Part shown: piece by piece, positions 1 to 64,000 of the stretch
Position numbering within the stretch: position 1 is the first letter of the stretch
Layout: each line of letters begins with the position of its first letter
Source: Methyloversatilis thermotolerans
GTDB taxonomy: Bacteria; Pseudomonadota; Gammaproteobacteria; Burkholderiales; Rhodocyclaceae
Direction of reading: 5' to 3'
Assembly (NCBI RefSeq): GCF_000372885.1
Contig: NZ_KB889967.1
Span: 1,305,215 to 1,369,214 of the forward strand
Length of the DNA: 64,000 bases
The notes under the pieces: generated by a model
What the model saw: only the letters and a program-made list of their open reading frames with translations
The model's database searches: none
Told to the model about the DNA's origin: nothing
Translations under genes and position numbers: made by a program

Positions 1-952
1 GAGCGAGCGTGTAGGTGGTTGTCCGGAAGTAGCTCGAGAAGGTGTCCTCGAGCGCCGCGATCTGCCGCTCCGCACTCACGGTCAATTGCAGATGGCCGGT
101 GGGCTGCCAGTCCCAGCTCATACGTCCATACACGTCCTGATAGTCGCGCGCCGGCACATTCGCGTGCTTGCGATCGGATTGCCCGATCGATGCGGACAGG
201 CGCGAATGCCCCACCGGTTGCCACCGCACACGCGCCTCGATGTCTTTCTGGGTATATGAGTTCGTGACATTCAGAGACGGCAGACGGTTGGGATAGTCGC
301 CGTCCGAATCGCGCACCAGCAGTTCGAATGCGGTGCCGCCGCGCGTCGTGTAGCGCCCGCCGAACTCGGCGCGATCGATTTCGTAGTCGCTCGCCCGGCG
401 AACGGTCAGACCGTTCTCGAAGGTATCGCGCGACACGCCGCCGAACAGGGCCCAGTAGGGGTTGATCCGGTAGTTGGCGTCGAAGCGGTAGGACTCGGCG
501 TTGACCAGGTTCTTGGCGGGATTCGTCGTCCGGAAATCGCCGAAGCCCTGCAGATAGCGCCGCGAGGTGTATCTCAACTGGCCCGACAGATTGTTGCCGA
601 TTTCCCACTTCCAGCCGGCCGCCGCGTTGTAGCCGTCGTAGTCCAGATCGGTGATGGCGTTGTAGCGCACCATGTTCTGCACATAGCTCGCCGACAGTTC
701 CTGCCGGCTGATGCGCTTCTGGAAGGTGAGCCCGGCACTGGCCGTGTAACTGTGATCGCCGCGCGGCGTGTCCGGACCGAATGCGGTCGAACGCTGACCA
801 TCCGGCAGGTAGAGCACGTTGTCGACGTACTGCCAGGAAGCCGACGTGATCAGACCGAAGGCGTCATTCTCGTCGGCCTTGACCACGGCACTGAGTGGCA
901 GCAGGCACAGCAGGCACAGCAGGGAGCGACTTTTCTGGGTGTTATTGTTCAT
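1..952 (-). CDS. epsL: EpsL-type outer-membrane beta-barrel protein (partial, C-terminus beyond window)
   Basis: This frame is open from an ATG at 952 to the left edge, so the 3' end is missing; about 317 residues are visible. A signal peptide is clear: MNNNTQKSRS, then a Leu/Cys-rich core ending in VVKA before DEN. The rest alternates short hydrophobic and polar stretches rich in Tyr, Arg, Asn and Trp, as in an outer-membrane barrel. Divergence from epsB and the overall look match EpsL, the exosortase-associated polysaccharide export protein known from methanolan-type loci (family knowledge). A generic porin-like barrel is the alternative. The signal-peptide core is encoded by a short direct repeat (LLCLLCLL). 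Confidence 0.7.
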   Translation of the reverse strand, partial: MNNNTQKSRSLLCLLCLLPLSAVVKADENDAFGLITSASWQYVDNVLYLPDGQRSTAFGPDTPRGDHSYTASAGLTFQKRISRQELSASYVQNMVRYNAITDLDYDGYNAAAGWKWEIGNNLSGQLRYTSRRYLQGFGDFRTTNPAKNLVNAESYRFDANYRINPYWALFGGVSRDTFENGLTVRRASDYEIDRAEFGGRYTTRGGTAFELLVRDSDGDYPNRLPSLNVTNSYTQKDIEARVRWQPVGHSRLSASIGQSDRKHANVPARDYQDVYGRMSWDWQPTGHLQLTVSAERQIAALEDTFSSYFRTTTYTLA

Positions 953-1092
953 CGATGACAGTATGGCGACAGGCCGTGACGCTTTTCTTTCCGAAATGCA
1001 AATCGTGAAAAACCGCAAAACAAAGTCCGGTATTCTATCCGCGCTGCCGTATTCACGTTTTCAGTTCATTGCACTCACCGGTTCCTTCTTCG

Positions 1093-2487
1093 ATGCTCGC
1101 CAAGTTTGAGCGTAACACTTCCGTATTGCGGGCACCGCTCAGTCTCTCCGGCATGGTCGAAATGTTCCTCGACCCGCTGTCGTTGATCGTGTCGCTGATC
1201 GCCTGCGCACTGTATTACGGCGACGCGGTTGACGCGCGTTACGTCGTGCTGTCCCTCGTGGTGTTCTCGCTGTCCTTCCCCGGCTCGTCGCTGCTGAGCA
1301 TGCAGCCGCGACGGGTGATCCGGCAGACCGTGATCGGCTGGCTGCTGATCGCCTTCATCCTGCTTTTCTTCGGCTATGCCAGCCAGTACATCGAGAACTT
1401 TCCGCAGGACGTGGTGCTGGCCTGGCTGATCGCCGCACCGCTGACCCAGCTTGCCGCGCACTTTGCCGCGCGCGGCTACCTGCAGCGCGCCGCCGCGCAG
1501 GAAGCCAACCAGACCAAGGTGATTATCGTCGGCTGCAACGACATCGGCGCATCGCTGGCGGAGCAGTTTGCAAGCAATCCTTACCTCGGCGTGCGCTGCG
1601 TCGGCTACTTCGACGATCGCTCGCCGGAACGCATCACCCAGCTCAACGGCATGCCTCTGCTGGGCCGGCTGCGCGATCTGGCCGCCTATGTCAAGGCCAA
1701 TGGCATAGACCAGATCTACATCTCCCTGCCCATGGCCAGCCAGCCGCGCATCCTCGCACTGCTGGACGACCTGAAGGACACCACGGTGAGCATCTTCTTC
1801 GCGCCGGACATCTTCGTGACCGACCTCATCCAGGGGCGTATGGACTATGTCGCAGGTGTACCGGTGGTGGCGGTGTGCGACACGCCGTTCACAGGCATCA
1901 ACGGACTGGTCAAGCGTGCCAGCGACATTGCACTGTCGCTGCTCATCCTGATCATCATTTCGCCGTTGCTGCTGGGTATCGCCATCGGCGTGAAAATGTC
2001 CTCGCCCGGCCCGGCGCTGTTCCGGCAACGCCGCTACGGCCTCGACGGCAAGGAAATCGTGGTCTACAAGTTCCGCTCCATGACCGTGCAGGAAGACGGC
2101 AAGGAGGTGAAGCAGGCCACACGCAACGACCAGCGCATCACGCGCTTCGGCGGCTTCCTTCGGCGCACTTCGCTGGACGAACTTCCGCAGTTCATCAATG
2201 TGCTCCAGGGGCGCATGAGCATCGTCGGACCGCGGCCGCATGCCGTGTCGCACAATGAAACCTACCGCAAGCTCATCAAGGGCTATATGGTGCGGCACAA
2301 GGTAAAACCGGGCATCACCGGCTGGGCCCAGGTGAATGGCTATCGCGGCGAAACGGAAACCGTCGACAAGATGCAGAAGCGCATCGAGTACGATCTGGAA
2401 TATCTGCGCACCTGGTCGCTCGGCCTGGACCTGTGGATCATCGTCAAGACCATCGCCGTCGTGTTCCGCGACCGCAACGCCTACTGA
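1093..2487 (+). CDS. epsB: Undecaprenyl-phosphate glucose phosphotransferase
   Basis: This is the initiating enzyme of exopolysaccharide assembly: it moves a sugar-1-phosphate, usually glucose, onto undecaprenyl phosphate at the inner membrane. The N-terminal third has several hydrophobic helices. A Rossmann-like region follows (VIIVGCNDIGASLAEQ), then another membrane helix near residue 280 and the bacterial sugar-transferase domain. That domain shows KFRSM near 325, DELPQFINVL near 361, SIVGPRP and GITGWAQVNGY near 406. I chose the ATG at 1093; a TTG at 1069 would add eight residues. The gene is divergent from epsL, which supports an EpsB role in an exosortase-type EPS locus lying mostly left of the window. 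Confidence 0.9.
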   Translation: MLAKFERNTSVLRAPLSLSGMVEMFLDPLSLIVSLIACALYYGDAVDARYVVLSLVVFSLSFPGSSLLSMQPRRVIRQTVIGWLLIAFILLFFGYASQYIENFPQDVVLAWLIAAPLTQLAAHFAARGYLQRAAAQEANQTKVIIVGCNDIGASLAEQFASNPYLGVRCVGYFDDRSPERITQLNGMPLLGRLRDLAAYVKANGIDQIYISLPMASQPRILALLDDLKDTTVSIFFAPDIFVTDLIQGRMDYVAGVPVVAVCDTPFTGINGLVKRASDIALSLLILIIISPLLLGIAIGVKMSSPGPALFRQRRYGLDGKEIVVYKFRSMTVQEDGKEVKQATRNDQRITRFGGFLRRTSLDELPQFINVLQGRMSIVGPRPHAVSHNETYRKLIKGYMVRHKVKPGITGWAQVNGYRGETETVDKMQKRIEYDLEYLRTWSLGLDLWIIVKTIAVVFRDRNAY

Positions 2488-2493
2488 GCGGCC

Positions 2494-2847
2494 ATGCGTG
2501 CTCCACGCGTGCTGCATTGGGCGGCGGCTGCCGCGGCGCTGTTCATGATCGCCGGCCTGCTCCGGCTCGGCGAAACCGAACTGGCGGTCGGACTCGTCCC
2601 GTCGCCCTGGGACAAGCTGGTACACGCCGCGACCTTCGGCGCCATGGCCTTCCTGGTGTGGCTGGGTAGCGGTCAGCGCTGGCTGGTGATGTGTGCAACA
2701 GCGGTGTTCGCGCTGGCCTGTTACGATGAATGGCGTCAGCAGATGCTGCCCGGTCGGGAAGCGGATCTGCTGGACCTGAGCGCGAACGCCGTGGGCATCG
2801 TGCTTGCCGCCCTCATCGCACGCCGCCTGTCGCCCCCGGAAATCTGA
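2494..2847 (+). CDS. VanZ-like small membrane protein
   Basis: The 117-residue protein has about four hydrophobic segments. It carries the DKLVHAATFG motif near residues 44-53 and a later CYDEWRQQMLPGR stretch with LLDLSANAVGI, as in the VanZ-like family, whose biochemical role is unclear. It starts six bases after epsB and its stop abuts the next start, so it is probably co-transcribed with epsB and the transglycosylase. VanZ-like proteins are often found near EPS and exosortase genes (established); a role in envelope or EPS function here is inference. Confidence 0.8.
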   Translation: MRAPRVLHWAAAAAALFMIAGLLRLGETELAVGLVPSPWDKLVHAATFGAMAFLVWLGSGQRWLVMCATAVFALACYDEWRQQMLPGREADLLDLSANAVGIVLAALIARRLSPPEI

Positions 2848-3507
2848 ATGACCCTGCTGCATCCGCTGTGTCTGCTTGCCATGTGTCTGCTGCCGCTCGC
2901 CGGGGCGCAGGCAGCCGACGCTCGCGCCTACCGGCTCGACCCTGCCGCGCTTTCCGACTATCGCCTCGACCCGCCCGAAGCGGAGCGCATCGTTGACGCC
3001 GAAGTGCAGCGCGCACGCAGGGAAGCTCTGGACAATCTGCCATTCTCGTCACAGATCGAAATGGCGGCGCGCGAGGGGGGCATAGACCCCGAACTGCTGC
3101 ACGCCGTCGTGCAGGCGGAATCGGCCTACAACCCGCAGGCCGTATCGCCGAAAGGCGCGCTGGGTCTGGCACAGCTCATGCCTTCGACCGCCCTGCAGTA
3201 CGGCGTGCGCGACGCGATGAAACCGGCCGACAATCTGAAAGCGGGCGCCCGTCATCTGCGCGACCTGCTGGACGAATTCGGCTCGCTCGAACTGGCGCTC
3301 TCGGCCTATAACGCCGGAGCCGGTGCGGTACGTCGCTATGGCGGCATTCCGCCCTATCCGGAAACCCTGGCCTATGTGCCCAAGGTATCCGAACGCTACG
3401 AAACGCTGAAAAAGCGCGCCGAAGCGAAGACCCCCTCTCCTCCTCCCAGCCCCTACCGGCTGCGGACTGACCTGCCGGCCCTGCGCCTGCAATCCGGCAT
3501 CCAGTGA
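2848..3507 (+). CDS. Lytic transglycosylase, SLT domain
   Basis: This 219-residue periplasmic murein hydrolase cleaves the MurNAc-GlcNAc bond to form anhydro-muropeptides. A signal peptide ends near LAGAQAA (residue 23). The goose-type lysozyme fold shows the catalytic Glu91 in VVQAESAYNPQ, then GALGLAQLMPSTA, LSAYNAGAGAV and ETLAYVPKV, all SLT hallmarks. The protein is short, with no LysM or other binding domain and a Pro-rich linker near the C-terminus. Its ATG directly follows the VanZ-like stop, and its own stop overlaps the next start (ATGA), indicating an operon. Confidence 0.9.
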   Translation: MTLLHPLCLLAMCLLPLAGAQAADARAYRLDPAALSDYRLDPPEAERIVDAEVQRARREALDNLPFSSQIEMAAREGGIDPELLHAVVQAESAYNPQAVSPKGALGLAQLMPSTALQYGVRDAMKPADNLKAGARHLRDLLDEFGSLELALSAYNAGAGAVRRYGGIPPYPETLAYVPKVSERYETLKKRAEAKTPSPPPSPYRLRTDLPALRLQSGIQ

Positions 3508-4796
3508 ATGGCAAGGTCGCCGCGACGGACCGGGCACTCGACACGCGCTGCATGAAAGACATCCGGAGCGATGTGGTGGCGGTCATCGGCGGCGGTCCGG
3601 CCGGCCTCATGGCCGCAGAATACCTGTCGGCGGCCGGTGCAAGCGTGGACCTGTTCGAAGGCAAGCCTTCGGTCGGCCGCAAGTTCCTGCTCGCAGGCAA
3701 GGGCGGACTGAACCTGACGCATGCCGAGCCACGCCCCGCTTTCGACGATCGATATCGCGAGCGCAGCGCCGAGCTGGCACGCTGGCTGGACGAATTCGAT
3801 GGTGAGGCAGTGCGCGCCTGGTGCCATGGATTGGGACTGGACACCTTCGTCGGTACGTCGGGCCGTGTGTTCCCGCGCGACATGAAGGCGGCGCCACTGC
3901 TGCGCGCATGGTTGTCCCGGCTGCGGCGGCAAGGCGTGCGCATCCATGTGCGCCATCGCTGGACCGGCTGGACGCAGGACGGCGCATTGCGCTTCGAGAC
4001 ACCAGCCGGTGAGGCCTGCATGGATGCCCGCGCCACGCTGCTCGCATTGGGCGGGGCAAGCTGGCCACAGCTCGGCTCTGACGGTCGCTGGGTCGACACG
4101 CTGAACGCATGGGCCGACATCGCCCCGCTGCGCGCCGCCAACTGCGGCTTCGACGTGCCATGGAGCCCGCATCTGGTCGACCGCCATGCCGGCGCCCCGC
4201 TCAAGACCGTCACGCTGGGTCTCGTCGATGCACATGGACAATCGATATCGCGGCGCGGCGAGTGCGTGATCGGCGAACACGGGCTGGAAGGCAGTCTCAT
4301 CTATGCGCTGTCGGCCGATATCCGCAGGGTCATCGAAGCGCGGGGGCGATGCGCGGTCCATATCGATCTGCTGCCGGACCGCGATTTCGCGCGCGTGCTG
4401 CATGAAATCGAGCATCCGCGCGGATCGCGCTCGATGTCGGCCCACCTGTCCAGCCGCCTCGGTCTGGACGCGACGAAGCGGGCGCTGCTGAACGAGGTGC
4501 TGGACCGGACGCGGCTGGCCGACAGCCCTTATGTCGCAGCCACCATCAAGGCACTGCCGCTCACCCTGCTGCATCCGCGCCCGATGGCCGAAGCCATCAG
4601 CACCGCAGGGGGCGTGCGCCTGGAATCGCTGGATGCCGGTCTGATGCTGAAATCGCGGCCCGGCGTGTTCTGTGCCGGCGAAATGCTGGACTGGGAAGCG
4701 CCGACCGGCGGCTACCTGCTGACCGCCTGCATGGCGAGCGGCCGCGTCGCCGCCCGCGCCATGCAGGCCTGGCTGCGCGGCGATCAGCCGGCCTGA
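3504..4796 (+). CDS. HI0933/BaiN-like FAD-dependent oxidoreductase (TIGR03862-type)
   Basis: This is a flavoprotein of about 414-430 residues. The FAD dinucleotide fold is [17 protein letters not shown]. The family motif [12 protein letters not shown] lies near residue 75, [18 protein letters not shown] near 125, and a C-terminal [15 protein letters not shown] closes the FAD site. The layout fits the HI0933-like family, specifically the shorter TIGR03862 branch; the substrate is unknown. The first ATG overlaps the transglycosylase stop; an in-frame ATG at 3552 (MKDIRSD) is a plausible alternative that matches the family N-terminus better. Its last 13 bases overlap convergent fbp. Confidence 0.85.
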
Positions 4797-5797
4797 TGAT
4801 AGGCGGCCACGCGCTCCACCTCGTTCTTCGACCCCAGAATGACCGGCACCCGCTGATGAAGTTTTTCCGGCTGCACATCGAGGATGCGCTGGTGGCCGGT
4901 GCTGGCCGCGCCGCCGGCCTGCTCGATGATCAGCGACATCGGGTTCGCTTCGTACATGAGGCGCAGCTTGCCGGCCTTGGCCGGATCCTTGGTGTCCTTC
5001 GGATACATGAAGATGCCGCCGCGGGTCAGGATGCGGTGCACATCCGCCACCATGGAACCCACCCAGCGCATGTTGAAATCGCGGCCGCGCGGGCCGCTCT
5101 TGCCTGCCACCAGCTCCTCGACATAGCGCTGCACCGGCGGCTCCCACCAGCGCGCATTCGACGCGTTGATCGCGTATTCGCCGGTGTCCTCGGGCACGCG
5201 CATGAATTCGGTCGTGAGCACGAAGCTGCCGGTTTCCCGGTCCAGCGTGAAGGCATGCACGCCATGTCCGACGGTCAGCACAAGCTGGGTGGCGGCACCA
5301 TAGACTGCGTAGCCGGCGGCGAGCTGACGGCTGCCGGCCTGCAGGAAGGCCTGTTCACCGATCTCGGCGGCCGAGCTCGCGCCTTCCGGACAGCGCAACA
5401 CCGAAAAGATGGTGCCGACCGAAATGTTCACGTCGATGTTCGACGACCCGTCCAGCGGATCGAACAGCAGCAGGAACTCGCCCTTCGGATAGCGGTGCGG
5501 AATCTGGTGCGGCAGATCCATTTCCTCGGACGCCATGGCCGCGAGATGGCCGCCCCATTCGTTCGCTTCGAGCAGGATGTCGTTGGCGATCACGTCGAGC
5601 TTTTTCTGCACTTCGCCCTGCACATTCTCACCGCCCGCCTCACCCAGCGAATTGGTCAGGCCGCCCTTGCCCACCGCATTGCCAATGGCCTTGATGGCAC
5701 GCGCGACAACTTCGATCAGGAAGCGCAGATCAGCGCTGATACGCTCTCCGTCGCGTTGCTGCTGGATCAGGAACTGGCTCAGGGTGATACGGGACAT
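4784..5797 (-). CDS. fbp: Fructose-1,6-bisphosphatase class 1
   Basis: The cytosolic gluconeogenic enzyme hydrolyses fructose-1,6-bisphosphate to fructose-6-phosphate. It is also used in the pentose and ribulose phosphate cycles. The 337-residue protein carries the class 1 metal/phosphate site [17 protein letters not shown] near residue 115 and GGIFMYP near the C-terminal third. The chosen ATG ([10 protein letters not shown]) has GGAG eight to ten bases upstream, and the length matches the roughly 330-residue family. A longer in-frame start at 5857 has no support. The 3' end overlaps the convergent flavoprotein gene. Confidence 0.95.
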
Positions 5798-5965
5798 GTG
5801 CGGAAACTCCGGAATGACAGGAAATGCATTATCGTGCACAGCACCACGATTCGACACCCATCGATTTCACGTCGGGGCGCTTTCCGGCCCGTGACCATGT
5901 CGCGCTGACGGAACCGGCGCACGGCTGTGACAGTCCTCAGTCGAATCGTAAATAAATCAAACTCC

Positions 5966-7225
5966 ATGCACATTCTTGTTCTCGGTGCCGGCGTCATCGG
6001 CATCACGTCGGCCTGGTATCTGCGACAGGCCGGCCACACGGTCATCGTCGTCGATCGCCAGCCGCAAGCGGCCATGGAAACCAGCTTTGCCAACGGCGGG
6101 CAGATTTCGGTCAGTCACGCCGGACCATGGGCCTCGCCACAAGCACCGGCCATCGGTCTGCGCACCCTTTTCGAGAAGAACGCACCGATCCGCTTTTCCC
6201 CCACGGTCAATCATCGGCAGTGGCGGTGGATGAGCGCATTCCTGCGCGAATGCACGCCCGGACGCACACGCCGCAACACGCGCTCGCTGGCTGCGCTGGC
6301 CGTCAGCAGCCATGCGGAACTGCAGTCGCTGCGCCGCCAGCTTGCGCTCGAGTACGACCAGGCGGCCTGCGGCATCCTGCATCTGTTCACCGAACGCAAG
6401 GAGCTGGATCGCGCGCAGGCACGCGCGCACTGGCTGGCACCTTTCGGCATCCGGCTGGATGCCTGCACGCCCGAACAGTGCGCAGCCATCGAGCCGGCCC
6501 TGGCAAACAGCCGTCGCCCGCTGATCGGTGGTCTGTACGCGCCGAACGACGAAGTCGGCGACGCGCACCGATTCACGCAGGCACTGGCACGTGCCTGCGT
6601 CGATGCGGGCGTGCAGTTCCACTACGAAACGACGGCGGATGCACTGGATCTGCATGAAGGTGCGGTACGTGGTGTGGCGGTGCGCGACGCGCGCGGCGTG
6701 CGCGGGTTGCTGCGTGCCGACCAGGTGGTGTGCTCGCTGGGCACCCACAGCCGCATGCTGGTCGAACAGCACGGGCCACGTCCCGCGCTGTATCCGATCA
6801 AGGGCTATTCCCTCACCCTGCCCGCCGGTGCCGGTGCGCCGCGCGTCAGCCTCACCGACGAAGAAAACCGCATCGTGCTGTCGCGGCTCGGGGATCGTCT
6901 GCGCGTCGCAGGCATGGCCGAACTGGGGGGCATGACGGTCACCGTGGAAGCGGACCGGGTCGATCTGCTCAAGCGCCTGGTCCGCGAATGGCTGCCTGAC
7001 ATCGGCGACTTCGATCAGGCCGAGGCCTGGTCGGGACTCAGACCGTGCACCCCGGGCAACGTGCCGCTGATCGGGCCGAGCCGGCTGCGCGGCCTCTGGT
7101 ACAACACCGGTCATGGTTCATTGGGGTGGACGCTGGCTTGCGGTTCGGCGCGCCTGCTGAGCGAACTGATGGCCGGGCGCGACGCGGCCATCGACTTTCC
7201 CGCCCTTACCGGCCGTCGTCACTGA
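5966..7225 (+). CDS. dadA: D-amino acid dehydrogenase (DadA-like)
   Basis: The 419-residue FAD enzyme oxidises D-amino acids to 2-oxo acids and passes electrons to the respiratory chain from the inner face of the membrane. The N-terminus MHILVLGAGVIGITSAWYL is the FAD-binding fold, followed by ETSFANGGQIS, typical of DadA. The C-terminal block GLRPCTPGNVPLIG with NTGHGSLGWTLACGSA is the FAD/substrate signature of the family. The start was chosen at the beginning of the dinucleotide fold, dropping 13 upstream residues. It is divergent from fbp and convergent with the reductase pair. No alanine racemase (dadX) gene is visible nearby. Confidence 0.88.
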   Translation: MHILVLGAGVIGITSAWYLRQAGHTVIVVDRQPQAAMETSFANGGQISVSHAGPWASPQAPAIGLRTLFEKNAPIRFSPTVNHRQWRWMSAFLRECTPGRTRRNTRSLAALAVSSHAELQSLRRQLALEYDQAACGILHLFTERKELDRAQARAHWLAPFGIRLDACTPEQCAAIEPALANSRRPLIGGLYAPNDEVGDAHRFTQALARACVDAGVQFHYETTADALDLHEGAVRGVAVRDARGVRGLLRADQVVCSLGTHSRMLVEQHGPRPALYPIKGYSLTLPAGAGAPRVSLTDEENRIVLSRLGDRLRVAGMAELGGMTVTVEADRVDLLKRLVREWLPDIGDFDQAEAWSGLRPCTPGNVPLIGPSRLRGLWYNTGHGSLGWTLACGSARLLSELMAGRDAAIDFPALTGRRH

Positions 7226-7253
7226 TCACGCGAAACCGCGTTCGCCGCGCCGG

Positions 7254-8129
7254 TCAGGTCGGCCTGCTCTGCCGCTCAAGCACGGTGAGCAGTGCAGACG
7301 TGTCCTGCATGCCGCCGCCCTGTCCGATCAGGGCATTCAACTGCTGCCACACCGCGGCCGACAGCGGCATGGCCAGACCCATGCCGACCGCCTCGCCCAT
7401 CACGATGCCCATATCCTTGTGATGCAGCCTCGACTGGACGCCCGCGGTGAAGTCGCGCAGCGCCATCTTGCCGCCGAACAGATCGAGCGCGCGCGACGCA
7501 GCCGATCCGTGCAGCATGGCCTCGCGTACCTTCGCAAAATCGACCCCGCTGGCGGATGCCAGGCGGGCCGCCTCCGCGGCGGCTTCGATGAAGGCGCACA
7601 GGATGAGCTGATTGCAGGCCTTGGTCACCTGTCCGGCACCGATCGGACCGACGTGGACCAGGGTGCGACCGACCGCGGACAACAGCGGCTTCATGCGTGC
7701 AAACACGTCCGCATCGCCACCGGCCATGATGGACAGCGTGGCATCGATCGCCCCCCGCTCACCGCCGGATACCGGCGCGTCCAGCATGTGCACGCCGCAA
7801 CCTGCGAGCGCGCTGGCGATGTCGCGCGCCACCGATGGCGGAATGGTCGAATGATCGATCACCACGCTGCCTGCCCGCGCGCCTTCGATGACGCCGCGCG
7901 GGCCGAGCACCACTTGCCGCACATCGTCGCCGGTGGTGACGATGGTGCAGATCACGTCGACGTCGGCCGCGCATTCCGCGGGTGAACCGGTGGCACGCGC
8001 GCCCAGCGCCAAGAGCGGCTGCATGGCTTCGGGGCGGCGCGCCCACACCGCCACCTCGTGTCCGGCGCGCAGCAGATTGGCCGCCATCGCACGGCCCATG
8101 GCGCCCAGACCGATGTATCCGACCTTCAT
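7254..8129 (-). CDS. 3-hydroxyisobutyrate dehydrogenase family reductase (copy 1)
   Basis: This 291-residue NAD(P)-dependent beta-hydroxyacid dehydrogenase begins with the Rossmann motif MKVGYIGLGAMGRAMAANL. Further motifs are the substrate-binding DAPVSGGERGA (near 118) and the catalytic-lysine segment GAGQVTKACNQL (near 170). The family includes tartronate-semialdehyde reductase (GarR/GlxR) and 3-hydroxyisobutyrate dehydrogenase; sequence reading alone does not choose between them. It starts 10 bases after the stop of a closely similar gene, so the two form a tandem pair in one operon. Confidence 0.88.
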   Translation of the reverse strand: MKVGYIGLGAMGRAMAANLLRAGHEVAVWARRPEAMQPLLALGARATGSPAECAADVDVICTIVTTGDDVRQVVLGPRGVIEGARAGSVVIDHSTIPPSVARDIASALAGCGVHMLDAPVSGGERGAIDATLSIMAGGDADVFARMKPLLSAVGRTLVHVGPIGAGQVTKACNQLILCAFIEAAAEAARLASASGVDFAKVREAMLHGSAASRALDLFGGKMALRDFTAGVQSRLHHKDMGIVMGEAVGMGLAMPLSAAVWQQLNALIGQGGGMQDTSALLTVLERQSRPT

Positions 8130-8139
8130 GTCAGCGGAC

Positions 8140-9024
8140 TCAGCGTTCCACGCCGCCCAGGTCCTCGAGCACCTTGAGCACGGCGATCGAATCCTCCTCG
8201 CCCAGCCCCTGGCCCACCATGGCATTGAGCATCTGGGCTGCCGCCGCGGCCGACGGCAGCGCCAGTCCCATGCGATGCGCCTCGTTCATCACGATGCGCA
8301 GATCCTTCTGGTGCATCCAGGACTTGAAGCCGGGCTTGAAATTGCGATCCAGCATGCGCTGGCCGTGATTCTCCAGGATGCGGCTGTAGGCAAAGCCACC
8401 GAGCAGCGCCTCGCGCACGCGGGCGGCGTCCACCCCGCTCTTTTCCGCGAAGGCAAAAGCCTCGGCCAGCGCCAGCACGCCCACGCCGGTCAATATCTGG
8501 TTGCAGGCCTTGGCCACCTGGCCGGCGCCGCTGTCGCCGACCCGGGTGACGTTCTTGCCCATCAACTGGAACAGCGGCAGCACGCGGTCGAATGCGTCCT
8601 GAGGACCTCCGGCCATGATGGTCAGCGCAGCATTGATCGCGCCGACCTCTCCACCCGACACCGGTGCATCGATCATCGCAACACCCTTGGCTGCGAGCTG
8701 ACCGGCGATGTTGCGCGCCGAATCCGGCGCGATGGTACTCATGTCCACGAACACGAGATCGGTGCGTCCGGCCGCGCCCTCCGCCACACCCTGCGGCCCG
8801 AGCGCTACCTGTTCGACGTCCGGCGCATCCGCCACCATGGAGAACACGACGTCCGCTTCACGTGCCACATCGGCAATGCTGGAATGGAAGGCCGCACCGC
8901 TGTCGCGGAAAGGTTCCAGCGAGTCCGGGCGGCGCGCCCACAGGTGCAGGCTGTGACCGCCCTTCGCCAGATGACCCGCCATCGGGCGTCCCATGAGCCC
9001 CAATCCGATGAATCCGACCTTCAT
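8140..9024 (-). CDS. 3-hydroxyisobutyrate dehydrogenase family reductase (copy 2)
   Basis: This 294-residue paralogue is the first gene of the tandem pair. It shares all the family landmarks: MKVGFIGLGLMGRPMAGHL at the N-terminus, DAPVSGGEVGAINAALTIM near 120 and GAGQVAKACNQI near 172 with the catalytic lysine. The ATG at 9024 is preceded by a strong AAGGAGA site, so the longer reading back to 9144 is unlikely. A tartronate-semialdehyde or 3-hydroxyisobutyrate substrate is likely from family knowledge. No glyoxylate carboligase or other pathway gene is next to it. Confidence 0.88.
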   Translation of the reverse strand: MKVGFIGLGLMGRPMAGHLAKGGHSLHLWARRPDSLEPFRDSGAAFHSSIADVAREADVVFSMVADAPDVEQVALGPQGVAEGAAGRTDLVFVDMSTIAPDSARNIAGQLAAKGVAMIDAPVSGGEVGAINAALTIMAGGPQDAFDRVLPLFQLMGKNVTRVGDSGAGQVAKACNQILTGVGVLALAEAFAFAEKSGVDAARVREALLGGFAYSRILENHGQRMLDRNFKPGFKSWMHQKDLRIVMNEAHRMGLALPSAAAAAQMLNAMVGQGLGEEDSIAVLKVLEDLGGVER

Positions 9025-9170
9025 GTCTCGTCTCCTTGATTTTTCAACGTATAACTTGCGCGTACGGAATCGCAGGATGTCCGACCCGGATGCGCGGGCG
9101 CCGTCCGCCCGGTGAATCCGACTATAACCCAGCCGGCACGCCATTCCGGCGCAGGCATAATCGTGTACCC

Positions 9171-10085
9171 ATGGATTACGCGAAACAGATCAAGGAAATA
9201 GGACGTGGCGCCAAGGGCGCACGTTCGCTGTCGCGCGACGACGCACGCGCGCTGTTCGGCGACATGCTGGACGGCCGGGTGCCGCCGCTGCAACTGGGCG
9301 CCATCGTGATTGCGCTGCGCGTCAAGAGCGAATCGCTGGACGAACTGCTCGGCTTCCAGGACGCGCTGCGTGAGCGCGTGACGCGGATCGACGCGCCGGG
9401 CGGGATGCGCACGGTGGTGCTGCCGACCTACAACGGCGCACGACGGCGTCCGAATCTGATGCCTCTGGTCGCACTGCTGCTGGCACGCGCCGGTGTGCCG
9501 GTGCTGATACACGGCCGCTTCGATTTCGACAGCCGGGCCGACCCGTTCGCACTGCTGCGCGAGCTGGACATGCCCATGGCGACCGATGCGGCGCACGCCG
9601 CCGCGCTGCTGTCAGAGCGGCGCATCGCCTGCATCGGCGTCGACGCGCTTGCACCGGGTCTGGATGCGCTGCTGTCGCTGCGTCCGCAGCTCGGGGTGCG
9701 CAATTCGGCGCATTCGATGACCAAGATGATCGATCCTCTGCCTGGCCGCAGTGTGCGCGTGGTGCCGGTCACCCACCCTGAGTACCTGGAGCGCATGAGT
9801 CACTTCCTGCGCGAGGACGGAGGCCGCTCCATCCTGATGCGCGGCACCGAGGGAGAAGCCTACGCCAATCCGGCCCGGCGGCCGGTCATGACCGGTTTCG
9901 TCGACGGGCGCGAGGAAAGACTGTTCGAACAGGAGGACGGGGAGCCACTCGGTTCGCCCGAGCCGGCCATCGTCGCCGACATGAATGCCCGGGTCGTGCT
10001 CGACATGTACGAAGGACGTGCAGCGGTGCCGGCCCCGCTGGCCGACCAGGTCACCGCCTGCATCCGGCTCGCACGGGAGCGCTGA
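9171..10085 (+). CDS. ybiB: YbiB-like protein, anthranilate phosphoribosyltransferase fold (copy 1)
   Basis: The 304-residue protein begins MDYAKQIKEIGRG followed by SLSRDDARALFGDMLDG and VPPLQLGAIVIALRVK, the helical N-terminal domain of the TrpD family. Later segments (RRRPNLMPLVALLLARAGVP, SAHSMTKMIDPL) follow TrpD2/YbiB rather than true TrpD. YbiB of E. coli binds nucleic acids without sequence preference and does not make anthranilate ribotides (family knowledge). It ends about 150 bp upstream of the sigma-54 promoter of the nitrite reductase operon, and a second copy ends that cluster. The ATG at 9171 fits the family N-terminus. Confidence 0.82.
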   Translation: MDYAKQIKEIGRGAKGARSLSRDDARALFGDMLDGRVPPLQLGAIVIALRVKSESLDELLGFQDALRERVTRIDAPGGMRTVVLPTYNGARRRPNLMPLVALLLARAGVPVLIHGRFDFDSRADPFALLRELDMPMATDAAHAAALLSERRIACIGVDALAPGLDALLSLRPQLGVRNSAHSMTKMIDPLPGRSVRVVPVTHPEYLERMSHFLREDGGRSILMRGTEGEAYANPARRPVMTGFVDGREERLFEQEDGEPLGSPEPAIVADMNARVVLDMYEGRAAVPAPLADQVTACIRLARER

Positions 10086-10098
10086 GCGCAACACCGTC

Positions 10099-10133
10099 GC
10101 ACCAGTTCGGACAGATCCGCACCAATTCCGTGC
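10099..10133 (+). promoter_or_regulatory. Two NtrC-like enhancer sites
   Basis: Two sites start with GCACC and are spaced exactly 20 bp apart, about two helical turns: GCACCAGTTCGGACA (10099-10113) and GCACCAATTCCGTGC (10119-10133). Against the NtrC consensus GCACY-N5-GGTGC, the second matches four of five bases in its right half; the first matches only two. They lie about 130-155 bp upstream of the predicted start, a usual enhancer position. Confidence 0.55.
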
Positions 10134-10232
10134 CGACCCATGGGGTCGCACAGGCATCACGGCATCGACAGGCAACGGCCATTGCCTTGGCTGACAAGGC
10201 TTTCACGACGGCGCCATGGTACTCACCCGGCT

Positions 10233-10248
10233 TGGCAATATTTTTGCT
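10233..10248 (+). promoter_or_regulatory. Sigma-54 promoter of nirB
   Basis: The sequence TGGCAATATTTTTGCT matches the -24/-12 pattern TGGCA-N6-TTGCW. The GG and GC elements are in correct 10-bp spacing (GG at 10234-10235, GC at 10246-10247). The predicted start is near 10259. The upstream NtrC-like sites and downstream nitrogen-assimilation genes support it. Confidence 0.8.
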
Positions 10249-10321
10249 TTGCTCCATTCGCGTCACGCTGCATGGCGTGCCGCTTGAATCGATTCAAGTC
10301 CGTTCCATCACCCGCCCGCGC

Positions 10322-10387
10322 CCGCAAATGTCTGCGGCGAGGGCAACGTGATCAAGGCCTGAGCACATTCGACGCAAAGACGTGTCG
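10322..10387 (+). ncRNA. ANTAR-responsive dual hexaloop leader element
   Basis: There are two hairpins in the nirB leader. P1 at 10322-10337 has stem CCGCA/TGCGG and hexaloop AATGTC. P2 at 10370-10387 has stem CGACGC/GTGTCG (one G-U pair) and hexaloop AAAGAC. Both six-base loops have A at position 1 and G at position 4, the defining features of RNAs bound by ANTAR antiterminators such as NasR and NasT (family knowledge). Thirty-two bases separate the hairpins. No ANTAR protein gene is in the window. Confidence 0.75.
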
Positions 10388-10523
10388 TGCTCCCGCCGGT
10401 CCGGTACCGCTGTATGGATTCGAAACTCATCGTGGCGTAGAGCCACTGCATTCGATGCACTGTCCGGCGGGACCTCGACCCGCCTCAGTCGTGTCGTCAT
10501 CCGGGCCGTGAGCACTTTGTTTT
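10387..10523 (+). terminator. Candidate regulated terminator in the nirB leader
   Basis: GTGCTCCCGCCGG at 10387-10399 can pair with 10501-10515 (ending GTGAGCAC) through about 12 base pairs, with one mismatch and a two-base bulge. The run TTTGTTTT (10516-10523) follows directly. The same GTGCTC can instead pair with GAGCAC at 10361-10366, which would extend hairpin P2. The two pairings exclude each other, as expected of an antitermination switch. The loop is long (about 100 nt), so this is a hypothesis. Confidence 0.4.
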
Positions 10524-10742
10524 CGCGGCCCGTCGGAAGTCATCGGTTCCGAAGCCCAATGCAGGGCCCGGGCCGACAGGTATGAACATCGCCGGAACGA
10601 TCCGGCACGACAAGGTTTTTCCCTTAGCGGCATCAGCGCTGGAGCAGATGTCGGTTTTCGCTCGTCCGTACTCCGTGCGGCCGCGCCGCCGGGGGAATCG
10701 TCGGTCGCACGACTTGCGGCCAGTTCTTGCGGGAATCGGGAC

Positions 10743-13211
10743 ATGGAAAAGAAACGTCTGGTCATGGTGGGCAACGGGATGGCCGGTTGCCGCACGCTGG
10801 AAGAGCTGCTGAAGATCGCTCCGGACATGTATGACATCACGGTGTTCGGTGCCGAGCCCCATCCGAATTACAACCGCATCCTGCTTTCGCCGGTGCTGGC
10901 CGGAGAAATGACCATACAGGACATCATCCTGAATGACCGGGACTGGTATCGCGACAATGGCATCACGCTGCACACCGGCCGCCGCATCGTGAAACTGGAT
11001 CGCGTCGCCCGCAAGGTGATCGCGGACGACGGCAGCGAGGCGAGCTACGACAGACTGCTGCTGGCGACCGGCTCCAACCCCTTCATCCTGCCGGTGCCGG
11101 GCAAGGATCTGCCGGGCGTCATCGCCTATCGCGACATCGCCGACACCGACGCGATGATAGAGGCGGCCGCCACACGCCGGCACGCGGTGGTGATCGGCGC
11201 CGGCCTGCTCGGTCTGGAAGCGGCCAACGGCCTGGCGCTGCGCGGCATGCAGGTGACGGTGGTGCACATCGGCGCCTGGATCATGGAACGCCAGCTCGAC
11301 AAGCCTTCGGCCGACATGCTTCAGGCTTCGCTGGAGCGGAAGGGACTCACCTTCCTGCTCGAGAAGCAGACCGAATCGCTGATCGCGGGCAGCGACGGCC
11401 GGGTGTCGGCGATACGCTTCAAGAGCGGCGAAACGATTCCGGCCGATCTGGTGGTGATGGCGGCCGGCATACGCCCGAACACCGCGCTCGCCGAGTCAGC
11501 CGGCCTGCACTGCAATCGCGGCATCGTGGTCAATGACACCCTGCAGACCTTCGACCCCAAGATCTATGCCGTCGGTGAGTGCGTGAACCACCGCGGCATC
11601 GCCTATGGTCTGGTCGCCCCGCTGTTCGAGCAGGCCAAGGTGTGTGCCAATCATCTCGCGCAGTACGGCATCGGTACCTACAAGGGTTCGGTCACCTCGA
11701 CCAAGCTCAAGGTGACCGGCATCGATGTGTTCTCGGCCGGCAACTTCATGGGCGGACCCGGATGCGACGACATCGTGCTGCACGACCCGGCGGGCGGCGT
11801 CTACAAGAAGCTGGTGCTCGAAGGCGATCGTCTGGTGGGCGCCTGTCTGTATGGCGACACGGCCGACGGTGCCTGGTATTTCCAGCTCATCAAGGACGGA
11901 CAGGACATCCACGAACTGCGCGACCACCTCATGTTCGGCCAGAACCACCTGGGCGATGTCGGGCACAAGGGTCAGACCCAGGCAGCCGCCATGCCGGATA
12001 CAGCCGAGGTGTGCGGCTGCAATGGCGTGTGCAAGGGCAGCATCGTCAAGGCGATCAAGGAACAGGGCCTGTTCACGCTGGATGACGTGCGCAAGCACAC
12101 CAAGGCATCCTCGTCCTGCGGTTCATGCACCGGGCTGGTCGAACAGATCCTCGCTTCGTGCATAGGCGGCGCCTACACGCCTGCCGATTCGTCGAGCAAG
12201 GCCCTCTGCGGCTGTACCGACCTGAACCACGGCGAGGTGCGCGCCGCCATCCGCGAACGCCACCTCATCGACATCCCGTCGGTGATGCGCGAATTGAAGT
12301 GGAAGACGCCGAACGGCTGCGCGAGCTGTCGCCCGGCCCTGAACTACTACCTGATCTCCACCTGGCCGCACGAGGCGAAGGACGATCCGCAGAGCCGCTT
12401 CATCAATGAGCGCGCGCACGCCAACATCCAGAAGGACGGAACCTATTCTGTGGTGCCGCGCATGTGGGGCGGGCTGACCACGCCGGACGAATTGCGGGCG
12501 ATCGCCGATGCGGCCGAGAAGTACAAGGTGCCCACGGTCAAGGTGACCGGCGGCCAGCGCATCGATCTGCTGGGTGTGAAGAAGGACGACCTGCCGGCGA
12601 TGTGGGCGGATTTCGCGAAGGCCGGCATGGTGTCCGGTCACGCGTATGGCAAGAGCCTGCGTACCGTCAAGACCTGCGTCGGCGCCGAACACTGCCGCTT
12701 CGGCACGCAGTTGTCGATGAGCATGGGCGTGAAGCTCGAGAAGATGCTGTTCGGCATGTGGAGCCCGCACAAGGTGAAGCTGGCGGTATCGGGCTGCCCG
12801 CGCAATTGCGCCGAAGCCGGCATCAAGGACGTCGGCGTGATCGGTGTCGAGTCGGGCTATGAGCTCTATGTCGCCGGCAATGGCGGCATCAAGACCGAGG
12901 TGGCGCAGTTCTTCTGCAAGGTGGGCAGCGACGAGGAGGTGATGGAGTACGCCGGCGCCTTCCTGCAGCTCTACCGCGAAGAGGGCTACTACCTCGAGCG
13001 CACCGTGCACTATGTCGAACGCGTCGGTCTGGACCATGTGAAGGGCAAGGTGGTCGAGGACGCCGACAACCGCCGCGCGCTGTACGAACGCCTGCTGTTC
13101 GCCCTGCAGGACTACAAGGACCCGTGGCTGGAGCGCGCCGAAGCCGAGGCGAAATCCGAACTGGGCCGCGAATTCCGCAGCATCGCCATCAAACAGGCGA
13201 TGAAGGCCTGA
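10743..13211 (+). CDS. nirB: Assimilatory nitrite reductase, large subunit
   Basis: This 822-residue cytosolic enzyme reduces nitrite to ammonium with NAD(P)H. The N-terminal FAD/NAD oxidoreductase (about 1-410) has MVGNGMAGCRTLEEL and VVIGAGLLGLEAANGL. Two BFD-like [2Fe-2S] modules follow: CGCNGVCKG with SSCGSCTG near 420-465, and CGCTDLNHG with NGCASCRP near 485-535. The siroheme/[4Fe-4S] domain carries AEHCRFG near 650 and SGCPRNC near 684, the four cluster cysteines. Length and order match E. coli NirB. It is first of the nirB-nirD-narK-kinase series and sits behind a sigma-54 promoter and ANTAR-type leader. Confidence 0.96.
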   Translation: MEKKRLVMVGNGMAGCRTLEELLKIAPDMYDITVFGAEPHPNYNRILLSPVLAGEMTIQDIILNDRDWYRDNGITLHTGRRIVKLDRVARKVIADDGSEASYDRLLLATGSNPFILPVPGKDLPGVIAYRDIADTDAMIEAAATRRHAVVIGAGLLGLEAANGLALRGMQVTVVHIGAWIMERQLDKPSADMLQASLERKGLTFLLEKQTESLIAGSDGRVSAIRFKSGETIPADLVVMAAGIRPNTALAESAGLHCNRGIVVNDTLQTFDPKIYAVGECVNHRGIAYGLVAPLFEQAKVCANHLAQYGIGTYKGSVTSTKLKVTGIDVFSAGNFMGGPGCDDIVLHDPAGGVYKKLVLEGDRLVGACLYGDTADGAWYFQLIKDGQDIHELRDHLMFGQNHLGDVGHKGQTQAAAMPDTAEVCGCNGVCKGSIVKAIKEQGLFTLDDVRKHTKASSSCGSCTGLVEQILASCIGGAYTPADSSSKALCGCTDLNHGEVRAAIRERHLIDIPSVMRELKWKTPNGCASCRPALNYYLISTWPHEAKDDPQSRFINERAHANIQKDGTYSVVPRMWGGLTTPDELRAIADAAEKYKVPTVKVTGGQRIDLLGVKKDDLPAMWADFAKAGMVSGHAYGKSLRTVKTCVGAEHCRFGTQLSMSMGVKLEKMLFGMWSPHKVKLAVSGCPRNCAEAGIKDVGVIGVESGYELYVAGNGGIKTEVAQFFCKVGSDEEVMEYAGAFLQLYREEGYYLERTVHYVERVGLDHVKGKVVEDADNRRALYERLLFALQDYKDPWLERAEAEAKSELGREFRSIAIKQAMKA

Positions 13212-13348
13212 TCAAGGGATGAGGGGCTAGGGGCTGGAGGCCAGGGGCTGGCAACAGCACCACCTCTCGCGCGGCAAAGCCGCGCCTGTTCCCTAGCCCC
13301 TGCCCCCTGGCCCCCCCAGCCCCTACAGATACACATACAGGAACCCTC
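13212..13348. repeat. GGGGC-rich palindromic intergenic repeat (copy A)
   Basis: The whole nirB-nirD gap is a palindromic element. The left arm (about 13217-13250) carries AGGGATGAGGGGC, GCTAGGGGCTGG and GCCAGGGGCTGG. The right arm (about 13291-13325) carries the complementary CCTAGCCCCTG and CCCCTGGCC. The centre holds a 7-bp hairpin, GCGCGGC-AAA-GCCGCGC (13269-13285), flanked by AACAG/CTGTT. A related element lies between parE and parC. Confidence 0.7.
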
Positions 13349-13669
13349 ATGAGCACCGAAACCACCCCCTGGGCGCCGGTCTGCGCGCTCGACGACATTC
13401 CGCTGCTCGGCTCGCGCGTCGTGCGCGCCGATTCCGGCGACATCGCCCTCTTCCGCACCGACGGTGACGTGGTGTTCGCCGTGCATGACAAGTGCCCTCA
13501 CAAGGGCGGGCCGCTGTCCCAGGGCATCGTGCACGGTCACACCGTCACCTGTCCGCTGCACGGCTGGAAGATACAGCTTGAATCTGGCGAAGCGGTTGCG
13601 CCCGACGTCGGCTGCGCCCGACGTTTCGATGTGAAGGTGGAGCACGGCCAGGTGTGGCTGCGCACCTGA
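13349..13669 (+). CDS. nirD: Nitrite reductase small subunit, Rieske-type
   Basis: The 106-residue partner of NirB has a Rieske fold with a complete [2Fe-2S] ligand set: Cys49-x-His51 (KCPHKGGPLSQG) and Cys68-x2-His71 (TCPLHGW). Many enterobacterial NirD proteins lack these ligands, so this one may carry a cluster and pass electrons. It follows nirB across a 137-bp gap filled by a palindromic repeat. AGGAAC precedes the ATG. Confidence 0.92.
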   Translation: MSTETTPWAPVCALDDIPLLGSRVVRADSGDIALFRTDGDVVFAVHDKCPHKGGPLSQGIVHGHTVTCPLHGWKIQLESGEAVAPDVGCARRFDVKVEHGQVWLRT

Positions 13670-13770
13670 ATACTCGCACCACACACTTTCCCTGAACCCT
13701 TCATTTCCCGGACAGGTCCCGCCCGCAAGGATGTGCGCAGGACCCGGCTGCACGGGGAGGTCATCCACCG

Positions 13771-14985
13771 ATGGACAAGAAAGCCTTTCTCAAGGCCGGA
13801 CACGCACCCACGCTGTTCGCCGCCTTTCTCTACTTCGATCTCGCCTTCATGGTGTGGGTGCTGCTCGGTCCTCTGGGTGTGCAGATTGCGCAGGACCTTC
13901 AACTCACCCACGCGCAGAAGGGATTCATGGTGGCGGTACCGGTCCTGGCCGGCGCCGTACTGCGGCTGTTCATGGGTGTGCTGGTGGATCATCTCCAGCC
14001 CAAGAAGGCCGGTGCAATAGGCCAGATCATCGTCATCGCCGCATTGTTCGCCGCCTGGCAGTTCGGCATCCACAGCTATGACCAGGCACTGTTGCTGGGA
14101 TGCTTTCTTGGCTTCGCCGGGGCGGCGTTTGCCGTCGCGCTGCCGCTGGCGTCGCGCTGGTATCCGCCCGAGCATCAAGGCACCGCCCTGGGGATTGCCG
14201 GCGCAGGCAACTCGGGGACTGCACTGGCCGCCCTGTTCGCACCCGGCCTGGCGGCGGCTTTCGGCTGGACCCAGGTGTTCGGGCTGGCTCTGATTCCGCT
14301 GGTCGCGGTGTTCGTGCTCTACCTGCTGGTTGCCAGGGACGCACCGGAGTGTCCGCCGCCGAAAACGCTCTCCGAATACCTGAAGGTGCTGCAGGATCGG
14401 GACGCCTGGTGGTTCATGTTCTTCTACAGCGTCACCTTCGGCGGCTTCGTCGGTCTCGCCTCCTCGCTCACCATCTACTTCAACACCCAGTACGGCCTCG
14501 ACGCCAAGGTGGCTGGCTATTTCACCGCCGCCTGCGTATTTGCCGGCTCGCTGGTGCGTCCGGTTGGCGGCAATCTGGCGGACCGCATCGGCGGCATCCG
14601 CACGCTGAGCTGCATGTACATACTGGCCGCCGTCTTCCTGTTCGTCGCGAGTTTCGGCCTGCCGCAGGCCTGGATGGCGGTGATCGCCTTCGTGGCGGCC
14701 ATGCTCGCGCTCGGCATGGGCAATGGCGCGGTGTTCCAGCTCGTGCCGCAGCGCTTCCGCCGGGAGATCGGTGTCATGACCGGCCTGGTCGGCATGGCCG
14801 GTGGCGTGGGCGGCTTCTATCTCGCCTCGTCGCTGGGCTGGTCGCGCGAAGTGAGCGGCAGCTATCAGGCCGGTTTCGTCGTGTTCGCGCTGCTCGCCGT
14901 GGCCGCGCTGATCGGCCTCACCCGCGTCAAGACGCGCTGGCGCACCACCTGGGGCGCCGCCCACCTTACGTCCGCCCGCATCTGA
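13771..14985 (+). CDS. narK: Nitrate/nitrite transporter, MFS NarK family
   Basis: This 404-residue inner-membrane transporter has about twelve hydrophobic helices. Nitrate-signature glycine-rich segments lie near residue 145 (GIAGAGNSGTALAALFAPGLA, written here with its flanks) and near 312 (ALGMGNGAVFQLVPQRF). The FMVAVPVLAGAVLRL stretch with the conserved helix-2 arginine is typical of NarK/NasA carriers. In this assimilatory cluster it probably imports nitrate or nitrite; no NrtABC-type ABC transporter is present in the window. GGGAGG lies about 10 bases before the ATG. Confidence 0.93.
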   Translation: MDKKAFLKAGHAPTLFAAFLYFDLAFMVWVLLGPLGVQIAQDLQLTHAQKGFMVAVPVLAGAVLRLFMGVLVDHLQPKKAGAIGQIIVIAALFAAWQFGIHSYDQALLLGCFLGFAGAAFAVALPLASRWYPPEHQGTALGIAGAGNSGTALAALFAPGLAAAFGWTQVFGLALIPLVAVFVLYLLVARDAPECPPPKTLSEYLKVLQDRDAWWFMFFYSVTFGGFVGLASSLTIYFNTQYGLDAKVAGYFTAACVFAGSLVRPVGGNLADRIGGIRTLSCMYILAAVFLFVASFGLPQAWMAVIAFVAAMLALGMGNGAVFQLVPQRFRREIGVMTGLVGMAGGVGGFYLASSLGWSREVSGSYQAGFVVFALLAVAALIGLTRVKTRWRTTWGAAHLTSARI

Positions 14986-14997
14986 GCGGCGCCGATC

Positions 14998-16677
14998 ATG
15001 GCACTGGAAGTCGCGATAAGCCAGCACAGCAGCGCCGGCGCACGCAGTCGCAACGAGGATTTCGCCGGCGCCGTCACGCCCGCTGGCCAGAGCCTCGATG
15101 CCCGGGGCGTGCTCTGTGCGGTGGCCGATGGAGTGGGTGGGCATGCCAAGGGACGGGAGGCCGCGGAGTACACGGTGCGCGGCCTGCTGAACGACTACTA
15201 CGCAACACCCGAAACCTGGCGCGTCGCGGATGCGCTGGATACCGTGCTGTGCGCACTGAACCGCTGGCTGCTCGCGCACGCCGCACACAGCCGCGAAAGC
15301 TGCGGCATGGCCACCACGCTGTCAGCGCTGGTATTGCGCGGTACGCGCTGGCACGTCGCCCATGTCGGCGATTCGCGCATCTACCTCTACCGGGACGGCC
15401 TGCTGAGCCGTCTGACCGATGACCACACGTGGCCGCATCCGGAACTCGACAATGTGCTGCACCGCGCGGTGGGTCTGGATCCGCGCCTCAATATCGATCA
15501 TTTCGATGGAGAACTGCAGGCAGGCGACATTTTCGTGCTGGTGACCGACGGCGTATGGAACACCCTGCTGGATGCCGGCATCCAGCGCACGATCGGGCGC
15601 GCGCACCTGGACATGGACGCACTGGCCACCGAACTGGTGATGCAATCGGAAGCGCGCGGCGCCCAGGACAACTGCACGGCATTGGTCGCGAAAGTCACCG
15701 CCCTGCCCCACGCGGCGCTGCGCGACCGCCTGGCGGAATCGGAACGCTTGCCACTGCCGCCTGCATTGTCGCCAGGCCAGACGCTGGATGGATTCGTGGT
15801 CGAGGCCGTGCTGCATGCCTCGCGCGAAACCCTGCTCTATCGCGTGCGCGATCCGGTCAGCGACGAATTGCGCGTATTGAAAACCTTGCGCACGAACTGT
15901 GGTCCTGACGCGATTGCGGCGCTGGTACACGAGGAATGGCTGGCACGCAGCGTGGTGTCGCCGCATTTCCCGTCGGTCATCCGCAATGGCTCTCGCAGTC
16001 ACCTGTACTACCTGATGAGCTGGCATGAGGGATGCAGCCTGCGCCAGCGCCTCGATGCCGGTGGACACTTCACGATCGACGAAGTGGTCAGACTGGCTGG
16101 CACCACCTTGCGAGCGCTGTCTGTGCTGCATCGCCGCAGCATCGTGCATCGCGACATCAAGCCGGACAACCTGCACCTCGATCTCCACGGTACGCTACGC
16201 ATCCTGGATCTGGGGGTGGCGGCGAGCGACAGTGAAGCGTTCCGCGAGATCAACAATCCCGGTACACCGAGCTATATGGCACCCGAGCTGTTCTCAGGCC
16301 AGCTCGCAAGCGAATCGAGCGACCTGTTTGCGCTGGGCGTCACGCTGTACGAACTGCTGACGCGCCATTACCCGTGGGGGGAAATCGAGCCGTTCCAGCG
16401 TCCGCGTTTCGGAGAACCCATACCACCGACGCGCTACCGGCCCGACATTCCGGCCTGGCTGGAAGCGCTCCTGCTCAAGGCGATCGCCCGCTCTCCGGAA
16501 GCCCGTTTCGAAACTGCGGAAGAATTCCTGCTGGCTCTGGAGCGCGGCGCGCATCGCCCGCTGGCAATGCCGCGGCCGTTGCCACTGGTCCAGCGCATGC
16601 CGGAGCGCGTACTGCGTGCATTGCTCATGTTGTCGCTGCTCGGCAACCTTCTGCTGGCCGGCGCCCTGTTCGCATGA
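14998..16677 (+). CDS. Bifunctional PP2C phosphatase / Ser-Thr protein kinase, tail-anchored
   Basis: The 559-residue protein fuses two opposing enzymes. The PP2C phosphatase (about 1-235) shows RNEDF, ADGVGGHAKG (Asp44), GMATTLSAL, HVGDSRIYLY, LVTDGVWN and QDNCTALV, covering the metal-binding aspartates. The kinase (about 260-530) has VLKTL, HRDIKPDN near 384, DLGVAA in place of DFG near 404, and GTPSYMAPEL. A canonical Gly-rich loop is not evident. One C-terminal transmembrane helix (LLMLSLLGNLLLAGALF) would anchor it in the membrane. It starts 12 bases after narK. Such fusions recur in nitrate-assimilation operons (family knowledge), but the substrate is unknown. Confidence 0.88.
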   Translation: MALEVAISQHSSAGARSRNEDFAGAVTPAGQSLDARGVLCAVADGVGGHAKGREAAEYTVRGLLNDYYATPETWRVADALDTVLCALNRWLLAHAAHSRESCGMATTLSALVLRGTRWHVAHVGDSRIYLYRDGLLSRLTDDHTWPHPELDNVLHRAVGLDPRLNIDHFDGELQAGDIFVLVTDGVWNTLLDAGIQRTIGRAHLDMDALATELVMQSEARGAQDNCTALVAKVTALPHAALRDRLAESERLPLPPALSPGQTLDGFVVEAVLHASRETLLYRVRDPVSDELRVLKTLRTNCGPDAIAALVHEEWLARSVVSPHFPSVIRNGSRSHLYYLMSWHEGCSLRQRLDAGGHFTIDEVVRLAGTTLRALSVLHRRSIVHRDIKPDNLHLDLHGTLRILDLGVAASDSEAFREINNPGTPSYMAPELFSGQLASESSDLFALGVTLYELLTRHYPWGEIEPFQRPRFGEPIPPTRYRPDIPAWLEALLLKAIARSPEARFETAEEFLLALERGAHRPLAMPRPLPLVQRMPERVLRALLMLSLLGNLLLAGALFA

Positions 16678-16711
16678 CGCCGGCCCGCCCAACCCCATCG
16701 GCCGGACACGC

Positions 16712-16726
16712 GCACCACAGCCATGC
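16712..16726 (+). promoter_or_regulatory. Possible NtrC site upstream of nasA
   Basis: GCACCACAGCCATGC has a perfect left half and three of five matches in the right half of the NtrC consensus GCACY-N5-GGTGC. It is centred about 117 bp before the predicted nasA start. Its position beside a consensus sigma-54 promoter is the main support. Confidence 0.4.
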
Positions 16727-16809
16727 ACACCTCGTCCACGCGCGCCCCTTGGCGGAGCGTAGGTCAGGACGATCGGGGAGATTCGCGTCACATGCGCGCC
16801 GCATGGACG

Positions 16810-16825
16810 TGGCACACCCCTTGCT
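16810..16825 (+). promoter_or_regulatory. Sigma-54 promoter of nasA
   Basis: TGGCACACCCCTTGCT is a full match to TGGCAC-N5-TTGCW. The predicted start is near 16836, only about 11 bases before the nasA ATG, so there is no room for a regulatory leader. It allows nasA and the following ybiB to be transcribed independently of the nirB promoter. Confidence 0.82.
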
Positions 16826-16846
16826 AAAGATCGAGCGGAGACTCTT

Positions 16847-19576
16847 ATGACCGGCACGCATCAACACACCCGCTCGACCTGCTGCTACTGCGGCGTCGGG
16901 TGCGGCGTCATCATCCAGCATGACGGCGAACGCATCGTCGATGTACGCGGCGACCCGGACCACCCGGCCAATTTCGGCCGGCTGTGCACCAAGGGTGCGA
17001 CGCTGCATCTGACCACGCGTCGCGAACTGCGCGCGCTGCATCCAGAGATGCGCGGCTCGCGCGCACTGCCGCGGGAGCGGACCAGCTGGGAGGGTGCGCT
17101 CGATCACGCAGCGGCGCGCTTCGCCGACATCATCCGCAGCCACGGGCCCGATGCCGTCGCCTTCTATGTGTCCGGTCAGTTGCTGACCGAGGACTACTAC
17201 GTCTTCAACAAGCTGGCCAAGGGACTGATAGGCACCAACAACATCGACACCAATTCGCGACTGTGCATGAGCTCGGCCGTGATGGCCTACAAGCAGACAC
17301 TGGGTGCCGATGCGCCTCCGTGCAGTTACCAGGACATCGACCACACCGACTGTCTGCTCATCGCAGGCGGCAATCCGGCCTACGCGCACCCCATCGTCTA
17401 TCGCCGCATCGAAGCCGCACGCGCAGCGAAACCCCGGATGAAGATGATCGTGGTCGATCCGCGCCGCACCGACACCGCATCGGACGCCGATCTGCACCTG
17501 CCTCTGCTGCCGGGTACGGACATATGGCTGTACAACGCAATGCTGCACGTGATGCTGTGGGAAGGTCTGATCGATGAAGATTTCATCGCGCAGCACACCA
17601 CCGGATTTGCCGCGCTGCGCTCGCATGTACGAGAAGTGACGCCAGCGGTTGCCGCCGAAGTGTGCGGCCTGCGCGCCGATGACATCGTCACGGCAGCGCG
17701 CTGGTTCGGTGAAGCGGACGCAGCGATGTCCATGTGGTGCCAGGGCCTCAACCAGTCGCATCACGGCACGCACAGTGGCGCTGCACTCATTGCGCTGCAC
17801 CTGGCCACCGGCCAGATCGGACGCGCGGGCGCCGGTCCTTTCTCGCTGACCGGCCAACCGAATGCCATGGGCGGACGCGAAGTGGGCGGCATGTCCACAC
17901 TGCTGTCGGCGCACCGCGACCTGGCGAATCCTGACCATCGCGCCGAAGTAGCCCGGCTGTGGGGGGTCCCGGAGGTACCCGCGCAACCAGGGTTGACCGC
18001 GGTCGAGTTGTTCGACGCGCTGCACGAAGGAAAGGTGAAGGCGGTTTGGGTCGCTTGTACCAATCCGGCCCATTCCATGCCTGATCAGAGCCGCATCGTC
18101 GAGGCATTGCGAAAGGCCGATTTCGTGGTCGTGCAGGATGCCTGCCGCAATACCGAAACGGCGGGTTTCGCGGACGTGCTGTTGCCGGCAAGCGCCTGGG
18201 GCGAAAAGGACGGTACGGTGACCAATTCGGAACGGAGAATCACGCGTGTACAGGCAGCGGTGCCGGCTCCGGGCGAAGCACGCCCCGACTGGATGATCGC
18301 GCGCGATTTCGCGCGCCGGCTCGGCACGCACCTCGGCCGTGACGCATCGTCACTGTTCCCGTACGAATGCACCGCACAGATATTCGCCGAGCACGCGGAA
18401 AGCACGCGTGGGCGGGATCTGGACATCACCGGGCTGAGCCACGCCTTGCTCGAGACGCATGGCCCGCAGCAGTGGCCCTACCCGGAAGGTGCCTCGTCCG
18501 GCCGCCAGCGCCTGTACCAGGACCGCATATTCGCAACGCCGGATGGCCGCGCCCGCTTCGTAGTGCCGGCCAGCGGCACCACGGCGGAAAGGATAGATGC
18601 GCGTCACCCCCTGCATCTGAACACCGGCCGCTTGCGCGACCACTGGCACTGCATGAGTCGCACCGGACAGGTAGCGCGGCTGTACAGCCATGTGGACGAA
18701 CCACGCGTCGAGGTGCATGCCGACGACCTCGCGCGTCGCGGGCTGAAGGACGGCGATCTGGTGAAGCTGCGCAGCCGGCGCGGCGAGATCGTGCTGCGCG
18801 CGCGCGCAAGCGAGGCCCAGCGCCCGGGCAGCGTTTTCGTGGCCATGCATTGGGGCCGCAACATGCTGTCGAACAGCGGCGCGAATGCGCTGATCGCCGG
18901 ACGTACCGATCCGTTCTCGAAACAGCCTGAGCTCAAGCACGCTGCGATACAGGTCGCGCGCGCCGATCTTCCGTTCCAGGCCTTGCTCATGCGTACCGAA
19001 GCGGACGACGAGCGCGCGTGCGCGAAGGCCCTGCTCAGAATGGATGCGCTCGCGCCTGTGCTGTCGCGCTTCGGCTACGCATCGGTCGCACTGGCCGGCC
19101 GCGAACGTCCGGCCGTGGTGCTGCGCATCGCCCATGCCGACGCAATTCCGCAGGACTGGCTGGCGGAACTGGACCACCTGTTCGGGCTGAACGACGGCCG
19201 CTGCCTCGTCTATCGCGATGCGCGACGGGATATCACCAAGCGCGCGCTGATCGAGGATGGTCTGCTGACCGGCATCCGGCTGACCGGCGAAACCGCGGCG
19301 GCCGACTGGTTGCGCGACGTGATGGTGGAACAGCGACCGACCGCCGACCTGAGACGCTGGATTTTCGCACCGCTCACCACGCCGCCGGTCGCCGCCGAAA
19401 AGCGGGGGCGCATCGTCTGCAACTGTCTGAACGTGGCCGAGCCGGACATTCTGGCGGCCATTGCGCGCGGCGCGGAGCTGAGCGAACTGCAGGACACGCT
19501 GCGCTGCGGCACCTCATGCGGATCCTGCGTACCGGAAATCAAGAGAATGCTGGAGGCCGGGCGGCGGGCGGCCTGA
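16847..19576 (+). CDS. nasA: Assimilatory nitrate reductase catalytic subunit with C-terminal BFD-like domain
   Basis: This 909-residue cytosolic molybdopterin enzyme reduces nitrate to nitrite for NirBD. The N-terminal [4Fe-4S] ligands are in CCYCGVGCGV (from Cys12) with RLCTKG near 46. Mo-bisMGD domains follow, with SRLCMSSAVMAYK near 140 and the GxNxSHHGTHSGA region near 305. There is no Tat signal, as expected for an assimilatory enzyme. The C-terminus ends in a BFD-like [2Fe-2S] module (CNCLNVAEPDIL with CGTSCGSCVPEI). Just before it is a segment resembling the dimerisation domain of FAD reductases, as in NirB. No separate NasC/NasB reductase gene is present, so the electron donor is unclear. 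Confidence 0.94.
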   Translation: MTGTHQHTRSTCCYCGVGCGVIIQHDGERIVDVRGDPDHPANFGRLCTKGATLHLTTRRELRALHPEMRGSRALPRERTSWEGALDHAAARFADIIRSHGPDAVAFYVSGQLLTEDYYVFNKLAKGLIGTNNIDTNSRLCMSSAVMAYKQTLGADAPPCSYQDIDHTDCLLIAGGNPAYAHPIVYRRIEAARAAKPRMKMIVVDPRRTDTASDADLHLPLLPGTDIWLYNAMLHVMLWEGLIDEDFIAQHTTGFAALRSHVREVTPAVAAEVCGLRADDIVTAARWFGEADAAMSMWCQGLNQSHHGTHSGAALIALHLATGQIGRAGAGPFSLTGQPNAMGGREVGGMSTLLSAHRDLANPDHRAEVARLWGVPEVPAQPGLTAVELFDALHEGKVKAVWVACTNPAHSMPDQSRIVEALRKADFVVVQDACRNTETAGFADVLLPASAWGEKDGTVTNSERRITRVQAAVPAPGEARPDWMIARDFARRLGTHLGRDASSLFPYECTAQIFAEHAESTRGRDLDITGLSHALLETHGPQQWPYPEGASSGRQRLYQDRIFATPDGRARFVVPASGTTAERIDARHPLHLNTGRLRDHWHCMSRTGQVARLYSHVDEPRVEVHADDLARRGLKDGDLVKLRSRRGEIVLRARASEAQRPGSVFVAMHWGRNMLSNSGANALIAGRTDPFSKQPELKHAAIQVARADLPFQALLMRTEADDERACAKALLRMDALAPVLSRFGYASVALAGRERPAVVLRIAHADAIPQDWLAELDHLFGLNDGRCLVYRDARRDITKRALIEDGLLTGIRLTGETAAADWLRDVMVEQRPTADLRRWIFAPLTTPPVAAEKRGRIVCNCLNVAEPDILAAIARGAELSELQDTLRCGTSCGSCVPEIKRMLEAGRRAA

Positions 19577-19604
19577 TCACGGCGACAGAGGGGAGTTTGC
19601 GGGA

Positions 19605-20597
19605 ATGTTGAGCCAACAGAAGCTGACCGACATGCTGTCCGCGCTCGGACGCGGCGGCAAGGAGACGCGCGATCTCGCGGAATCCGAGGCCTACAGCCTG
19701 TTCGCCGACATGCTGGATGGAAGGATTCCGGCTCTGGAACTGGGTGCACTGCTGGCCAGCCTGCGCTGGAAGCACGAGAGCGCAGACGAACTTGCGGGAT
19801 TCGCACGCGCCCTGAATGAACGGATTCCCACGCTTGAACTGCCGCCTCACTTGCCGCGTACCGTCGTCATACCCAGCTATGCGTGCGCGGGTCGCGCGCC
19901 CAACCTGATGCCGCTGCTCGCCATGATGCTTGCCCGCATGGGCGTACCGGTCATGGTGCATGGGCTTTACGGACGCGGGGCTCCAGCGGGCAATATGGAA
20001 GTGTTCGAGCGGCTGGGATTGACGGCATGCAGCACGCTGTCCGAAGCGGCGAACAGCCTGCACGCCGGGCGTTGTGCCCTGGTCCCGACCGAAGTGCTGA
20101 ATCCGGCGCTGGACAGTCTGGTGCGCTTGCGCGACCGCATGGGCCATCGCAATACGGCGCACGTGGCCGCCAAGCTGCTGGACCCGGCCCCACTGCACAG
20201 CCTGCGGCTGATCTGCCTGGCTGACGCGCATCTGATGTCGCGACTGCACGAAGTCCTGCTGCGCGGACCGGAGCGCGCGCTGCTCATGCGGGCACCCGAT
20301 GAAGATTCGTTCACCGACCCGCTGCGCCGCCCGCGCATCGATCTTTTCGAGCGCATGAGCGTGCGCACACTGTTCGCAGCCGAGAGCGGAACGCCGCCAC
20401 AAAGTCATCCGCTGCCCCCGGCGGATGATATCGACGCCACATCGCGCTGCATCAGTGAAATGCTCGAGGGGCATCGCGCCATTCCGCACCCGGTCCAGAA
20501 CCAGCTGGCCGCCTGCCTGTACGGAAGCGGGGCGGCGCGCGACATGACGCATGCCAAGGCTGCAGTGTCCCTGGGTCTGGCGCACACCGCTCACTGA
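19605..20597 (+). CDS. ybiB: YbiB-like protein, anthranilate phosphoribosyltransferase fold (copy 2)
   Basis: This 330-residue paralogue of the gene at 9171-10085 has the same landmarks: SEAYSLFADMLDGRIPALELGALLASLR, AGRAPNLMPLLAMMLARMGVP, MGHRNTAHVAAKLLDPA and LLMRAPDEDSF (each shown in part in the family). It begins 28 bases after nasA with GGGGAG upstream, so it is probably transcribed with nasA from the sigma-54 promoter. YbiB/TrpD2 proteins bind nucleic acid (family knowledge). Why one should be co-expressed with nitrate reductase is unknown; a lineage-specific association is likely. Confidence 0.8.
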   Translation: MLSQQKLTDMLSALGRGGKETRDLAESEAYSLFADMLDGRIPALELGALLASLRWKHESADELAGFARALNERIPTLELPPHLPRTVVIPSYACAGRAPNLMPLLAMMLARMGVPVMVHGLYGRGAPAGNMEVFERLGLTACSTLSEAANSLHAGRCALVPTEVLNPALDSLVRLRDRMGHRNTAHVAAKLLDPAPLHSLRLICLADAHLMSRLHEVLLRGPERALLMRAPDEDSFTDPLRRPRIDLFERMSVRTLFAAESGTPPQSHPLPPADDIDATSRCISEMLEGHRAIPHPVQNQLAACLYGSGAARDMTHAKAAVSLGLAHTAH

Positions 20598-20678
20598 AAT
20601 CGGGCCGCGGCGCACGCAAGCCACCCCCTCGCGCGGCAGTCCGTTCGCGACGCGGTGCTGGTGGGCGACCGGCTTCAG

Positions 20679-21536
20679 TCAGCCGTCGTGCCGCTGCATC
20701 CAGTCCAGGCAGCGCTTCCAGCCGTCCTGAGCTTCAGCGGCACGATAGCTCGGACGATAGTCGGCATGGAAGGCATGCGGTGCGTCGGGATAGAGCACGA
20801 TTTCGGATGCGCGCGCGGCCGCGGGCGCCGTGCCTTGCGCCAGCGCCGCCCGCATGGCATCGACATCGCTGACCGGAATACCCTGGTCCTTGCCGCCGTA
20901 AAGTCCCAGTACGGGCGCCTTGATGCTCGCGACGATGTCCAGCGGATGTTCCGGCGTGACATCGTTGGGTACGCCATCCAGCCTCCCGTACCAGGCCACG
21001 CCGGAGCGCAGTCCTGCGCGATGTGCAGCGTACAGCCAGGTCACCCGGCCCCCCCAGCAGAAACCGGTCACATGCACGCGCTTCGCATCGCCGCCCTGCC
21101 CATCGGCCCATGCCACGCAGGCATCGAGGTCCGACATGACCTGGGCATCGGGCACACGCGACACGATGCGTTCAAGAATGTCCTGCACACTGGCCAGCGA
21201 AGACGGGTCACCCTGACGGAAATACAGCTCCGGGGCGATGGCCAGATAGCCTGCCCGGGCGAAGCGGCGGCACACATCGCGAATGTGCTCATGCACGCCG
21301 AATATTTCCTGTACCACCAGGACCACTGCGCTTCTTTCGCCGTTATCGGGGCGCGCGAAATAGACCGGCAAGGTCTTGCCATCGGCCGCACGCACCGAGG
21401 CATCGCCCACCTTCAGACCGGTGGCGGGCGTCGTGATCACCTGTTGCGCAACCACCGGCTGCACCGCCAGCGCAAAACCGGAGGCGCCGGCATGCAACAG
21501 GAAGTCTCTTCGCGTCAGGATTGCTCTGTCATCCAT
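20679..21536 (-). CDS. Dienelactone hydrolase family protein, Tat-exported
   Basis: This 285-residue alpha/beta hydrolase has its nucleophile cysteine in GFCWGG (near 158), an Asp in GGKDQGIP and a His in DAPHAFHADYR. These form the Cys-His-Asp triad of dienelactone hydrolases, which open muconolactones in aromatic degradation. The N-terminus has RRDFLLHAGASGFALA, a twin-arginine signal ending near VVAQ, so a periplasmic location is predicted. GGAGGT stands just before the ATG at 21536. No chlorocatechol or other aromatic-pathway genes are nearby, so the real substrate is open. The 3' end faces ybiB. Confidence 0.87.
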   Translation of the reverse strand: MDDRAILTRRDFLLHAGASGFALAVQPVVAQQVITTPATGLKVGDASVRAADGKTLPVYFARPDNGERSAVVLVVQEIFGVHEHIRDVCRRFARAGYLAIAPELYFRQGDPSSLASVQDILERIVSRVPDAQVMSDLDACVAWADGQGGDAKRVHVTGFCWGGRVTWLYAAHRAGLRSGVAWYGRLDGVPNDVTPEHPLDIVASIKAPVLGLYGGKDQGIPVSDVDAMRAALAQGTAPAAARASEIVLYPDAPHAFHADYRPSYRAAEAQDGWKRCLDWMQRHDG

Positions 21537-21559
21537 GTGACCTCCTCCGTGCTGTCGAT

Positions 21560-22144
21560 TCAAGGCTTGATGAAGGCAGGCTCGGGTGCCGGCGACTCCT
21601 CCACATACTTGAGCAATTGCCTGGCCATGTCCTGCCGCCCTGCGCTCGCCGCCTGCGGCACATAGTTGCGGAATATCTCGCTGACCGCAGACCGTTCGCG
21701 CCCCTGGAACTGGTCGGCAACCGGCAGCAGCCGCTCGAGGGTCTTGAGACCTTCGGGCCACTTGTCCTGCGCGGCATAGGCGATGGACAGTTCGGCAAGC
21801 CGCCTGGCATAGGGCAGATCGAGCGGCTTGCCGGCAATGCGTACGTCCTCCAGCGCGAGCGACTCAAGGAGCAATTCCTCGGCCGCCTCCCAGTTGCCTA
21901 TCATCCGCTTGAGCTGGGCGTAGTTGTAGATGCGGAGTGAACGCGATTCCGCCGGCACCTCCTTGAAGTCGGATGCGGTCAGCGACTTGTAGCACAGCTC
22001 GTCGGCCGACCCGATCTGGTTGTTCGCCCAGGCGGCCCTGCATTCACGGAAGAAGCGATCGGATTCGCCTTCCCCGGCATGCGCCCCCGCTGTCAGCAGC
22101 AGCAGCGCCAGCCCCACGCCCTGCACGATCCCTCTTGTTGTCAT
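21560..22144 (-). CDS. Secreted TPR-like protein of unknown function
   Basis: The 194-residue protein has a signal peptide (TTRGIVQGVGLALLLLTAGAHA, cleaved before GEGES) and then helical repeats resembling tetratricopeptides (AELSIAYAAQDKWPEGLKTL is the clearest). Two cysteines (FFRECRAAW and DELCYKSL) could form a disulphide in the periplasm. GAGGAGAG precedes the ATG at 22144. It lies 23 bases upstream of the dienelactone hydrolase start, in the same direction, and just downstream of yaaA, so it may share their transcript. I do not recognise a specific family. Confidence 0.6.
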   Translation of the reverse strand: MTTRGIVQGVGLALLLLTAGAHAGEGESDRFFRECRAAWANNQIGSADELCYKSLTASDFKEVPAESRSLRIYNYAQLKRMIGNWEAAEELLLESLALEDVRIAGKPLDLPYARRLAELSIAYAAQDKWPEGLKTLERLLPVADQFQGRERSAVSEIFRNYVPQAASAGRQDMARQLLKYVEESPAPEPAFIKP

Positions 22145-22173
22145 GGTCCGCTCTCCTCGGTCGTTGTCATGTG

Positions 22174-22947
22174 TCACTCGACACGTCTTCTGAATATCCA
22201 TTCCGAGGCGGTCGACACCGAGGCGTCGAAGGCATAGCCCTCGACATCGAAGCCGCGCAACGCCTCCGGATCGGTGATGTGCCGCTGCGCCGCGTAACGC
22301 GCCATCAGTCCGCGTGCACGCTTTGCGAAGAAGCTGATCACCTTGTAGCCCTCGCCCTTCCAGTCCTGGAACACCGGCTGTATCACCTCGGCCCGCAGTA
22401 CCTTGCGTCGCACCGACTTGAAGTACTCGTCGCTGGCGAGGTTGACCAGGACCTGAGCGTTTTCGTTCGCAAGCGCCTCGTTCAGCGCCTGCGCAGGCAG
22501 ATCCCCCCAGAATGCGTACAGATCCTTGCCACGCGCGTTGGAGAGGCGGGTACCCATCTCGAGCCGGTAAGGCAGCATCAGGTCAAGCGGCCGCAACACG
22601 CCATACAGACCGGACAGGATGCGTACATGTCCCTGCAGCCAGTCCACCGCGGCTGCATCCAGCGTGCGCACATTCAGTCCCTCGTAGACGTCGCCGTTGA
22701 AGGCATACGCCGCCTGGCGTCCGCGCTCCGGGCCGTAGTCCGCGGTCCATGACGCGAAACGCTCGAAGTTGAGCGCGGCCAGCGCATCGGATATCGACAT
22801 GAGGGAAGCGATCTCCGCCGGGGACCGGCGTCGCAGCATCTCGATCAGTTCCGCCGAATGCGCGAGGAAATCCGGGCGTGTATATGCGCTGACCGGCAAG
22901 GGCGTTTCGTAATCGAGCGACTTCGCGGGAGACAGTGCGATGATCAT
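22174..22947 (-). CDS. yaaA: Peroxide stress protein YaaA (DUF328)
   Basis: The 257-residue protein begins [18 protein letters not shown], the family N-terminus. It also contains [39 protein letters not shown] and [12 protein letters not shown], all highly conserved in YaaA. In E. coli YaaA limits free iron and DNA damage during hydrogen peroxide stress and binds DNA (family knowledge). The start was set at the conserved MII; 39 upstream in-frame residues lack family support. Confidence 0.93.
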
Positions 22948-23089
22948 GGCAGGACAGCTGAATGCGGAATCGCGATGGTAACGTGGCTCGCCGCAACTGC
23001 GCTCGCCACGCCATTCGCACGGTCGCGGGAATGCGCCGTGCCACATCGGGACGCTGCCAGCCACGGCCTGATGGTGGGCACGTGGCCGG

Positions 23090-23127
23090 AAAACAGAACG
23101 GGCAGGTCGCTGCCGACCTGCCCGTTC
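23090..23127 (-). terminator. Intrinsic terminator of the HU gene
   Basis: A 14-bp perfect stem (GAACGGGCAGGTCG at 23096-23109 with its complement at 23114-23127) has a four-base loop. Read on the minus strand it is followed by TGTTTTCC. It lies 60 bp past the HU stop codon at 23187. Confidence 0.8.
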
Positions 23128-23186
23128 CGCTCTTTCTGCCCGGGGCGCGCCTTGAAGCAGGTCGCTCCGGTCCGGAATTCCTTCAA

Positions 23187-23465
23187 TTACTTCTTGTTGA
23201 TCGCCTTCTTCAGCGCAGCGCCCGCGGTGAATTTGGCGGTCTTCGCCGCCGGGATCTTGATGGTGGCGCCGGTGCGCGGGTTGCGGCCGGTACGGGCCGC
23301 GCGCTTGCCGGTGGCGAAAGTGCCGAAGCCGACCAGGGTGACCTTGCCGCCCTTCTTCAGTTCAGTGGTGACGGACTCGAGGAAGCCGTCGAGCATACGG
23401 CCTGCCGCAGCCTTGGATACATCAGCTTTCTTCGCGAGTGCTTCAATCAGTTCTGCTTTGTTCAT
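23187..23465 (-). CDS. hupB: DNA-binding protein HU
   Basis: This 92-residue nucleoid protein begins [19 protein letters not shown]. It has the DNA-binding arm signature [21 protein letters not shown] near 47-66 (key residues Arg and Pro of RNPRTG). It bends DNA as a dimer. HU-beta-like rather than IHF is inferred from length and arm sequence. A good promoter lies 50-80 bp upstream and a strong hairpin terminator follows, so it forms its own transcription unit. Confidence 0.95.
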
Positions 23466-23516
23466 CTACGTCTCCTACTTGGTTGTACGCTAGGGCGCGC
23501 GGGAAAACCTGTCGCG

Positions 23517-23545
23517 ATGATAGTGAGGCCGGGCGCGCTCCACAA
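23517..23545 (-). promoter_or_regulatory. Sigma-70 promoter of hupB
   Basis: On the minus strand, TTGTGG (23545-23540) and TATCAT (23522-23517) are separated by exactly 17 bp. The predicted start is about 45 bp before the HU ATG. Confidence 0.65.
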
Positions 23546-23685
23546 GCGGGTATCCGGACTTTCTTCATGAATTCGCGCGCTTTGCCGGGCAATTGTGCCC
23601 GTGAAGCGTGCGCCGACCGGGGTGTGCACCGCAACACAGTCCCATTTGCACATCTTTTGGGGCGACCCGTGCATAATCAGTGTCC

Positions 23686-24294
23686 ATGAAATTCCTGTTC
23701 GACCTGCTGCCGGTCATCCTTTTTTTCGCAGCGTACAAGATCGCCGGCGGTTCGCCGGATGCCTCGGCTGACCTCGCCATGCGGGTACTGGGTGACAGCA
23801 TCGTGGCCAGCCAGGCACCCATACTGATCGCCACCGCGGTCGCCATACTGGCTACCCTGGGTCAGGTGATCTGGCTGCTCGCCCGCGGGCGCAAGGTCGA
23901 TACGATGTTGTGGATCAGCCTCGCACTCATCGTCGTGTTCGGTGGCGCGACTCTGGTACTGCACGATGCGACCTTCATCAAGTGGAAACCCACCGTGCTT
24001 TACTGGCTGTTTGCAGGCACCCTTCTCGTATCCGCGCTGGTTTTCAGGCGCAATCTGATCCGTGCCCTGATGGAACAGCAGGTGCAATTGCCCGAACCGG
24101 TCTGGGCGCGACTCAACCTGTCGTGGATCGCATTCTTCGCGGTGATGGGCGCCTTGAACCTCTATGTCGCCTTTTCATACAGCGAGGATACCTGGGTCGA
24201 TTTCAAGCTGTACGGCGGCATGGGCCTCATGCTTCTGTTCGTGATCGGCCAGGGTTTCATGCTGTCCCGTCACATCGAAGAAACGAATTCCTGA
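23686..24294 (+). CDS. yciB: Septation protein A / YciB inner-membrane protein
   Basis: The 202-residue protein has five or six hydrophobic helices. It carries the family start [19 protein letters not shown] and motifs [12 protein letters not shown] and [19 protein letters not shown] (membrane segments, shown in part). YciB/IspZ proteins affect cell envelope synthesis and septation (family knowledge). A GTG two codons upstream is an alternative start. It heads the yciB-yciI-bolA-ppiC cluster common in betaproteobacteria. Confidence 0.92.
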
Positions 24295-24310
24295 TTTAAT
24301 CGAGGGCTTC

Positions 24311-24613
24311 ATGTTTTACGCAATCATCGGAGAGGACGTTCCATCCAGTCTGGAAAGGCGGATGGAGATACGTCCGGAACATCTCGCCCGCCTGCAGGCG
24401 CTTCAGGATGAAGGCCGCCTGCTGCTTGCCGGTCCGCTGCCCGCTGTCGATTCACCGGACCCTGGCAGCGCCGGGTTCACCGGCAGTCTGGTTGTTGCGG
24501 AATTCGATTCGCTCGAGGACGCGCAGGACTGGGCTGATGCCGACCCTTACGCGACCGGCGGCGTGTTCGCACGCATCACGGTGAAACCTTTCCGCAAGGT
24601 GTTTCCATCATGA
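24311..24613 (+). CDS. yciI: YciI family protein
   Basis: The 100-residue ferredoxin-like dimer protein begins [11 protein letters not shown] and has [22 protein letters not shown] near 22-42 with the conserved His. [20 protein letters not shown] lies at the C-terminus. YciI-like proteins are putative small enzymes with a His-Asp pair; the E. coli role is unknown. It begins 16 bases after yciB, and its stop overlaps the bolA start by ATGA. Confidence 0.9.
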
Positions 24614-24891
24614 GCGATCCCTCCGCAGTGGAAACCCTGCTGCGGGAAAGACTGTCGACGCTGTCTCCCGTCGCGCTGGAGCTGGTCGACGAGTCGCATC
24701 TGCATGCCGGCCACGCCGGCGCTCGTTCGGGTGGCAGGCACTACCGGCTGGACATCGTGTCCGGCTCGTTTGCCGGCCTGCGCACCATGGAGCGGCACAG
24801 GCTCGTGTATGCCGCACTGGGCGACCTGATGCAGCGCGACATCCATGCATTGTCCATCACGGCGCGCTCTCCCGATGAAACCACGCGATGA
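24610..24891 (+). CDS. bolA: BolA family protein
   Basis: The 93-residue protein has the BolA core [21 protein letters not shown] with [17 protein letters not shown] (both shown in part). BolA-like proteins bind monothiol glutaredoxins through a [2Fe-2S] cluster and act in iron-sulphur or stress functions (family knowledge). The conserved ligand His is in HRLVYAAL. Translation is coupled to yciI through ATGA. It is followed 52 bases later by the ppiC-type gene. Confidence 0.9.
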
Positions 24892-24943
24892 CACGTCATC
24901 GCCCCTGAAAGCAGCCACCGGACCCCAACCGAAAGGTATATCA

Positions 24944-25771
24944 ATGAAGAAGACGCTTCCCGTACTGACTGTTGCGCTGCTCACTGCGCTGTCCTCCCCT
25001 GCCTTCGCCCAGCAGAAGGCCAAGGAAAAGGCTGCGGCGCCTGCCGCGGCGAGCGAGGGCGGAGTGATGGCGACGGTCAATGGCAAGCCCATTCCGCAAG
25101 GCCGTGCCGATGTGATGATCCGAAACCAGGTCGCACAGGGCCAGCAGGACGGCGAGCAGTTGCGTACAGCAGTCCGTGAGGAACTGATCCGCCGCGAAGT
25201 GCTGACGCAGGCAGCCACTTCCAAGGGCCTGGACAAGAACGCCGCGCTGATGGCGCAGGCAGACCTGGCCCGTCAGGCGGTGCTGATCCAGGCCTATCTG
25301 CAGGACTACATGCGCAACCATCCGATCAGCGAAGACACCATCAAGGCCGAGTACGAAAAGATCAAGGCCGGCCTGGGCAACAAGGAATACAAGGCGCGCC
25401 ACATCCTGGTGAAGACCGAGGACAAGGCGAAGGAAATCATCGGCAAGCTGCAGGCGGGCGAGAAGTTCGAGGATCTGGCCAAGGAATCGGAAGATCCGGG
25501 TTCCAAGGACCGCGGTGGCGAACTGGGCTGGAGCGCCCCCGCCCAATACGTGAAGCCGTTTGCGGAAGCGCTTACCAAGCTGGAGAAGGGCAAGTTCACG
25601 CCGCAGCCCATCCGCACCGACTTCGGCTACCACGTGATCAAGCTGGAAGACGTGCGCGACCTGAAGCTTCCGTCCTATGATGAGGCCAAGCCTCAGATCG
25701 CGCAGCGCCTGGAACAGCAGGCGATCGCCGCACACGTGAACGAACTGCGCCAGAAGGCGACCGTGAAGTAA
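24944..25771 (+). CDS. Periplasmic parvulin-type peptidyl-prolyl isomerase
   Basis: This 275-residue exported foldase catalyses cis-trans isomerisation of prolyl bonds in envelope proteins. The signal peptide is MKKTLPVLTVALLTALSSPAFA. An N-terminal SurA-like helical region follows. The parvulin domain (about 140-240) shows KARHILVKTEDKA, FEDLAKESEDPGSKDRGGELGW and TDFGYHVIKLED, each conserved in PpiC/PrsA. Last in the yciB-yciI-bolA cluster. Confidence 0.92.
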   Translation: MKKTLPVLTVALLTALSSPAFAQQKAKEKAAAPAAASEGGVMATVNGKPIPQGRADVMIRNQVAQGQQDGEQLRTAVREELIRREVLTQAATSKGLDKNAALMAQADLARQAVLIQAYLQDYMRNHPISEDTIKAEYEKIKAGLGNKEYKARHILVKTEDKAKEIIGKLQAGEKFEDLAKESEDPGSKDRGGELGWSAPAQYVKPFAEALTKLEKGKFTPQPIRTDFGYHVIKLEDVRDLKLPSYDEAKPQIAQRLEQQAIAAHVNELRQKATVK

Positions 25772-25865
25772 TCCGGGCGCGCTCGCCTGCGGGCGCGTCC
25801 GCCTCAATCTCCGGGATCATTCGACCGTAATCACGGTCAGTGCCCTGATGAAGGAGGAACACGCC

Positions 25866-26228
25866 ATGCAGCGCGAAAAGCCATCCGGAGGTGCCCGTGT
25901 CATCCAGGCGCAGGAGCCCATGCTGCGCCTGTGGTGGCGCTACATCTGGCCCTTCGTCTATTTTCGCGACTGCACGCGCGGCAGCACGCTGGAACGCGTG
26001 CAGAGCTACCGTCACAACCGGTCGATGCGCCGCCACCTGCCGGGCTTCATCGTCAAGTGGCTGGTGTTTACCGCATTCTGGTTCAGCTTCGGGCTCATGT
26101 TCGATGCCGCCGCCGGTCTGGTGATTCCGGCGGCGTGCTGCTTCGTGACCGGCACATGGAGCGGCATCGTGGCGGTGCTGCTGTTCATTGCATGGACCTG
26201 GCTGGAGCGGTTTCCCGAACTGCACTGA
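25866..26228 (+). CDS. Small membrane protein of unknown function
   Basis: This 120-residue protein has no family that I recognise. The chosen ATG has AAGGAGG nine bases upstream, which rules out the upstream ATG at 25848 that lies inside that site. An aromatic-rich stretch (LWWRYIWPFVYFRD) near 20-33 is followed by a basic region (RHNRSMRRHLP) and two hydrophobic helices near 60-80 and 85-107. It is transcribed in the same direction as ppiC but 94 bases away. Composition and codon use match the neighbours. Confidence 0.65.
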   Translation: MQREKPSGGARVIQAQEPMLRLWWRYIWPFVYFRDCTRGSTLERVQSYRHNRSMRRHLPGFIVKWLVFTAFWFSFGLMFDAAAGLVIPAACCFVTGTWSGIVAVLLFIAWTWLERFPELH

Positions 26229-26256
26229 ATCGCAGTCGGGGAACCGGGTGTTTCCG

Positions 26257-26826
26257 TCAGCCGCGGCTCACCCTGACCGCCTGCTGCGCCACCCGTTCGC
26301 CGAACAGCGTGGCCGTCCTGAGATCGCCTTCCAGCATTTCGTCGACCGAAGCGTCCGACGGCGTTGCCGCCATCGCCCCGCTGAAGGACGCGACATAGTT
26401 GATATCGTTACGGGTGGCCGCCTTGCTGTTGCTCGGCATGAGACCGGTACCGGTCCACAGCATGCTGTGCTGCATCGCGAAAGTCATCAGATAGTGCAGG
26501 GTCGACAGCTTGTCACCGTTCATCGAGGCGGAATTGGTGAAACCGGCTGCGAGCTTGTCCTTCCATTGCTGCGTGAACCAGGCCTTTGAGCTGGCGTCGG
26601 CAAACTTCTTGAACTGCCAGGACACGCTGCCCATATAGGTCGGACTGCCGAAAACGATGGCATCCGCCTGCTGCAAGGTCTGCCATGCCGCCTCCGGCAC
26701 ATTGCCCTCGGCATCGATTTCGATGTCGTGCACCTGGGCATGACGGGCGGCGCCTTCGGCAACCGCTTTCGCCATGCGGCGTGTATGTCCGTAACCGCTG
26801 TGATAGACGATGGCAATCTGGGCCAT
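26257..26826 (-). CDS. Flavodoxin-like NAD(P)H-dependent oxidoreductase (WrbA/NQO-type)
   Basis: This 189-residue FMN protein has the phosphate-binding loop YHSGYGHTRRMAKAVAEG at residues 8-25, and FGSPTYMGSVSWQFKKFAD near 60-78, characteristic of WrbA-like quinone reductases. The lower part is less like WrbA itself, so an NADPH-dependent FMN reductase of the same superfamily is equally possible. It is divergent from a LysR-type regulator across a 145-bp region with a clear inverted repeat, suggesting that the regulator controls it. Confidence 0.85.
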   Translation of the reverse strand: MAQIAIVYHSGYGHTRRMAKAVAEGAARHAQVHDIEIDAEGNVPEAAWQTLQQADAIVFGSPTYMGSVSWQFKKFADASSKAWFTQQWKDKLAAGFTNSASMNGDKLSTLHYLMTFAMQHSMLWTGTGLMPSNSKAATRNDINYVASFSGAMAATPSDASVDEMLEGDLRTATLFGERVAQQAVRVSRG

Positions 26827-26940
26827 GTGATTTCTCCTTGATCTGATTCAGGTCGGATGAGCGGACCGTCCGCAACATCCGCAACGCACGACGCATTCTT
26901 GCAAAGCGCGCCCGCCGGATGATCCAGCCGCGCTGATATC

Positions 26941-26963
26941 ATCATTCGAATAATTTGAATGAT
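26941..26963. promoter_or_regulatory. Inverted repeat, probable LysR operator
   Basis: ATCATTCGAA, three bases, then TTTGAATGAT: ten-base arms with one mismatch. It lies nine bases before the GTG start of the LysR gene and about 115 bp upstream of the divergent flavodoxin start. The T-rich/A-rich dyad around a short centre fits an autoregulatory LysR site. Confidence 0.55.
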
Positions 26964-26971
26964 GTGCCCGA

Positions 26972-27912
26972 GTGAATCCCGATCATCCGTTGACACCTGA
27001 TGCGATCCGACTGATCGCCGCCATCGACGAAGCGGGCAGCTTCGCCGCCGCGGCGCGCGCGCTCGGAAAGGTACCGTCTGCATTGAGCTACAGCGTGCGC
27101 CAGCTCGAGGAAGCGCTCGATGTGCTGCTGTTTGACCGCGCCAGCCGCAATGCGGTACTGACCGCCGCCGGGCGTGAATTGCTGCAGGAGGGCAGACGGC
27201 TGCTGTTCGAACTCGACGCCGTCACGAGTCGCGTCAGGCGGGTGGCCGGCGGCTGGGAGGGGCAGTTCGCGATCGCCGCCAATGGCCTCATGTGTCCGCG
27301 GGCCTTGCTGGACCTGATCGCCGCCTTCTACGCGCAGCGCGACAGCGAGCAGCGCCCTCCCCCGACCCGGGTGCGGCTGCGCCAGGAGGTGCTGGCGGGT
27401 ACCTGGGAAGCGCTGCTGAGCGGCGGCGCCGATCTGGCGATAGGCATCGATGCCGACGACCGGCGTGCCGAAGGCATACAGCGTGAGGAACTCGGTTCGG
27501 TGCGCTTCGTGTTCGCGGTAGCACCTCACCATCCGCTCGCGCGCGTGCGCGGACCGCTCGACCCCTCGCAGATCCGCGCCCATCGCGCGGTGGCGATTGC
27601 AGACAGTGCGTCACGACTGTCACCGGTATCGCGCAATCTGCTGCCCGGTCAGGACGTTCTTACCGTGCCGAGCCTGGACCTGAAGATCGCCGCGCAACTG
27701 CGCGGGCTGGGCTGTGGTTTCCTGCCGGAATCGCGGGTGCGCCGTCACATCGAATCCGGCGAACTGGTGGTCAAGGACACCGGCGAGCAGCGCATCGCAC
27801 ATTTCGCCATCGCCTGGCGCAGCGCAGGCTCACGCGGCCGTGCGCTGGACTGGTGGCTGCAGCAGTTGGCCAGCCCCCGCACGCGACTGGCCCTGCTGGA
27901 AGGAGCGGATGC

Positions 27913-27916
<4 letters not shown>
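26972..27916 (+). CDS. LysR family transcriptional regulator
   Basis: This 314-residue regulator has its N-terminal winged helix-turn-helix at about 10-65 (IRLIAAIDEAGSFAAAARALG, then SALSYSVRQLEEAL and LLFDRASRNAVLTAAGREL). The effector-binding domain follows from about 95. The start is a GTG; no in-frame ATG is better placed. It is divergent from the flavodoxin-type gene and its stop overlaps the CobW start by ATGA, so regulator and GTPase are translated together. The inducer is unknown. Confidence 0.92.
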
Positions 27917-28872
<956 letters not shown>

Positions 28873-28930
28873 ACCCACGGGCGGCGCCATGGATCACAAT
28901 GCAGTCAGACAGAATTCCAGGTATTCCGAC

Positions 28931-30523
28931 ATGTCCACTCCACCGCGACGCCTCGAGGAAATCGAGTTCGACAATCTGTTCGTACGCAGCCTGCCGGCGG
29001 ATCCATCCCCGGACATCCGTCCGCGACAGGTACGCCACGCCGCCTACACCTTTACGCCACCAACGCCGGTGAGCGCGCCGCAGCTTCTTGCCTGGTCAGA
29101 ACGGCTGGCCGATCAACTGGGGCTGCGGCGCCCGGCACCTCGCGATGCCGCCGTCGAGGCTCTGGCGGGCAATCGTGTTCTTGCAGGCATGCAGCCTTAC
29201 GCAGCACGCTACGGCGGTCACCAGTTCGGCAACTGGGCGGGGCAGCTCGGCGACGGGCGCGCGATCACGCTGGGCGAAATGATGGACCGGCATGGGCAAC
29301 GGCAGGAACTGCAGCTCAAGGGTGCCGGCCCGACACCTTATTCGCGCCATGCCGACGGCCGCGCGGTCCTGCGCTCATCGGTGCGCGAATTCCTCTGCAG
29401 CGAGGCCATGTTCCACCTGGGCATCCCCACCACGCGTGCCCTGAGCCTGGTGGCGACCGGCGATACGGTGGTGCGCGACATGTTCTATGACGGCCGCCCG
29501 GAACACGAGCCGGGTGCCATCGTGTGCCGTGTCGCCCCCAGCTTCGTGCGCTTCGGCCACTTCGAGATACTGACGGCCAACGACGAACCCGGACTGTTGA
29601 AGCAACTGGTGGACTGGGTCATGCATCATCACTATCCCGGACTGAGCGATCCCGCCGACTGGTTCGCCGAAATCTGCTGCCGCACGGCCCGCCTGATGGT
29701 GGACTGGATGCGTGTGGGCTTCGTGCATGGGGTGATGAATACCGACAACATGTCCATCCTCGGTCTGACCATCGATTACGGCCCCTATGGCTGGCTCGAG
29801 GGTGTTGACATGATGTGGACGCCGAACACCACCGATGCCCAGGGTCGCCGCTATTGCTACGGCCGACAGCCGCAGATCGCCTACTGGAACCTCACCCGGC
29901 TTGCGGGCGCACTGGCACCGCTGATCAATGACCGCGATGCGCTCGACGCGGCGCTGGCAGGCTATGAACAGACCTTTGCCGAAGGCTGGTCGCGCATGTT
30001 GTCCGACAAGCTCGGCCTGCCTCTGCCGACGCCTGAGGACGAGCAGGAACAGGCGTTGCGCAGCCAGCTTTTCGTGCTTCTCCAGCAGGAAGAAACCGAC
30101 TTCACGATCTTCTTCCGGCGGCTCGCGCAGGTCGATGTGGACGCCGCGCTGAGCGGCGAGGTGTCCGCCCTCGACCCGCTGCTCGAAGCCTTCTACAGCC
30201 CCGGCAGCCCCTCGCCCGAGCATGCGCGTGCCTGGCTTGCATGGCTGCAGCAATGGGCGCAACGCATACGCGCAGGCGGCGAAACCGATGTGTCGCGACG
30301 GACGCGCATGAATGCCACCAATCCGAAGTACATCGTCCGCAACTGGCTGGCGCAGCGCGCCATCGACGATGCGGCGGCCGGCGACACGGCCATGCTGGAG
30401 CGCCTGCTCGTCATGATGCGCACGCCCTACGACGAACAGCCCGGATTCGACGATCTGGCCGGAAAGCGGCCGGAATGGGCGCGCCACAAGCCGGGCTGTT
30501 CCGCCTTGTCATGCAGCTCATGA
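28931..30523 (+). CDS. selO: SelO/YdiU protein AMPylase
   Basis: This 530-residue pseudokinase-fold enzyme transfers AMP to Ser/Thr/Tyr of target proteins in redox stress (family knowledge). Conserved segments are YGGHQFGNWAGQLGDGRA near 98-115, ELQLKGAGPTPYSRHADGRAV near 130, FVHGVMNTDNMSI near 270 (catalytic Asn-Asp) and NPKYIVRNWLAQ. The C-terminus GCSALSCSS keeps the conserved cysteine that is selenocysteine in eukaryotes; here it is Cys. The ATG at 28931 (MSTPPRRLEEI) was preferred to 28889. Its stop overlaps the next start. Confidence 0.94.
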   Translation: MSTPPRRLEEIEFDNLFVRSLPADPSPDIRPRQVRHAAYTFTPPTPVSAPQLLAWSERLADQLGLRRPAPRDAAVEALAGNRVLAGMQPYAARYGGHQFGNWAGQLGDGRAITLGEMMDRHGQRQELQLKGAGPTPYSRHADGRAVLRSSVREFLCSEAMFHLGIPTTRALSLVATGDTVVRDMFYDGRPEHEPGAIVCRVAPSFVRFGHFEILTANDEPGLLKQLVDWVMHHHYPGLSDPADWFAEICCRTARLMVDWMRVGFVHGVMNTDNMSILGLTIDYGPYGWLEGVDMMWTPNTTDAQGRRYCYGRQPQIAYWNLTRLAGALAPLINDRDALDAALAGYEQTFAEGWSRMLSDKLGLPLPTPEDEQEQALRSQLFVLLQQEETDFTIFFRRLAQVDVDAALSGEVSALDPLLEAFYSPGSPSPEHARAWLAWLQQWAQRIRAGGETDVSRRTRMNATNPKYIVRNWLAQRAIDDAAAGDTAMLERLLVMMRTPYDEQPGFDDLAGKRPEWARHKPGCSALSCSS

Positions 30524-31491
30524 TGCCGACCCACCTGCACGCGCAGACCTTTCACGGACTCGCGCCCGGCCCCCGCCTCATCGTGCTGGGCGGAGTGCAC
30601 GGCAACGAGACCTGCGGCACGCTCGGCATAGAGCGAGCACTGGACGAACTGCAGCGCAACAGGCTCGGCATCGTGCGCGGGACGGTCACCTTCGTGGCGC
30701 GCGCCAATCCGCTCGCCTGCGCGAAGGGAGAACGTGCAGGTGAACGCAATCTGAACCGCAATCTCGGACCGAAGGCGCATCCGCAGGACTTCGAGGATGG
30801 TGTGGCCAATGTGTTGTGCCGGCTGCTGGCAGCGCACGACATACTGCTGGATCTGCACTCCTTCCACACACCGGGCGAACCGTTCGCGATGATAGGTCCG
30901 CCCGATAACCAGGGGACACTCGAGCCCTTTTCACGCGCAGCGGAGGAAGAGGCTCTCGCCTTGCGCCTGGGTGCGCGACGCCTGGTCGAGGGCTGGCTGG
31001 ATACCTATGCCGAAGGCGTCAGGCAGCGTCTCGCGCGCACGCGGCCGGACGCACGTGCGGGCCTGCTCGGCACCGATCCGGATTACGGGGTAGGCACGAC
31101 CGAGTACATGCGGCGTGTCGGCGGTTGCGGCATCACGCTGGAGTGTGGTCAACACGATGATCCGATGGCCCCTGAGTTCGCCTGGCGCGCCATCCACAAC
31201 ACGCTGGCCCATCTCGGGCTGAGTGACGAGGCCCCCCCTGCGGCGCGCGACGACCACCGGTTGCTCAGGATGTGCGAGGTGGTCGACCGCCTGCACGAAC
31301 AGGACCGTTTCGTGCGCGACTGGCACAGCTTCGATCCGGTGCGGGCCGGCGAAACGATAGGACTGCGCGCGGATGGCAGCGAAGTCCGGGCCGGACAGGA
31401 CGGCTTCATCCTGTTTCCGCATCCGGACGCCACGCCGGGCAATGAGTGGTTCTACTTCGCCCGGCCCAGCGAGCGTCGCCTGCGCGGATAA
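30520..31491 (+). CDS. Succinylglutamate desuccinylase/aspartoacylase family protein
   Basis: This 323-residue zinc-dependent amidohydrolase of the M14 AstE/AspA family has its first zinc ligands in GGVHGNETCG (His27, Glu30) and the third in LDLHSFH near residue 110. The NRNLNRNLG-like stretch (GERNLNRNLG near 72) is the substrate-binding segment, and the catalytic Glu is in GCGITLECGQH. The substrate is unknown: no ast arginine-degradation genes are nearby. The ATG overlaps the selO stop, indicating translational coupling. It ends 64 bases from the convergent ABC operon. Confidence 0.87.
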   Translation: MMPTHLHAQTFHGLAPGPRLIVLGGVHGNETCGTLGIERALDELQRNRLGIVRGTVTFVARANPLACAKGERAGERNLNRNLGPKAHPQDFEDGVANVLCRLLAAHDILLDLHSFHTPGEPFAMIGPPDNQGTLEPFSRAAEEEALALRLGARRLVEGWLDTYAEGVRQRLARTRPDARAGLLGTDPDYGVGTTEYMRRVGGCGITLECGQHDDPMAPEFAWRAIHNTLAHLGLSDEAPPAARDDHRLLRMCEVVDRLHEQDRFVRDWHSFDPVRAGETIGLRADGSEVRAGQDGFILFPHPDATPGNEWFYFARPSERRLRG

Positions 31492-31555
31492 CGCCGGTCC
31501 GGCTGCGGCGATGCCGGGGTGAGCGGCAGGACCGACGGGGACAAGGTATCGTGGC

Positions 31556-32956
31556 TCAGCCTCGCGGCTCGAGATTCAGTACGGTGGCGCCCGCGCTGCG
31601 CGCAATGTGCTCGTCATGCGTCACCAGCACCAGCGCCATGCCCCGCTCTCCCGAAATGCGGAACAGCAACTCCATGGCAGTGCGCTGCATCAGCGGGTCG
31701 AGACGGGAACTGGGTTCATCCGCGACCAGCAGTGCGGGTTCGACGAGCAGCACACGCACCAGTGCGATGCGCTGCAATTGCCCCCCCGACACCTGGTGCG
31801 GCAGACGTTGCAGCAGGTCACGCTCAAGTTCCAGTTCATCGAGCAAGTGGTCGAGCACCTGACGATTGCGTCCTCTAAGCCGCAGCACGTCGTCGAGCGC
31901 CGCACCAAGACGGCGCCCGGGCGCAAATGCTGAAGCCGGTTCCTGGTGGAGCTTCTGGAAGGCCACTGGCGACAGACCGCTGCGCCGCTTTATCTGCCCC
32001 GCATCCGGTGCGAGCAGCCCGAGCAGAATATTGCCCAGCGTGGTCTTGCCGGCCCCGCTCGGTCCCATCAGCGCCACCCGCTCTCCGGCGCGGACAGTCA
32101 GCGACACCGACTGCAGCACGGCGCGACCGTCAAAGGACTTGGAAATGTCCAGCGCCTCGAGCAGCGGCTGACCCGGCGTCGGCGGGACATGTTCGGGCCA
32201 GCGTGAGGTCTGGCTTTCCAGCAGCGTGCGCGTTGCCTCATGCGCAGGGCGTGCAAATACCTGGCGTGCCGGTCCGGTCTCGACGCAACGACCGCCCTGC
32301 AGTATGCGCACGTCACAGTCCAGTTCGAGTGCCAGGTCGACATCATGTGTCACCACCAGCAGTGCGAGGCCCGCTTCAAGCGCGGTGCGGAACTGTTCGA
32401 CAACGGCCGAACGGATGACGCCATCCAGACCCTTGGTGGGCTCGTCCACCAACAGGAGTGGCGCGTCGGCGGACAGGGCGGCCGCATAGGCCGCGCGCTG
32501 TGCCATGCCGCCCGACAACTCGTGAGCGAAATGGCGTGTCACGTCGCCCAGCCCGAAGCGCGCCAGCAGTCGTGCACTCTGTTCCCGCGCGGCCCGCCAC
32601 GGCAGATGCTGGAGATAATGCGGCGCCTCCGCGATCTGACTGCCGATGCGCATGGTCGGATCCAGGGCCAGTCCGGGTTCCTGGGGTAACCATGCGATCC
32701 GCCGTCCCCACAGCCGGGCGCGTCCTTCGACATCGTCGGCGGCAAATACCTGGCCATCGATCTCGACCTCGCCGGATGCACGAAGGCCGTCCGGCACCTG
32801 CCCGAGCACGCTGCGCAGCAGCAGTGACTTGCCGGCGCCGCTCGCACCGAGAACCGCCAGCGCCCGCCCGGGCTCCAGCCTGAGGTCGATGTCATCCAGC
32901 AAGGCATGCGGGCCCACCCGCACGGTAAGGCCACGTACGACGCAACGTGGGCTCAT
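31556..32956 (-). CDS. ABC importer ATPase, two fused nucleotide-binding domains (peptide/nickel type)
   Basis: The 466-residue protein contains two complete ATPases. The first has GASGAGKS near 38, LSGGMAQRAAYAAAL and LLLVDEPTKGLD. The second has GPSGAGKTTLG near 298, VSGGQLQRIALVRVL and LLVADEPSSRLDP. Both sets look active. Fused DppD-DppF arrangements occur in YejF-like systems. It is last in the operon, starting ATGA-coupled to the second permease. Peptide or nickel/metallophore uptake is the family expectation. Confidence 0.9.
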   Translation of the reverse strand: MSPRCVVRGLTVRVGPHALLDDIDLRLEPGRALAVLGASGAGKSLLLRSVLGQVPDGLRASGEVEIDGQVFAADDVEGRARLWGRRIAWLPQEPGLALDPTMRIGSQIAEAPHYLQHLPWRAAREQSARLLARFGLGDVTRHFAHELSGGMAQRAAYAAALSADAPLLLVDEPTKGLDGVIRSAVVEQFRTALEAGLALLVVTHDVDLALELDCDVRILQGGRCVETGPARQVFARPAHEATRTLLESQTSRWPEHVPPTPGQPLLEALDISKSFDGRAVLQSVSLTVRAGERVALMGPSGAGKTTLGNILLGLLAPDAGQIKRRSGLSPVAFQKLHQEPASAFAPGRRLGAALDDVLRLRGRNRQVLDHLLDELELERDLLQRLPHQVSGGQLQRIALVRVLLVEPALLVADEPSSRLDPLMQRTAMELLFRISGERGMALVLVTHDEHIARSAGATVLNLEPRG

Positions 32957-33798
32957 GCTTCGCGCTCCCGGCGGACCGCACTGTCCCGCCCACCCCTTTC
33001 GGTCAACATGACCAGGGAAAGCAGCAGCAAGGCCAGTACCACGACCGGGGACAGCACCAGCCAGGGCGCTTCATCGTAATAGGGCAGGAGTTCCACCATC
33101 ATGACACCGAGCTCCGGCGTCGGCGGACGGATGCCGACGCCGATGAAACCGAGCGCGGCGACGGCCAGGATGGCGTTGGCAACCCCGAGACAGAACAATG
33201 CGGAAGCGACCGGCCACAACGCCGGCAACACATGAACACGAGCGATGTAGGCAGCTCCGAAACCGAGCAGACGCGACGCTTCGACCGCAGGACTTGCCAG
33301 TACGCTGCGTGCTCCCGCCCGCAGCACGCGGAAGTACTCCACCCATGCGGCGAGCGCCAATCCGACGTAGAGCGGCCATTTTTCGCCCTGCGCGAAGGCA
33401 GCAAACAGCAGCACCAGCAGCAGTGCCGGCAGGGCGAGCACCGCGTCGGCCAGCAGCCCGAACAGGCGATCGACCCAGCCCCCCTGCCAGGCTGCGATCA
33501 AGGCGGCCACCGTACCGAACAGTGCGGCGCTGAGCACGCTCAGCATGGCAAGCCCGATGGACAGCCTCATGGCATAGGCCAGCCGGAGCGCCATATCGCG
33601 CCCGAGATGATCGAATCCAAGGGGCGTCTGCAGCGACGGGGGTTCCAGGAAACGGAGCAATTGCTGACTGGCAGGGTCGCCTCCGGCGAACAGGGGCCAG
33701 CCGAAAGCGAATACGGCGAGAGCGGCGAGCAGTATCCACGCGAGCAGATGTCGGGTCGTGGACGATGACGGCTCTCCCGCGGACGAAGACAGTCTCAT
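32953..33798 (-). CDS. ABC importer permease, DppC/OppC type
   Basis: The 281-residue inner-membrane permease has about six helices. The signature LGFDHLGRDMALRLAYAMRLS near 53 is typical of DppC-like subunits, and the EAA loop is VEASRLLGFGAAYIARVHVLP near 165-185. The start MRLSSSAG overlaps the preceding permease stop by ATGA; an upstream in-frame ATG at 33840 is less likely. It forms a heterodimeric channel with the DppB-type partner. Confidence 0.9.
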   Translation of the reverse strand: MRLSSSAGEPSSSTTRHLLAWILLAALAVFAFGWPLFAGGDPASQQLLRFLEPPSLQTPLGFDHLGRDMALRLAYAMRLSIGLAMLSVLSAALFGTVAALIAAWQGGWVDRLFGLLADAVLALPALLLVLLFAAFAQGEKWPLYVGLALAAWVEYFRVLRAGARSVLASPAVEASRLLGFGAAYIARVHVLPALWPVASALFCLGVANAILAVAALGFIGVGIRPPTPELGVMMVELLPYYDEAPWLVLSPVVVLALLLLSLVMLTERGGRDSAVRREREA

Positions 33799-34757
33799 GG
33801 CTGTTCCACCCTCTTCCGCCGCGGATCGAGAAGCCGGCACAACCAGTCGACCAGCGCGTGGAACAGGACGAAGGCCAGCGCCAGCACCAGTACGCTGGCC
33901 TGCAGCGTCGGCACGTCACGCCAGAACAGCGCGTGCACCAGCGCGTGACCAAGCCCGGGCCAGGCGAACAGGGTCTCCACCACCACCACGCCTTCGACCA
34001 GCAGCACCAGTTGCATGCCGCCATACTCAAGCAATGGCAGCGCCGCATTGCGCAAACCGTGCCGCCACAGCGCCTGCCGCGACGACAAACCGCGGCTGAG
34101 GGCGAAATCGAAATACGGGCTGCGGATGACATCGACCACCGCCTCGCGCGCAACGCGTGCGGTGCCACCGGCCAGCGCGAGCGCAAGGGCGAGTGCCGGC
34201 AGCAGAACATGGCTCGGCGCGCGATGACCGGCGGCCGGCAGCGCACCGAGCTGCACCGAAAAGACGACGACCAGCGCGATCGCAATGAGGAAAGGCGGCG
34301 CCGCGCGCAGCAGCACGGTGATCAGCAGACAGGCGCGGTCAATCCAGCCCCCCGGACGCAGTCCGGCCAGAATGCCGAACGGCAGTCCGATCAGCCACGC
34401 CAGCACGGTGGCCAACGCGGCCAGCCAGAGGGTATGCCCGAGATGGTGCACCAGCTCGTCCATGACCGGCTCACCGGTCACCATGGACAGACCGAAATCG
34501 AGTGAGGCAACGCGCCCCCACCAATCGATCAGCGCCTCCGGCCACGGGCGATCGAGCGCAAGTTCTGCACGCACCGCTTCGGCCGCACGAACCGATACAT
34601 TGTCGTAGCCATAGCGGCCGGCCGCCACGCGATAGGCGGGATCGCCCGGCAAGGTGCGCAGCATCGCGAAACACGCGGTGGAGACGACAAGCGCCAGCAC
34701 AAGCGCCTGAAGCACATGACGTCCCAGTCCGGAGAAGAAAGTTCTGATCACGTCCAC
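33795..34757 (-). CDS. ABC importer permease, DppB/OppB type
   Basis: This 320-residue permease has an N-terminal helix (HVLQALVLALVVSTACFAML), then LPGDPAYRVAAGRYG in the usual periplasmic loop, LRAAPPFLIAIALVVVF and an EAA loop region around RSPYFDFALSRGLSSRQALWRHGL near 215-240. Five to six helices are visible. It overlaps the start of the solute-binding gene's end by 10 bases, so the unit is tightly coupled. Confidence 0.9.
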   Translation of the reverse strand: MDVIRTFFSGLGRHVLQALVLALVVSTACFAMLRTLPGDPAYRVAAGRYGYDNVSVRAAEAVRAELALDRPWPEALIDWWGRVASLDFGLSMVTGEPVMDELVHHLGHTLWLAALATVLAWLIGLPFGILAGLRPGGWIDRACLLITVLLRAAPPFLIAIALVVVFSVQLGALPAAGHRAPSHVLLPALALALALAGGTARVAREAVVDVIRSPYFDFALSRGLSSRQALWRHGLRNAALPLLEYGGMQLVLLVEGVVVVETLFAWPGLGHALVHALFWRDVPTLQASVLVLALAFVLFHALVDWLCRLLDPRRKRVEQP

Positions 34758-36355
34758 CTCACGCGACTGATGAAGTATGAACGCTCGAACGGATCGACCA
34801 GGGCGCCGCTTACCCGCGACCCAGCGGCGGCGTGCGCACGATAGCCACAGATCGGAATGACCGGCAGTGCGTCGGCCAGGCGACGACCTATCGTGAAGCG
34901 AGCCGACCGTGCGGCCTCCTCTCCGCTTGCATCAGGTGCGATCCGCTGCAGTTCCGTCAGCGCCGCCTCGAGTTCCGCATCCCTCCAGTTCATCGCCCCC
35001 CAGTCACCACCGCCCACGTCATAATCCTGCAGCAGCGTAAGCAGCGGATCGGGCACCAATGCGAAATTGCGCGCAACCAGGGCAAGTTCAAGAGACCCAT
35101 CCTGATGCGCAAGCGGCACGTCGCCCGAATTCCCGATCGAAACCGCGAGCGCGATGCCGATCTGCCGGAACTGCTCCTGGATGGCCGCCGCGATCACCGG
35201 CAGTTCAGGACGGTCGGGAAAGGTGATGAGCTTCAGCGTCAGTCGTTCGAGCGCCCCTTCATGCGTGCGCGAAAGTCCGCCGTCGTCGCCGGGTAACCAA
35301 CCTGCTTCCGCCAGCAAGGCGCGCGCGCCCTCGACATCCTGCGTCGGCAGCCCCTCGTCCTTGCCGTGCTGGGGATGCCAGTCCGGAAAGCTCATCGGCA
35401 GCAGGCGGTCAGTGGCAAGCAGCGCATCGCGCATCACCGCGGTCGCAATCCCGCGCCGGTCGAGCGCCAGACTGAGCGCGCGTCGCACCCGCTCATCCTG
35501 CAGCCAGCGATGGCCCGAATTCACCTTCAGATAGAGGGTTCGCGGAAGCCGGACCGACAGCAGGCCACGATGCCCTGCACGGCGCATGCGAGCCACACTG
35601 GGCGCGTCCAGCCCATAGACCAGGTCGGCCTCCCCGCTTTCCGCCATCAGGGCGCGCGATTCGGCGCGCCCGACCGCCAGATACTCGAACACCTCGATCT
35701 GCGGCCGCTCGCCCGACCAGGTGTCGGCGAGCACCGCCTTGAGATAGGACGAAGCATCGATGCGCTCGACCCGATAGGGCCCGCTGCCGACCAGCTTGCG
35801 CACGCGACCGTCCTGCGCGTAAGCCGAGGGCGCAAGTATCTGGGTGCTGTAATGAGACAGGACGGCAGGCAACAGGCCATAAGGCCGATCCAGTTCCAGG
35901 TCGAGGTGCAGATCATCCCTTGCGCGTATGGCTCGCAGCGGCGTGCGGCCAAGCACACCGGGTTGCAGTCGCACGCGCTCCAGGCACTGCTTCACCGCCT
36001 CCGCGTCTACCGCGCGGCCATCGTGAAAGCGTCGATCGTCGCGCAGGCGGATGCTCAATACGCGTCCATCGTTGCGATATTCCCAGTACTTTGCCAGCCC
36101 GCCGCTGATGTGCCCGGCTGCATCGCAATCGAACAGGGTTTCGCTGATTTCGAGCCGGGTAAACATGTAGCCCGCACGTGACGGCTCCAGGCCGGTCAGC
36201 TCCCACGGGCCGACAACGCGCAGCGTGCGTCCGGCCGGCGCGTCCAGACGCCTCCCGGGCGAACGGTGCAACAGCGCTGCGAGACTGCCGAGTGCAGCCA
36301 CACCTGCTCCCCACAGCAGCGTACGACGTCCGATCGACAGACCTGCCCGCTTCAA
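34748..36355 (-). CDS. ABC importer substrate-binding protein, family 5
   Basis: The 535-residue periplasmic binding protein of the peptide/nickel (SBP_bac_5) family. It has a twin-arginine-like signal (GRRTLLWGAGVAALGSLAALL). Conserved features include RLRDDRRFHDGRAVDAEAV near 113, KLVGSGPYRVERID near 185, LYLKVNSGHRWLQDERVRRALSLALDR near 270-297, and WLPGDDGGLSR. The cargo could be a peptide, nickel or a metallophore complex; this is not readable from sequence. First of four genes, it may also include the small open frame upstream, whose stop overlaps this ATG. Confidence 0.88.
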   Translation of the reverse strand: MKRAGLSIGRRTLLWGAGVAALGSLAALLHRSPGRRLDAPAGRTLRVVGPWELTGLEPSRAGYMFTRLEISETLFDCDAAGHISGGLAKYWEYRNDGRVLSIRLRDDRRFHDGRAVDAEAVKQCLERVRLQPGVLGRTPLRAIRARDDLHLDLELDRPYGLLPAVLSHYSTQILAPSAYAQDGRVRKLVGSGPYRVERIDASSYLKAVLADTWSGERPQIEVFEYLAVGRAESRALMAESGEADLVYGLDAPSVARMRRAGHRGLLSVRLPRTLYLKVNSGHRWLQDERVRRALSLALDRRGIATAVMRDALLATDRLLPMSFPDWHPQHGKDEGLPTQDVEGARALLAEAGWLPGDDGGLSRTHEGALERLTLKLITFPDRPELPVIAAAIQEQFRQIGIALAVSIGNSGDVPLAHQDGSLELALVARNFALVPDPLLTLLQDYDVGGGDWGAMNWRDAELEAALTELQRIAPDASGEEAARSARFTIGRRLADALPVIPICGYRAHAAAGSRVSGALVDPFERSYFISRVRWT

Positions 36356-36507
36356 GCCGGGCTCCGTTCAATCAACCGGGCGAGGTCCGCCATCCGCTTC
36401 TCGCGGCCGGCGTCCGCCGCGCGCTGCGGGTCCGGACAGGGCGTCACGCCGGCGCGGACGGTCGCTGACCGACGCACCCGATGCAACCAGACCTGAATCA
36501 ACATCAT
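36352..36507 (-). CDS. Possible small protein, coupled to parC and the ABC binding protein
   Basis: A 51-codon frame opens with ATGATG overlapping the parC stop and closes with a TGA that overlaps the ATG of the substrate-binding gene. The product begins [14 protein letters not shown] and ends [11 protein letters not shown], with a basic and Ala-rich second half. Third codon positions are mostly G or C, as in the neighbours. I know no family. Double stop/start overlap is what makes it credible; an accidental frame cannot be excluded. Confidence 0.45.
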
Positions 36508-38753
36508 TCGACTTTGCGCCCTTTGGTCGCGCGCACACCCTTCCATGGCTGCAGCGTCGCCTCGTCCAGTGCGAGCGTACGACTGCGCCCGCGCACTCCC
36601 GGAACGACCACCGTGACGCGATCGCGCAGCACCTGCAGCGAACGCACGGTTTCGCCTTCCGGCAGCGTCATGAGCTTGACGCCCTTGCCGCCGGACAGCA
36701 CTTTCATTTCATCGAGCGGGAAAGCCAGCAGACGATCGGCCGCCTGCACCACCACCCAGCGGTCGGTGTCATGCAGACGTATCGGCGGCAGCGCCGTTCC
36801 ACCATCGGTGTTGAGGAAGGCCTTGCCCGCCCGCTGACGCGTCACCATGTCCTCCAGCGTGCAGATGAAGCCATAGCCCGCATCCGATGCCACCAGGAAG
36901 CGGCTGCCCGGCTCTGCGCTCAACGCCGCCACCAGCTTCTTGCCCGCGAGATCGGCGAGCGAGGACACCGGCACGCCATCGCCCTTGCCCGTCGGCAGGT
37001 CGGTCGGCTTGATGGTGTAACTGCGGCCGTCGCCATCGATCAGGATGACCGGCCAGACGGTGCGGCACTTGAGCACCGCCAGCGGGCCGTCATCCGCTTT
37101 CCAGTTCAGCGCTGCCTCGTCGACATCGTGACCGGAGCGCAGGCGGCCGAAGCCGCCGCGCGACACGATGACGGTCACTGCTTCATCGACCTGCGGCACT
37201 TCGCGCGCGCGCGTGGCCTGGACATCGGCATTGATGAGCGTGCGCCGTTCGTCGCCGAAACGCTGGACATCGGCCGCCACTTCATCGCGCACGAAGGCAC
37301 GCAGCGCCGCATCGCTGCCCAGCACCTTGAGCAGGCCGGTGCGCTCGGCATCCAGCGCATCGCGCTCGCCCTGCAGCTTGATGGCTTCCAGCCGGGCCAA
37401 CTGGCGCAACCGGATTTCCAGCACATCCTCCGCCTGGCGCTCGGTAATGCCGAAGCCCGCCATCAGGTCGACCTTTGGATCATCGGCGGCGCGGATGATG
37501 GCGATCGCGCGGTCGATGTCCAGCAGGATGGCCAGGCGACCGTCCAGGATGTGCATGCGCTCGTCGATGTCGGCGATGCGCTGCGTGAGCCGCCGCGTCA
37601 CCGCGCCGAGCCGGTAGTCACACCACTGGCGCAGCAGCGCCGGCAGACCGATCTGGCCCGGCCGTCGCCGGGTGTCCAGCAGGGTAAGGTTCAGACTGGC
37701 GTTGCACTCGAGATCGGTATAGGCGAACAGGAACGCAAGCAGGTCTTCCTGGCTGACCGCCCGCGATTTCGGTTCGATCACCAGCCGCACCGGATGCCGC
37801 GCATCCGATTCGTCGCGCACCGAATCGATCAGCGACGTCGCCAGCGTCTTGGTGCGCGCCTGGTCGTCGCTGATCTTCTTCTTGTCGCCCTTCGGTTTGG
37901 GATTGGCCAGATCATCGATGCGGCTCATGACGCCGCCGGTGCTTACGCCCGGCGGCAGTGCGGTCACGACGATCTGCCACTGACCACGAGCCAGCGCCTC
38001 GATCTCGTAATTCGCGCGCATGCGGAAGGCGCCGCGTCCCTCCTTGTAGGCCGCCACCACGGTTTCGCGCGGCGAAATGAGGGTGGCGCCATTCGGGAAA
38101 TCGGGACCCTGTATGCAGTCGATGATGTCGTCGTCCGGCATGCGCGGATCGACCAGCAGCCGGCATGTGGCTTCGCCCAGTTCACGCAGGTTGTGCGGCG
38201 GAATTTCGCAGGCCATGCCCACCGCGATGCCGGACGCACCATTGGCCAGCACGACTGGCAGCCGCGCCGGCAACAGCGCCGGCTCCTGCTGGGTGCCGTC
38301 GTAATTCGGCTGGAACTCGACCACACCGGCGTTCAGCTCCGACAGCAGCACATGGCGCGCGAAAGACGTGAGCCGGCACTCGGTATAGCGCATCGCGGCG
38401 GCGTTGTCGCCATCCATGGATCCGAAATTGCCCTGGCCATCGATCAGCGGATAACGCAGCGTGAACGGCTGGGCCAGACGCACCATCGCTTCATACACCG
38501 ACGAGTCGCCATGCGGGTGGTACTTGCCGATCACGTCGCCCACGACGCGCGCGGACTTCTTGTGCGCGGCATCCGGTCGGGCAAAGCCGTCCATCGCGAA
38601 CAGGATGCGACGCTGTACCGGCTTCATGCCGTCCTCAAGGCCGGGCAGCGCACGCGCGGTCACGACCGACATGGCATAGGTCAGGTAAGCCTGGGACGCA
38701 TGCGCATCGACCGGTACGTCGGCGATGTCAGGTTCGAACAGATTGTCAGTCAA
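36504..38753 (-). CDS. parC: DNA topoisomerase IV subunit A
   Basis: This 749-residue decatenase subunit breaks and rejoins DNA. The catalytic tyrosine is Tyr123 in [10 protein letters not shown]. Others are QRRILFAM near 47 and [21 protein letters not shown] near 65-85. At the positions equivalent to E. coli Ser80 and Glu84 it has Ser84 and Glu88, the quinolone-sensitive residues. The C-terminal beta-pinwheel is shorter than in gyrase. It follows parE after a 148-bp gap holding a palindromic repeat. Confidence 0.96.
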
Positions 38754-38901
38754 CGGAGTGCTCCGGGTGTTTCGTTGTTTGTCTGGAGGGGCCAGGGGTC
38801 AGGGATGAGGGGCCGGGGAAGAGGTGTGGCTTCGCCTCACGGAATGAACGCAACACCGCGCGGCGCTCCAGTTCCTGGCCCCTGGCTCCTAGCCTCTGTC
38901 C
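38754..38901. repeat. GGGGC-rich palindromic intergenic repeat (copy B)
   Basis: The parE-parC gap has a left arm GGAGGGGCCAGGGG followed by CAGGGATGAGGGGC (about 38785-38815). The right arm TTCCTGGCCCCTGGCTCCTAGCC (38872-38895) is largely complementary. AGGGATGAGGGGC (13 bases) is shared exactly with the nirB-nirD element, and both copies contain a CCAGGGG/CCCCTGG pair. The central part differs. Confidence 0.65.
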
Positions 38902-40836
38902 TCAAGCATCCGGCACCACCTTGTCGCCTTCGCTTTCCATCCAGCGGCGCCGGCGTTCCGCCTCCTTCTTGCCCATCAGCATGGTGAAGGTGTTCAGCAC
39001 GAGGTCCGGATCGTGGCCGGGCGTGATGCGGATCAGGCGGCGCGTTTCCGGATTCATCGCGGTTTCCTTGAGTTCGTCCGGATTCATTTCACCGAGCCCC
39101 TTGAAACGGCTCACGGTGAGCGCACTTTCGGCGATGCCGTCAGCGATCAGGTTCTGCAGGATGCTGTCGCGCTCGGCCTCGTCCAGCGCATAGAGCCGGC
39201 GTGCCGGTCTTGTCTTGGTCGGCGCGATCTTGACGCAATACAGCGGCGGCTGGCCGATGAATACGTGGCCGCGTTCGATCAGTTTGGGGAAATGGCGCAG
39301 GAAAAGGGTGAGCTGCAGGGTCTGGATGTGCGCGCCATCGACGTCGGCATCCGACAGGATGATGATCTTGTGATAGCGCAAGCCGTCCAGCACGGCATCG
39401 GGTGCATCCGGCTTGTGCGGATCGATGCCCAACGCCACCGCGATGTCGTGCACTTCGTTGTTGGCGAAGATTTCGGTGGAATCGATCTCGAAGGTGTTCA
39501 GCACCTTGCCGCGCAGCGGCAGTACCGCCTGGAACTGCCGGTCGCGCGCCTGCTTGGCACTGCCGCCCGCGGAATCGCCCTCCACCAGGAACAGTTCGTT
39601 GTCCTGTGGCGAAGTGCCGGTGGCGTCGGTGAGCTTGCCGGGCAGCAGCGTGACGCCGGAACCGGTGCGCTTCTCCACCACCTTGCCCGCGCGCGCGCGG
39701 GTCTGTGCGCTTCTGATGGCCAGACCGCAGATGCGCTGCGCTTCGGCGGCATGGTCGTTGAGCCAGCGATCCAGCGTGTCCTTGATGCATTCATAGACCA
39801 GCTTGACCGCCTCGCGGTTGTTCAGCTTGTCCTTGGTCTGCCCCTGGAAGCGCGGCTCCAGTACCTTGGCACTGAGCACATAGCTGGCGTGCTGCGATAC
39901 ATCCTCGGACTGAAGCGCGAGTTTGGCCGGCATCAGGCCGTGGTGGGTCGCGTAGTCCTTGACCGATTCGAACAGCGCCTGCCGCATGCCGGATTCGTGC
40001 ATGCCGCCACCCGGCGTCGGTATCAGGTTCACGAAGGATTCGCGCACCGAAACGCCTTCCGGGAAGGCGATGGCCCACTCGGCGCCTTCGCCCTCGTCAT
40101 AGCCGGCTATCGCGGTGCGTGCGCCGCAGAACAATTCGCACTTCACGTCCGCCAGTTCTTCCCGCAGATAGTCGCGCAGGCCCTCCGGATACACCCATTC
40201 CTGGACCGCACCGCTCTCTTCGTCCTCGAAGCGGATGCGCACACCGGGCAGCATGGCGCTGCGCGCCCGCAACAGACGCTCGATGTCGGCACGTCGTATC
40301 TTTGCACTGGCGAAATACTTCGGGTCCGGCCAGGCGCGCACCCGCGTGCCGGTATGCGATTTCGTACAACTGCCGACCTCGCTCAGCCCCTGTGACACGC
40401 CCTTCTCGAAGGCGATCGCATATTCGCGCCCGCCTCGTTTCACGGTCGCCTCGAGCCGGGTCGATAGCGCGTTGGTCACCGTGACGCCGACGCCATGCAG
40501 GCCACCGGCAATCTTGTACGCCTTGCCCTCGAACTTGCCGCCCGAATGGGGGATGGTGAAGATGACCTCGATCGCCGGCACGCCCTTGGTGGGATGGATG
40601 TCCACCGGAATGCCCCGGCCGTTGTCCTCCACCGATACCGAACCATCGCCATGCAGCACCACGCGCAGGCCGGTCGCGAATCCGCCCTGCGCCTCGTCGC
40701 AGGCGTTGTCGATCATTTCCTGCACGATATGGTTGGGACTGTCGGTCCGGGTGTACATGTCCGGACGCTTCTGGATGGGCGCAATGCCCTCCAGCACCTG
40801 GATTTCGGAAGCGTTGTAACTGCTGGCTTTGCTCAT
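38902..40836 (-). CDS. parE: DNA topoisomerase IV subunit B
   Basis: The 644-residue ATPase subunit of topoisomerase IV. The GHKL ATP site is shown by [14 protein letters not shown] near 38, [12 protein letters not shown] near 71 and [14 protein letters not shown] near 112. The TOPRIM region has [19 protein letters not shown] near 425 (each in part), and [12 protein letters not shown] follows near 505. The C-terminus contains [13 protein letters not shown]. It lies upstream of parC in the same direction, an adjacent parE-parC layout. Confidence 0.96.
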
Positions 40837-41009
40837 CGTCGGGTGGATTCGTGCTTCGGCGCGCGGCGAAGGCCGCGCGAACGGGCGTTAGTGTGCAGCG
40901 CGCGAGCGCTGCCGTCGAGATTGACAAGGGCGAGCGCGCCGGGCATGCGAGGGGCGGATACGGCAGCGTGCTCATGTACACTCACGCCCTTTTTGCCCCG
41001 ACCCTCACC

Positions 41010-41903
41010 ATGTGGTTCAAGAATCTGCAGATCTACCGACTCACCGAACCGTTCGCGCTGGCGGTCGAACAGCTTGACGAGAAACTCGCTGCAAAGGCCT
41101 TCCAGCCGGGCAGCAGCATCGAGATGCAACGCATGGGCTGGATGTCGCCGCGCGACAACGACCGCCTGGTTCATGGCGTGGGCGGACACATGCTGATGAC
41201 ACTGCGTACCGAAAAGAAGCTCCTGCCGGCCACCGTGATCAACCAGGTCACCCGTGCGCGTGCGCAGGACATCGAGGAAAAGCAGGGCTACAAGCCCGGC
41301 CGCAAGGAAATGCGCGAACTGAAGGACGCCGTCACCAACGAGCTGCTGCCGCGCGCTTTCGCAATCTGGCGCGACACCTCTGTGTGGATCGATCCGGTCA
41401 GGGGTCGCATCGTGGTCGACGCCGCGGCAAGCGCCAAGGGCGACGAGGTCATGCAGTTGCTGAACGAGTGCGTCGAACATCTCGGCGCGCGTCCTCTGCA
41501 GACGGCGCTGTCGCCGGTATCTGCCATGACCGCATGGCTGGCGTCCGACGAAGCCCCATCCGGCTTCAGCATAGACCAGGACACTGAACTGCGTTCCAGC
41601 ACCCAGTCCAAGGCGACGGTGCGCTACGTGCGCCATGCGCTGGAAGCGGACGACCTGCGCCGCCACATCGAGGCCGGCAAGCAGTGCACCCGGCTCGCGC
41701 TGACCTGGATGGAACGCGTGTCCTTCACGCTGACCGAGAACCTTGCGGTGAAGCGCGTGGCACCGCTGGATGTGCTGACCGAAAACAGCGATGGCAGCGG
41801 CGACGAGGCGGAGCGGTTCGACGCCGATTTCGCACTCATGACCGGCGAGCTGAGTCGCCTGATCGACCATCTCGAAGAGGCGCTTGGCGGCGTCGCACGC
41901 TGA
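41010..41903 (+). CDS. rdgC: Recombination-associated protein RdgC
   Basis: This 297-residue protein forms a DNA-binding ring dimer that limits RecA loading and affects replication restart. The start [16 protein letters not shown] is the RdgC N-terminus. Later conserved parts are GWMSPRD near 39, LLPATVINQ near 72, [22 protein letters not shown] near 95 and FERVSFTL-like [17 protein letters not shown] near 232. It is divergent from parE. Confidence 0.95.
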
Positions 41904-41939
41904 CGTGACATGCATGCGCTCCTGCGCACGGCACAGAGA

Positions 41940-41962
41940 TTGCGAACGAAAATGGTTCGCAA
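41940..41962. promoter_or_regulatory. Perfect inverted repeat before bfr
   Basis: TTGCGAAC, seven bases, then GTTCGCAA: eight-base perfect arms located 103 bp upstream of the bacterioferritin ATG and 37 bp past the rdgC stop. No T-run follows, so an operator (possibly iron or redox responsive) fits better than a terminator. It does not match a canonical Fur box. Confidence 0.45.
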
Positions 41963-42064
41963 CCCCGCTACGTGAAACACGCTGAAACCCAGCACTGAAG
42001 CCAGAAAAGGTGCATCATCCATCTGTTTTCGCCTCCGGCGAACCGCAATCTGGAGAACAGTGCC

Positions 42065-42532
42065 ATGCAGGGAAAGAAAGTCATCCTCGATCAGCTCAAC
42101 GCCCTCCTCGTCTATGAACTGGCCGCGCGCGACCAGTACTTCATCCACTCGCGCATGCTGGACGAATGGGGCTTCAGCAAGGCCGCCGCCCGCATCGCCC
42201 ACGAGATGGAGGATGAAACCGGCCACGCCGACGCGCTGATCCGCCGCATCCTGATGCTCAGCGGCACGCCCGACATGAAGCCGGCAGCGCTGAACGTGGG
42301 TCACGACGTGATCAGCATTTTCGAGAATGACCTCGCGGTCGAACTGTCCGTCGTCAAGCACCTGCGCGAAGTGATGGCGCTTGCCGAGAAGGAGAAGGAC
42401 TACGTCACGCGCGACCTCCTGCTGCCCATGCTCAAGGACACGGAAGAGGATCACGCGCACTGGCTGGAACAGCAGTTGCGCCTGATCAAGCTGCTGGGCG
42501 AACAGAACTACCTGCAGAGCGCGGCGGGCTGA
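42065..42532 (+). CDS. bfr: Bacterioferritin, likely heme-lacking subunit
   Basis: The 155-residue ferritin-like iron-storage protein. Ferroxidase residues are present: Glu18, Glu51 and His54 (HEMEDETGH), Glu93, Glu127 and His130. The heme ligand Met52 of E. coli Bfr is replaced by Thr52, as in BfrA-type subunits that do not bind heme on their own (family knowledge). The length is normal. An inverted repeat lies upstream. No bacterioferritin-associated ferredoxin gene is adjacent. Confidence 0.92.
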   Translation: MQGKKVILDQLNALLVYELAARDQYFIHSRMLDEWGFSKAAARIAHEMEDETGHADALIRRILMLSGTPDMKPAALNVGHDVISIFENDLAVELSVVKHLREVMALAEKEKDYVTRDLLLPMLKDTEEDHAHWLEQQLRLIKLLGEQNYLQSAAG

Positions 42533-42914
42533 GAACCGGCGAAGAGCGAGAACGTCCCGCTTCCATCGTGCTTGCCATCGCGATGGCGCATCAAACCTGC
42601 TTGCGCGCTCTGCGCCACCCGCACGCGACCGGCGCCGGATCGCCGAGCGACATGCAGGCAGGCCTCGTGACAGGCGCCCCGACGGCGCCTCGTCCACGCT
42701 GCCCCGCCTCCGCTGAGGGCAGTCACGCCCGCACATGGTGAAGCACGCCAGAGCCAGATATCTCGATATCCCGTTTCCTGGACGCACCGGAAGCGGTCGC
42801 GCGACGGCACAGGCGCACGCATGAGAACCCGCAAAAGCCGGCATCAGGACGCAACGATGCCGAGGCAACGCAACGGAAGCAGTACCGACACAGCAGCGGG
42901 AAAAACGAAATCTG
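42533..42914. other. 382-bp gap between bfr and the tRNA genes
   Basis: I see no credible gene. The stretch contains a 14-bp perfect palindrome, GCCATCGCGATGGC, at 42574-42587, and a short ATATC/GATAT repeat, both without clear function. The tRNA-His gene ends at 42915. Confidence 0.5.
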
Positions 42915-42990
42915 TGGGGTGGCTGATGGGACTCGAACCCACGACAACCGGAATCACAATCCGGGACTCTACCAACTGAGCTACAGCCAC
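42915..42990 (-). tRNA. tRNA-His (GTG)
   Basis: The minus-strand gene has acceptor arm GTGGCTG with its partner, D-loop AGCTCAGTTGGTAGAG, anticodon GTG within GGATTGTGATTCC, T-arm GGGTTCGAGTCCC and an encoded CCA. An extra G at 42991 would serve as the -1 base typical of tRNA-His. Last of the tRNA trio. Confidence 0.95.
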
Positions 42991-43040
42991 CACTTGAACA
43001 GCCGTCGAACGACGGATGCTTGAAACTTGCAGGCCCCGGA

Positions 43041-43117
43041 TGGCCTGCCCGGCAGGAATCGAACCCGCAACCTACGGCTTAGAAGGCCGTTGCTCTATCC
43101 AGTTGAGCTACGGGCAG
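43041..43117 (-). tRNA. tRNA-Arg (TCT)
   Basis: The minus-strand gene has acceptor CTGCCCG/CGGGCAG, D-arm GCTCAACTGGATAGAGC, anticodon TCT in CCTTCTAAG, T-arm GCGGGTTCGATTCCTGC and an encoded CCA. It reads AGA/AGG codons. Confidence 0.95.
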
Positions 43118-43148
43118 GTACTAAGTACGGCGTTGCGGACCGATATTC

Positions 43149-43225
43149 TGGTCGGGGTGGAGGGATTCGAACCCCCGACATCTTGCTCCCAAAGCAAGCG
43201 CGCTACCGGGCTGCGCTACACCCCG
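43149..43225 (-). tRNA. tRNA-Pro (TGG)
   Basis: The minus-strand gene has acceptor CGGGGTG/CACCCCG, D-arm GCGCAGCCCGGTAGCGC, anticodon TGG in CTTTGGGAG, T-arm GGGGGTTCGAATCCCTC and an encoded CCA. It is the first of the trio and lies just behind a strong promoter. Confidence 0.95.
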
Positions 43226-43235
43226 AGAGGCCGAG

Positions 43236-43264
43236 ATATTACAGAGCCCCCGGGGTGCGGTCAA
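43236..43264 (-). promoter_or_regulatory. Sigma-70 promoter of the tRNA-Pro-Arg-His operon
   Basis: On the minus strand, TTGACC (43264-43259) and TAATAT (43241-43236) are spaced by 17 bp, close to consensus. The start would fall only a few bases before the tRNA-Pro 5' end at 43225. Confidence 0.8.
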
Positions 43265-43311
43265 TGCTTGCGGCAGGGTTGCGAAGATATTTTTTTGCCT
43301 GCCGCCCTGCC

Positions 43312-45435
43312 TCAGCCCTGCTGGTCGCCGCTCGCTTCCGGCGGATTCAGCAGCGCCTTCATCGACAGGCGGATGCGGCCCTTCTCGTCGGTCTCGAGCA
43401 CCTTCACCTTGACCTGCTGGCCTTCCTTCAGATGGTCGGCCACGTTGGCGATGCGCTCATTGGCGATCTGCGAGATATGGAGCAGACCGTCCTTGCCGGG
43501 CAGCACACTCACGATGGCGCCGAAATCGAGCAGACGAAGCACCGTACCGTCATACACCTTGCCCACTTCCACCTCTGCCGTGATGGCTTCGATGCGGCGC
43601 TTGGCGTGCTCGGCCGCTTCGGCGTTCACCGAGGCGATGGTGATGGTGCCGTCGTCGCCGATGTCGATCGTGGCACCGGTCTCCTCGGTCAGGGCGCGGA
43701 TCACCGCACCGCCCTTGCCGATCACGTCGCGGATCTTTTCCGGATTGATCTTCATGGTCAGCAGACGCGGTGCATAGGCGGACACGCCTTCACGTGCGCC
43801 ACTGACCGATTCCTTCATGATGCCCAGGATGTGCTTGCGGGCTTCGCTGGCCTGCGCAAGGGCGACCTGCATGATTTCCCGGGTAATGCCCTGGATCTTG
43901 ATGTCCATCTGCAGCGCAGTGATGCCGGAATCCGTACCCGCCACCTTGAAATCCATGTCGCCGAGGTGGTCCTCGTCGCCCAGGATGTCGGTCAGCACGG
44001 CAAAGCGGTTGCCTTCCTTGATCAGACCCATGGCGATGCCAGCGACATGCGCCTTCAGCGGCACACCGGCATCCATCAGCGCGAGCGAACCGCCGCACAC
44101 CGAAGCCATCGACGACGAACCGTTCGATTCGGTGATTTCCGACACCACGCGCATGGAATAGCTGAATTCCTCTGCCGACGGCAGCACCGCAATCAGCGCG
44201 CGCTTGGCCAGGCGGCCATGGCCGATCTCGCGGCGCTTGGGCGCGCCAAAGCGGCCGGTTTCGCCGGTCGCGAACGGCGGCATGTTGTAGTGGAGCATGA
44301 AGCGGTCGCGGTATTCGCCGCCCAGCGCATCGATGATCTGTTCGTCACGGCCGGTGCCCAGCGTCGCAATGACCAGTGCCTGGGTTTCGCCGCGGGTGAA
44401 CAGCGCCGAACCGTGCGTGCGCGGCATCACGCTGTTGCGGATCGCGATCGGGCGGACGGTGCGCGTATCGCGGCCGTCGATGCGCGGTTCGCCGTTCAGT
44501 ATGCGGCCGCGCACGATGCGGGCTTCCATCTCGAAGAAGTAGTTCTTGACGGTGTTCACGTCCGGCGCGTTGTCGGCATCGGCGGTCAGCGCAGCGATCA
44601 CTTCGTCGCGGATCTCGTCCACGCGCTGACTGCGCTGCTGCTTCTGCGTGATGCGATAGGCCTCCTGCAGCTTGGCATCGGCAATGCCGGCCATGCGGTT
44701 CCACAAGGCCTCATCGCGAGCCGGTGCCTGCCAGTCCCATTCCGGCTTGCCGGCCACTTCGACCAGTTCGTTGATCGCATTGATCGCCGCCTGCATCTGT
44801 TCGTGGCCATACACAACGGCGCCCAGCATGACCTCTTCGGACAGTTCCATCGCTTCCGACTCGACCATCAGCACGGCGGCTTCGGTACCGGCAACCACCA
44901 GATTGAGCTGGCTGTCCTTGAGCTGCGAGGCGGTCGGGTTCAGGATGTGCTGGCCGTTGGCGTAACCGACACGGGCGGCCCCGATCGGGCCGTTGAACGG
45001 GATGCCGGAAATGGCCAGCGCAGCGGAGGCGCCGATCATCGCCGGGATGTCGGCATCGACTTCAGGGTTCAGCGAAAGCACCTGAACGATGACCTGGACT
45101 TCGTTGTAGAAACCGTCCGGGAACAGCGGACGGATCGGGCGATCGATCAGGCGAGAAGTAAGCGTTTCCTTTTCGGAAGGGCGACCTTCACGCTTGAAGA
45201 AACCGCCGGGGATACGGCCGGCCGCGTAGAACTTTTCGGCGTAGTCCACGGTAAGCGGAAAGAAATCCTGTCCGGGCTTGGCCGACTTCTGCGCGACAAC
45301 CGTGGCCAGCACGACTGTTTCCTCGATATTCACGATGACCGCACCGCTGGACTGTCGGGCGATCTCTCCGGTTTCGAGCACCACCTTCTGGGTGCCGAAC
45401 ATGAATTCCTTGCGTATTGCGTTGAGCAAGTTCAT
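43312..45435 (-). CDS. pnp: Polyribonucleotide nucleotidyltransferase (PNPase)
   Basis: This 707-residue 3'-5' phosphorolytic RNase of the degradosome. Two RNase PH domains are present ([17 protein letters not shown] near 80; the second includes [18 protein letters not shown] and [14 protein letters not shown]). A KH domain ([15 protein letters not shown] near 563) and an S1 domain ([21 protein letters not shown] near 625) complete it. The ATG at 45435 is immediately preceded by AAAGGA, which is too close; a TTG at 45429 has better spacing, so the true start may be six bases later. Last of the nusA superoperon, separated from rpsO by a terminator-like hairpin. Confidence 0.95.
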
Positions 45436-45469
45436 TCCTTTCGATTCGATGGGTGGCAGGCATCGTCCG

Positions 45470-45517
45470 CCCGCCACAAAAAACAAACCGGCGGGAGTCG
45501 CCAGGACTCACGCCGGT
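45470..45517 (-). terminator. Terminator-like hairpin between rpsO and pnp
   Basis: ACCGGCG/CGCCGGT plus inner GAGTC/GACTC form a 12-bp stem with one mismatch (45487-45517). On the minus strand it is followed by TTTGTTTTTTG. Its place between rpsO and pnp fits partial termination or an RNase III processing site as in E. coli. Confidence 0.75.
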
Positions 45518-45563
45518 ATGGGTGTCAAGCCTCGATGGGCCTGGACATTGCCTGTGGCAGCAA

Positions 45564-45833
45564 TTACTTGCGAAGACCCAGGCGACCGATCAGCGAACGG
45601 TAGCTGTCGGCATTGGTGCGCTTCAGGTAGTCGAGCAGCTTGCGGCGCTGGCTGACCATCTTGAGCAGACCACGACGCGAGTGGTGGTCCTTGACATGCT
45701 CCTTGAAGTGACCGGTCAGGTCATTGATGCGTGCGGTCAGCAGGGCGACTTGAACTTCGGGCGACCCCGTATCGCCAGCCGCGCGCTGGTATTCGGCAAC
45801 GATGCGGGCTTTATCGGCGGTAACGATAGCCAT
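45564..45833 (-). CDS. rpsO: 30S ribosomal protein S15
   Basis: This 89-residue protein of the small subunit binds 16S rRNA helix 22. It contains [50 protein letters not shown], here spread over residues 22-71 with the conserved [11 protein letters not shown] core, and ends in the usual [12 protein letters not shown]. Its own promoter lies 35-60 bp upstream. Confidence 0.97.
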
Positions 45834-45865
45834 TGATCTAAACTCTCTCGTTTGGAAAACACGAA

Positions 45866-45893
45866 ATTATACGCCAGACTTGAGCAAGCTCAA
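45866..45893 (-). promoter_or_regulatory. Sigma-70 promoter of rpsO, over a perfect palindrome
   Basis: On the minus strand, TTGAGC (45893-45888) and TATAAT (45871-45866) have 16-bp spacing. The -35 region lies inside an 18-bp palindrome, ACTTGAGC-AA-GCTCAAGT (45878-45895), at the end of truB. The palindrome could act as an operator or as an RNA hairpin at the truB end. Confidence 0.7.
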
Positions 45894-46831
45894 GTACTTT
45901 CCGGCTTGTGGATTGCATTTGTGGGCATCAGCCGCTTCGCGCGCAGGCATCCGGACTGCACGCTCGCGAGCCCAAGAAAACCGGCCGGCCCGTAGGCCCG
46001 CAGCGTCATGCCTTCACGCAGCTCACCGGGTCCGGCCAGCAGTGCGTCCAGTGCAACGGTCTGTCCATTGCCCAACCGAAGCGCTGCACTGTCGGGAAGC
46101 GCGCAGTGCGGCATGTCGCGAACCAGCAGGTCGGCAGGTTGCAGCCGAGCCAGCCGAGCCGCCTCATCCATGCCGGCGAGGGTTTCGAGCGTCAAGGCGT
46201 CCTGCAGCGTCAATCCGCCGGTGCCAGTGCGACGCAGACCGGTCAGATGCGCACCGCAACCAAGCGATTCGCCGATGTCCTCGGCCAGCGTGCGGATATA
46301 GGTGCCCTTGCTGCATAGCACGCGCATCGAAAAATCCGGCAGATCGGTCGACAGCCGGTCGATACGGCGGACGATGACATGACGCGGCTCGCGCTCGACC
46401 GTGATACCCGCGCGTGCGTACTCATAAAGCGGCTTGCCGTCGCGCTTCAGCGCCGAATGCATGGGGGGAAGCTGACAGATCTCGCCGGTGTGCGCCTTGA
46501 TGGCCGCATCCAGTGCGGCGACATCACACAGTACCGGACGCACCGACAGCACCTCGCCCTCTGCATCGCCGGTGGCGGTACGAACGCCCAGGCGCACATC
46601 GGCGATGTACTCCTTGTCCGCGTCGAGCATCAGTCCGGCAAAGCGCGTCGCATCACCGAAACAGATCGGCAAGAGCCCGCTGGCAAGCGGATCCAGCGTG
46701 CCGGTGTGGCCCGCCCTGGCCGCCTGGAACAGACGGCGGGCCTTCTGCAACGCGTCGTTCGAACTGAGACCGACCGGCTTGTCGAGCAGCAGTACGCCGT
46801 GTATCGCCTTCCAGCGCGATCGGGTCTGCAA
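45890..46831 (-). CDS. truB: tRNA pseudouridine-55 synthase
   Basis: This 313-residue enzyme forms pseudouridine 55 in the T-loop of tRNAs. Conserved parts are GVLLLDKPVGLSSNDALQ near 12-29, GHTGTLDPLASGLLP with the catalytic aspartate near 47, and RVLCSKGTYIRTLAEDIG near 170. A C-terminal PUA-like extension is present. The start is a TTG that begins one base after the rbfA stop. Part of the nusA operon. Confidence 0.94.
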   Translation of the reverse strand: MQTRSRWKAIHGVLLLDKPVGLSSNDALQKARRLFQAARAGHTGTLDPLASGLLPICFGDATRFAGLMLDADKEYIADVRLGVRTATGDAEGEVLSVRPVLCDVAALDAAIKAHTGEICQLPPMHSALKRDGKPLYEYARAGITVEREPRHVIVRRIDRLSTDLPDFSMRVLCSKGTYIRTLAEDIGESLGCGAHLTGLRRTGTGGLTLQDALTLETLAGMDEAARLARLQPADLLVRDMPHCALPDSAALRLGNGQTVALDALLAGPGELREGMTLRAYGPAGFLGLASVQSGCLRAKRLMPTNAIHKPEST

Positions 46832-46832
46832 C

Positions 46833-47204
46833 TCAGTCCTCTGCGCCGGAAGGTCCCGAATGCAGCGCCTTGTCGATCAGGCGCGACAGCTGGTCGGCAC
46901 GCTCCATGGTCTGGTCATGCACGAAATGAAGCTGGGGCGTCGTGTGGATGCGCACGCGGCGACCGATCTCACGACGGAGGAAACCCGACGCGCGCACCAG
47001 ACCCTCGTGAATCTGCTTCTGCGCGTCGCCTTCGGCCAGCGTGCTGTAATACACCTTGGCATGCGCGTAATCCGGCGTGATGTCGACCGCGGTGAGCGAC
47101 ACCATGCCGACCCGCGGGTCCTTCAGTTCGGTGGCGATCAACTGCGCCAGTTCGCGCCGGATCGCCTCCGAAACACGGTCGCTGCGGGAGTAACGTTCGC
47201 TCAT
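46833..47204 (-). CDS. rbfA: Ribosome-binding factor A
   Basis: This 123-residue KH-like factor is needed for 16S rRNA 5'-end maturation and cold growth. It has RVSEAIRRELAQLIATELKDPRVG near 10-33, TAVDITPDYAHAKVYYS near 38 and TTPQLHFVHDQTMERADQLSRLI near the C-terminus. It lies between infB (18-bp gap) and truB. Confidence 0.95.
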   Translation of the reverse strand: MSERYSRSDRVSEAIRRELAQLIATELKDPRVGMVSLTAVDITPDYAHAKVYYSTLAEGDAQKQIHEGLVRASGFLRREIGRRVRIHTTPQLHFVHDQTMERADQLSRLIDKALHSGPSGAED

Positions 47205-47222
47205 CGTCTACGGCGTTCCGGC

Positions 47223-50000
47223 TCAGGCGAGCTTGCGCGCCACTTCCTGGATCTCGAAGATTTCGAGCTGATCGCCCTCTTCGATCTCATTGAAGCCGCG
47301 CAGCGACAGCCCGCACTCGTAGCTTTCCTTCACTTCCTTCACATCGTCCTTGAACCGCTTGAGCGAATCGAGCTCGCCGGTCCAGATGACCACGTTGTTG
47401 CGCAACAGACGCGCGCTGGCCGAACGCTTCACCATGCCGGAGGTGACCATGCAGCCGGCCACCGTGCCGACCTTGGAAATACGGAACACCTGACGGATTT
47501 CCACGGTACCGAGCACATGCTCGCGCTTCTCCGGCGCAAGCATGCCGGACAGTGCCGCCTTCACCTCATCCACAGCCTCATAGATGATGGTGTAGTAACG
47601 CAGATCAACACCGAAATTCTCGGCCAGTTTGCGCGCGCCGACGTCGGCCCGCACATTGAAGCCGATGACCACCGCCTTGGATGCCTGGGCGAGGTTGACG
47701 TCGGTTTCCGAAATCGCACCGACCGCAGCATGAATCACCTGCACCCGCACCTCGCTGGTGGACAGCTTGGTAAGCGACTGCACCAGCGCTTCCTGCGAAC
47801 CCTGCACATCGGCCTTGATGATGAGCGGGAGCACCTTCACCTCGCCCTCGCCCATCTGCTCGAACATCGATTCCAGCTTGGCAGCCTGCTGCTTGGCCAG
47901 TTTCACATCACGGAACTTGCCCTGACGGAACAGCGCGATCTCGCGTGCCTTGCGCTCGTCGGCGAGTGCCAGCGCCTCATCTCCGGCTGCCGGCACATCG
48001 GACAGGCCCTGTATCTCAACCGGGATGGACGGACCGGCTTCACTGACCGCCTTGCCCGACTCATCCAGCATCGCACGCACCCGGCCGAACACCTGGCCGC
48101 ACAGCAGGATGTCGCCGCGCTTGAGCGTGCCCTGCTGCACCAGCACCGACGCCACCGGGCCCTTGCCCTTGTCCAGTCGCGCTTCGATCACGAGACCGCG
48201 CGCGGGCGCATCCTTGGGCGCCTTCAGTTCCAGCACTTCCGCCTGCAGCAACACGTTCTCGAGCAGGTCGTCAATGCCGGTTCCCTTCTTGGCCGACACC
48301 GGGATGAAGGGCGAATCGCCGCCGTATTCTTCCGGCACCACACCTTCGGCCACCAGTTCCTGCTTCACGCGGTCCGGATTGGCTTCCGGCTTGTCGATCT
48401 TGTTGATGGCCACCACGATGGGCACATTGGCCGCCTTCGCGTGATGGATGGCTTCGCGCGTCTGCGGCATCACGCCGTCGTCCGCCGCCACCACCAGGAT
48501 GACGATGTCGGTCGCCTTGGCCCCGCGCGCACGCATCGCCGTGAACGCCTCGTGACCCGGTGTATCGAGGAAAGTGATCATGCCGCGCGGCGTATCGACG
48601 TGATAGGCGCCGATATGCTGCGTGATGCCACCCGCTTCGCCCGCGGCCACCCGGGCTCGGCGGATGTAGTCGAGCAGCGAGGTCTTGCCGTGGTCGACGT
48701 GACCCATGACCGTAACTACCGGTGCACGCGGCAGCAACTCGACATCCTTGTGCGCGTCATCGGCCTCGCCGAGGAAGGCTTCCGGATCATCCAGCTTGGC
48801 CGGCTTGGCGACATGGCCCATTTCCTCGACCAGGATCATCGCAGTTTCCTGATCGAGCACCTGGTTGATGGTGACCATCTGACCCAGCTTCATCAGCGCC
48901 TTGATCACCTCGGTGGCCTTGATCGACATCTTGTGAGCCAGATCGGCGACCGAAATGGTTTCCGGCACCAGAACCTCGCGCACCACGGCCTCCGCAGGCG
49001 CGGCCTGCGCCTGATCGTGGTCTCGGTGATGGCGACCTTTCGGACCCGCGCGCCAGCCGCCGGTACCGGCATCGCCGCGCGTCTTGATCTGGCGGCGCTT
49101 GGCGGCGTCGTCCTTCCAGTTGGTGCCCGGCTTGCCCTTGGCCGGCGCGGCGGCCGGCTTGGCCGTCTTGGCTGCCCCCTTGTCATCGGCCTTGGCCGGC
49201 TTGTGCAGGGTGCCCGCAGGCGCCTTCGCGGCAGCCGCCTTGGCATCCTCTTCCGCCTTTGCCTTGGCTTCCGCCTCCGCCTGCGCCTTGGCCAGTCGCG
49301 CCTCCATCTCATGGCGCATGCGCACCTCGCGCTCCTGCTTCTCCTTCAGTTCGCGCGCCTGGATGGCAAGAAGTTCTGCGTGACGCTTGGCCTCGCGTTC
49401 GCGCGCCGACATCGGACGCTCGACCGCCGGCGCCGGCTCGGCAGCCTCGACCTCTGCCGCGGGAGCCGACTCTGCAACCTCGGGCTCAGCCACAGCGACC
49501 GCTTCCGGCATGATTTCGAGCGGAGGCTCCGGTTCCGGAACCACCTCAGGCTCGGGCGCAAGCTCGACCACCACCGGCTCGGGTGCAATCGCCTCGACTA
49601 CCGGCTCAGGCTCGCGCAAAGGGGTCCTGTCCTCTTCAGCCGGCGGCGAAACCTCGGATACGCCAGCGGCCTGCGCGGCTTCTTCCGCCAGGATGTCCGC
49701 CGGATCGCGCTTGACCAGCACACGCTTCTTGCGCACTTCGACCTGGACGGTACGCGCCTGACCGGACGAATTGGTGGCCTTGATCTCGGTGGTCTGGCGA
49801 CGCGTCAGCGTGATCTTGGTCTTTCCCGCCGTTTCACCGTGCTGTCGACGCAAGTAGTCGAGCAGACGTGCCTTGTCCTGCTCGGTCAGCGAATCGCCTT
49901 CGCTCTTCTTGTCCACGCCGGCCTGCCTCAGCTGTTCAAGCAGGGCCGACGCCGGGATTTTCAGCTCGGTTGCAAACTGGGAAACACTCATCAACGCCAT
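47223..50000 (-). CDS. infB: Translation initiation factor IF-2
   Basis: This 925-residue GTPase places initiator tRNA on the 30S subunit. The N-terminal IF2N domain is [24 protein letters not shown]; the next 300 residues are a low-complexity linker of Glu/Ala/Pro and Lys/Ala runs. The G domain near 430-600 has [24 protein letters not shown] and [11 protein letters not shown]. Domains II-IV complete it, with [19 protein letters not shown] near the end. The MALMS start at 50000 was preferred to the MSVSQ ATG nine bases later. Confidence 0.97.
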
Positions 50001-50011
50001 ACCGTCCTCAA

Positions 50012-51484
50012 TTATTCAAACCAGTGCGCTCGCGCAGTGGTGATCAGCGATGTCGCACGCGCGGCATCGATGCCCGCGATCTCCACCAGTTCGTCCACCG
50101 CCAGATCGGCCAGATCGTCACGCGTGCGCACATTCGCACGCGCCAGCTGGGCGGCCAGCTGCTTGTCCATGCCATCGAGCGCAAGCAGCGCATCATCCAC
50201 CTGCTCGAGCTGTTCCTCGTCCACGATGGCCTCGGTCAGCAGCACATTTCGCGCACGGGTGCGCAGCTCATTGACCGTGTCCTCATCGAAGGCCTCGATC
50301 TCCAGCATTTCGGCGAGTGGCACATAGGCCACCTCCTCCAGCGTCGAGAAACCTTCGTCGATCAGGATGTTCGCAACCTCCTCGTCCACGTCCAGCTTGG
50401 ACATGAACAGCAGGCGGATGGCGGCATTCTCGGCATCGGACTTCGCCGCCGACTGCTCGACCGTCATCAGGTTGATCTTCCAGCCGGTCAGTTCGGAAGC
50501 GAGACGCACGTTCTGCCCGCTGCGGCCGATGGCGATCGCGAGATTATCTTCATTCACCACGACATCCATGCAGTGCGCATCCTCATCAACGACGATGGAA
50601 GCGACTTCCGCCGGCGCCAGCGCACCGATCACGAACTGCGCAGGATCGGGCGACCACAGGATGATATCGACCCGCTCGCCGCCCAGCTCATTGGTCACCG
50701 CCTGCACGCGTGAGCCGCGCATGCCTATGCAGGTACCTTGCGGATCCACGCGTGAGTCGTTCGACTTGACGGCGATCTTGGCGCGTATGCCCGGATCACG
50801 GGCCGCCCCCTTTATCTCGATCAGACCGTCCTCGATTTCGGGCACTTCCAGTTCGAACAGCTTGATGATGAATTCCGGTGCGGTACGCGACAGGATGATC
50901 TGCGGGCCGCGCGCCTGACGGTCGACACGCAGCAGGACCGCCTTCACGCGGTCGCCCACGCGCAGGTTCTCGCGCGGAATGATGTGCTCGCGCGGCAGCA
51001 GCGCTTCGAGGCGACCGACTTCGATGATGGCGTTGCCACGCTCGATGCGCTTGATCGTTCCGGTGACCAGATGATCCTTGCGCTCCAGGAAATCGTTGAG
51101 GATCTGCTCGCGTTCAGCGTCGCGGATGCGCTGCAGGATGACCTGCTTGGCCGCCTGCGCACCGATACGACCGAAATCGACCGGCTCCAGCGCCTCTTCG
51201 ATGTACTCATCGACCTGGATATCGGGAATCTGATCACGGGCATCGATGATGCCGATCTGCGCCTCGTCGTTCTCGACCAGCTCATCCGGCAGCACGTGCC
51301 AGCGCCGGAAAGCCTCGTATTCGCCCGTCTCCCGATCAATGGACACGCGCACGTCGGCATCGTCATGAATGCGCTTCTTGGTCGCAGAAGCCAGCGCCGT
51401 TTCGAGCGCTCCGAACACCACTTCGCGGGCCACGTTCTTTTCGCGTGCCAGTGCGTCGACCAGCAACAGAATCTCGCGACTCAT
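50012..51484 (-). CDS. nusA: Transcription elongation/termination factor NusA
   Basis: The 490-residue factor binds RNA polymerase and nascent RNA. N-terminal domain, S1 domain (about 135-200), two KH domains (VGACVG-like [26 protein letters not shown] near 260; [15 protein letters not shown] near 325) and two C-terminal acidic repeats ([34 protein letters not shown]) typical of proteobacterial NusA. The ATG overlaps the rimP stop. Confidence 0.97.
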
Positions 51485-51933
51485 CGTTTCAACTCCTGCT
51501 TGCGTTCAAAGTCCGGCACCAGCCTTGCACGCTCGATCTTGGAAAGCTCGAACTCATAGGCTTCGCCCTTCACGTCCAGCGTCAGCCGATCATCCGCAAC
51601 CCCCGCCAGACGGCCGGTGAAATTGCGTTGATTGCCGACCGGCACGCGCAGACGCACCTGCGCCTCCTGGCCTGTGAAGCGGACAAAATCGGAAGTCGTG
51701 CGCAGGGGACGATCAAGCCCAGGAGAGGACACTTCCAGCCGGTCGTAATCGACGTTCTCGACCATGAACAGGCGGGTAAGGTGATTGCTCACCGTTACGC
51801 AGTCGTCCACCGTGATGCCCTTCGGGATATCGATGAACACGCGCAAAAGACGGCCCCTGGGCGATGTTTCGAGGTCGACGAACTCGTAGCCCAGTCCGCT
51901 CACTGCCTGTTCGATCAGTTCCGCGACATTCAT
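51481..51933 (-). CDS. rimP: Ribosome maturation factor RimP
   Basis: The 150-residue 30S assembly factor starts [22 protein letters not shown] and includes [27 protein letters not shown] near 30-55 and [15 protein letters not shown] near 63, all family hallmarks. The upstream in-frame reading to 51996 runs through a hairpin terminator and is rejected. First gene of the superoperon. Confidence 0.95.
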
Positions 51934-51956
51934 TCCTGCGACAACTTCCGGAAATA

Positions 51957-51983
51957 CAAATAAAAAATGGGCGGACCGCCCAT
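51957..51983 (-). terminator. Intrinsic terminator in the rimP leader
   Basis: ATGGGCGG-A-CCGCCCAT (51967-51983) is a GC-rich hairpin followed on the minus strand by TTTTTTATTT. It lies only 24 bp before the rimP ATG and downstream of a good promoter, so it is either an attenuator of the nusA operon or the end of rluB transcripts. Confidence 0.75.
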
Positions 51984-52020
51984 CGAAACGCGCCAAAACT
52001 GCCAGCGCAGCAAGAACGCG

Positions 52021-52049
52021 AGTGTAACAGAGGGCGACACTCCCTTCAA
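52021..52049 (-). promoter_or_regulatory. Sigma-70 promoter of rimP-nusA-infB
   Basis: On the minus strand, TTGAAG (52049-52044) and TACACT (52026-52021) are separated by 17 bp. The predicted start near 52014 leaves a leader of about 80 nt that contains the terminator hairpin. Confidence 0.65.
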
Positions 52050-52086
52050 GCCGGAAGGAAGGTCGCCCCCTGGATGACCACAGCCA

Positions 52087-53181
52087 TCAAGCCTCGCCCT
52101 GCCCGGCAGGACGCGTGGCCGGACGTCGGCGCCGGCGCGGCGGGCGCTTGCGCGCGGTCCCTTCCGCCTCGACCGGCCCACCGTCGGCACGGACAGCCTG
52201 CGGCGCCGGCGCAGCCCCCTCTCCAGCCACGCGAGGTTTGCGTGGCCCACGCCGGCGACCGCGCCGGGCAGCGGATGGCGCATCGGCCGCACCGGCCCCT
52301 TCGGCCTCGACGGCGGGAGATGCGCCGCCCTTGCGAGGCTTGCCCTTGCCCGGCACAACCGACATGAGGCGTGTCACCTCCTCGGCCTTCAGCTCCAGGG
52401 TCTTGCCACGCGCCAGGTGCTTGGGCAATTCGAAAGGGCCATAGCGCACACGCATGAGGCGGCTCACCGTGAGCCCGATGGCTTCGAACATCCTGCGCAC
52501 CTCGCGGTTGCGACCTTCCGAGAGCGTGACGCGATACCAGTGATTGGCCCCTTCACCACCGCCGTCGACCAGCGAGTTGAACTTTGCGATGCCATCCTCG
52601 AGCTCCATGCCGTCGACCAGCTGCTTCGCCTGCTCAGGGGTCAGCTCACCCAGCAGACGCACCGCGTACTCGCGTTCCAGCTCGAAACTCGGATGCATCA
52701 GCTTGTTGGCCAGCTCGCCATTGGTGGTGAATACCAGTAGGCCTGAAGTGTTGAAGTCGAGACGACCGACCGCGATCCAGCGACCGGCACTCACCTTGGG
52801 CAGCTTGTCGAAAACCGAAGGACGGCCTTCCGGATCGTCGCGCGACACGATCTCGCCTTCCGGCTTGTGGTAGAGCATGACGCGCGGCGCACGCTGCGCG
52901 AAGTGGATCTGTATCAGCTTGCCATTGACCCTGACCTTGTCTTCGGGACCGATGCGCTGCCCGACGTGAGCCGGCATCGAATTGACGCTGACGCGGCCGG
53001 CGATGATCCACTCCTCGAGCTCACGCCGCGAACCCAGCCCCATGTCCGCCAGCATCTTGTGCAGCTTCTGCGGCTCCTTGAACACCACCGGCCCGCGGCG
53101 TTTCGACTTGCTGTCCGGCGATCGGTAGTTGGCAACATTGCCATTCACATCGCCACCCGGTCTGCGTCTACCTTGCATCAT
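52087..53181 (-). CDS. rluB: 23S rRNA pseudouridine synthase RluB-like
   Basis: This 364-residue enzyme isomerises uridine in the peptidyl-transferase region of 23S rRNA. An S4-like RNA-binding domain (LHKMLADMGLGSRRELEEWI near 40-59) precedes the catalytic module with GRLDFNTSGLLVFT (catalytic Asp near 140) and EGRNREVRRMFEAIGL near 222. A C-terminal tail of about 80 residues rich in Arg, Pro, Ala and Gly (RRGRRRGPRKPR) is typical of some betaproteobacterial forms. The gene overlaps the scpB end by 14 bases. Confidence 0.93.
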   Translation of the reverse strand: MMQGRRRPGGDVNGNVANYRSPDSKSKRRGPVVFKEPQKLHKMLADMGLGSRRELEEWIIAGRVSVNSMPAHVGQRIGPEDKVRVNGKLIQIHFAQRAPRVMLYHKPEGEIVSRDDPEGRPSVFDKLPKVSAGRWIAVGRLDFNTSGLLVFTTNGELANKLMHPSFELEREYAVRLLGELTPEQAKQLVDGMELEDGIAKFNSLVDGGGEGANHWYRVTLSEGRNREVRRMFEAIGLTVSRLMRVRYGPFELPKHLARGKTLELKAEEVTRLMSVVPGKGKPRKGGASPAVEAEGAGAADAPSAARRGRRRGPRKPRVAGEGAAPAPQAVRADGGPVEAEGTARKRPPRRRRRPATRPAGQGEA

Positions 53182-53749
53182 TGAATTCCATCACCTTCTG
53201 TAGTTCGGCCAGCGGCGGCAGCTCCGCGAGCGTGCGCAGGCCCAGATCGTCGAGAAAACGTCTTGTCGTTGCATACAGCGCCGGACGGCCGGGGACTTCG
53301 CGGTAACCCACGCTGTCTATCCAGCCGCGACCTTCGAGCGCCTTGATGATGCCCGGCGACACCGCGACACCACGGATGTCCTCGATGTCACCGCGGGTCA
53401 CTGGCTGGCGGTATGCGATGATCGCCAGTGTTTCCAGCACAGCCCGCGAATACTTCGCCGGCTTTTCGTTCCTCATCCTGTCCAGATAGGGCTGCATGTC
53501 CGCCGTAGTGCGGAAGCGCCAGCCGGAAGCCACCTGGACCAGTTCGATGCCGCGACCCGACCACTCTTCGCGCAATTCGTCGAGCAAGCGCCGCAGCAGC
53601 GCGTGATCCAGATCCTGCTCGAACAACTTCCGGAGATCGGCGGTGCCCAGCGCATCCTGCGACGCAAGCAAGGCCGCTTCCAGCACGCGCTTGATGTCAG
53701 CCGGGCTCGGCGACGACGTCGGCTGTGTCGTTTCGGGCAGTTCTGACAT
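53168..53749 (-). CDS. scpB: Segregation and condensation protein B
   Basis: This 193-residue partner of SMC-ScpA in chromosome compaction has winged-helix domains. Conserved parts are LEAALLASQDAL near 26, WRFRTTADMQPYL near 81 and YSRAVLETLAIIAYRQPVTRGDIEDIRGV near 100-128. MSELPETTQ at 53749 is chosen; the gene overlaps scpA by 53 bases, which is normal for the pair. Confidence 0.92.
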   Translation of the reverse strand: MSELPETTQPTSSPSPADIKRVLEAALLASQDALGTADLRKLFEQDLDHALLRRLLDELREEWSGRGIELVQVASGWRFRTTADMQPYLDRMRNEKPAKYSRAVLETLAIIAYRQPVTRGDIEDIRGVAVSPGIIKALEGRGWIDSVGYREVPGRPALYATTRRFLDDLGLRTLAELPPLAELQKVMEFNDAR

Positions 53750-54548
53750 AGATCGGCGCAAAAGCTTCGAGCTGAAGCAGTTCTATCAGGTTCTCGCGTG
53801 CCAGTTCGAGCACGGCAAGAAAGTTCACAACCATGTGCGCAGCGGTCGGGTTGCGCTCGAAAAGCTGATCGAAACGCAGATCACCCTCCTCCTGCAGCCG
53901 GCGCAGGATGCCGGACATGAATTCACGCACCGACAGGGCCTCACGGCTCACCTTGTGATGGCGAGTCATGTCCGCCCGTCTCATCAACGCCAGCCAGGCG
54001 AGCTGAAGATCGGTTGCGCTGACATCCGGCTGGATTTCGGCCAGCCTTTCCGCCACCTGCACCCCGACCCACTCGTGTTCGCGCTGGATGCGCGGAATCC
54101 CGTCCAGCGCGAGGGCGGCGGCCTTCATCTGCTCGTACTCGATGAGCCGGCGCACCAGTTCGGCACGCGGATCCTCGACGTCTTCCCCGGATTCGCGCGG
54201 CGGCCGCGGCAAAAGCATGCGCGACTTGATTTCCAGCAACATGGCCGCCATCAGCAGATACTCGGCAGCAAGCTCGAGCCGGTGTGTGCGCATGGCGTCG
54301 ACATAGGCCAGATACTGGGCCGTCAGCGGCGCCATGGGAATGTCGAGGATATCGACGTTCGCCTTGCGTATCAGGTACAGCAGCAGATCGAGCGGCCCCT
54401 GGAAAGCATCCAGGAACACTTCGAGCGCGTCGGGCGGAATGTACAGGTCGAGCGGAAGTTTTTCCAGCGTCTCGCCATACAAGCGCGCCGTGGGATGGGG
54501 CAGGACCGCCTCGTCACCCTCCCCCGCAATGACGGTCTGCGCGACCAT
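53697..54548 (-). CDS. scpA: Segregation and condensation protein A
   Basis: The 283-residue kleisin subunit of the SMC-ScpAB complex. It has FQGPLDLLLYLIRKANVDILDIP near 47-69, the family signature that contacts SMC, and MAAMLLEIKSRMLLPRP near 103. A C-terminal winged helix (REFMSGILRRLQEEGDLRFDQLF) follows. Its start overlaps the trpS stop. Confidence 0.94.
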   Translation of the reverse strand: MVAQTVIAGEGDEAVLPHPTARLYGETLEKLPLDLYIPPDALEVFLDAFQGPLDLLLYLIRKANVDILDIPMAPLTAQYLAYVDAMRTHRLELAAEYLLMAAMLLEIKSRMLLPRPPRESGEDVEDPRAELVRRLIEYEQMKAAALALDGIPRIQREHEWVGVQVAERLAEIQPDVSATDLQLAWLALMRRADMTRHHKVSREALSVREFMSGILRRLQEEGDLRFDQLFERNPTAAHMVVNFLAVLELARENLIELLQLEAFAPIYVRTARNDTADVVAEPG

Positions 54549-55750
54549 CAGGCGTAATTCAGCCCCATGGCTTCACGCACGTCGCGCATGGTTTCCGACG
54601 CAAGCTTGCGGGCACGCTCGCAGCCATCGGCAACGATATTGCGCAACAGCATGGGATCCTCCTCGTACTGTCGCGCCCGCTCGTGGATCGGCGCCTGCTC
54701 CTTCAGCACGGCGTCGATCACCGGTTGCTTGCATTCAAGACAGCCGATTCCGGCCGAACGGCAACCTTCCTGCACCCATTGCCGCGTGGAATCGTCGGAA
54801 TAGATCACGTGGAACTGCCACACCGGGCATCGTTCCGGTTCCCCCGGATCAGTCCGGCGCACGCGCTGGGTGTCGGTCTTCATGCCACGGATCTTCTTGG
54901 TCACGACCTCCGGATCCTCCCGCAGCATGAGCGTATTGTTGTAGGACTTGGACATCTTCTGCCCGTCCAGGCCCGGCATGCGGGCAGCCTCGGTCAGCAG
55001 CGCGCCCGGCTCGGCGAGAATCATCTTGCCACCGCCCTCCAGATAGCCGTACAGGCGTTCGCGGTCGCCAAGGCTGAGGCTCTGCGCCTCCTCGAGCAGG
55101 GCCTTGGCCTGGGCCAGCGCCTCTTCACGCCCCTCCTGCTGGTACAGCGTGCGCAGTTCGTCATACAGCTTGCCGCGCTTGCCGCCCAGCTTCTTGACCG
55201 CCTCGCGTGCCTTGTCCTCGAAACCCGGCTCCCGGCCGTAGAGATGATTGAAGCGGCGCGCCACCTCGCGTGTCAGTTCGACGTGCGGCACCTGATCCTC
55301 ACCTACCGGCACCAGATTGGCCCGATAAATCAGGATGTCGGCGGACTGCAGCAAGGGGTAACCGAGAAAACCGTAGGTAGACAGATCCCTGTCGGTGAGC
55401 TTTTCCTGCTGGTCCTTGTAGGTCGGTACGCGTTCCAGCCAGCCCAGCGGACACATCATGGACAGCAGCAGGTGCAGTTCTGCGTGTTCCGGCACGCGCG
55501 ACTGGATGAACAGCGTGGCCTGAGTCGGATCCACGCCTGCGGCGAGCCAGTCGATCAGCATGTCCCATACGCTGCGTTCGATCACCTGCGTGTCCTCGTA
55601 GCTGGTGGTCAGTGCGTGCCAGTCGGCAACGAAGAACAGACAGGGATATTCGTGCTGCAACCTCACCCAGTTCTTGAGCACGCCGTGGTAGTGGCCGAGG
55701 TGCAGGCGACCGGTGGGCCGCATGCCGGAAAGAACGCGTTCTGCGTACAT
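54548..55750 (-). CDS. trpS: Tryptophanyl-tRNA synthetase
   Basis: This 400-residue class I synthetase charges tRNA-Trp. The HIGH-like HLGHYHG is near residue 17 and KMSKSYN near 265. The protein is longer than E. coli TrpRS (334) because of an insert between these motifs (EEAQSLSLGDRERLYGYLEGG), which is common in betaproteobacteria. The ATG at 55750 is chosen over a TTG two codons earlier. Confidence 0.95.
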   Translation of the reverse strand: MYAERVLSGMRPTGRLHLGHYHGVLKNWVRLQHEYPCLFFVADWHALTTSYEDTQVIERSVWDMLIDWLAAGVDPTQATLFIQSRVPEHAELHLLLSMMCPLGWLERVPTYKDQQEKLTDRDLSTYGFLGYPLLQSADILIYRANLVPVGEDQVPHVELTREVARRFNHLYGREPGFEDKAREAVKKLGGKRGKLYDELRTLYQQEGREEALAQAKALLEEAQSLSLGDRERLYGYLEGGGKMILAEPGALLTEAARMPGLDGQKMSKSYNNTLMLREDPEVVTKKIRGMKTDTQRVRRTDPGEPERCPVWQFHVIYSDDSTRQWVQEGCRSAGIGCLECKQPVIDAVLKEQAPIHERARQYEEDPMLLRNIVADGCERARKLASETMRDVREAMGLNYA

Positions 55751-55766
55751 ATTCAAAGTGTCCGAT

Positions 55767-56426
55767 TCAGAAGAACAGCGAAAGCAACAGCGACTTCGAC
55801 ACCTGCAGCATGGGCGCCAGGATCAGGTCCAGGCCGCCCAGAACAAGCAGCCCCAGCAGGATGAACAATCCGTAGCGCTCGATCCGGGCAAATGCCATCG
55901 CAGCCCGCCCCGGCAGCAGACTGATCATGATGCGTCCGCCGTCCAGCGGCGGAATGGGCAGCAGGTTGAGCAGCATGAGCACCAGGTTGATGGCCACGCC
56001 CGCTTCCGCCATGCGTCGCAGCGGTTCACCGAACAGCGCCTCGGGCGGCTGCACCAACGACATCTTGAACGCCAGCATCCAGCCGATTGCCATGAGCAGG
56101 TTCGCGCCCGGTCCCGCTGCCGCCACCCACAGCATGTCGCGCTTGGGATTTCGCAGACGTGAGAAGTTGACCGGCACCGGTCTGGCCCAACCGAACAGCA
56201 GGCCTTCATGTCCGGCAAGCGCGCTGCCGAAGTACATGAGCAGAGGTACCGCTATCGTGCCGACCGGATCGATATGCCGCAAGGGATTCAGCGAAATGCG
56301 CCCGGCCAGCGCGGCGGTCGGATCCCCGAACAGCCTTGCCATGTATCCATGAGCAGCTTCGTGCAGAGTGATCGCCAACACGATCGGCAGCACGATGACC
56401 GCCAGTCGCGCGATGCTTTCGTCCAT
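55767..56426 (-). CDS. Site-2 protease family M50 membrane peptidase
   Basis: The 219-residue integral membrane metalloprotease has HEAAH at residues 22-26 as the zinc motif and a third ligand Asp in IPPLDGGRI near 170. Five or six helices are visible. Substrates are unknown; family members cleave membrane-bound regulators or signal peptides. It stands 16 bases upstream of trpS in the same direction. Confidence 0.9.
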   Translation of the reverse strand: MDESIARLAVIVLPIVLAITLHEAAHGYMARLFGDPTAALAGRISLNPLRHIDPVGTIAVPLLMYFGSALAGHEGLLFGWARPVPVNFSRLRNPKRDMLWVAAAGPGANLLMAIGWMLAFKMSLVQPPEALFGEPLRRMAEAGVAINLVLMLLNLLPIPPLDGGRIMISLLPGRAAMAFARIERYGLFILLGLLVLGGLDLILAPMLQVSKSLLLSLFF

Positions 56427-56461
56427 AAGCCGCGGGATGCTAACAGAAGGCGGGCATGGCG

Positions 56462-57088
56462 TCAGTCAAGCCCGAAACGCGCGAGATCGCCACCCCCGGC
56501 GCGAACCAGTTCGGGGCTGCCGGACGACAGATCGATGACCGATGTGGGCCGGGTGCCGCAATGACCGGCGTCCAGCACCAGATCCAGTTCGTGCTGCAGG
56601 CGCTCGCGGATGTCCTCGGCATCGGTCAGCGGCAGTTCCTCGCCCGGAAGCAGCAGGGTCGAACCCAGAAGGGGTTCGCCCAGTTCGGACAGCAGCGCCG
56701 ACACGACCGGATGATCGGGCACGCGCAGACCTATGGTCTTGCGCTTGGGGTGCAGTATGCGTCGCGGAAGCTCGCGCGTGGCTTCCAGAATGAAGGTATA
56801 GGCCCCCGGCGTGGCGCTCTTGAGCAGACGGAACTGGGCGTTGTCCACCCGCGCAAAGGTCGCGATTTCGGACAGATCGCGACACATGAGCGTGAAGTGG
56901 TGATGTTCATCGACACCCCGTATGCGACGGATGCGATCAAGTACGCGCGCGTCCCCCATGTGTCCGACCAGCGACCACGCGCAGTCGGTCGGAATGGCGG
57001 CCAGCCCTCCGGCACGAAGGATGTCTGCCGCCTGGCGTATCAGTCTGGGTTGGGGATTGTCGGGATGGAGCGAAAAGAGCTGGGCCAC
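56462..57088 (-). CDS. YciO-like protein of the YrdC/Sua5 superfamily
   Basis: This 208-residue nucleotide/RNA-binding fold has AIPTDCAWSLVGHMGD near 30-45, KSATPGAYTFILEAT near 90, KRKTIGLRVPDHPV near 113 and GSTLLLPGEELPL. It resembles E. coli YciO more than TsaC, so a tRNA t6A role is uncertain. It lies between the PHP nuclease and the M50 protease genes, all in one direction. Confidence 0.88.
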   Translation of the reverse strand: MAQLFSLHPDNPQPRLIRQAADILRAGGLAAIPTDCAWSLVGHMGDARVLDRIRRIRGVDEHHHFTLMCRDLSEIATFARVDNAQFRLLKSATPGAYTFILEATRELPRRILHPKRKTIGLRVPDHPVVSALLSELGEPLLGSTLLLPGEELPLTDAEDIRERLQHELDLVLDAGHCGTRPTSVIDLSSGSPELVRAGGGDLARFGLD

Positions 57089-57124
57089 GGATACCTGTCG
57101 AATAAAGTCAGCCGACGCTGCCTG

Positions 57125-57985
57125 TCATGCCGGATGCCCCTCGGAGGCGAACCGGAGAGCCGGCGCATGCCACACAGCGGTCAAGCCATCCGGCAGCGGC
57201 GCGCCGCGGCCGAGATCGACCGGACTTTCGTCCGGTGCGTGAAAATCGGAAGCACGCGAGGCGTAGAAGCCGAACTCGCGAGCCATTCGTGCAAACGCAC
57301 GCATTTCCGGCTCGCCGTGCGAACCGGACACCACTTCGATCGCCTCTCCACCAGCGGCCTGGAACTCCGCCAACAGGCGCCGCATCTGGTCACCTGACAG
57401 GCGGTAGCGCCCCGGGTGCGCGATCACCGCCACACCTCCGGCGCCACGTATCCACTGCACCGCACAGGCAAGCGAAGTCCACCGATGTTCGACGTAACCC
57501 GGTCGTCCTCGCACCAGGTAGCTGCGGAACACTGCATGCACATCCGCAGCATATCCCTGCTCCACCAGCACGCGCGCGAAATGGGAGCGCCCGACCAGCG
57601 ACGGATTGCCGGCCAGTCGCAGCGCGTTCTGATAGGCATCACGGACGCCGAGCAATTCCAGTGCCTCGGCCATGCGCAACGCCCGCGCATCACGCCCGCT
57701 GCGCACCTGCGCCAGGCCTTCCGACAACGGCGCGTGGCGCGGATCGATGGCCAGCCCGACGACGTGTATTGTCATGTCCATCCAGGTGACCGAAATCTCG
57801 ACGCCGTCGACGAAATCCAGACCGAGCCGCACTGCCTCGGCACGCGCTTCGGCCAGACCGCCGAGATTGTCGTGATCCGTGAGCGCCCAGAGATTCACGC
57901 CATTGGCATGAGCCCGGCGCGCCAGTTCGACAGGCGACAACAGGCCATCGGAGTGACAGGAGTGGCAGTGCAGGTCGGCGTTCAT
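57125..57985 (-). CDS. PHP-domain phosphoesterase (RNase AM/YciV type)
   Basis: The 286-residue metal-dependent enzyme starts MNADLHCHSCHSDGLLSP with the PHP metal-binding HxH motif. It has LTDHDNLGG near 36 and VDGVEIS near 60, then VAVIAHPGRY near 195 and SDFHAPDES near 253. Close relatives hydrolyse 3',5'-nucleoside bisphosphates and trim 5' ends of rRNA (family knowledge). Co-directional with the YciO-like gene, as in several proteobacteria. Confidence 0.9.
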   Translation of the reverse strand: MNADLHCHSCHSDGLLSPVELARRAHANGVNLWALTDHDNLGGLAEARAEAVRLGLDFVDGVEISVTWMDMTIHVVGLAIDPRHAPLSEGLAQVRSGRDARALRMAEALELLGVRDAYQNALRLAGNPSLVGRSHFARVLVEQGYAADVHAVFRSYLVRGRPGYVEHRWTSLACAVQWIRGAGGVAVIAHPGRYRLSGDQMRRLLAEFQAAGGEAIEVVSGSHGEPEMRAFARMAREFGFYASRASDFHAPDESPVDLGRGAPLPDGLTAVWHAPALRFASEGHPA

Positions 57986-58063
57986 TAACCTTCGATTCTA
58001 TCAGGCCGACGCAGTGCGCCTCGCACCGCTACAATCCACATCATTTGCAACCAGGGAAACGCA

Positions 58064-58441
58064 ATGAATCATCCGGATACGCTGCGCTACGCGGACACGC
58101 ACGAATGGGTCAGGACCGAGGCGGATGGCACGCTCACCGTCGGCATCACCGATCACGCGCAGGATGCGCTGGGCGACGTGGTATTCCTGCAACTGCCGGA
58201 CGTCGGCCGCCAGGTCTCGCGCGGCGAGGCGATGGCGGTGATCGAATCGGTCAAGTCCGCTTCTGACATCCATGCACCTGTCGCCGGCACAGTGGTGTCG
58301 GTCAACGCCGCATTGAGCGAACAGCCTGAACAGGTGAATCAGGATCCGTATGGCGCATGGATGTTCGTGATCCGCCCTGACAGTGCGTCCGAGATCGATC
58401 AACTGCTCGACGCCACGGCCTACAGCGCATCACTCGACTGA
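58064..58441 (+). CDS. gcvH: Glycine cleavage system H protein
   Basis: The 125-residue lipoyl carrier of the glycine cleavage complex. Lipoylation site Lys64 is in IESVKSASD. YADTHEWVRTEADGTLTVGITDHAQDALG is the family N-terminus, shared here with normal length. TACAAT lies about 30 bases before the ATG as a possible -10 element. No gcvT or gcvP is in the window; the gene is divergent from the PHP gene and convergent with the GAF gene. Confidence 0.95.
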   Translation: MNHPDTLRYADTHEWVRTEADGTLTVGITDHAQDALGDVVFLQLPDVGRQVSRGEAMAVIESVKSASDIHAPVAGTVVSVNAALSEQPEQVNQDPYGAWMFVIRPDSASEIDQLLDATAYSASLD

Positions 58442-58456
58442 GCTCGCCGGGGCGGC

Positions 58457-59176
58457 TCAGCTCCGGCCACGGCCAATGCGGCGGCCGTGCTTGCGCAGGC
58501 TGCTCGACAACTGGTCGATGATTTCGCCGGCGGCACCGACGATCTGGTCGTCGCCGAAACCGGCGGCTTTCATCTCGCGGTAGAAGGATTTCGCAAGCAT
58601 GCGCGCAAGCTGGGCCGGTTGTGCGAGACCGCTTGCCAACACCTGTGCGAGCGGGTTCCCGCCTTCGGCCTGTACCGCGCGGCGCGCGAACTCCGACTCG
58701 AGAAGGAAGGAGAGCTGAGCAGCCTGGACCGCCTTGCCGGCGAACAGGGCGAGGGCATCGAATTCGCGCTCGTCGGATTCGGTGAACGGGGGCTGGCCCT
58801 GGCCGCGACGCAAACAGATGACGCCGAGCGCATGACCATCGAGCAGGATGGGTGCGCACATGAAACAGCCCCCCTCGCCGATATGGCCGTGCTCTCCCGA
58901 AGGCGTCGCATCTGCATGCTCAACCCGCACGGTGCGACCGCTGCTCATGACGTGGAGCGCGACCGAATCGCCGCCATCGATACGTACATTGTGCAGTTCG
59001 TCGCGCAGATCGCCCCGCCACACGGCGAGCGCGAGCGACGCCTGTCCGCCCAGACCATCGGCCATCAGGATGCTCAGACGGCTGGCGGCAAGGCGCTGCC
59101 AGCACAGATCGGCGACAGAATCGAGCGCTTGCTGGATGAAACCGGGCGGCAAGCCTTCGACATTCTTTCCCTTCAT
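58457..59176 (-). CDS. GAF-domain protein of unknown function
   Basis: The 239-residue cytosolic protein has a GAF-like region at about 20-160, shown by GGCFMCAPILLDGHALGVICLRRG near 105-128 and FTESDEREFDALALFAGKAVQAA. The C-terminal third is helical and contains QLARMLAKSFYREMKAAGF. No output domain is visible. GGAGG precedes the ATG at 59176 by eight bases and the ATG overlaps the lipoprotein stop, so it is the last gene of the Mla-type operon. A ligand or redox sensor is possible. Confidence 0.75.
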   Translation of the reverse strand: MKGKNVEGLPPGFIQQALDSVADLCWQRLAASRLSILMADGLGGQASLALAVWRGDLRDELHNVRIDGGDSVALHVMSSGRTVRVEHADATPSGEHGHIGEGGCFMCAPILLDGHALGVICLRRGQGQPPFTESDEREFDALALFAGKAVQAAQLSFLLESEFARRAVQAEGGNPLAQVLASGLAQPAQLARMLAKSFYREMKAAGFGDDQIVGAAGEIIDQLSSSLRKHGRRIGRGRS

Positions 59177-59760
59177 GACGCGCACCTCCCCGCGGCGGGA
59201 CTGCCGTCGCGATCCATCCAGCCTGCGATGCGGCCGGCAAGCGAAACGGAAGCACGCGCAAACGCCTGCGCCCCGCCCCGGGCATCCGCCTGCTCCGACG
59301 GCTCACGGATCGAAAACCTCATACGATCCAGAATTTCATGTCCTGTCCCGTCCACCAGCGTTGCCATGCCACTGATCAGCGCCGTCGATGACGAAGGACT
59401 GTCGAACACCTGGATGAACTCGCTCAGGTCGATCACCAGACGACATCCGCGCCCGTGGCCCTGCACCGAAAGAACGTCGCCGAGACGGGTCTGCAACAAT
59501 TCGCCAGGGGCCGCCGCCCAGCGACTTTCGGCATAGCGGTGGCGTCGCGTCGGACTGTCGTAGTCGAGCCGGTAAGCCATGGCCGTGCTTTCAAGCCATG
59601 TCGGCGCAAACACATCCACTTCCCCCGGCGCGTTGCGCACCGCGATCACCGGCGCTTCGGTACCGAGATCGTGCAGCCCGGGCGCGCGTGCTCGCGGAAT
59701 CACGCTGCCACAGGCCGTCAGCAGCAGCATCAGTGCGATGCAAAGCAGGCGTCCTGTCAT
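59173..59760 (-). CDS. ABC-type transport auxiliary lipoprotein (PqiC/MlaB-locus type)
   Basis: The 195-residue protein has a lipoprotein signal with lipobox LTAC (Cys17) and no Asp at +2, so outer-membrane sorting is expected. The body (YRLDYDSPTRRHRYAESRWAAAP, LSEFIQVFDSP) matches the auxiliary lipoprotein family found beside MCE/MlaD genes. Start overlaps the mlaD-like stop. Confidence 0.85.
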   Translation of the reverse strand: MTGRLLCIALMLLLTACGSVIPRARAPGLHDLGTEAPVIAVRNAPGEVDVFAPTWLESTAMAYRLDYDSPTRRHRYAESRWAAAPGELLQTRLGDVLSVQGHGRGCRLVIDLSEFIQVFDSPSSSTALISGMATLVDGTGHEILDRMRFSIREPSEQADARGGAQAFARASVSLAGRIAGWMDRDGSPAAGRCAS

Positions 59761-60737
59761 GGTTTCACTCCTCCCTCGCCCGGTGCTTCGAAACCGGATT
59801 CGCCCGGACCGGGGCTCACCGCATCGCGGCCCAGCAGGAACATCTGCGGTGAGCTGTCGACATCGTCCAGCATCCTGCGCAAGCGACGCGAATCCCGCAC
59901 CGCCTCGTCGATCAGGCGATTCAACCTGGGCAGGGTCTCCGCACTCAGCTCGCGGCCAGTGTGCCGACTCAGCTTTTCCAGTTCCGACGACAATGCCCGG
60001 ATCGAAGCGAGCGACAGGCGCAGTTCGGAAGCCAGCGGCTCACCCGCCGCGGCAAGCGACTCGAGACGGGACAGAATCTCGCTTGCGCGATGGATATTGT
60101 CGTCCGACAGCACCGCCTGGATACGCTGCAGCGTGAGCTGCAGATCCTGAGTCAGTCCTGGCAGCGCACCCAGCGTACGATCAAGATGCCCGGTCGCCGA
60201 CGCGAGATTCCGGACCGTCGCCGATATGTGAGCGGCGTTCTCGTCGTCGAGAAGCACATGCAGCCGGGCCAGCACGTTCCGCAAGGCGTCCATGGTGTCG
60301 TTCATATTGCTGCCAAGGGTACCGAACGCCGACCCTCTCATCGGTATCCGCACCTCTCCGTCATCACCCGGCTTCAGCAATGTCGTGTCCGAGCCGTCGT
60401 CCGACAGCTCCACCAGCGCCAGACCGGTCACGCCCAGATAGCCCAGTTCCGCGCGCATGGACTGGGTGACCGGAAAACGCTCCGGCAGCGAAATGCGGAC
60501 ATGGATTTCCCTGGGATTCGCCGGATTGATTCCGATCGAGCTGACCTTGCCCGCGCGTATCCCGCGATAGCGCACCTGCGCCTGCGGATTGAGCCCGCCG
60601 ACATCGGCGGTAGTCACCAGGAGATAGTCGCGACCACTTTCATCACCACTGGACAGATACCACAGCCCGAATACCACCCCTGCACCGAGCACGATCAGGA
60701 AAAGCCCGGCGGCCAGGGCATGCGCGCGACTTTCCAT
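59757..60737 (-). CDS. MCE/MlaD-domain substrate-binding protein
   Basis: This 326-residue membrane-anchored MCE protein has one N-terminal helix (AAGLFLIVLGAGVVFGLWYL) and the MCE domain at about 35-115 (GLNPQAQVRYRGIRAGKVSSIGI, LGYLGVTGLALVEL). A long helical C-terminal part follows, as in single-MCE-domain lipid shuttles. It probably forms a hexamer that carries phospholipid between membranes with the adjacent ATPase and permease. Confidence 0.9.
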   Translation of the reverse strand: MESRAHALAAGLFLIVLGAGVVFGLWYLSSGDESGRDYLLVTTADVGGLNPQAQVRYRGIRAGKVSSIGINPANPREIHVRISLPERFPVTQSMRAELGYLGVTGLALVELSDDGSDTTLLKPGDDGEVRIPMRGSAFGTLGSNMNDTMDALRNVLARLHVLLDDENAAHISATVRNLASATGHLDRTLGALPGLTQDLQLTLQRIQAVLSDDNIHRASEILSRLESLAAAGEPLASELRLSLASIRALSSELEKLSRHTGRELSAETLPRLNRLIDEAVRDSRRLRRMLDDVDSSPQMFLLGRDAVSPGPGESGFEAPGEGGVKP

Positions 60738-60739
60738 CG

Positions 60740-61507
60740 TCAGCTCCTCGCCCGAGCGAGCGCGCGTTCCATGCGGTCCAGCGCGAAGAACCCGCGAATG
60801 AAGGGGTGATCCTGTGCCATGACATGTTCAAGTGTGCCGTAAGCCAGTATACGTCGCTCGCCAAGGACAGCGACACGGGTAGCCAGCGCAGCCAGCGTAT
60901 CGAGGTCATGCGTCACCAGCACGACGGTCAGTCCAAGCTGTTGCCGCAGCCGCCGGATCAGTTCGACAAAGGCGGCGGATCGATCCGGATCGAGACCGGC
61001 GGTCGGTTCGTCCAGCAGCAACAGTTCAGGTTCCAGAGCCAGCGCCCTGGCCAGAGCGACGCGCTTGACCATGCCGCCGGACAATTCTGCCGGCATGAGC
61101 CAGGCGTGTTGCGCCTCCAGTTCCACCATGGCGAGCTTCACCATGACGAGATCGCGCACCGTGTCGCGGTCCAGCCAGCGCAGCTCCCGCAAGGGAAAGG
61201 CGATGTTCTCGAACACGTTCAGCGCGGAGAACAGTGCCCCCTGCTGGAACAGAACCCCGAAACGACGGCGCAGGGCGCGATCTGCCAGAGGATCTCCTGA
61301 CAGCACCGGCTGGCCGAGTACCTTCACCTCGCCCGAGGCTGGCCGGAGCAAGCCCACGATCTGACGCAACAGCGTCGTCTTGCCGCTGCCCGACCCGCCG
61401 ACCAGAGCCACCACTTCGCCTGCCAGGACGGCAAGGTCGAGTCCCGCGTGTATGGTCTGCCTGCCGAAGCGGGTCACCAGCCCCGACACCTCGATGACCG
61501 GCTTCAT
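60740..61507 (-). CDS. MlaF-like ABC transporter ATPase
   Basis: The 255-residue ATPase has Walker A GGSGSGKTT near 38, signature LSGGMVKRVALARAL near 140 and Walker B LLLLDEPTAGLDP near 160. The D-loop and H-loop (VLVTHDLDTL) are complete. The start overlaps the permease stop (ATGA). The transporter belongs to the Mla/Ttg2 phospholipid class. Confidence 0.92.
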   Translation of the reverse strand: MKPVIEVSGLVTRFGRQTIHAGLDLAVLAGEVVALVGGSGSGKTTLLRQIVGLLRPASGEVKVLGQPVLSGDPLADRALRRRFGVLFQQGALFSALNVFENIAFPLRELRWLDRDTVRDLVMVKLAMVELEAQHAWLMPAELSGGMVKRVALARALALEPELLLLDEPTAGLDPDRSAAFVELIRRLRQQLGLTVVLVTHDLDTLAALATRVAVLGERRILAYGTLEHVMAQDHPFIRGFFALDRMERALARARS

Positions 61508-62622
61508 CCAGGCATCCCCATATTGCGTGTCGCGATCGCGAATACGGCATCCACCAGGATGACCAGCGTGATGGCGCTGACCACCGAGCGCGTCGTATTC
61601 TCGGACAGGCTTTCGGTGTTCGGCTTCACGTTGAGCCCGAAATGGCAGGCCACCAGCGCGATCGTCATGCCGAACGCCAGCCCCTTCGCCAGACCTATCC
61701 AGGCATTGGCGAGCGGCACCACGCGTGGCAGCGTGTCGAGGAAGAAGCCGAAGGACATGTCAAGCTGGAAAGCGGCCGCCACCATGCCGCCGGCAATTGC
61801 GGCCGAAGATGTCCACGCGACGAGCAGCGGCATGGTGATGAGCAAGGCCAGCACCTTGGGCAGCACGAGACGCAGCCCGGCCGGCACCCCCATCGTCGCG
61901 AGCGCGTCGATTTCTTCGGTTACGCGCATCACCCCGAGCTGTGCGGTCATTGCCGAGCCGGAACGCCCCGCCACCAGAACCGCGACCAGCACAGGGCCGA
62001 GCTCCCGCGTGATGCCGATGCCCAGGATGTCGATGATGAACACGTCCGCACCGAAGTTTTTCAATTGCAGAGCGGACAGGTAGGACAGCACGATGCCGAT
62101 GAGGAAGCCGACCAATGCGGTGATCGGCAGTGCGCTGACACCGGTCTTGTACAGATTGGCCGACAATTCTCGCAGCGGCGCATCCTGCGGCCTTCGTGCG
62201 AGATGGACAAGATCCAGCGCCGCCTGCCCGAGCACGCCGACGACGCCCAGCATCTGGGACAGCGCGCCCAGTCCGCGCCGACCCAGTCCGGCGATGCGAC
62301 CCGGTATCGATGCCCTGTCGGGCGCAGCGGGTGGCCGCGGTCCCAGCACGCTCACCGCCGCGAACATTCCGCGCAGCGCTTCATCGGCGATCAGTGTCTC
62401 GGGCAGACGCTCGCCCCAGGTACGCCACAACACGCTCGCGCCCAGCGTGTCGAGGCGCTGCACGCCGGACAGATCCCATGTCCGCGCGCCGGCCGAGGCC
62501 CGCGTCAACCGTTGCCGCAGCGACGGCAAGCGTCCCTGCAGACCGGCGAGCGTCCACTCCCCGGCCAGACGCACACTCCCGTCATCGCCCGTCACCTCCA
62601 CGGATGGCGTCGCGACGTTCAT
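61504..62622 (-). CDS. MlaE-like permease with N-terminal STAS domain
   Basis: The 372-residue protein starts with a STAS-like domain (about 1-95; SGVQRLDTLGASVLWRTW) corresponding to MlaB, fused to an MlaE permease. The permease has IGIVLSYLSALQLKNFGAD near 168, ELGPVLVAVLVAGRSGSAMTAQLGVMRVTEEIDAL near 208-240 and about five helices. It heads the operon of permease, ATPase, MCE protein, lipoprotein and GAF protein. A separate MlaB is therefore not needed. It starts eight bases past the ppx stop. Confidence 0.9.
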   Translation of the reverse strand: MNVATPSVEVTGDDGSVRLAGEWTLAGLQGRLPSLRQRLTRASAGARTWDLSGVQRLDTLGASVLWRTWGERLPETLIADEALRGMFAAVSVLGPRPPAAPDRASIPGRIAGLGRRGLGALSQMLGVVGVLGQAALDLVHLARRPQDAPLRELSANLYKTGVSALPITALVGFLIGIVLSYLSALQLKNFGADVFIIDILGIGITRELGPVLVAVLVAGRSGSAMTAQLGVMRVTEEIDALATMGVPAGLRLVLPKVLALLITMPLLVAWTSSAAIAGGMVAAAFQLDMSFGFFLDTLPRVVPLANAWIGLAKGLAFGMTIALVACHFGLNVKPNTESLSENTTRSVVSAITLVILVDAVFAIATRNMGMPG

Positions 62623-62629
62623 GCGGCGA

Positions 62630-64000
62630 TCAGGCGGCGCTCACGCCCTTGTTGCGCACCGACCTCAACTTGAGGTCCATGCCCAGGGACTGCCATTGCT
62701 TCTGTTCGTCCTGAAGGCTGGCGGCGGTCAGCGGTGAAGCCGTGAGCCAGTCGGCGCCGCCGTACAGTACGAAACCGTGCGCACTGGCTTCGAGGCGCAC
62801 CGGAAGATCGGCAAAATCGTCGCGGCTGCGATGCAACAGCACCGCCAGGCGCAGGCAAAGAATGAGCGGCCAGTCGCGGCCATCGGCCAGCGTGTGCACC
62901 TTCTCCAGCTTGCCGCGATGGGCGAGCACCAGTCGGGCCAGGCGCGCCTGGTCCCTGCGAGAAAAGCCTGGCATGTCAGCATTGCCGACGATGTAGGCGC
63001 TGTGCTTGTGATACCCCGCGTGGGCGACGGAAATGCCCAGCTCATGCAGCCTGGCCGCCCAGCTCAACAGATGGAGTTCCGCATCGTCGTCGGCGGCATC
63101 CAGGTGAAGTTGCCGGAAAAGAGCGAGTGCCGTGTCATGCACGCGCGCGGCCTGCTTCTGGTCGACCTGATAGCGGCGCATGAACTGCAGAACCGTAGCG
63201 TCGCGCAGATCCCGGTGGTGGTAGCGGCCCAGCAGGTCGTACAGCACGCCCAGCCTGAGCGCGCCTTCGGAGAAACTCATGCGCTCCAGGCGGAAGGTTT
63301 CGAACACCGCGGACATGATGGCAAAGCCGCCTGGCAGCACCGGCAGGCGATCGGAGCGCAAACCGGGAATATCGAGCCTGTTTACGTCACCCGCCCGCAA
63401 CAGCAGTGCGCGCAACCTCTCCATCCCGTCGCGCGTGAGCGCGCCTTCCGCCCAGCCATTCAGCTCCATGATGTCCAGCAGCGCGCGCGCGGTTCCGCTG
63501 GAACCCACCGCCTCGTCCCAACCGTGCGTGCGGTAGTCGTGCTCTATCGTTTCCAGTTCGCGTCGTGCTGCAAGTTCCGCCTCGCGCAGCGACTTCTTGT
63601 CCATGCGTCCATCCGGGAAGAAGCGCAGGCTGAACGCAACGCACCCCATGTACAGCGACTCGAGCGCGAGCGGCTCGAAACTGCGGCCGATGATGAATTC
63701 GGTCGACCCTCCGCCGATATCGACCACGAGCTGCTGGTTCGCGGGGTTGGGCAGCGTATGTGCGACACCCACGTAGATGAGCCGGGCTTCTTCACGGCCG
63801 GCGATCACCTCGATCGGAAAACCCAGCGCCGCTTCTGCCTGGGGCAGGAATTGCGAGGCATTCTTGGCGACGCGCAGCGTGTTGGTCGCCACCGCACGCA
63901 CCTGGTCGGGAGAAAAACCGCGCAGTCTCTCATTGAAGCGCGACAGCGCCTCGAGCGCCCGCATCTGCGAAGCGGCATCCAGCAATTTGCCCTGACCCAG
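62630..64000 (-). CDS. ppx: Exopolyphosphatase, N-terminally truncated by the window
   Basis: The reading frame continues past the right edge, so the start is missing; about 457 residues are seen. It removes terminal phosphates from polyphosphate. The Ppx/GppA ATPase-like core shows VATNTLRVAKNA, GREEARLIYVGVAHTL and VVDIGGGSTEFIIG, and a helical HD-like C-terminal half has SWAARLHELGISVAHAGYHKHS. It lies just upstream of the Mla-type operon on the same strand. Confidence 0.93.
   Translation of the reverse strand: MGQGKLLDAASQMRALEALSRFNERLRGFSPDQVRAVATNTLRVAKNASQFLPQAEAALGFPIEVIAGREEARLIYVGVAHTLPNPANQQLVVDIGGGSTEFIIGRSFEPLALESLYMGCVAFSLRFFPDGRMDKKSLREAELAARRELETIEHDYRTHGWDEAVGSSGTARALLDIMELNGWAEGALTRDGMERLRALLLRAGDVNRLDIPGLRSDRLPVLPGGFAIMSAVFETFRLERMSFSEGALRLGVLYDLLGRYHHRDLRDATVLQFMRRYQVDQKQAARVHDTALALFRQLHLDAADDDAELHLLSWAARLHELGISVAHAGYHKHSAYIVGNADMPGFSRRDQARLARLVLAHRGKLEKVHTLADGRDWPLILCLRLAVLLHRSRDDFADLPVRLEASAHGFVLYGGADWLTASPLTAASLQDEQKQWQSLGMDLKLRSVRNKGVSAA

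Follow-up and report, generated by a model that had tools for sequence, protein, structure and literature searches.

The nitrite reductase gene nirB of Methyloversatilis thermotolerans is preceded by a leader of 484 nt, and the question raised by this locus is whether this leader is the RNA target of an ANTAR protein and, if so, which of its hairpins make up the target. The window analysed here is a stretch of 64,000 nucleotides (contig NZ_KB889967.1, positions 1,305,215 to 1,369,214 of the forward strand), and positions refer to it except where another locus is named. An initial annotation had placed a dual hexaloop element of the NasR/NasT type at 10322-10387, formed by two neighbouring hairpins (hereafter hairpins 1 and 2), and had predicted from it that the nirB genes need nitrate or nitrite in addition to nitrogen limitation, with the responsible ANTAR protein encoded elsewhere. 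In the passages of PMC3369931 and PMC8934654 that define ANTAR targets, these consist of two hexaloop hairpins with A at loop position 1 (A1), G at position 4 (G4) and limited spacing, with a terminator overlapping the hexaloop element in the antitermination type; for EutV, lengthening the linker by 14 bases or by 20 nt is described there as impairing function. Nitrite reductase is named among the genes downstream of ANTAR RNA matches in a passage of PMC3369931, and a title cited in PMC6759348 reports NasT-type antitermination within the P. aeruginosa nirBD-PA1779-cobA operon. ANTAR control of nirB is not new, and the arrangement described below, with three hexaloops and no overlapping terminator, is a variant of it; no paper on this particular leader was found among those listed for it from the open-licence literature.

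The nirB gene (10743..13211, forward strand; above the cut-off of NCBIfam TIGR02374) is the first of a series that continues with nirD (Rieske protein, 13349-13669), a narK-like gene (13771-14985, scoring just below its NCBIfam cut-off), a PP2C-kinase fusion (14998-16677) and a nasA-like oxidoreductase gene (16847-19576, with scores below the cut-offs). Two motifs lie 5' of the leader on the same strand: the inverted repeat GCACCAATTCCGTGC (GCAC-N7-GTGC, 10119..10133), a putative NtrC site by its resemblance to the consensus, and TGGCAATATTTTTGC (10233..10247), presumably a sigma-54 (-24/-12) promoter, likewise judged by its consensus. The comparison set comprised the nirB leaders of 13 genomes of the genus, the window's own genome included. 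The TGGC-N8-TGC motif was present in 13/13 of these leaders, and counterparts of the repeat were located 114-170 nt 5' of the promoter-like site in all 13 genomes, with GGGC replacing GTGC in one of them (L027). The nitrogen-limitation part of the prediction agrees with this conserved pairing of motifs, on top of which nitrate or nitrite would be a further requirement for nirB expression.

RNAalifold was run on the genus leaders without a given structure, over a block that begins some 200 nt upstream and extends as far as the start codon, and returned three hairpins with six-base loops (A, B and C) besides plain hairpins. Hairpin A, which is hairpin 2 of the initial annotation, spans 10357..10396 (forward strand) with its outer helix, around a core at 10370-10387 of six base pairs, one of them G-U (CGACGC[AAAGAC]GTGTCG). 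It was kept in 13/13 leaders, the loop always having A1 and G4, and 95.3% of its alignment cells were paired. Its covariation score (0.277 vs. 0.158 in shuffled alignments) was reached by 0/500 shuffles, a comparison in which kinship is uncontrolled, and was above that of slid versions of the structure; five pairs were changed on both sides (reached by 12/500 shuffles), while the value for further pair types was reached by 479/500. A degenerate pattern of hairpin A, built from the same 13 copies on which it was scored, matched once per genome in 13/13 genus genomes, always 5' of nirB, and had no match in 108 other genomes, the reversed control giving one match in total over all genomes. As a hexaloop, hairpin 2 was correctly identified.

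Hairpin 1 fared differently. Both proposed hairpins are present, with stems of 5 and 6 bp, six-base loops and A1 and G4 in each, and hairpin 1 (10322..10337, forward strand; CCGCA[AATGTC]TGCGG, 5 bp) is a real fold, but it had no aligned counterpart in the 12 other genus genomes. Over the 13 sequences, 46.9% of the cells in its columns were paired, within the 30-54% of the slid controls, and its covariation score was reached by 116/500 shuffles. An ANNGNN hairpin with at least three stem pairs was absent from the 90 nt 5' of hairpin 2 in 11 of the 12 relatives; the remaining one (L020) carries a different, unaligned 4-bp ANNGNN hairpin with the loop AACGCG, about 5 nt off the place of hairpin 1. 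Loss of a loop in close relatives had been named beforehand as counting against the proposed element, and this is what was found for hairpin 1, which probably lies outside the element and was probably wrong as its first hairpin (P1). Of the dual hexaloop proposed at 10322-10387, the ANTAR-type leader and the conserved hairpin 2 stand, and hairpin 1 does not.

The other two hexaloops lie about 180-230 nt downstream of the site first proposed. Hairpin B (10544..10575 with its outer helix, core 10554-10567, forward strand) has the loop AATGCA, with A1 and G4 in 13/13 leaders and one C-G pair replaced by U-A in 4/13; together with the outer helix, 87.4% of its cells were paired. Hairpin C (10590..10607, forward strand; CCGG[AACGAT]CCGG) is our proposed second hairpin (P2) of a B-C pair; 97.4% of its cells were paired, with just one pair changing on both sides, and its loop had G4 in 13/13 leaders and A at position 1 in 3/13, the other 10/13 having C, which counts against the reading of this leader as an ANTAR target. 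Taken together, B (with its outer helix) and C had 91.0% of cells paired and a covariation score reached by 0/500 shuffles (kinship again uncontrolled) and above that of slid versions; the number of pairs changed on both sides was reached by 27/500 shuffles and the value for further pair types by 346/500. Two of the five covariation measures, two-sided changes and further pair types, are therefore unremarkable for both A and B-C. A swap test, which covered 16 arm pairs from eight representative leaders (p values uncorrected), showed a preference for the cognate partner arm in A (p 0.029), B (p 0.025) and C (p 0.010). Two plain hairpins are conserved further downstream on the forward strand, namely D (10629..10650), with covarying outer pairs, and E (10703..10721, seven pairs), which is present in 13/13 leaders just 5' of the ribosome site and is followed by the tail AGTTCTTG, weak in the window.

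An ANTAR protein is indeed encoded elsewhere in the genome, which holds three genes above the PF03861 cut-off, one of them NasT-like; such genes were found in 13/13 genus genomes and in 0/14 control genomes. The NasT-type REC-ANTAR gene is followed downstream by an nrtA-like gene, nrtB and an ATPase ORF (the ATPase recognised by eye), and orthologues 84-90% identical occur in the other 12 genus genomes (13/13 in all). The gap between nasT and nrtA (minus strand, about 6300-6170 of locus L004, G000:C1 near 2054200) contains a classical dual hexaloop with an intervening hairpin and an overlapping terminator stem. A sigma-54-like site, a P1 loop AACGNN, the intervening hairpin and a P2 loop ARGGGY were present in this gap in 13/13 genomes, with loop starts 43-44 nt apart; by eye, the terminator stem reuses the P2 loop and arm and is followed by 5-6 T in 12/13. 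Given this classical arrangement, hexaloop control of nitrate genes in the genus is very likely. The nirB leader shares with the nrtA leader the sigma-54-like site and a hexaloop pair, both kept across the genus, but the clear terminator stem and T run that P2 overlaps in front of nrtA were not seen in front of nirB.

With NasS-NasT nitrate control, as treated in parts of PMC3795266 and PMC6759348, the genome has in common a NasT-like REC-ANTAR gene and a nitrate assimilation operon with a target in its leader. It differs from that system in that no terminator was identified in the leader of the window and that the search for a NasS-like protein lacking an export-type motif was negative: each of the three strong NMT1_2 proteins carries an RR motif, which suggests export. 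At the nasT locus (L004, 4843-9291) the gene next to nasT encodes an NrtA-like protein, which carries an RR motif, and genes for a REC-SpoIIE phosphatase and a REC-HATPase protein lie upstream. The second REC-ANTAR gene (L005, 1458-8215) lies beside a histidine kinase-like ORF, with a permease and a flavin monooxygenase-like ORF nearby (labels by eye), and an AmiR-like ANTAR gene (L006, 6220-11242) adjoins an AmiC/UrtA-like gene; the ORFs divergent from the latter presumably encode dimethylformamidase subunits, which they resemble. In G020, G037, G044, G045, G068 and G071, the ANTAR end of NasT had matches within open frames of 445-524 aa on the nirB contig; these are possibly NasR-like NIT-ANTAR proteins replacing NasT.

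The matches listed comprised 95 distinct nirB leaders, some of them nearly alike; 13 belong to the genus and 82 to other genera (the named loci were 80 of 362 matches, 15 being identical to loci already in the set). A dual hexaloop (stems of at least 4, gap of at most 30 nt, within 250 nt of the start) was found in 23 of these 82 leaders of other genera among the matches listed, against 0.27 by shuffling (mean of 60 rounds, maximum 1). The P2 of these leaders is often GATC[AACGAC]GATC; 41/82 have a sigma-54-like site, and some of the 82 seem, by eye, to directly follow another gene. Loops without A1 occur in P2 of other genera too (GACGAC in L036, TCGGTA in L042, GACGCA in L053). The spacing of the loops was 35-42 nt in four leaders with long linkers and 20-25 nt in the other 16. 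In the genus leaders the loop starts of B and C are 38-45 nt apart, and hairpin A lies 152-168 nt upstream of B; since the B-C spacing is close to that of the nrtA element and of the long-linker nirB leaders, we take B-C to be the dual hexaloop, with A as a further hexaloop outside it.

Compared with the ANTAR dual hexaloop RNAs recognised by EutV, NasR and AmiR, as characterised in the sections cited above, the nirB leader likewise has six-base loops with A1 and G4 next to nitrogen genes, but it has three hexaloops instead of two, with A far from B, it has no overlapping terminator, and hairpin C begins its loop with C in most species. Set against the definition, B-C has the two hairpins and G4 throughout, A1 in part, and no overlapping terminator. 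Its loop starts, 38-45 nt apart, may be set beside the longer linkers that impair EutV function, though the stem of B is extended.

On balance we are fairly confident that the nirB leader is an ANTAR target, probably of the NasT-like protein encoded beside nrtA-nrtB, and that it acts through A plus B-C and not through hairpin 1. ANTAR/NasT control of nirB, with other parts than those first proposed, is likely because of the conserved hairpins, the nasT gene, the nrtA element and the dual hexaloops of other genera. At the level of sequence, three conserved hexaloop hairpins, a promoter-like site, a nasT gene and a classical nrtA element are all in place. In the mechanism that we propose, nitrogen shortage would start transcription from the NtrC/sigma-54 promoter, nitrate or nitrite would free NasT, and a NasT dimer would then grip the B-C hexaloop pair, with hairpin A upstream as an additional docking site; binding would let nirBD-narK-nasA be expressed, and the step under control, located between C and the start codon, would be either read-through or access of the ribosome.

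A more specific form of this proposal, which we regard as possible and hold tentatively, is a triple-hexaloop leader particular to the genus, in which the distal hairpin A, for docking, and the proximal pair B-C together hold NasT, no terminator overlaps the hairpins and the mode of action is other than classical antitermination, while NasT would use the classical terminator in front of nrtA. On a leader of about 485 nt such a mode may consist of long-range docking, Rho action or ribosome access. If true, a single nitrate regulator would act on two operons of one cell through different RNA output modes, and the hexaloop arrangement would lie outside the published dual-hairpin rule.

The evidence on the output step within the genus is mostly negative. 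No terminator-like site was detected in 10000-10800, and none overlapping A, B or C was detected in the 13 genus leaders, by a rule that is insensitive because it allows no bulge and misses the nrtA terminator seen by eye. Alternative helices of A, B and C with each other, with the ribosome site or with E showed no cognate preference among 13 longer-range pairings (lowest p 0.088, for the 3' arm of A with the 5' arm of E; 0.26 for the 3' arm of C with the ribosome site). Pairing of the 3' arm of A with C or its flank (e.g., 10383-10390 with 10605-10612) and of the 3' arm of C with the stretch before E were considered and rejected, as neither showed a cognate preference in the swap test. A clear C excess of the Rho type (C-rich, G-poor) was seen in the A-B spacer in just 4/13 leaders.

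Antitermination at E, where the hairpin and its U-rich tail would form an attenuator whose action is blocked by NasT bound upstream, is in our estimate rather unlikely. The hairpin is kept in all 13 leaders, at least four T follow within the next nine bases in 9/13, and 7/13 pass a simple terminator rule, so that E is the best attenuator candidate, but not a convincing one: the window's own copy fails the rule and has a weak tail, the tail is lost in L021-L024, terminator scans of the window leader were negative, and no helix that would make E and C mutually exclusive was supported.

Control of translation, with P2 competing against a helix that reaches the ribosome site as suggested for nirB leaders of other Rhodocyclaceae, appears unlikely in this genus, although the other genera offer an argument for it. 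Thirty-one leaders of other genera have a P2 candidate, and in most of these the loop of P2 together with its 3' arm folds onto sequence at or shortly ahead of the ribosome site (L063 is an exception). The terminator rule was positive in the last 110 nt in two of the 31 (L037, L040); two more (L029, L030) have a T5 run. Among 13 representatives less than 75% alike, drawn from 30 of the 31 leaders (L113 was dropped, its match not beginning at the start codon), the P2 loop and 3' arm preferred their own ribosome-site region (-15.85 kcal/mol with the cognate partner vs. -13.36 kcal/mol, p 0.00085). The preference remained for the 3' arm without the loop (p 0.0057) and was not seen for the 5' arm in the same swap test (p 0.58), where the sequence hardly varies. 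By contrast, the window's genus has no such preference (the p of 0.26 given above), and forcing A, B and C left the mean predicted exposure of the ribosome site essentially unchanged (0.48 to 0.46), with one exception in L017 (0.51 to 0.19). Even in the other genera the prediction was mixed: on forcing P1 and P2 in 19 leaders, exposure rose by more than 0.05 in 9 and fell in 8 (mean 0.38 to 0.40). The folding predictions thus suggest a translational switch in some clades of other genera but do not establish it in general. Leaders in which the P2 loop and 3' arm are complementary to the ribosome-site region of the same RNA include L028, L037, L094 and L114.

The leaders of other Rhodocyclaceae may be compared with actinobacterial ANTAR RNAs, which, in the portions of PMC8164766 concerned, have the ribosome site or start codon within the motif, a placement permitting action on translation, with mycobacterial binding described as repressive; the P2 of other Rhodocyclaceae would instead free the ribosome site. 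The competition suggested between P2 and the ribosome-site helix in these related genera would allow ANTAR action on translation in Proteobacteria to be tested directly.

The Rfam covariance models gave nothing at or above the gathering score over the nirB leader, and likewise nothing over the classical nrtA element and nine further loci; since the nrtA element also goes unscored, the result at the nirB leader is uninformative. A model trained on 20 nirB dual hexaloops from other genera (R1) matched neither B nor C in the 13 genus leaders, overlapped A in one of them (L018, 10.1 bits, E 3.3) and gave a match of 8.8 bits (E 7.1) at 10322-10365. It has little power, as it recovered just 5 of the 13 nrtA elements, weakly (8.9-13.3 bits, E 0.63-5.9; L130, L133, L135, L136 and L137). 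In the window's own genome it gave six matches (150 of 7836 candidates scored), the best with an E of 1.0. Its best match in the window, at 29057-29115 (18.7 bits, E 0.045), was rejected as a dual hexaloop, its second loop not being a hexaloop.

It is improbable, to our mind, that A, B and C are conserved for reasons that involve no ANTAR protein, as protein-binding DNA repeats or as hairpins that stabilize the RNA. Such a reading gains from the departure of hairpin C from A1 in most leaders and from the fact that ANTAR binding is here a conjecture, but it has to account for three separate hexaloops in which G4 is invariant, and A1 invariant in two, in front of a nitrite reductase gene and in a genome with both nasT and a classical nrtA element. 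Moreover, the loops are asymmetric and yet conserved, which favours an RNA over a palindromic DNA site.

There remains the pair at 10322-10387 itself. The pair is locally unusual, though by a test chosen after the pair had been seen. The minimum-energy fold of 10310-10400 (z -2.2; 5/200 shuffles fold at least as well) contains both hexaloops, and the gap between the two stems is 32 nt. In 2000 dinucleotide shuffles of the 484-nt leader, a hairpin pair with stems of at least 5 and a gap of at most 40 nt occurred in 0.1%, and in 1.1% when stems of at least 4 were allowed. Over the whole window, stems of at least 5 gave 2 pairs vs. 0.4 expected, both in the nirB leader and both involving hairpin 1. 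With stems of at least 4, 7 pairs were found on both strands vs. 3.75 expected (20 shuffles), and the bare ANNGNN pair pattern is for this reason weak evidence. That the pair is a working dual hexaloop in this single species, having replaced another P1, is very unlikely: the predicted fold, the rarity of such pairs in leader shuffles and the ANNGNN hairpin of L020 near the place of hairpin 1 speak for it, but hairpin 1 is without an aligned counterpart in the 12 relatives, whereas A, B and C persist, and B and C are both preserved intact here, at a loop spacing that resembles that of the nrtA element.
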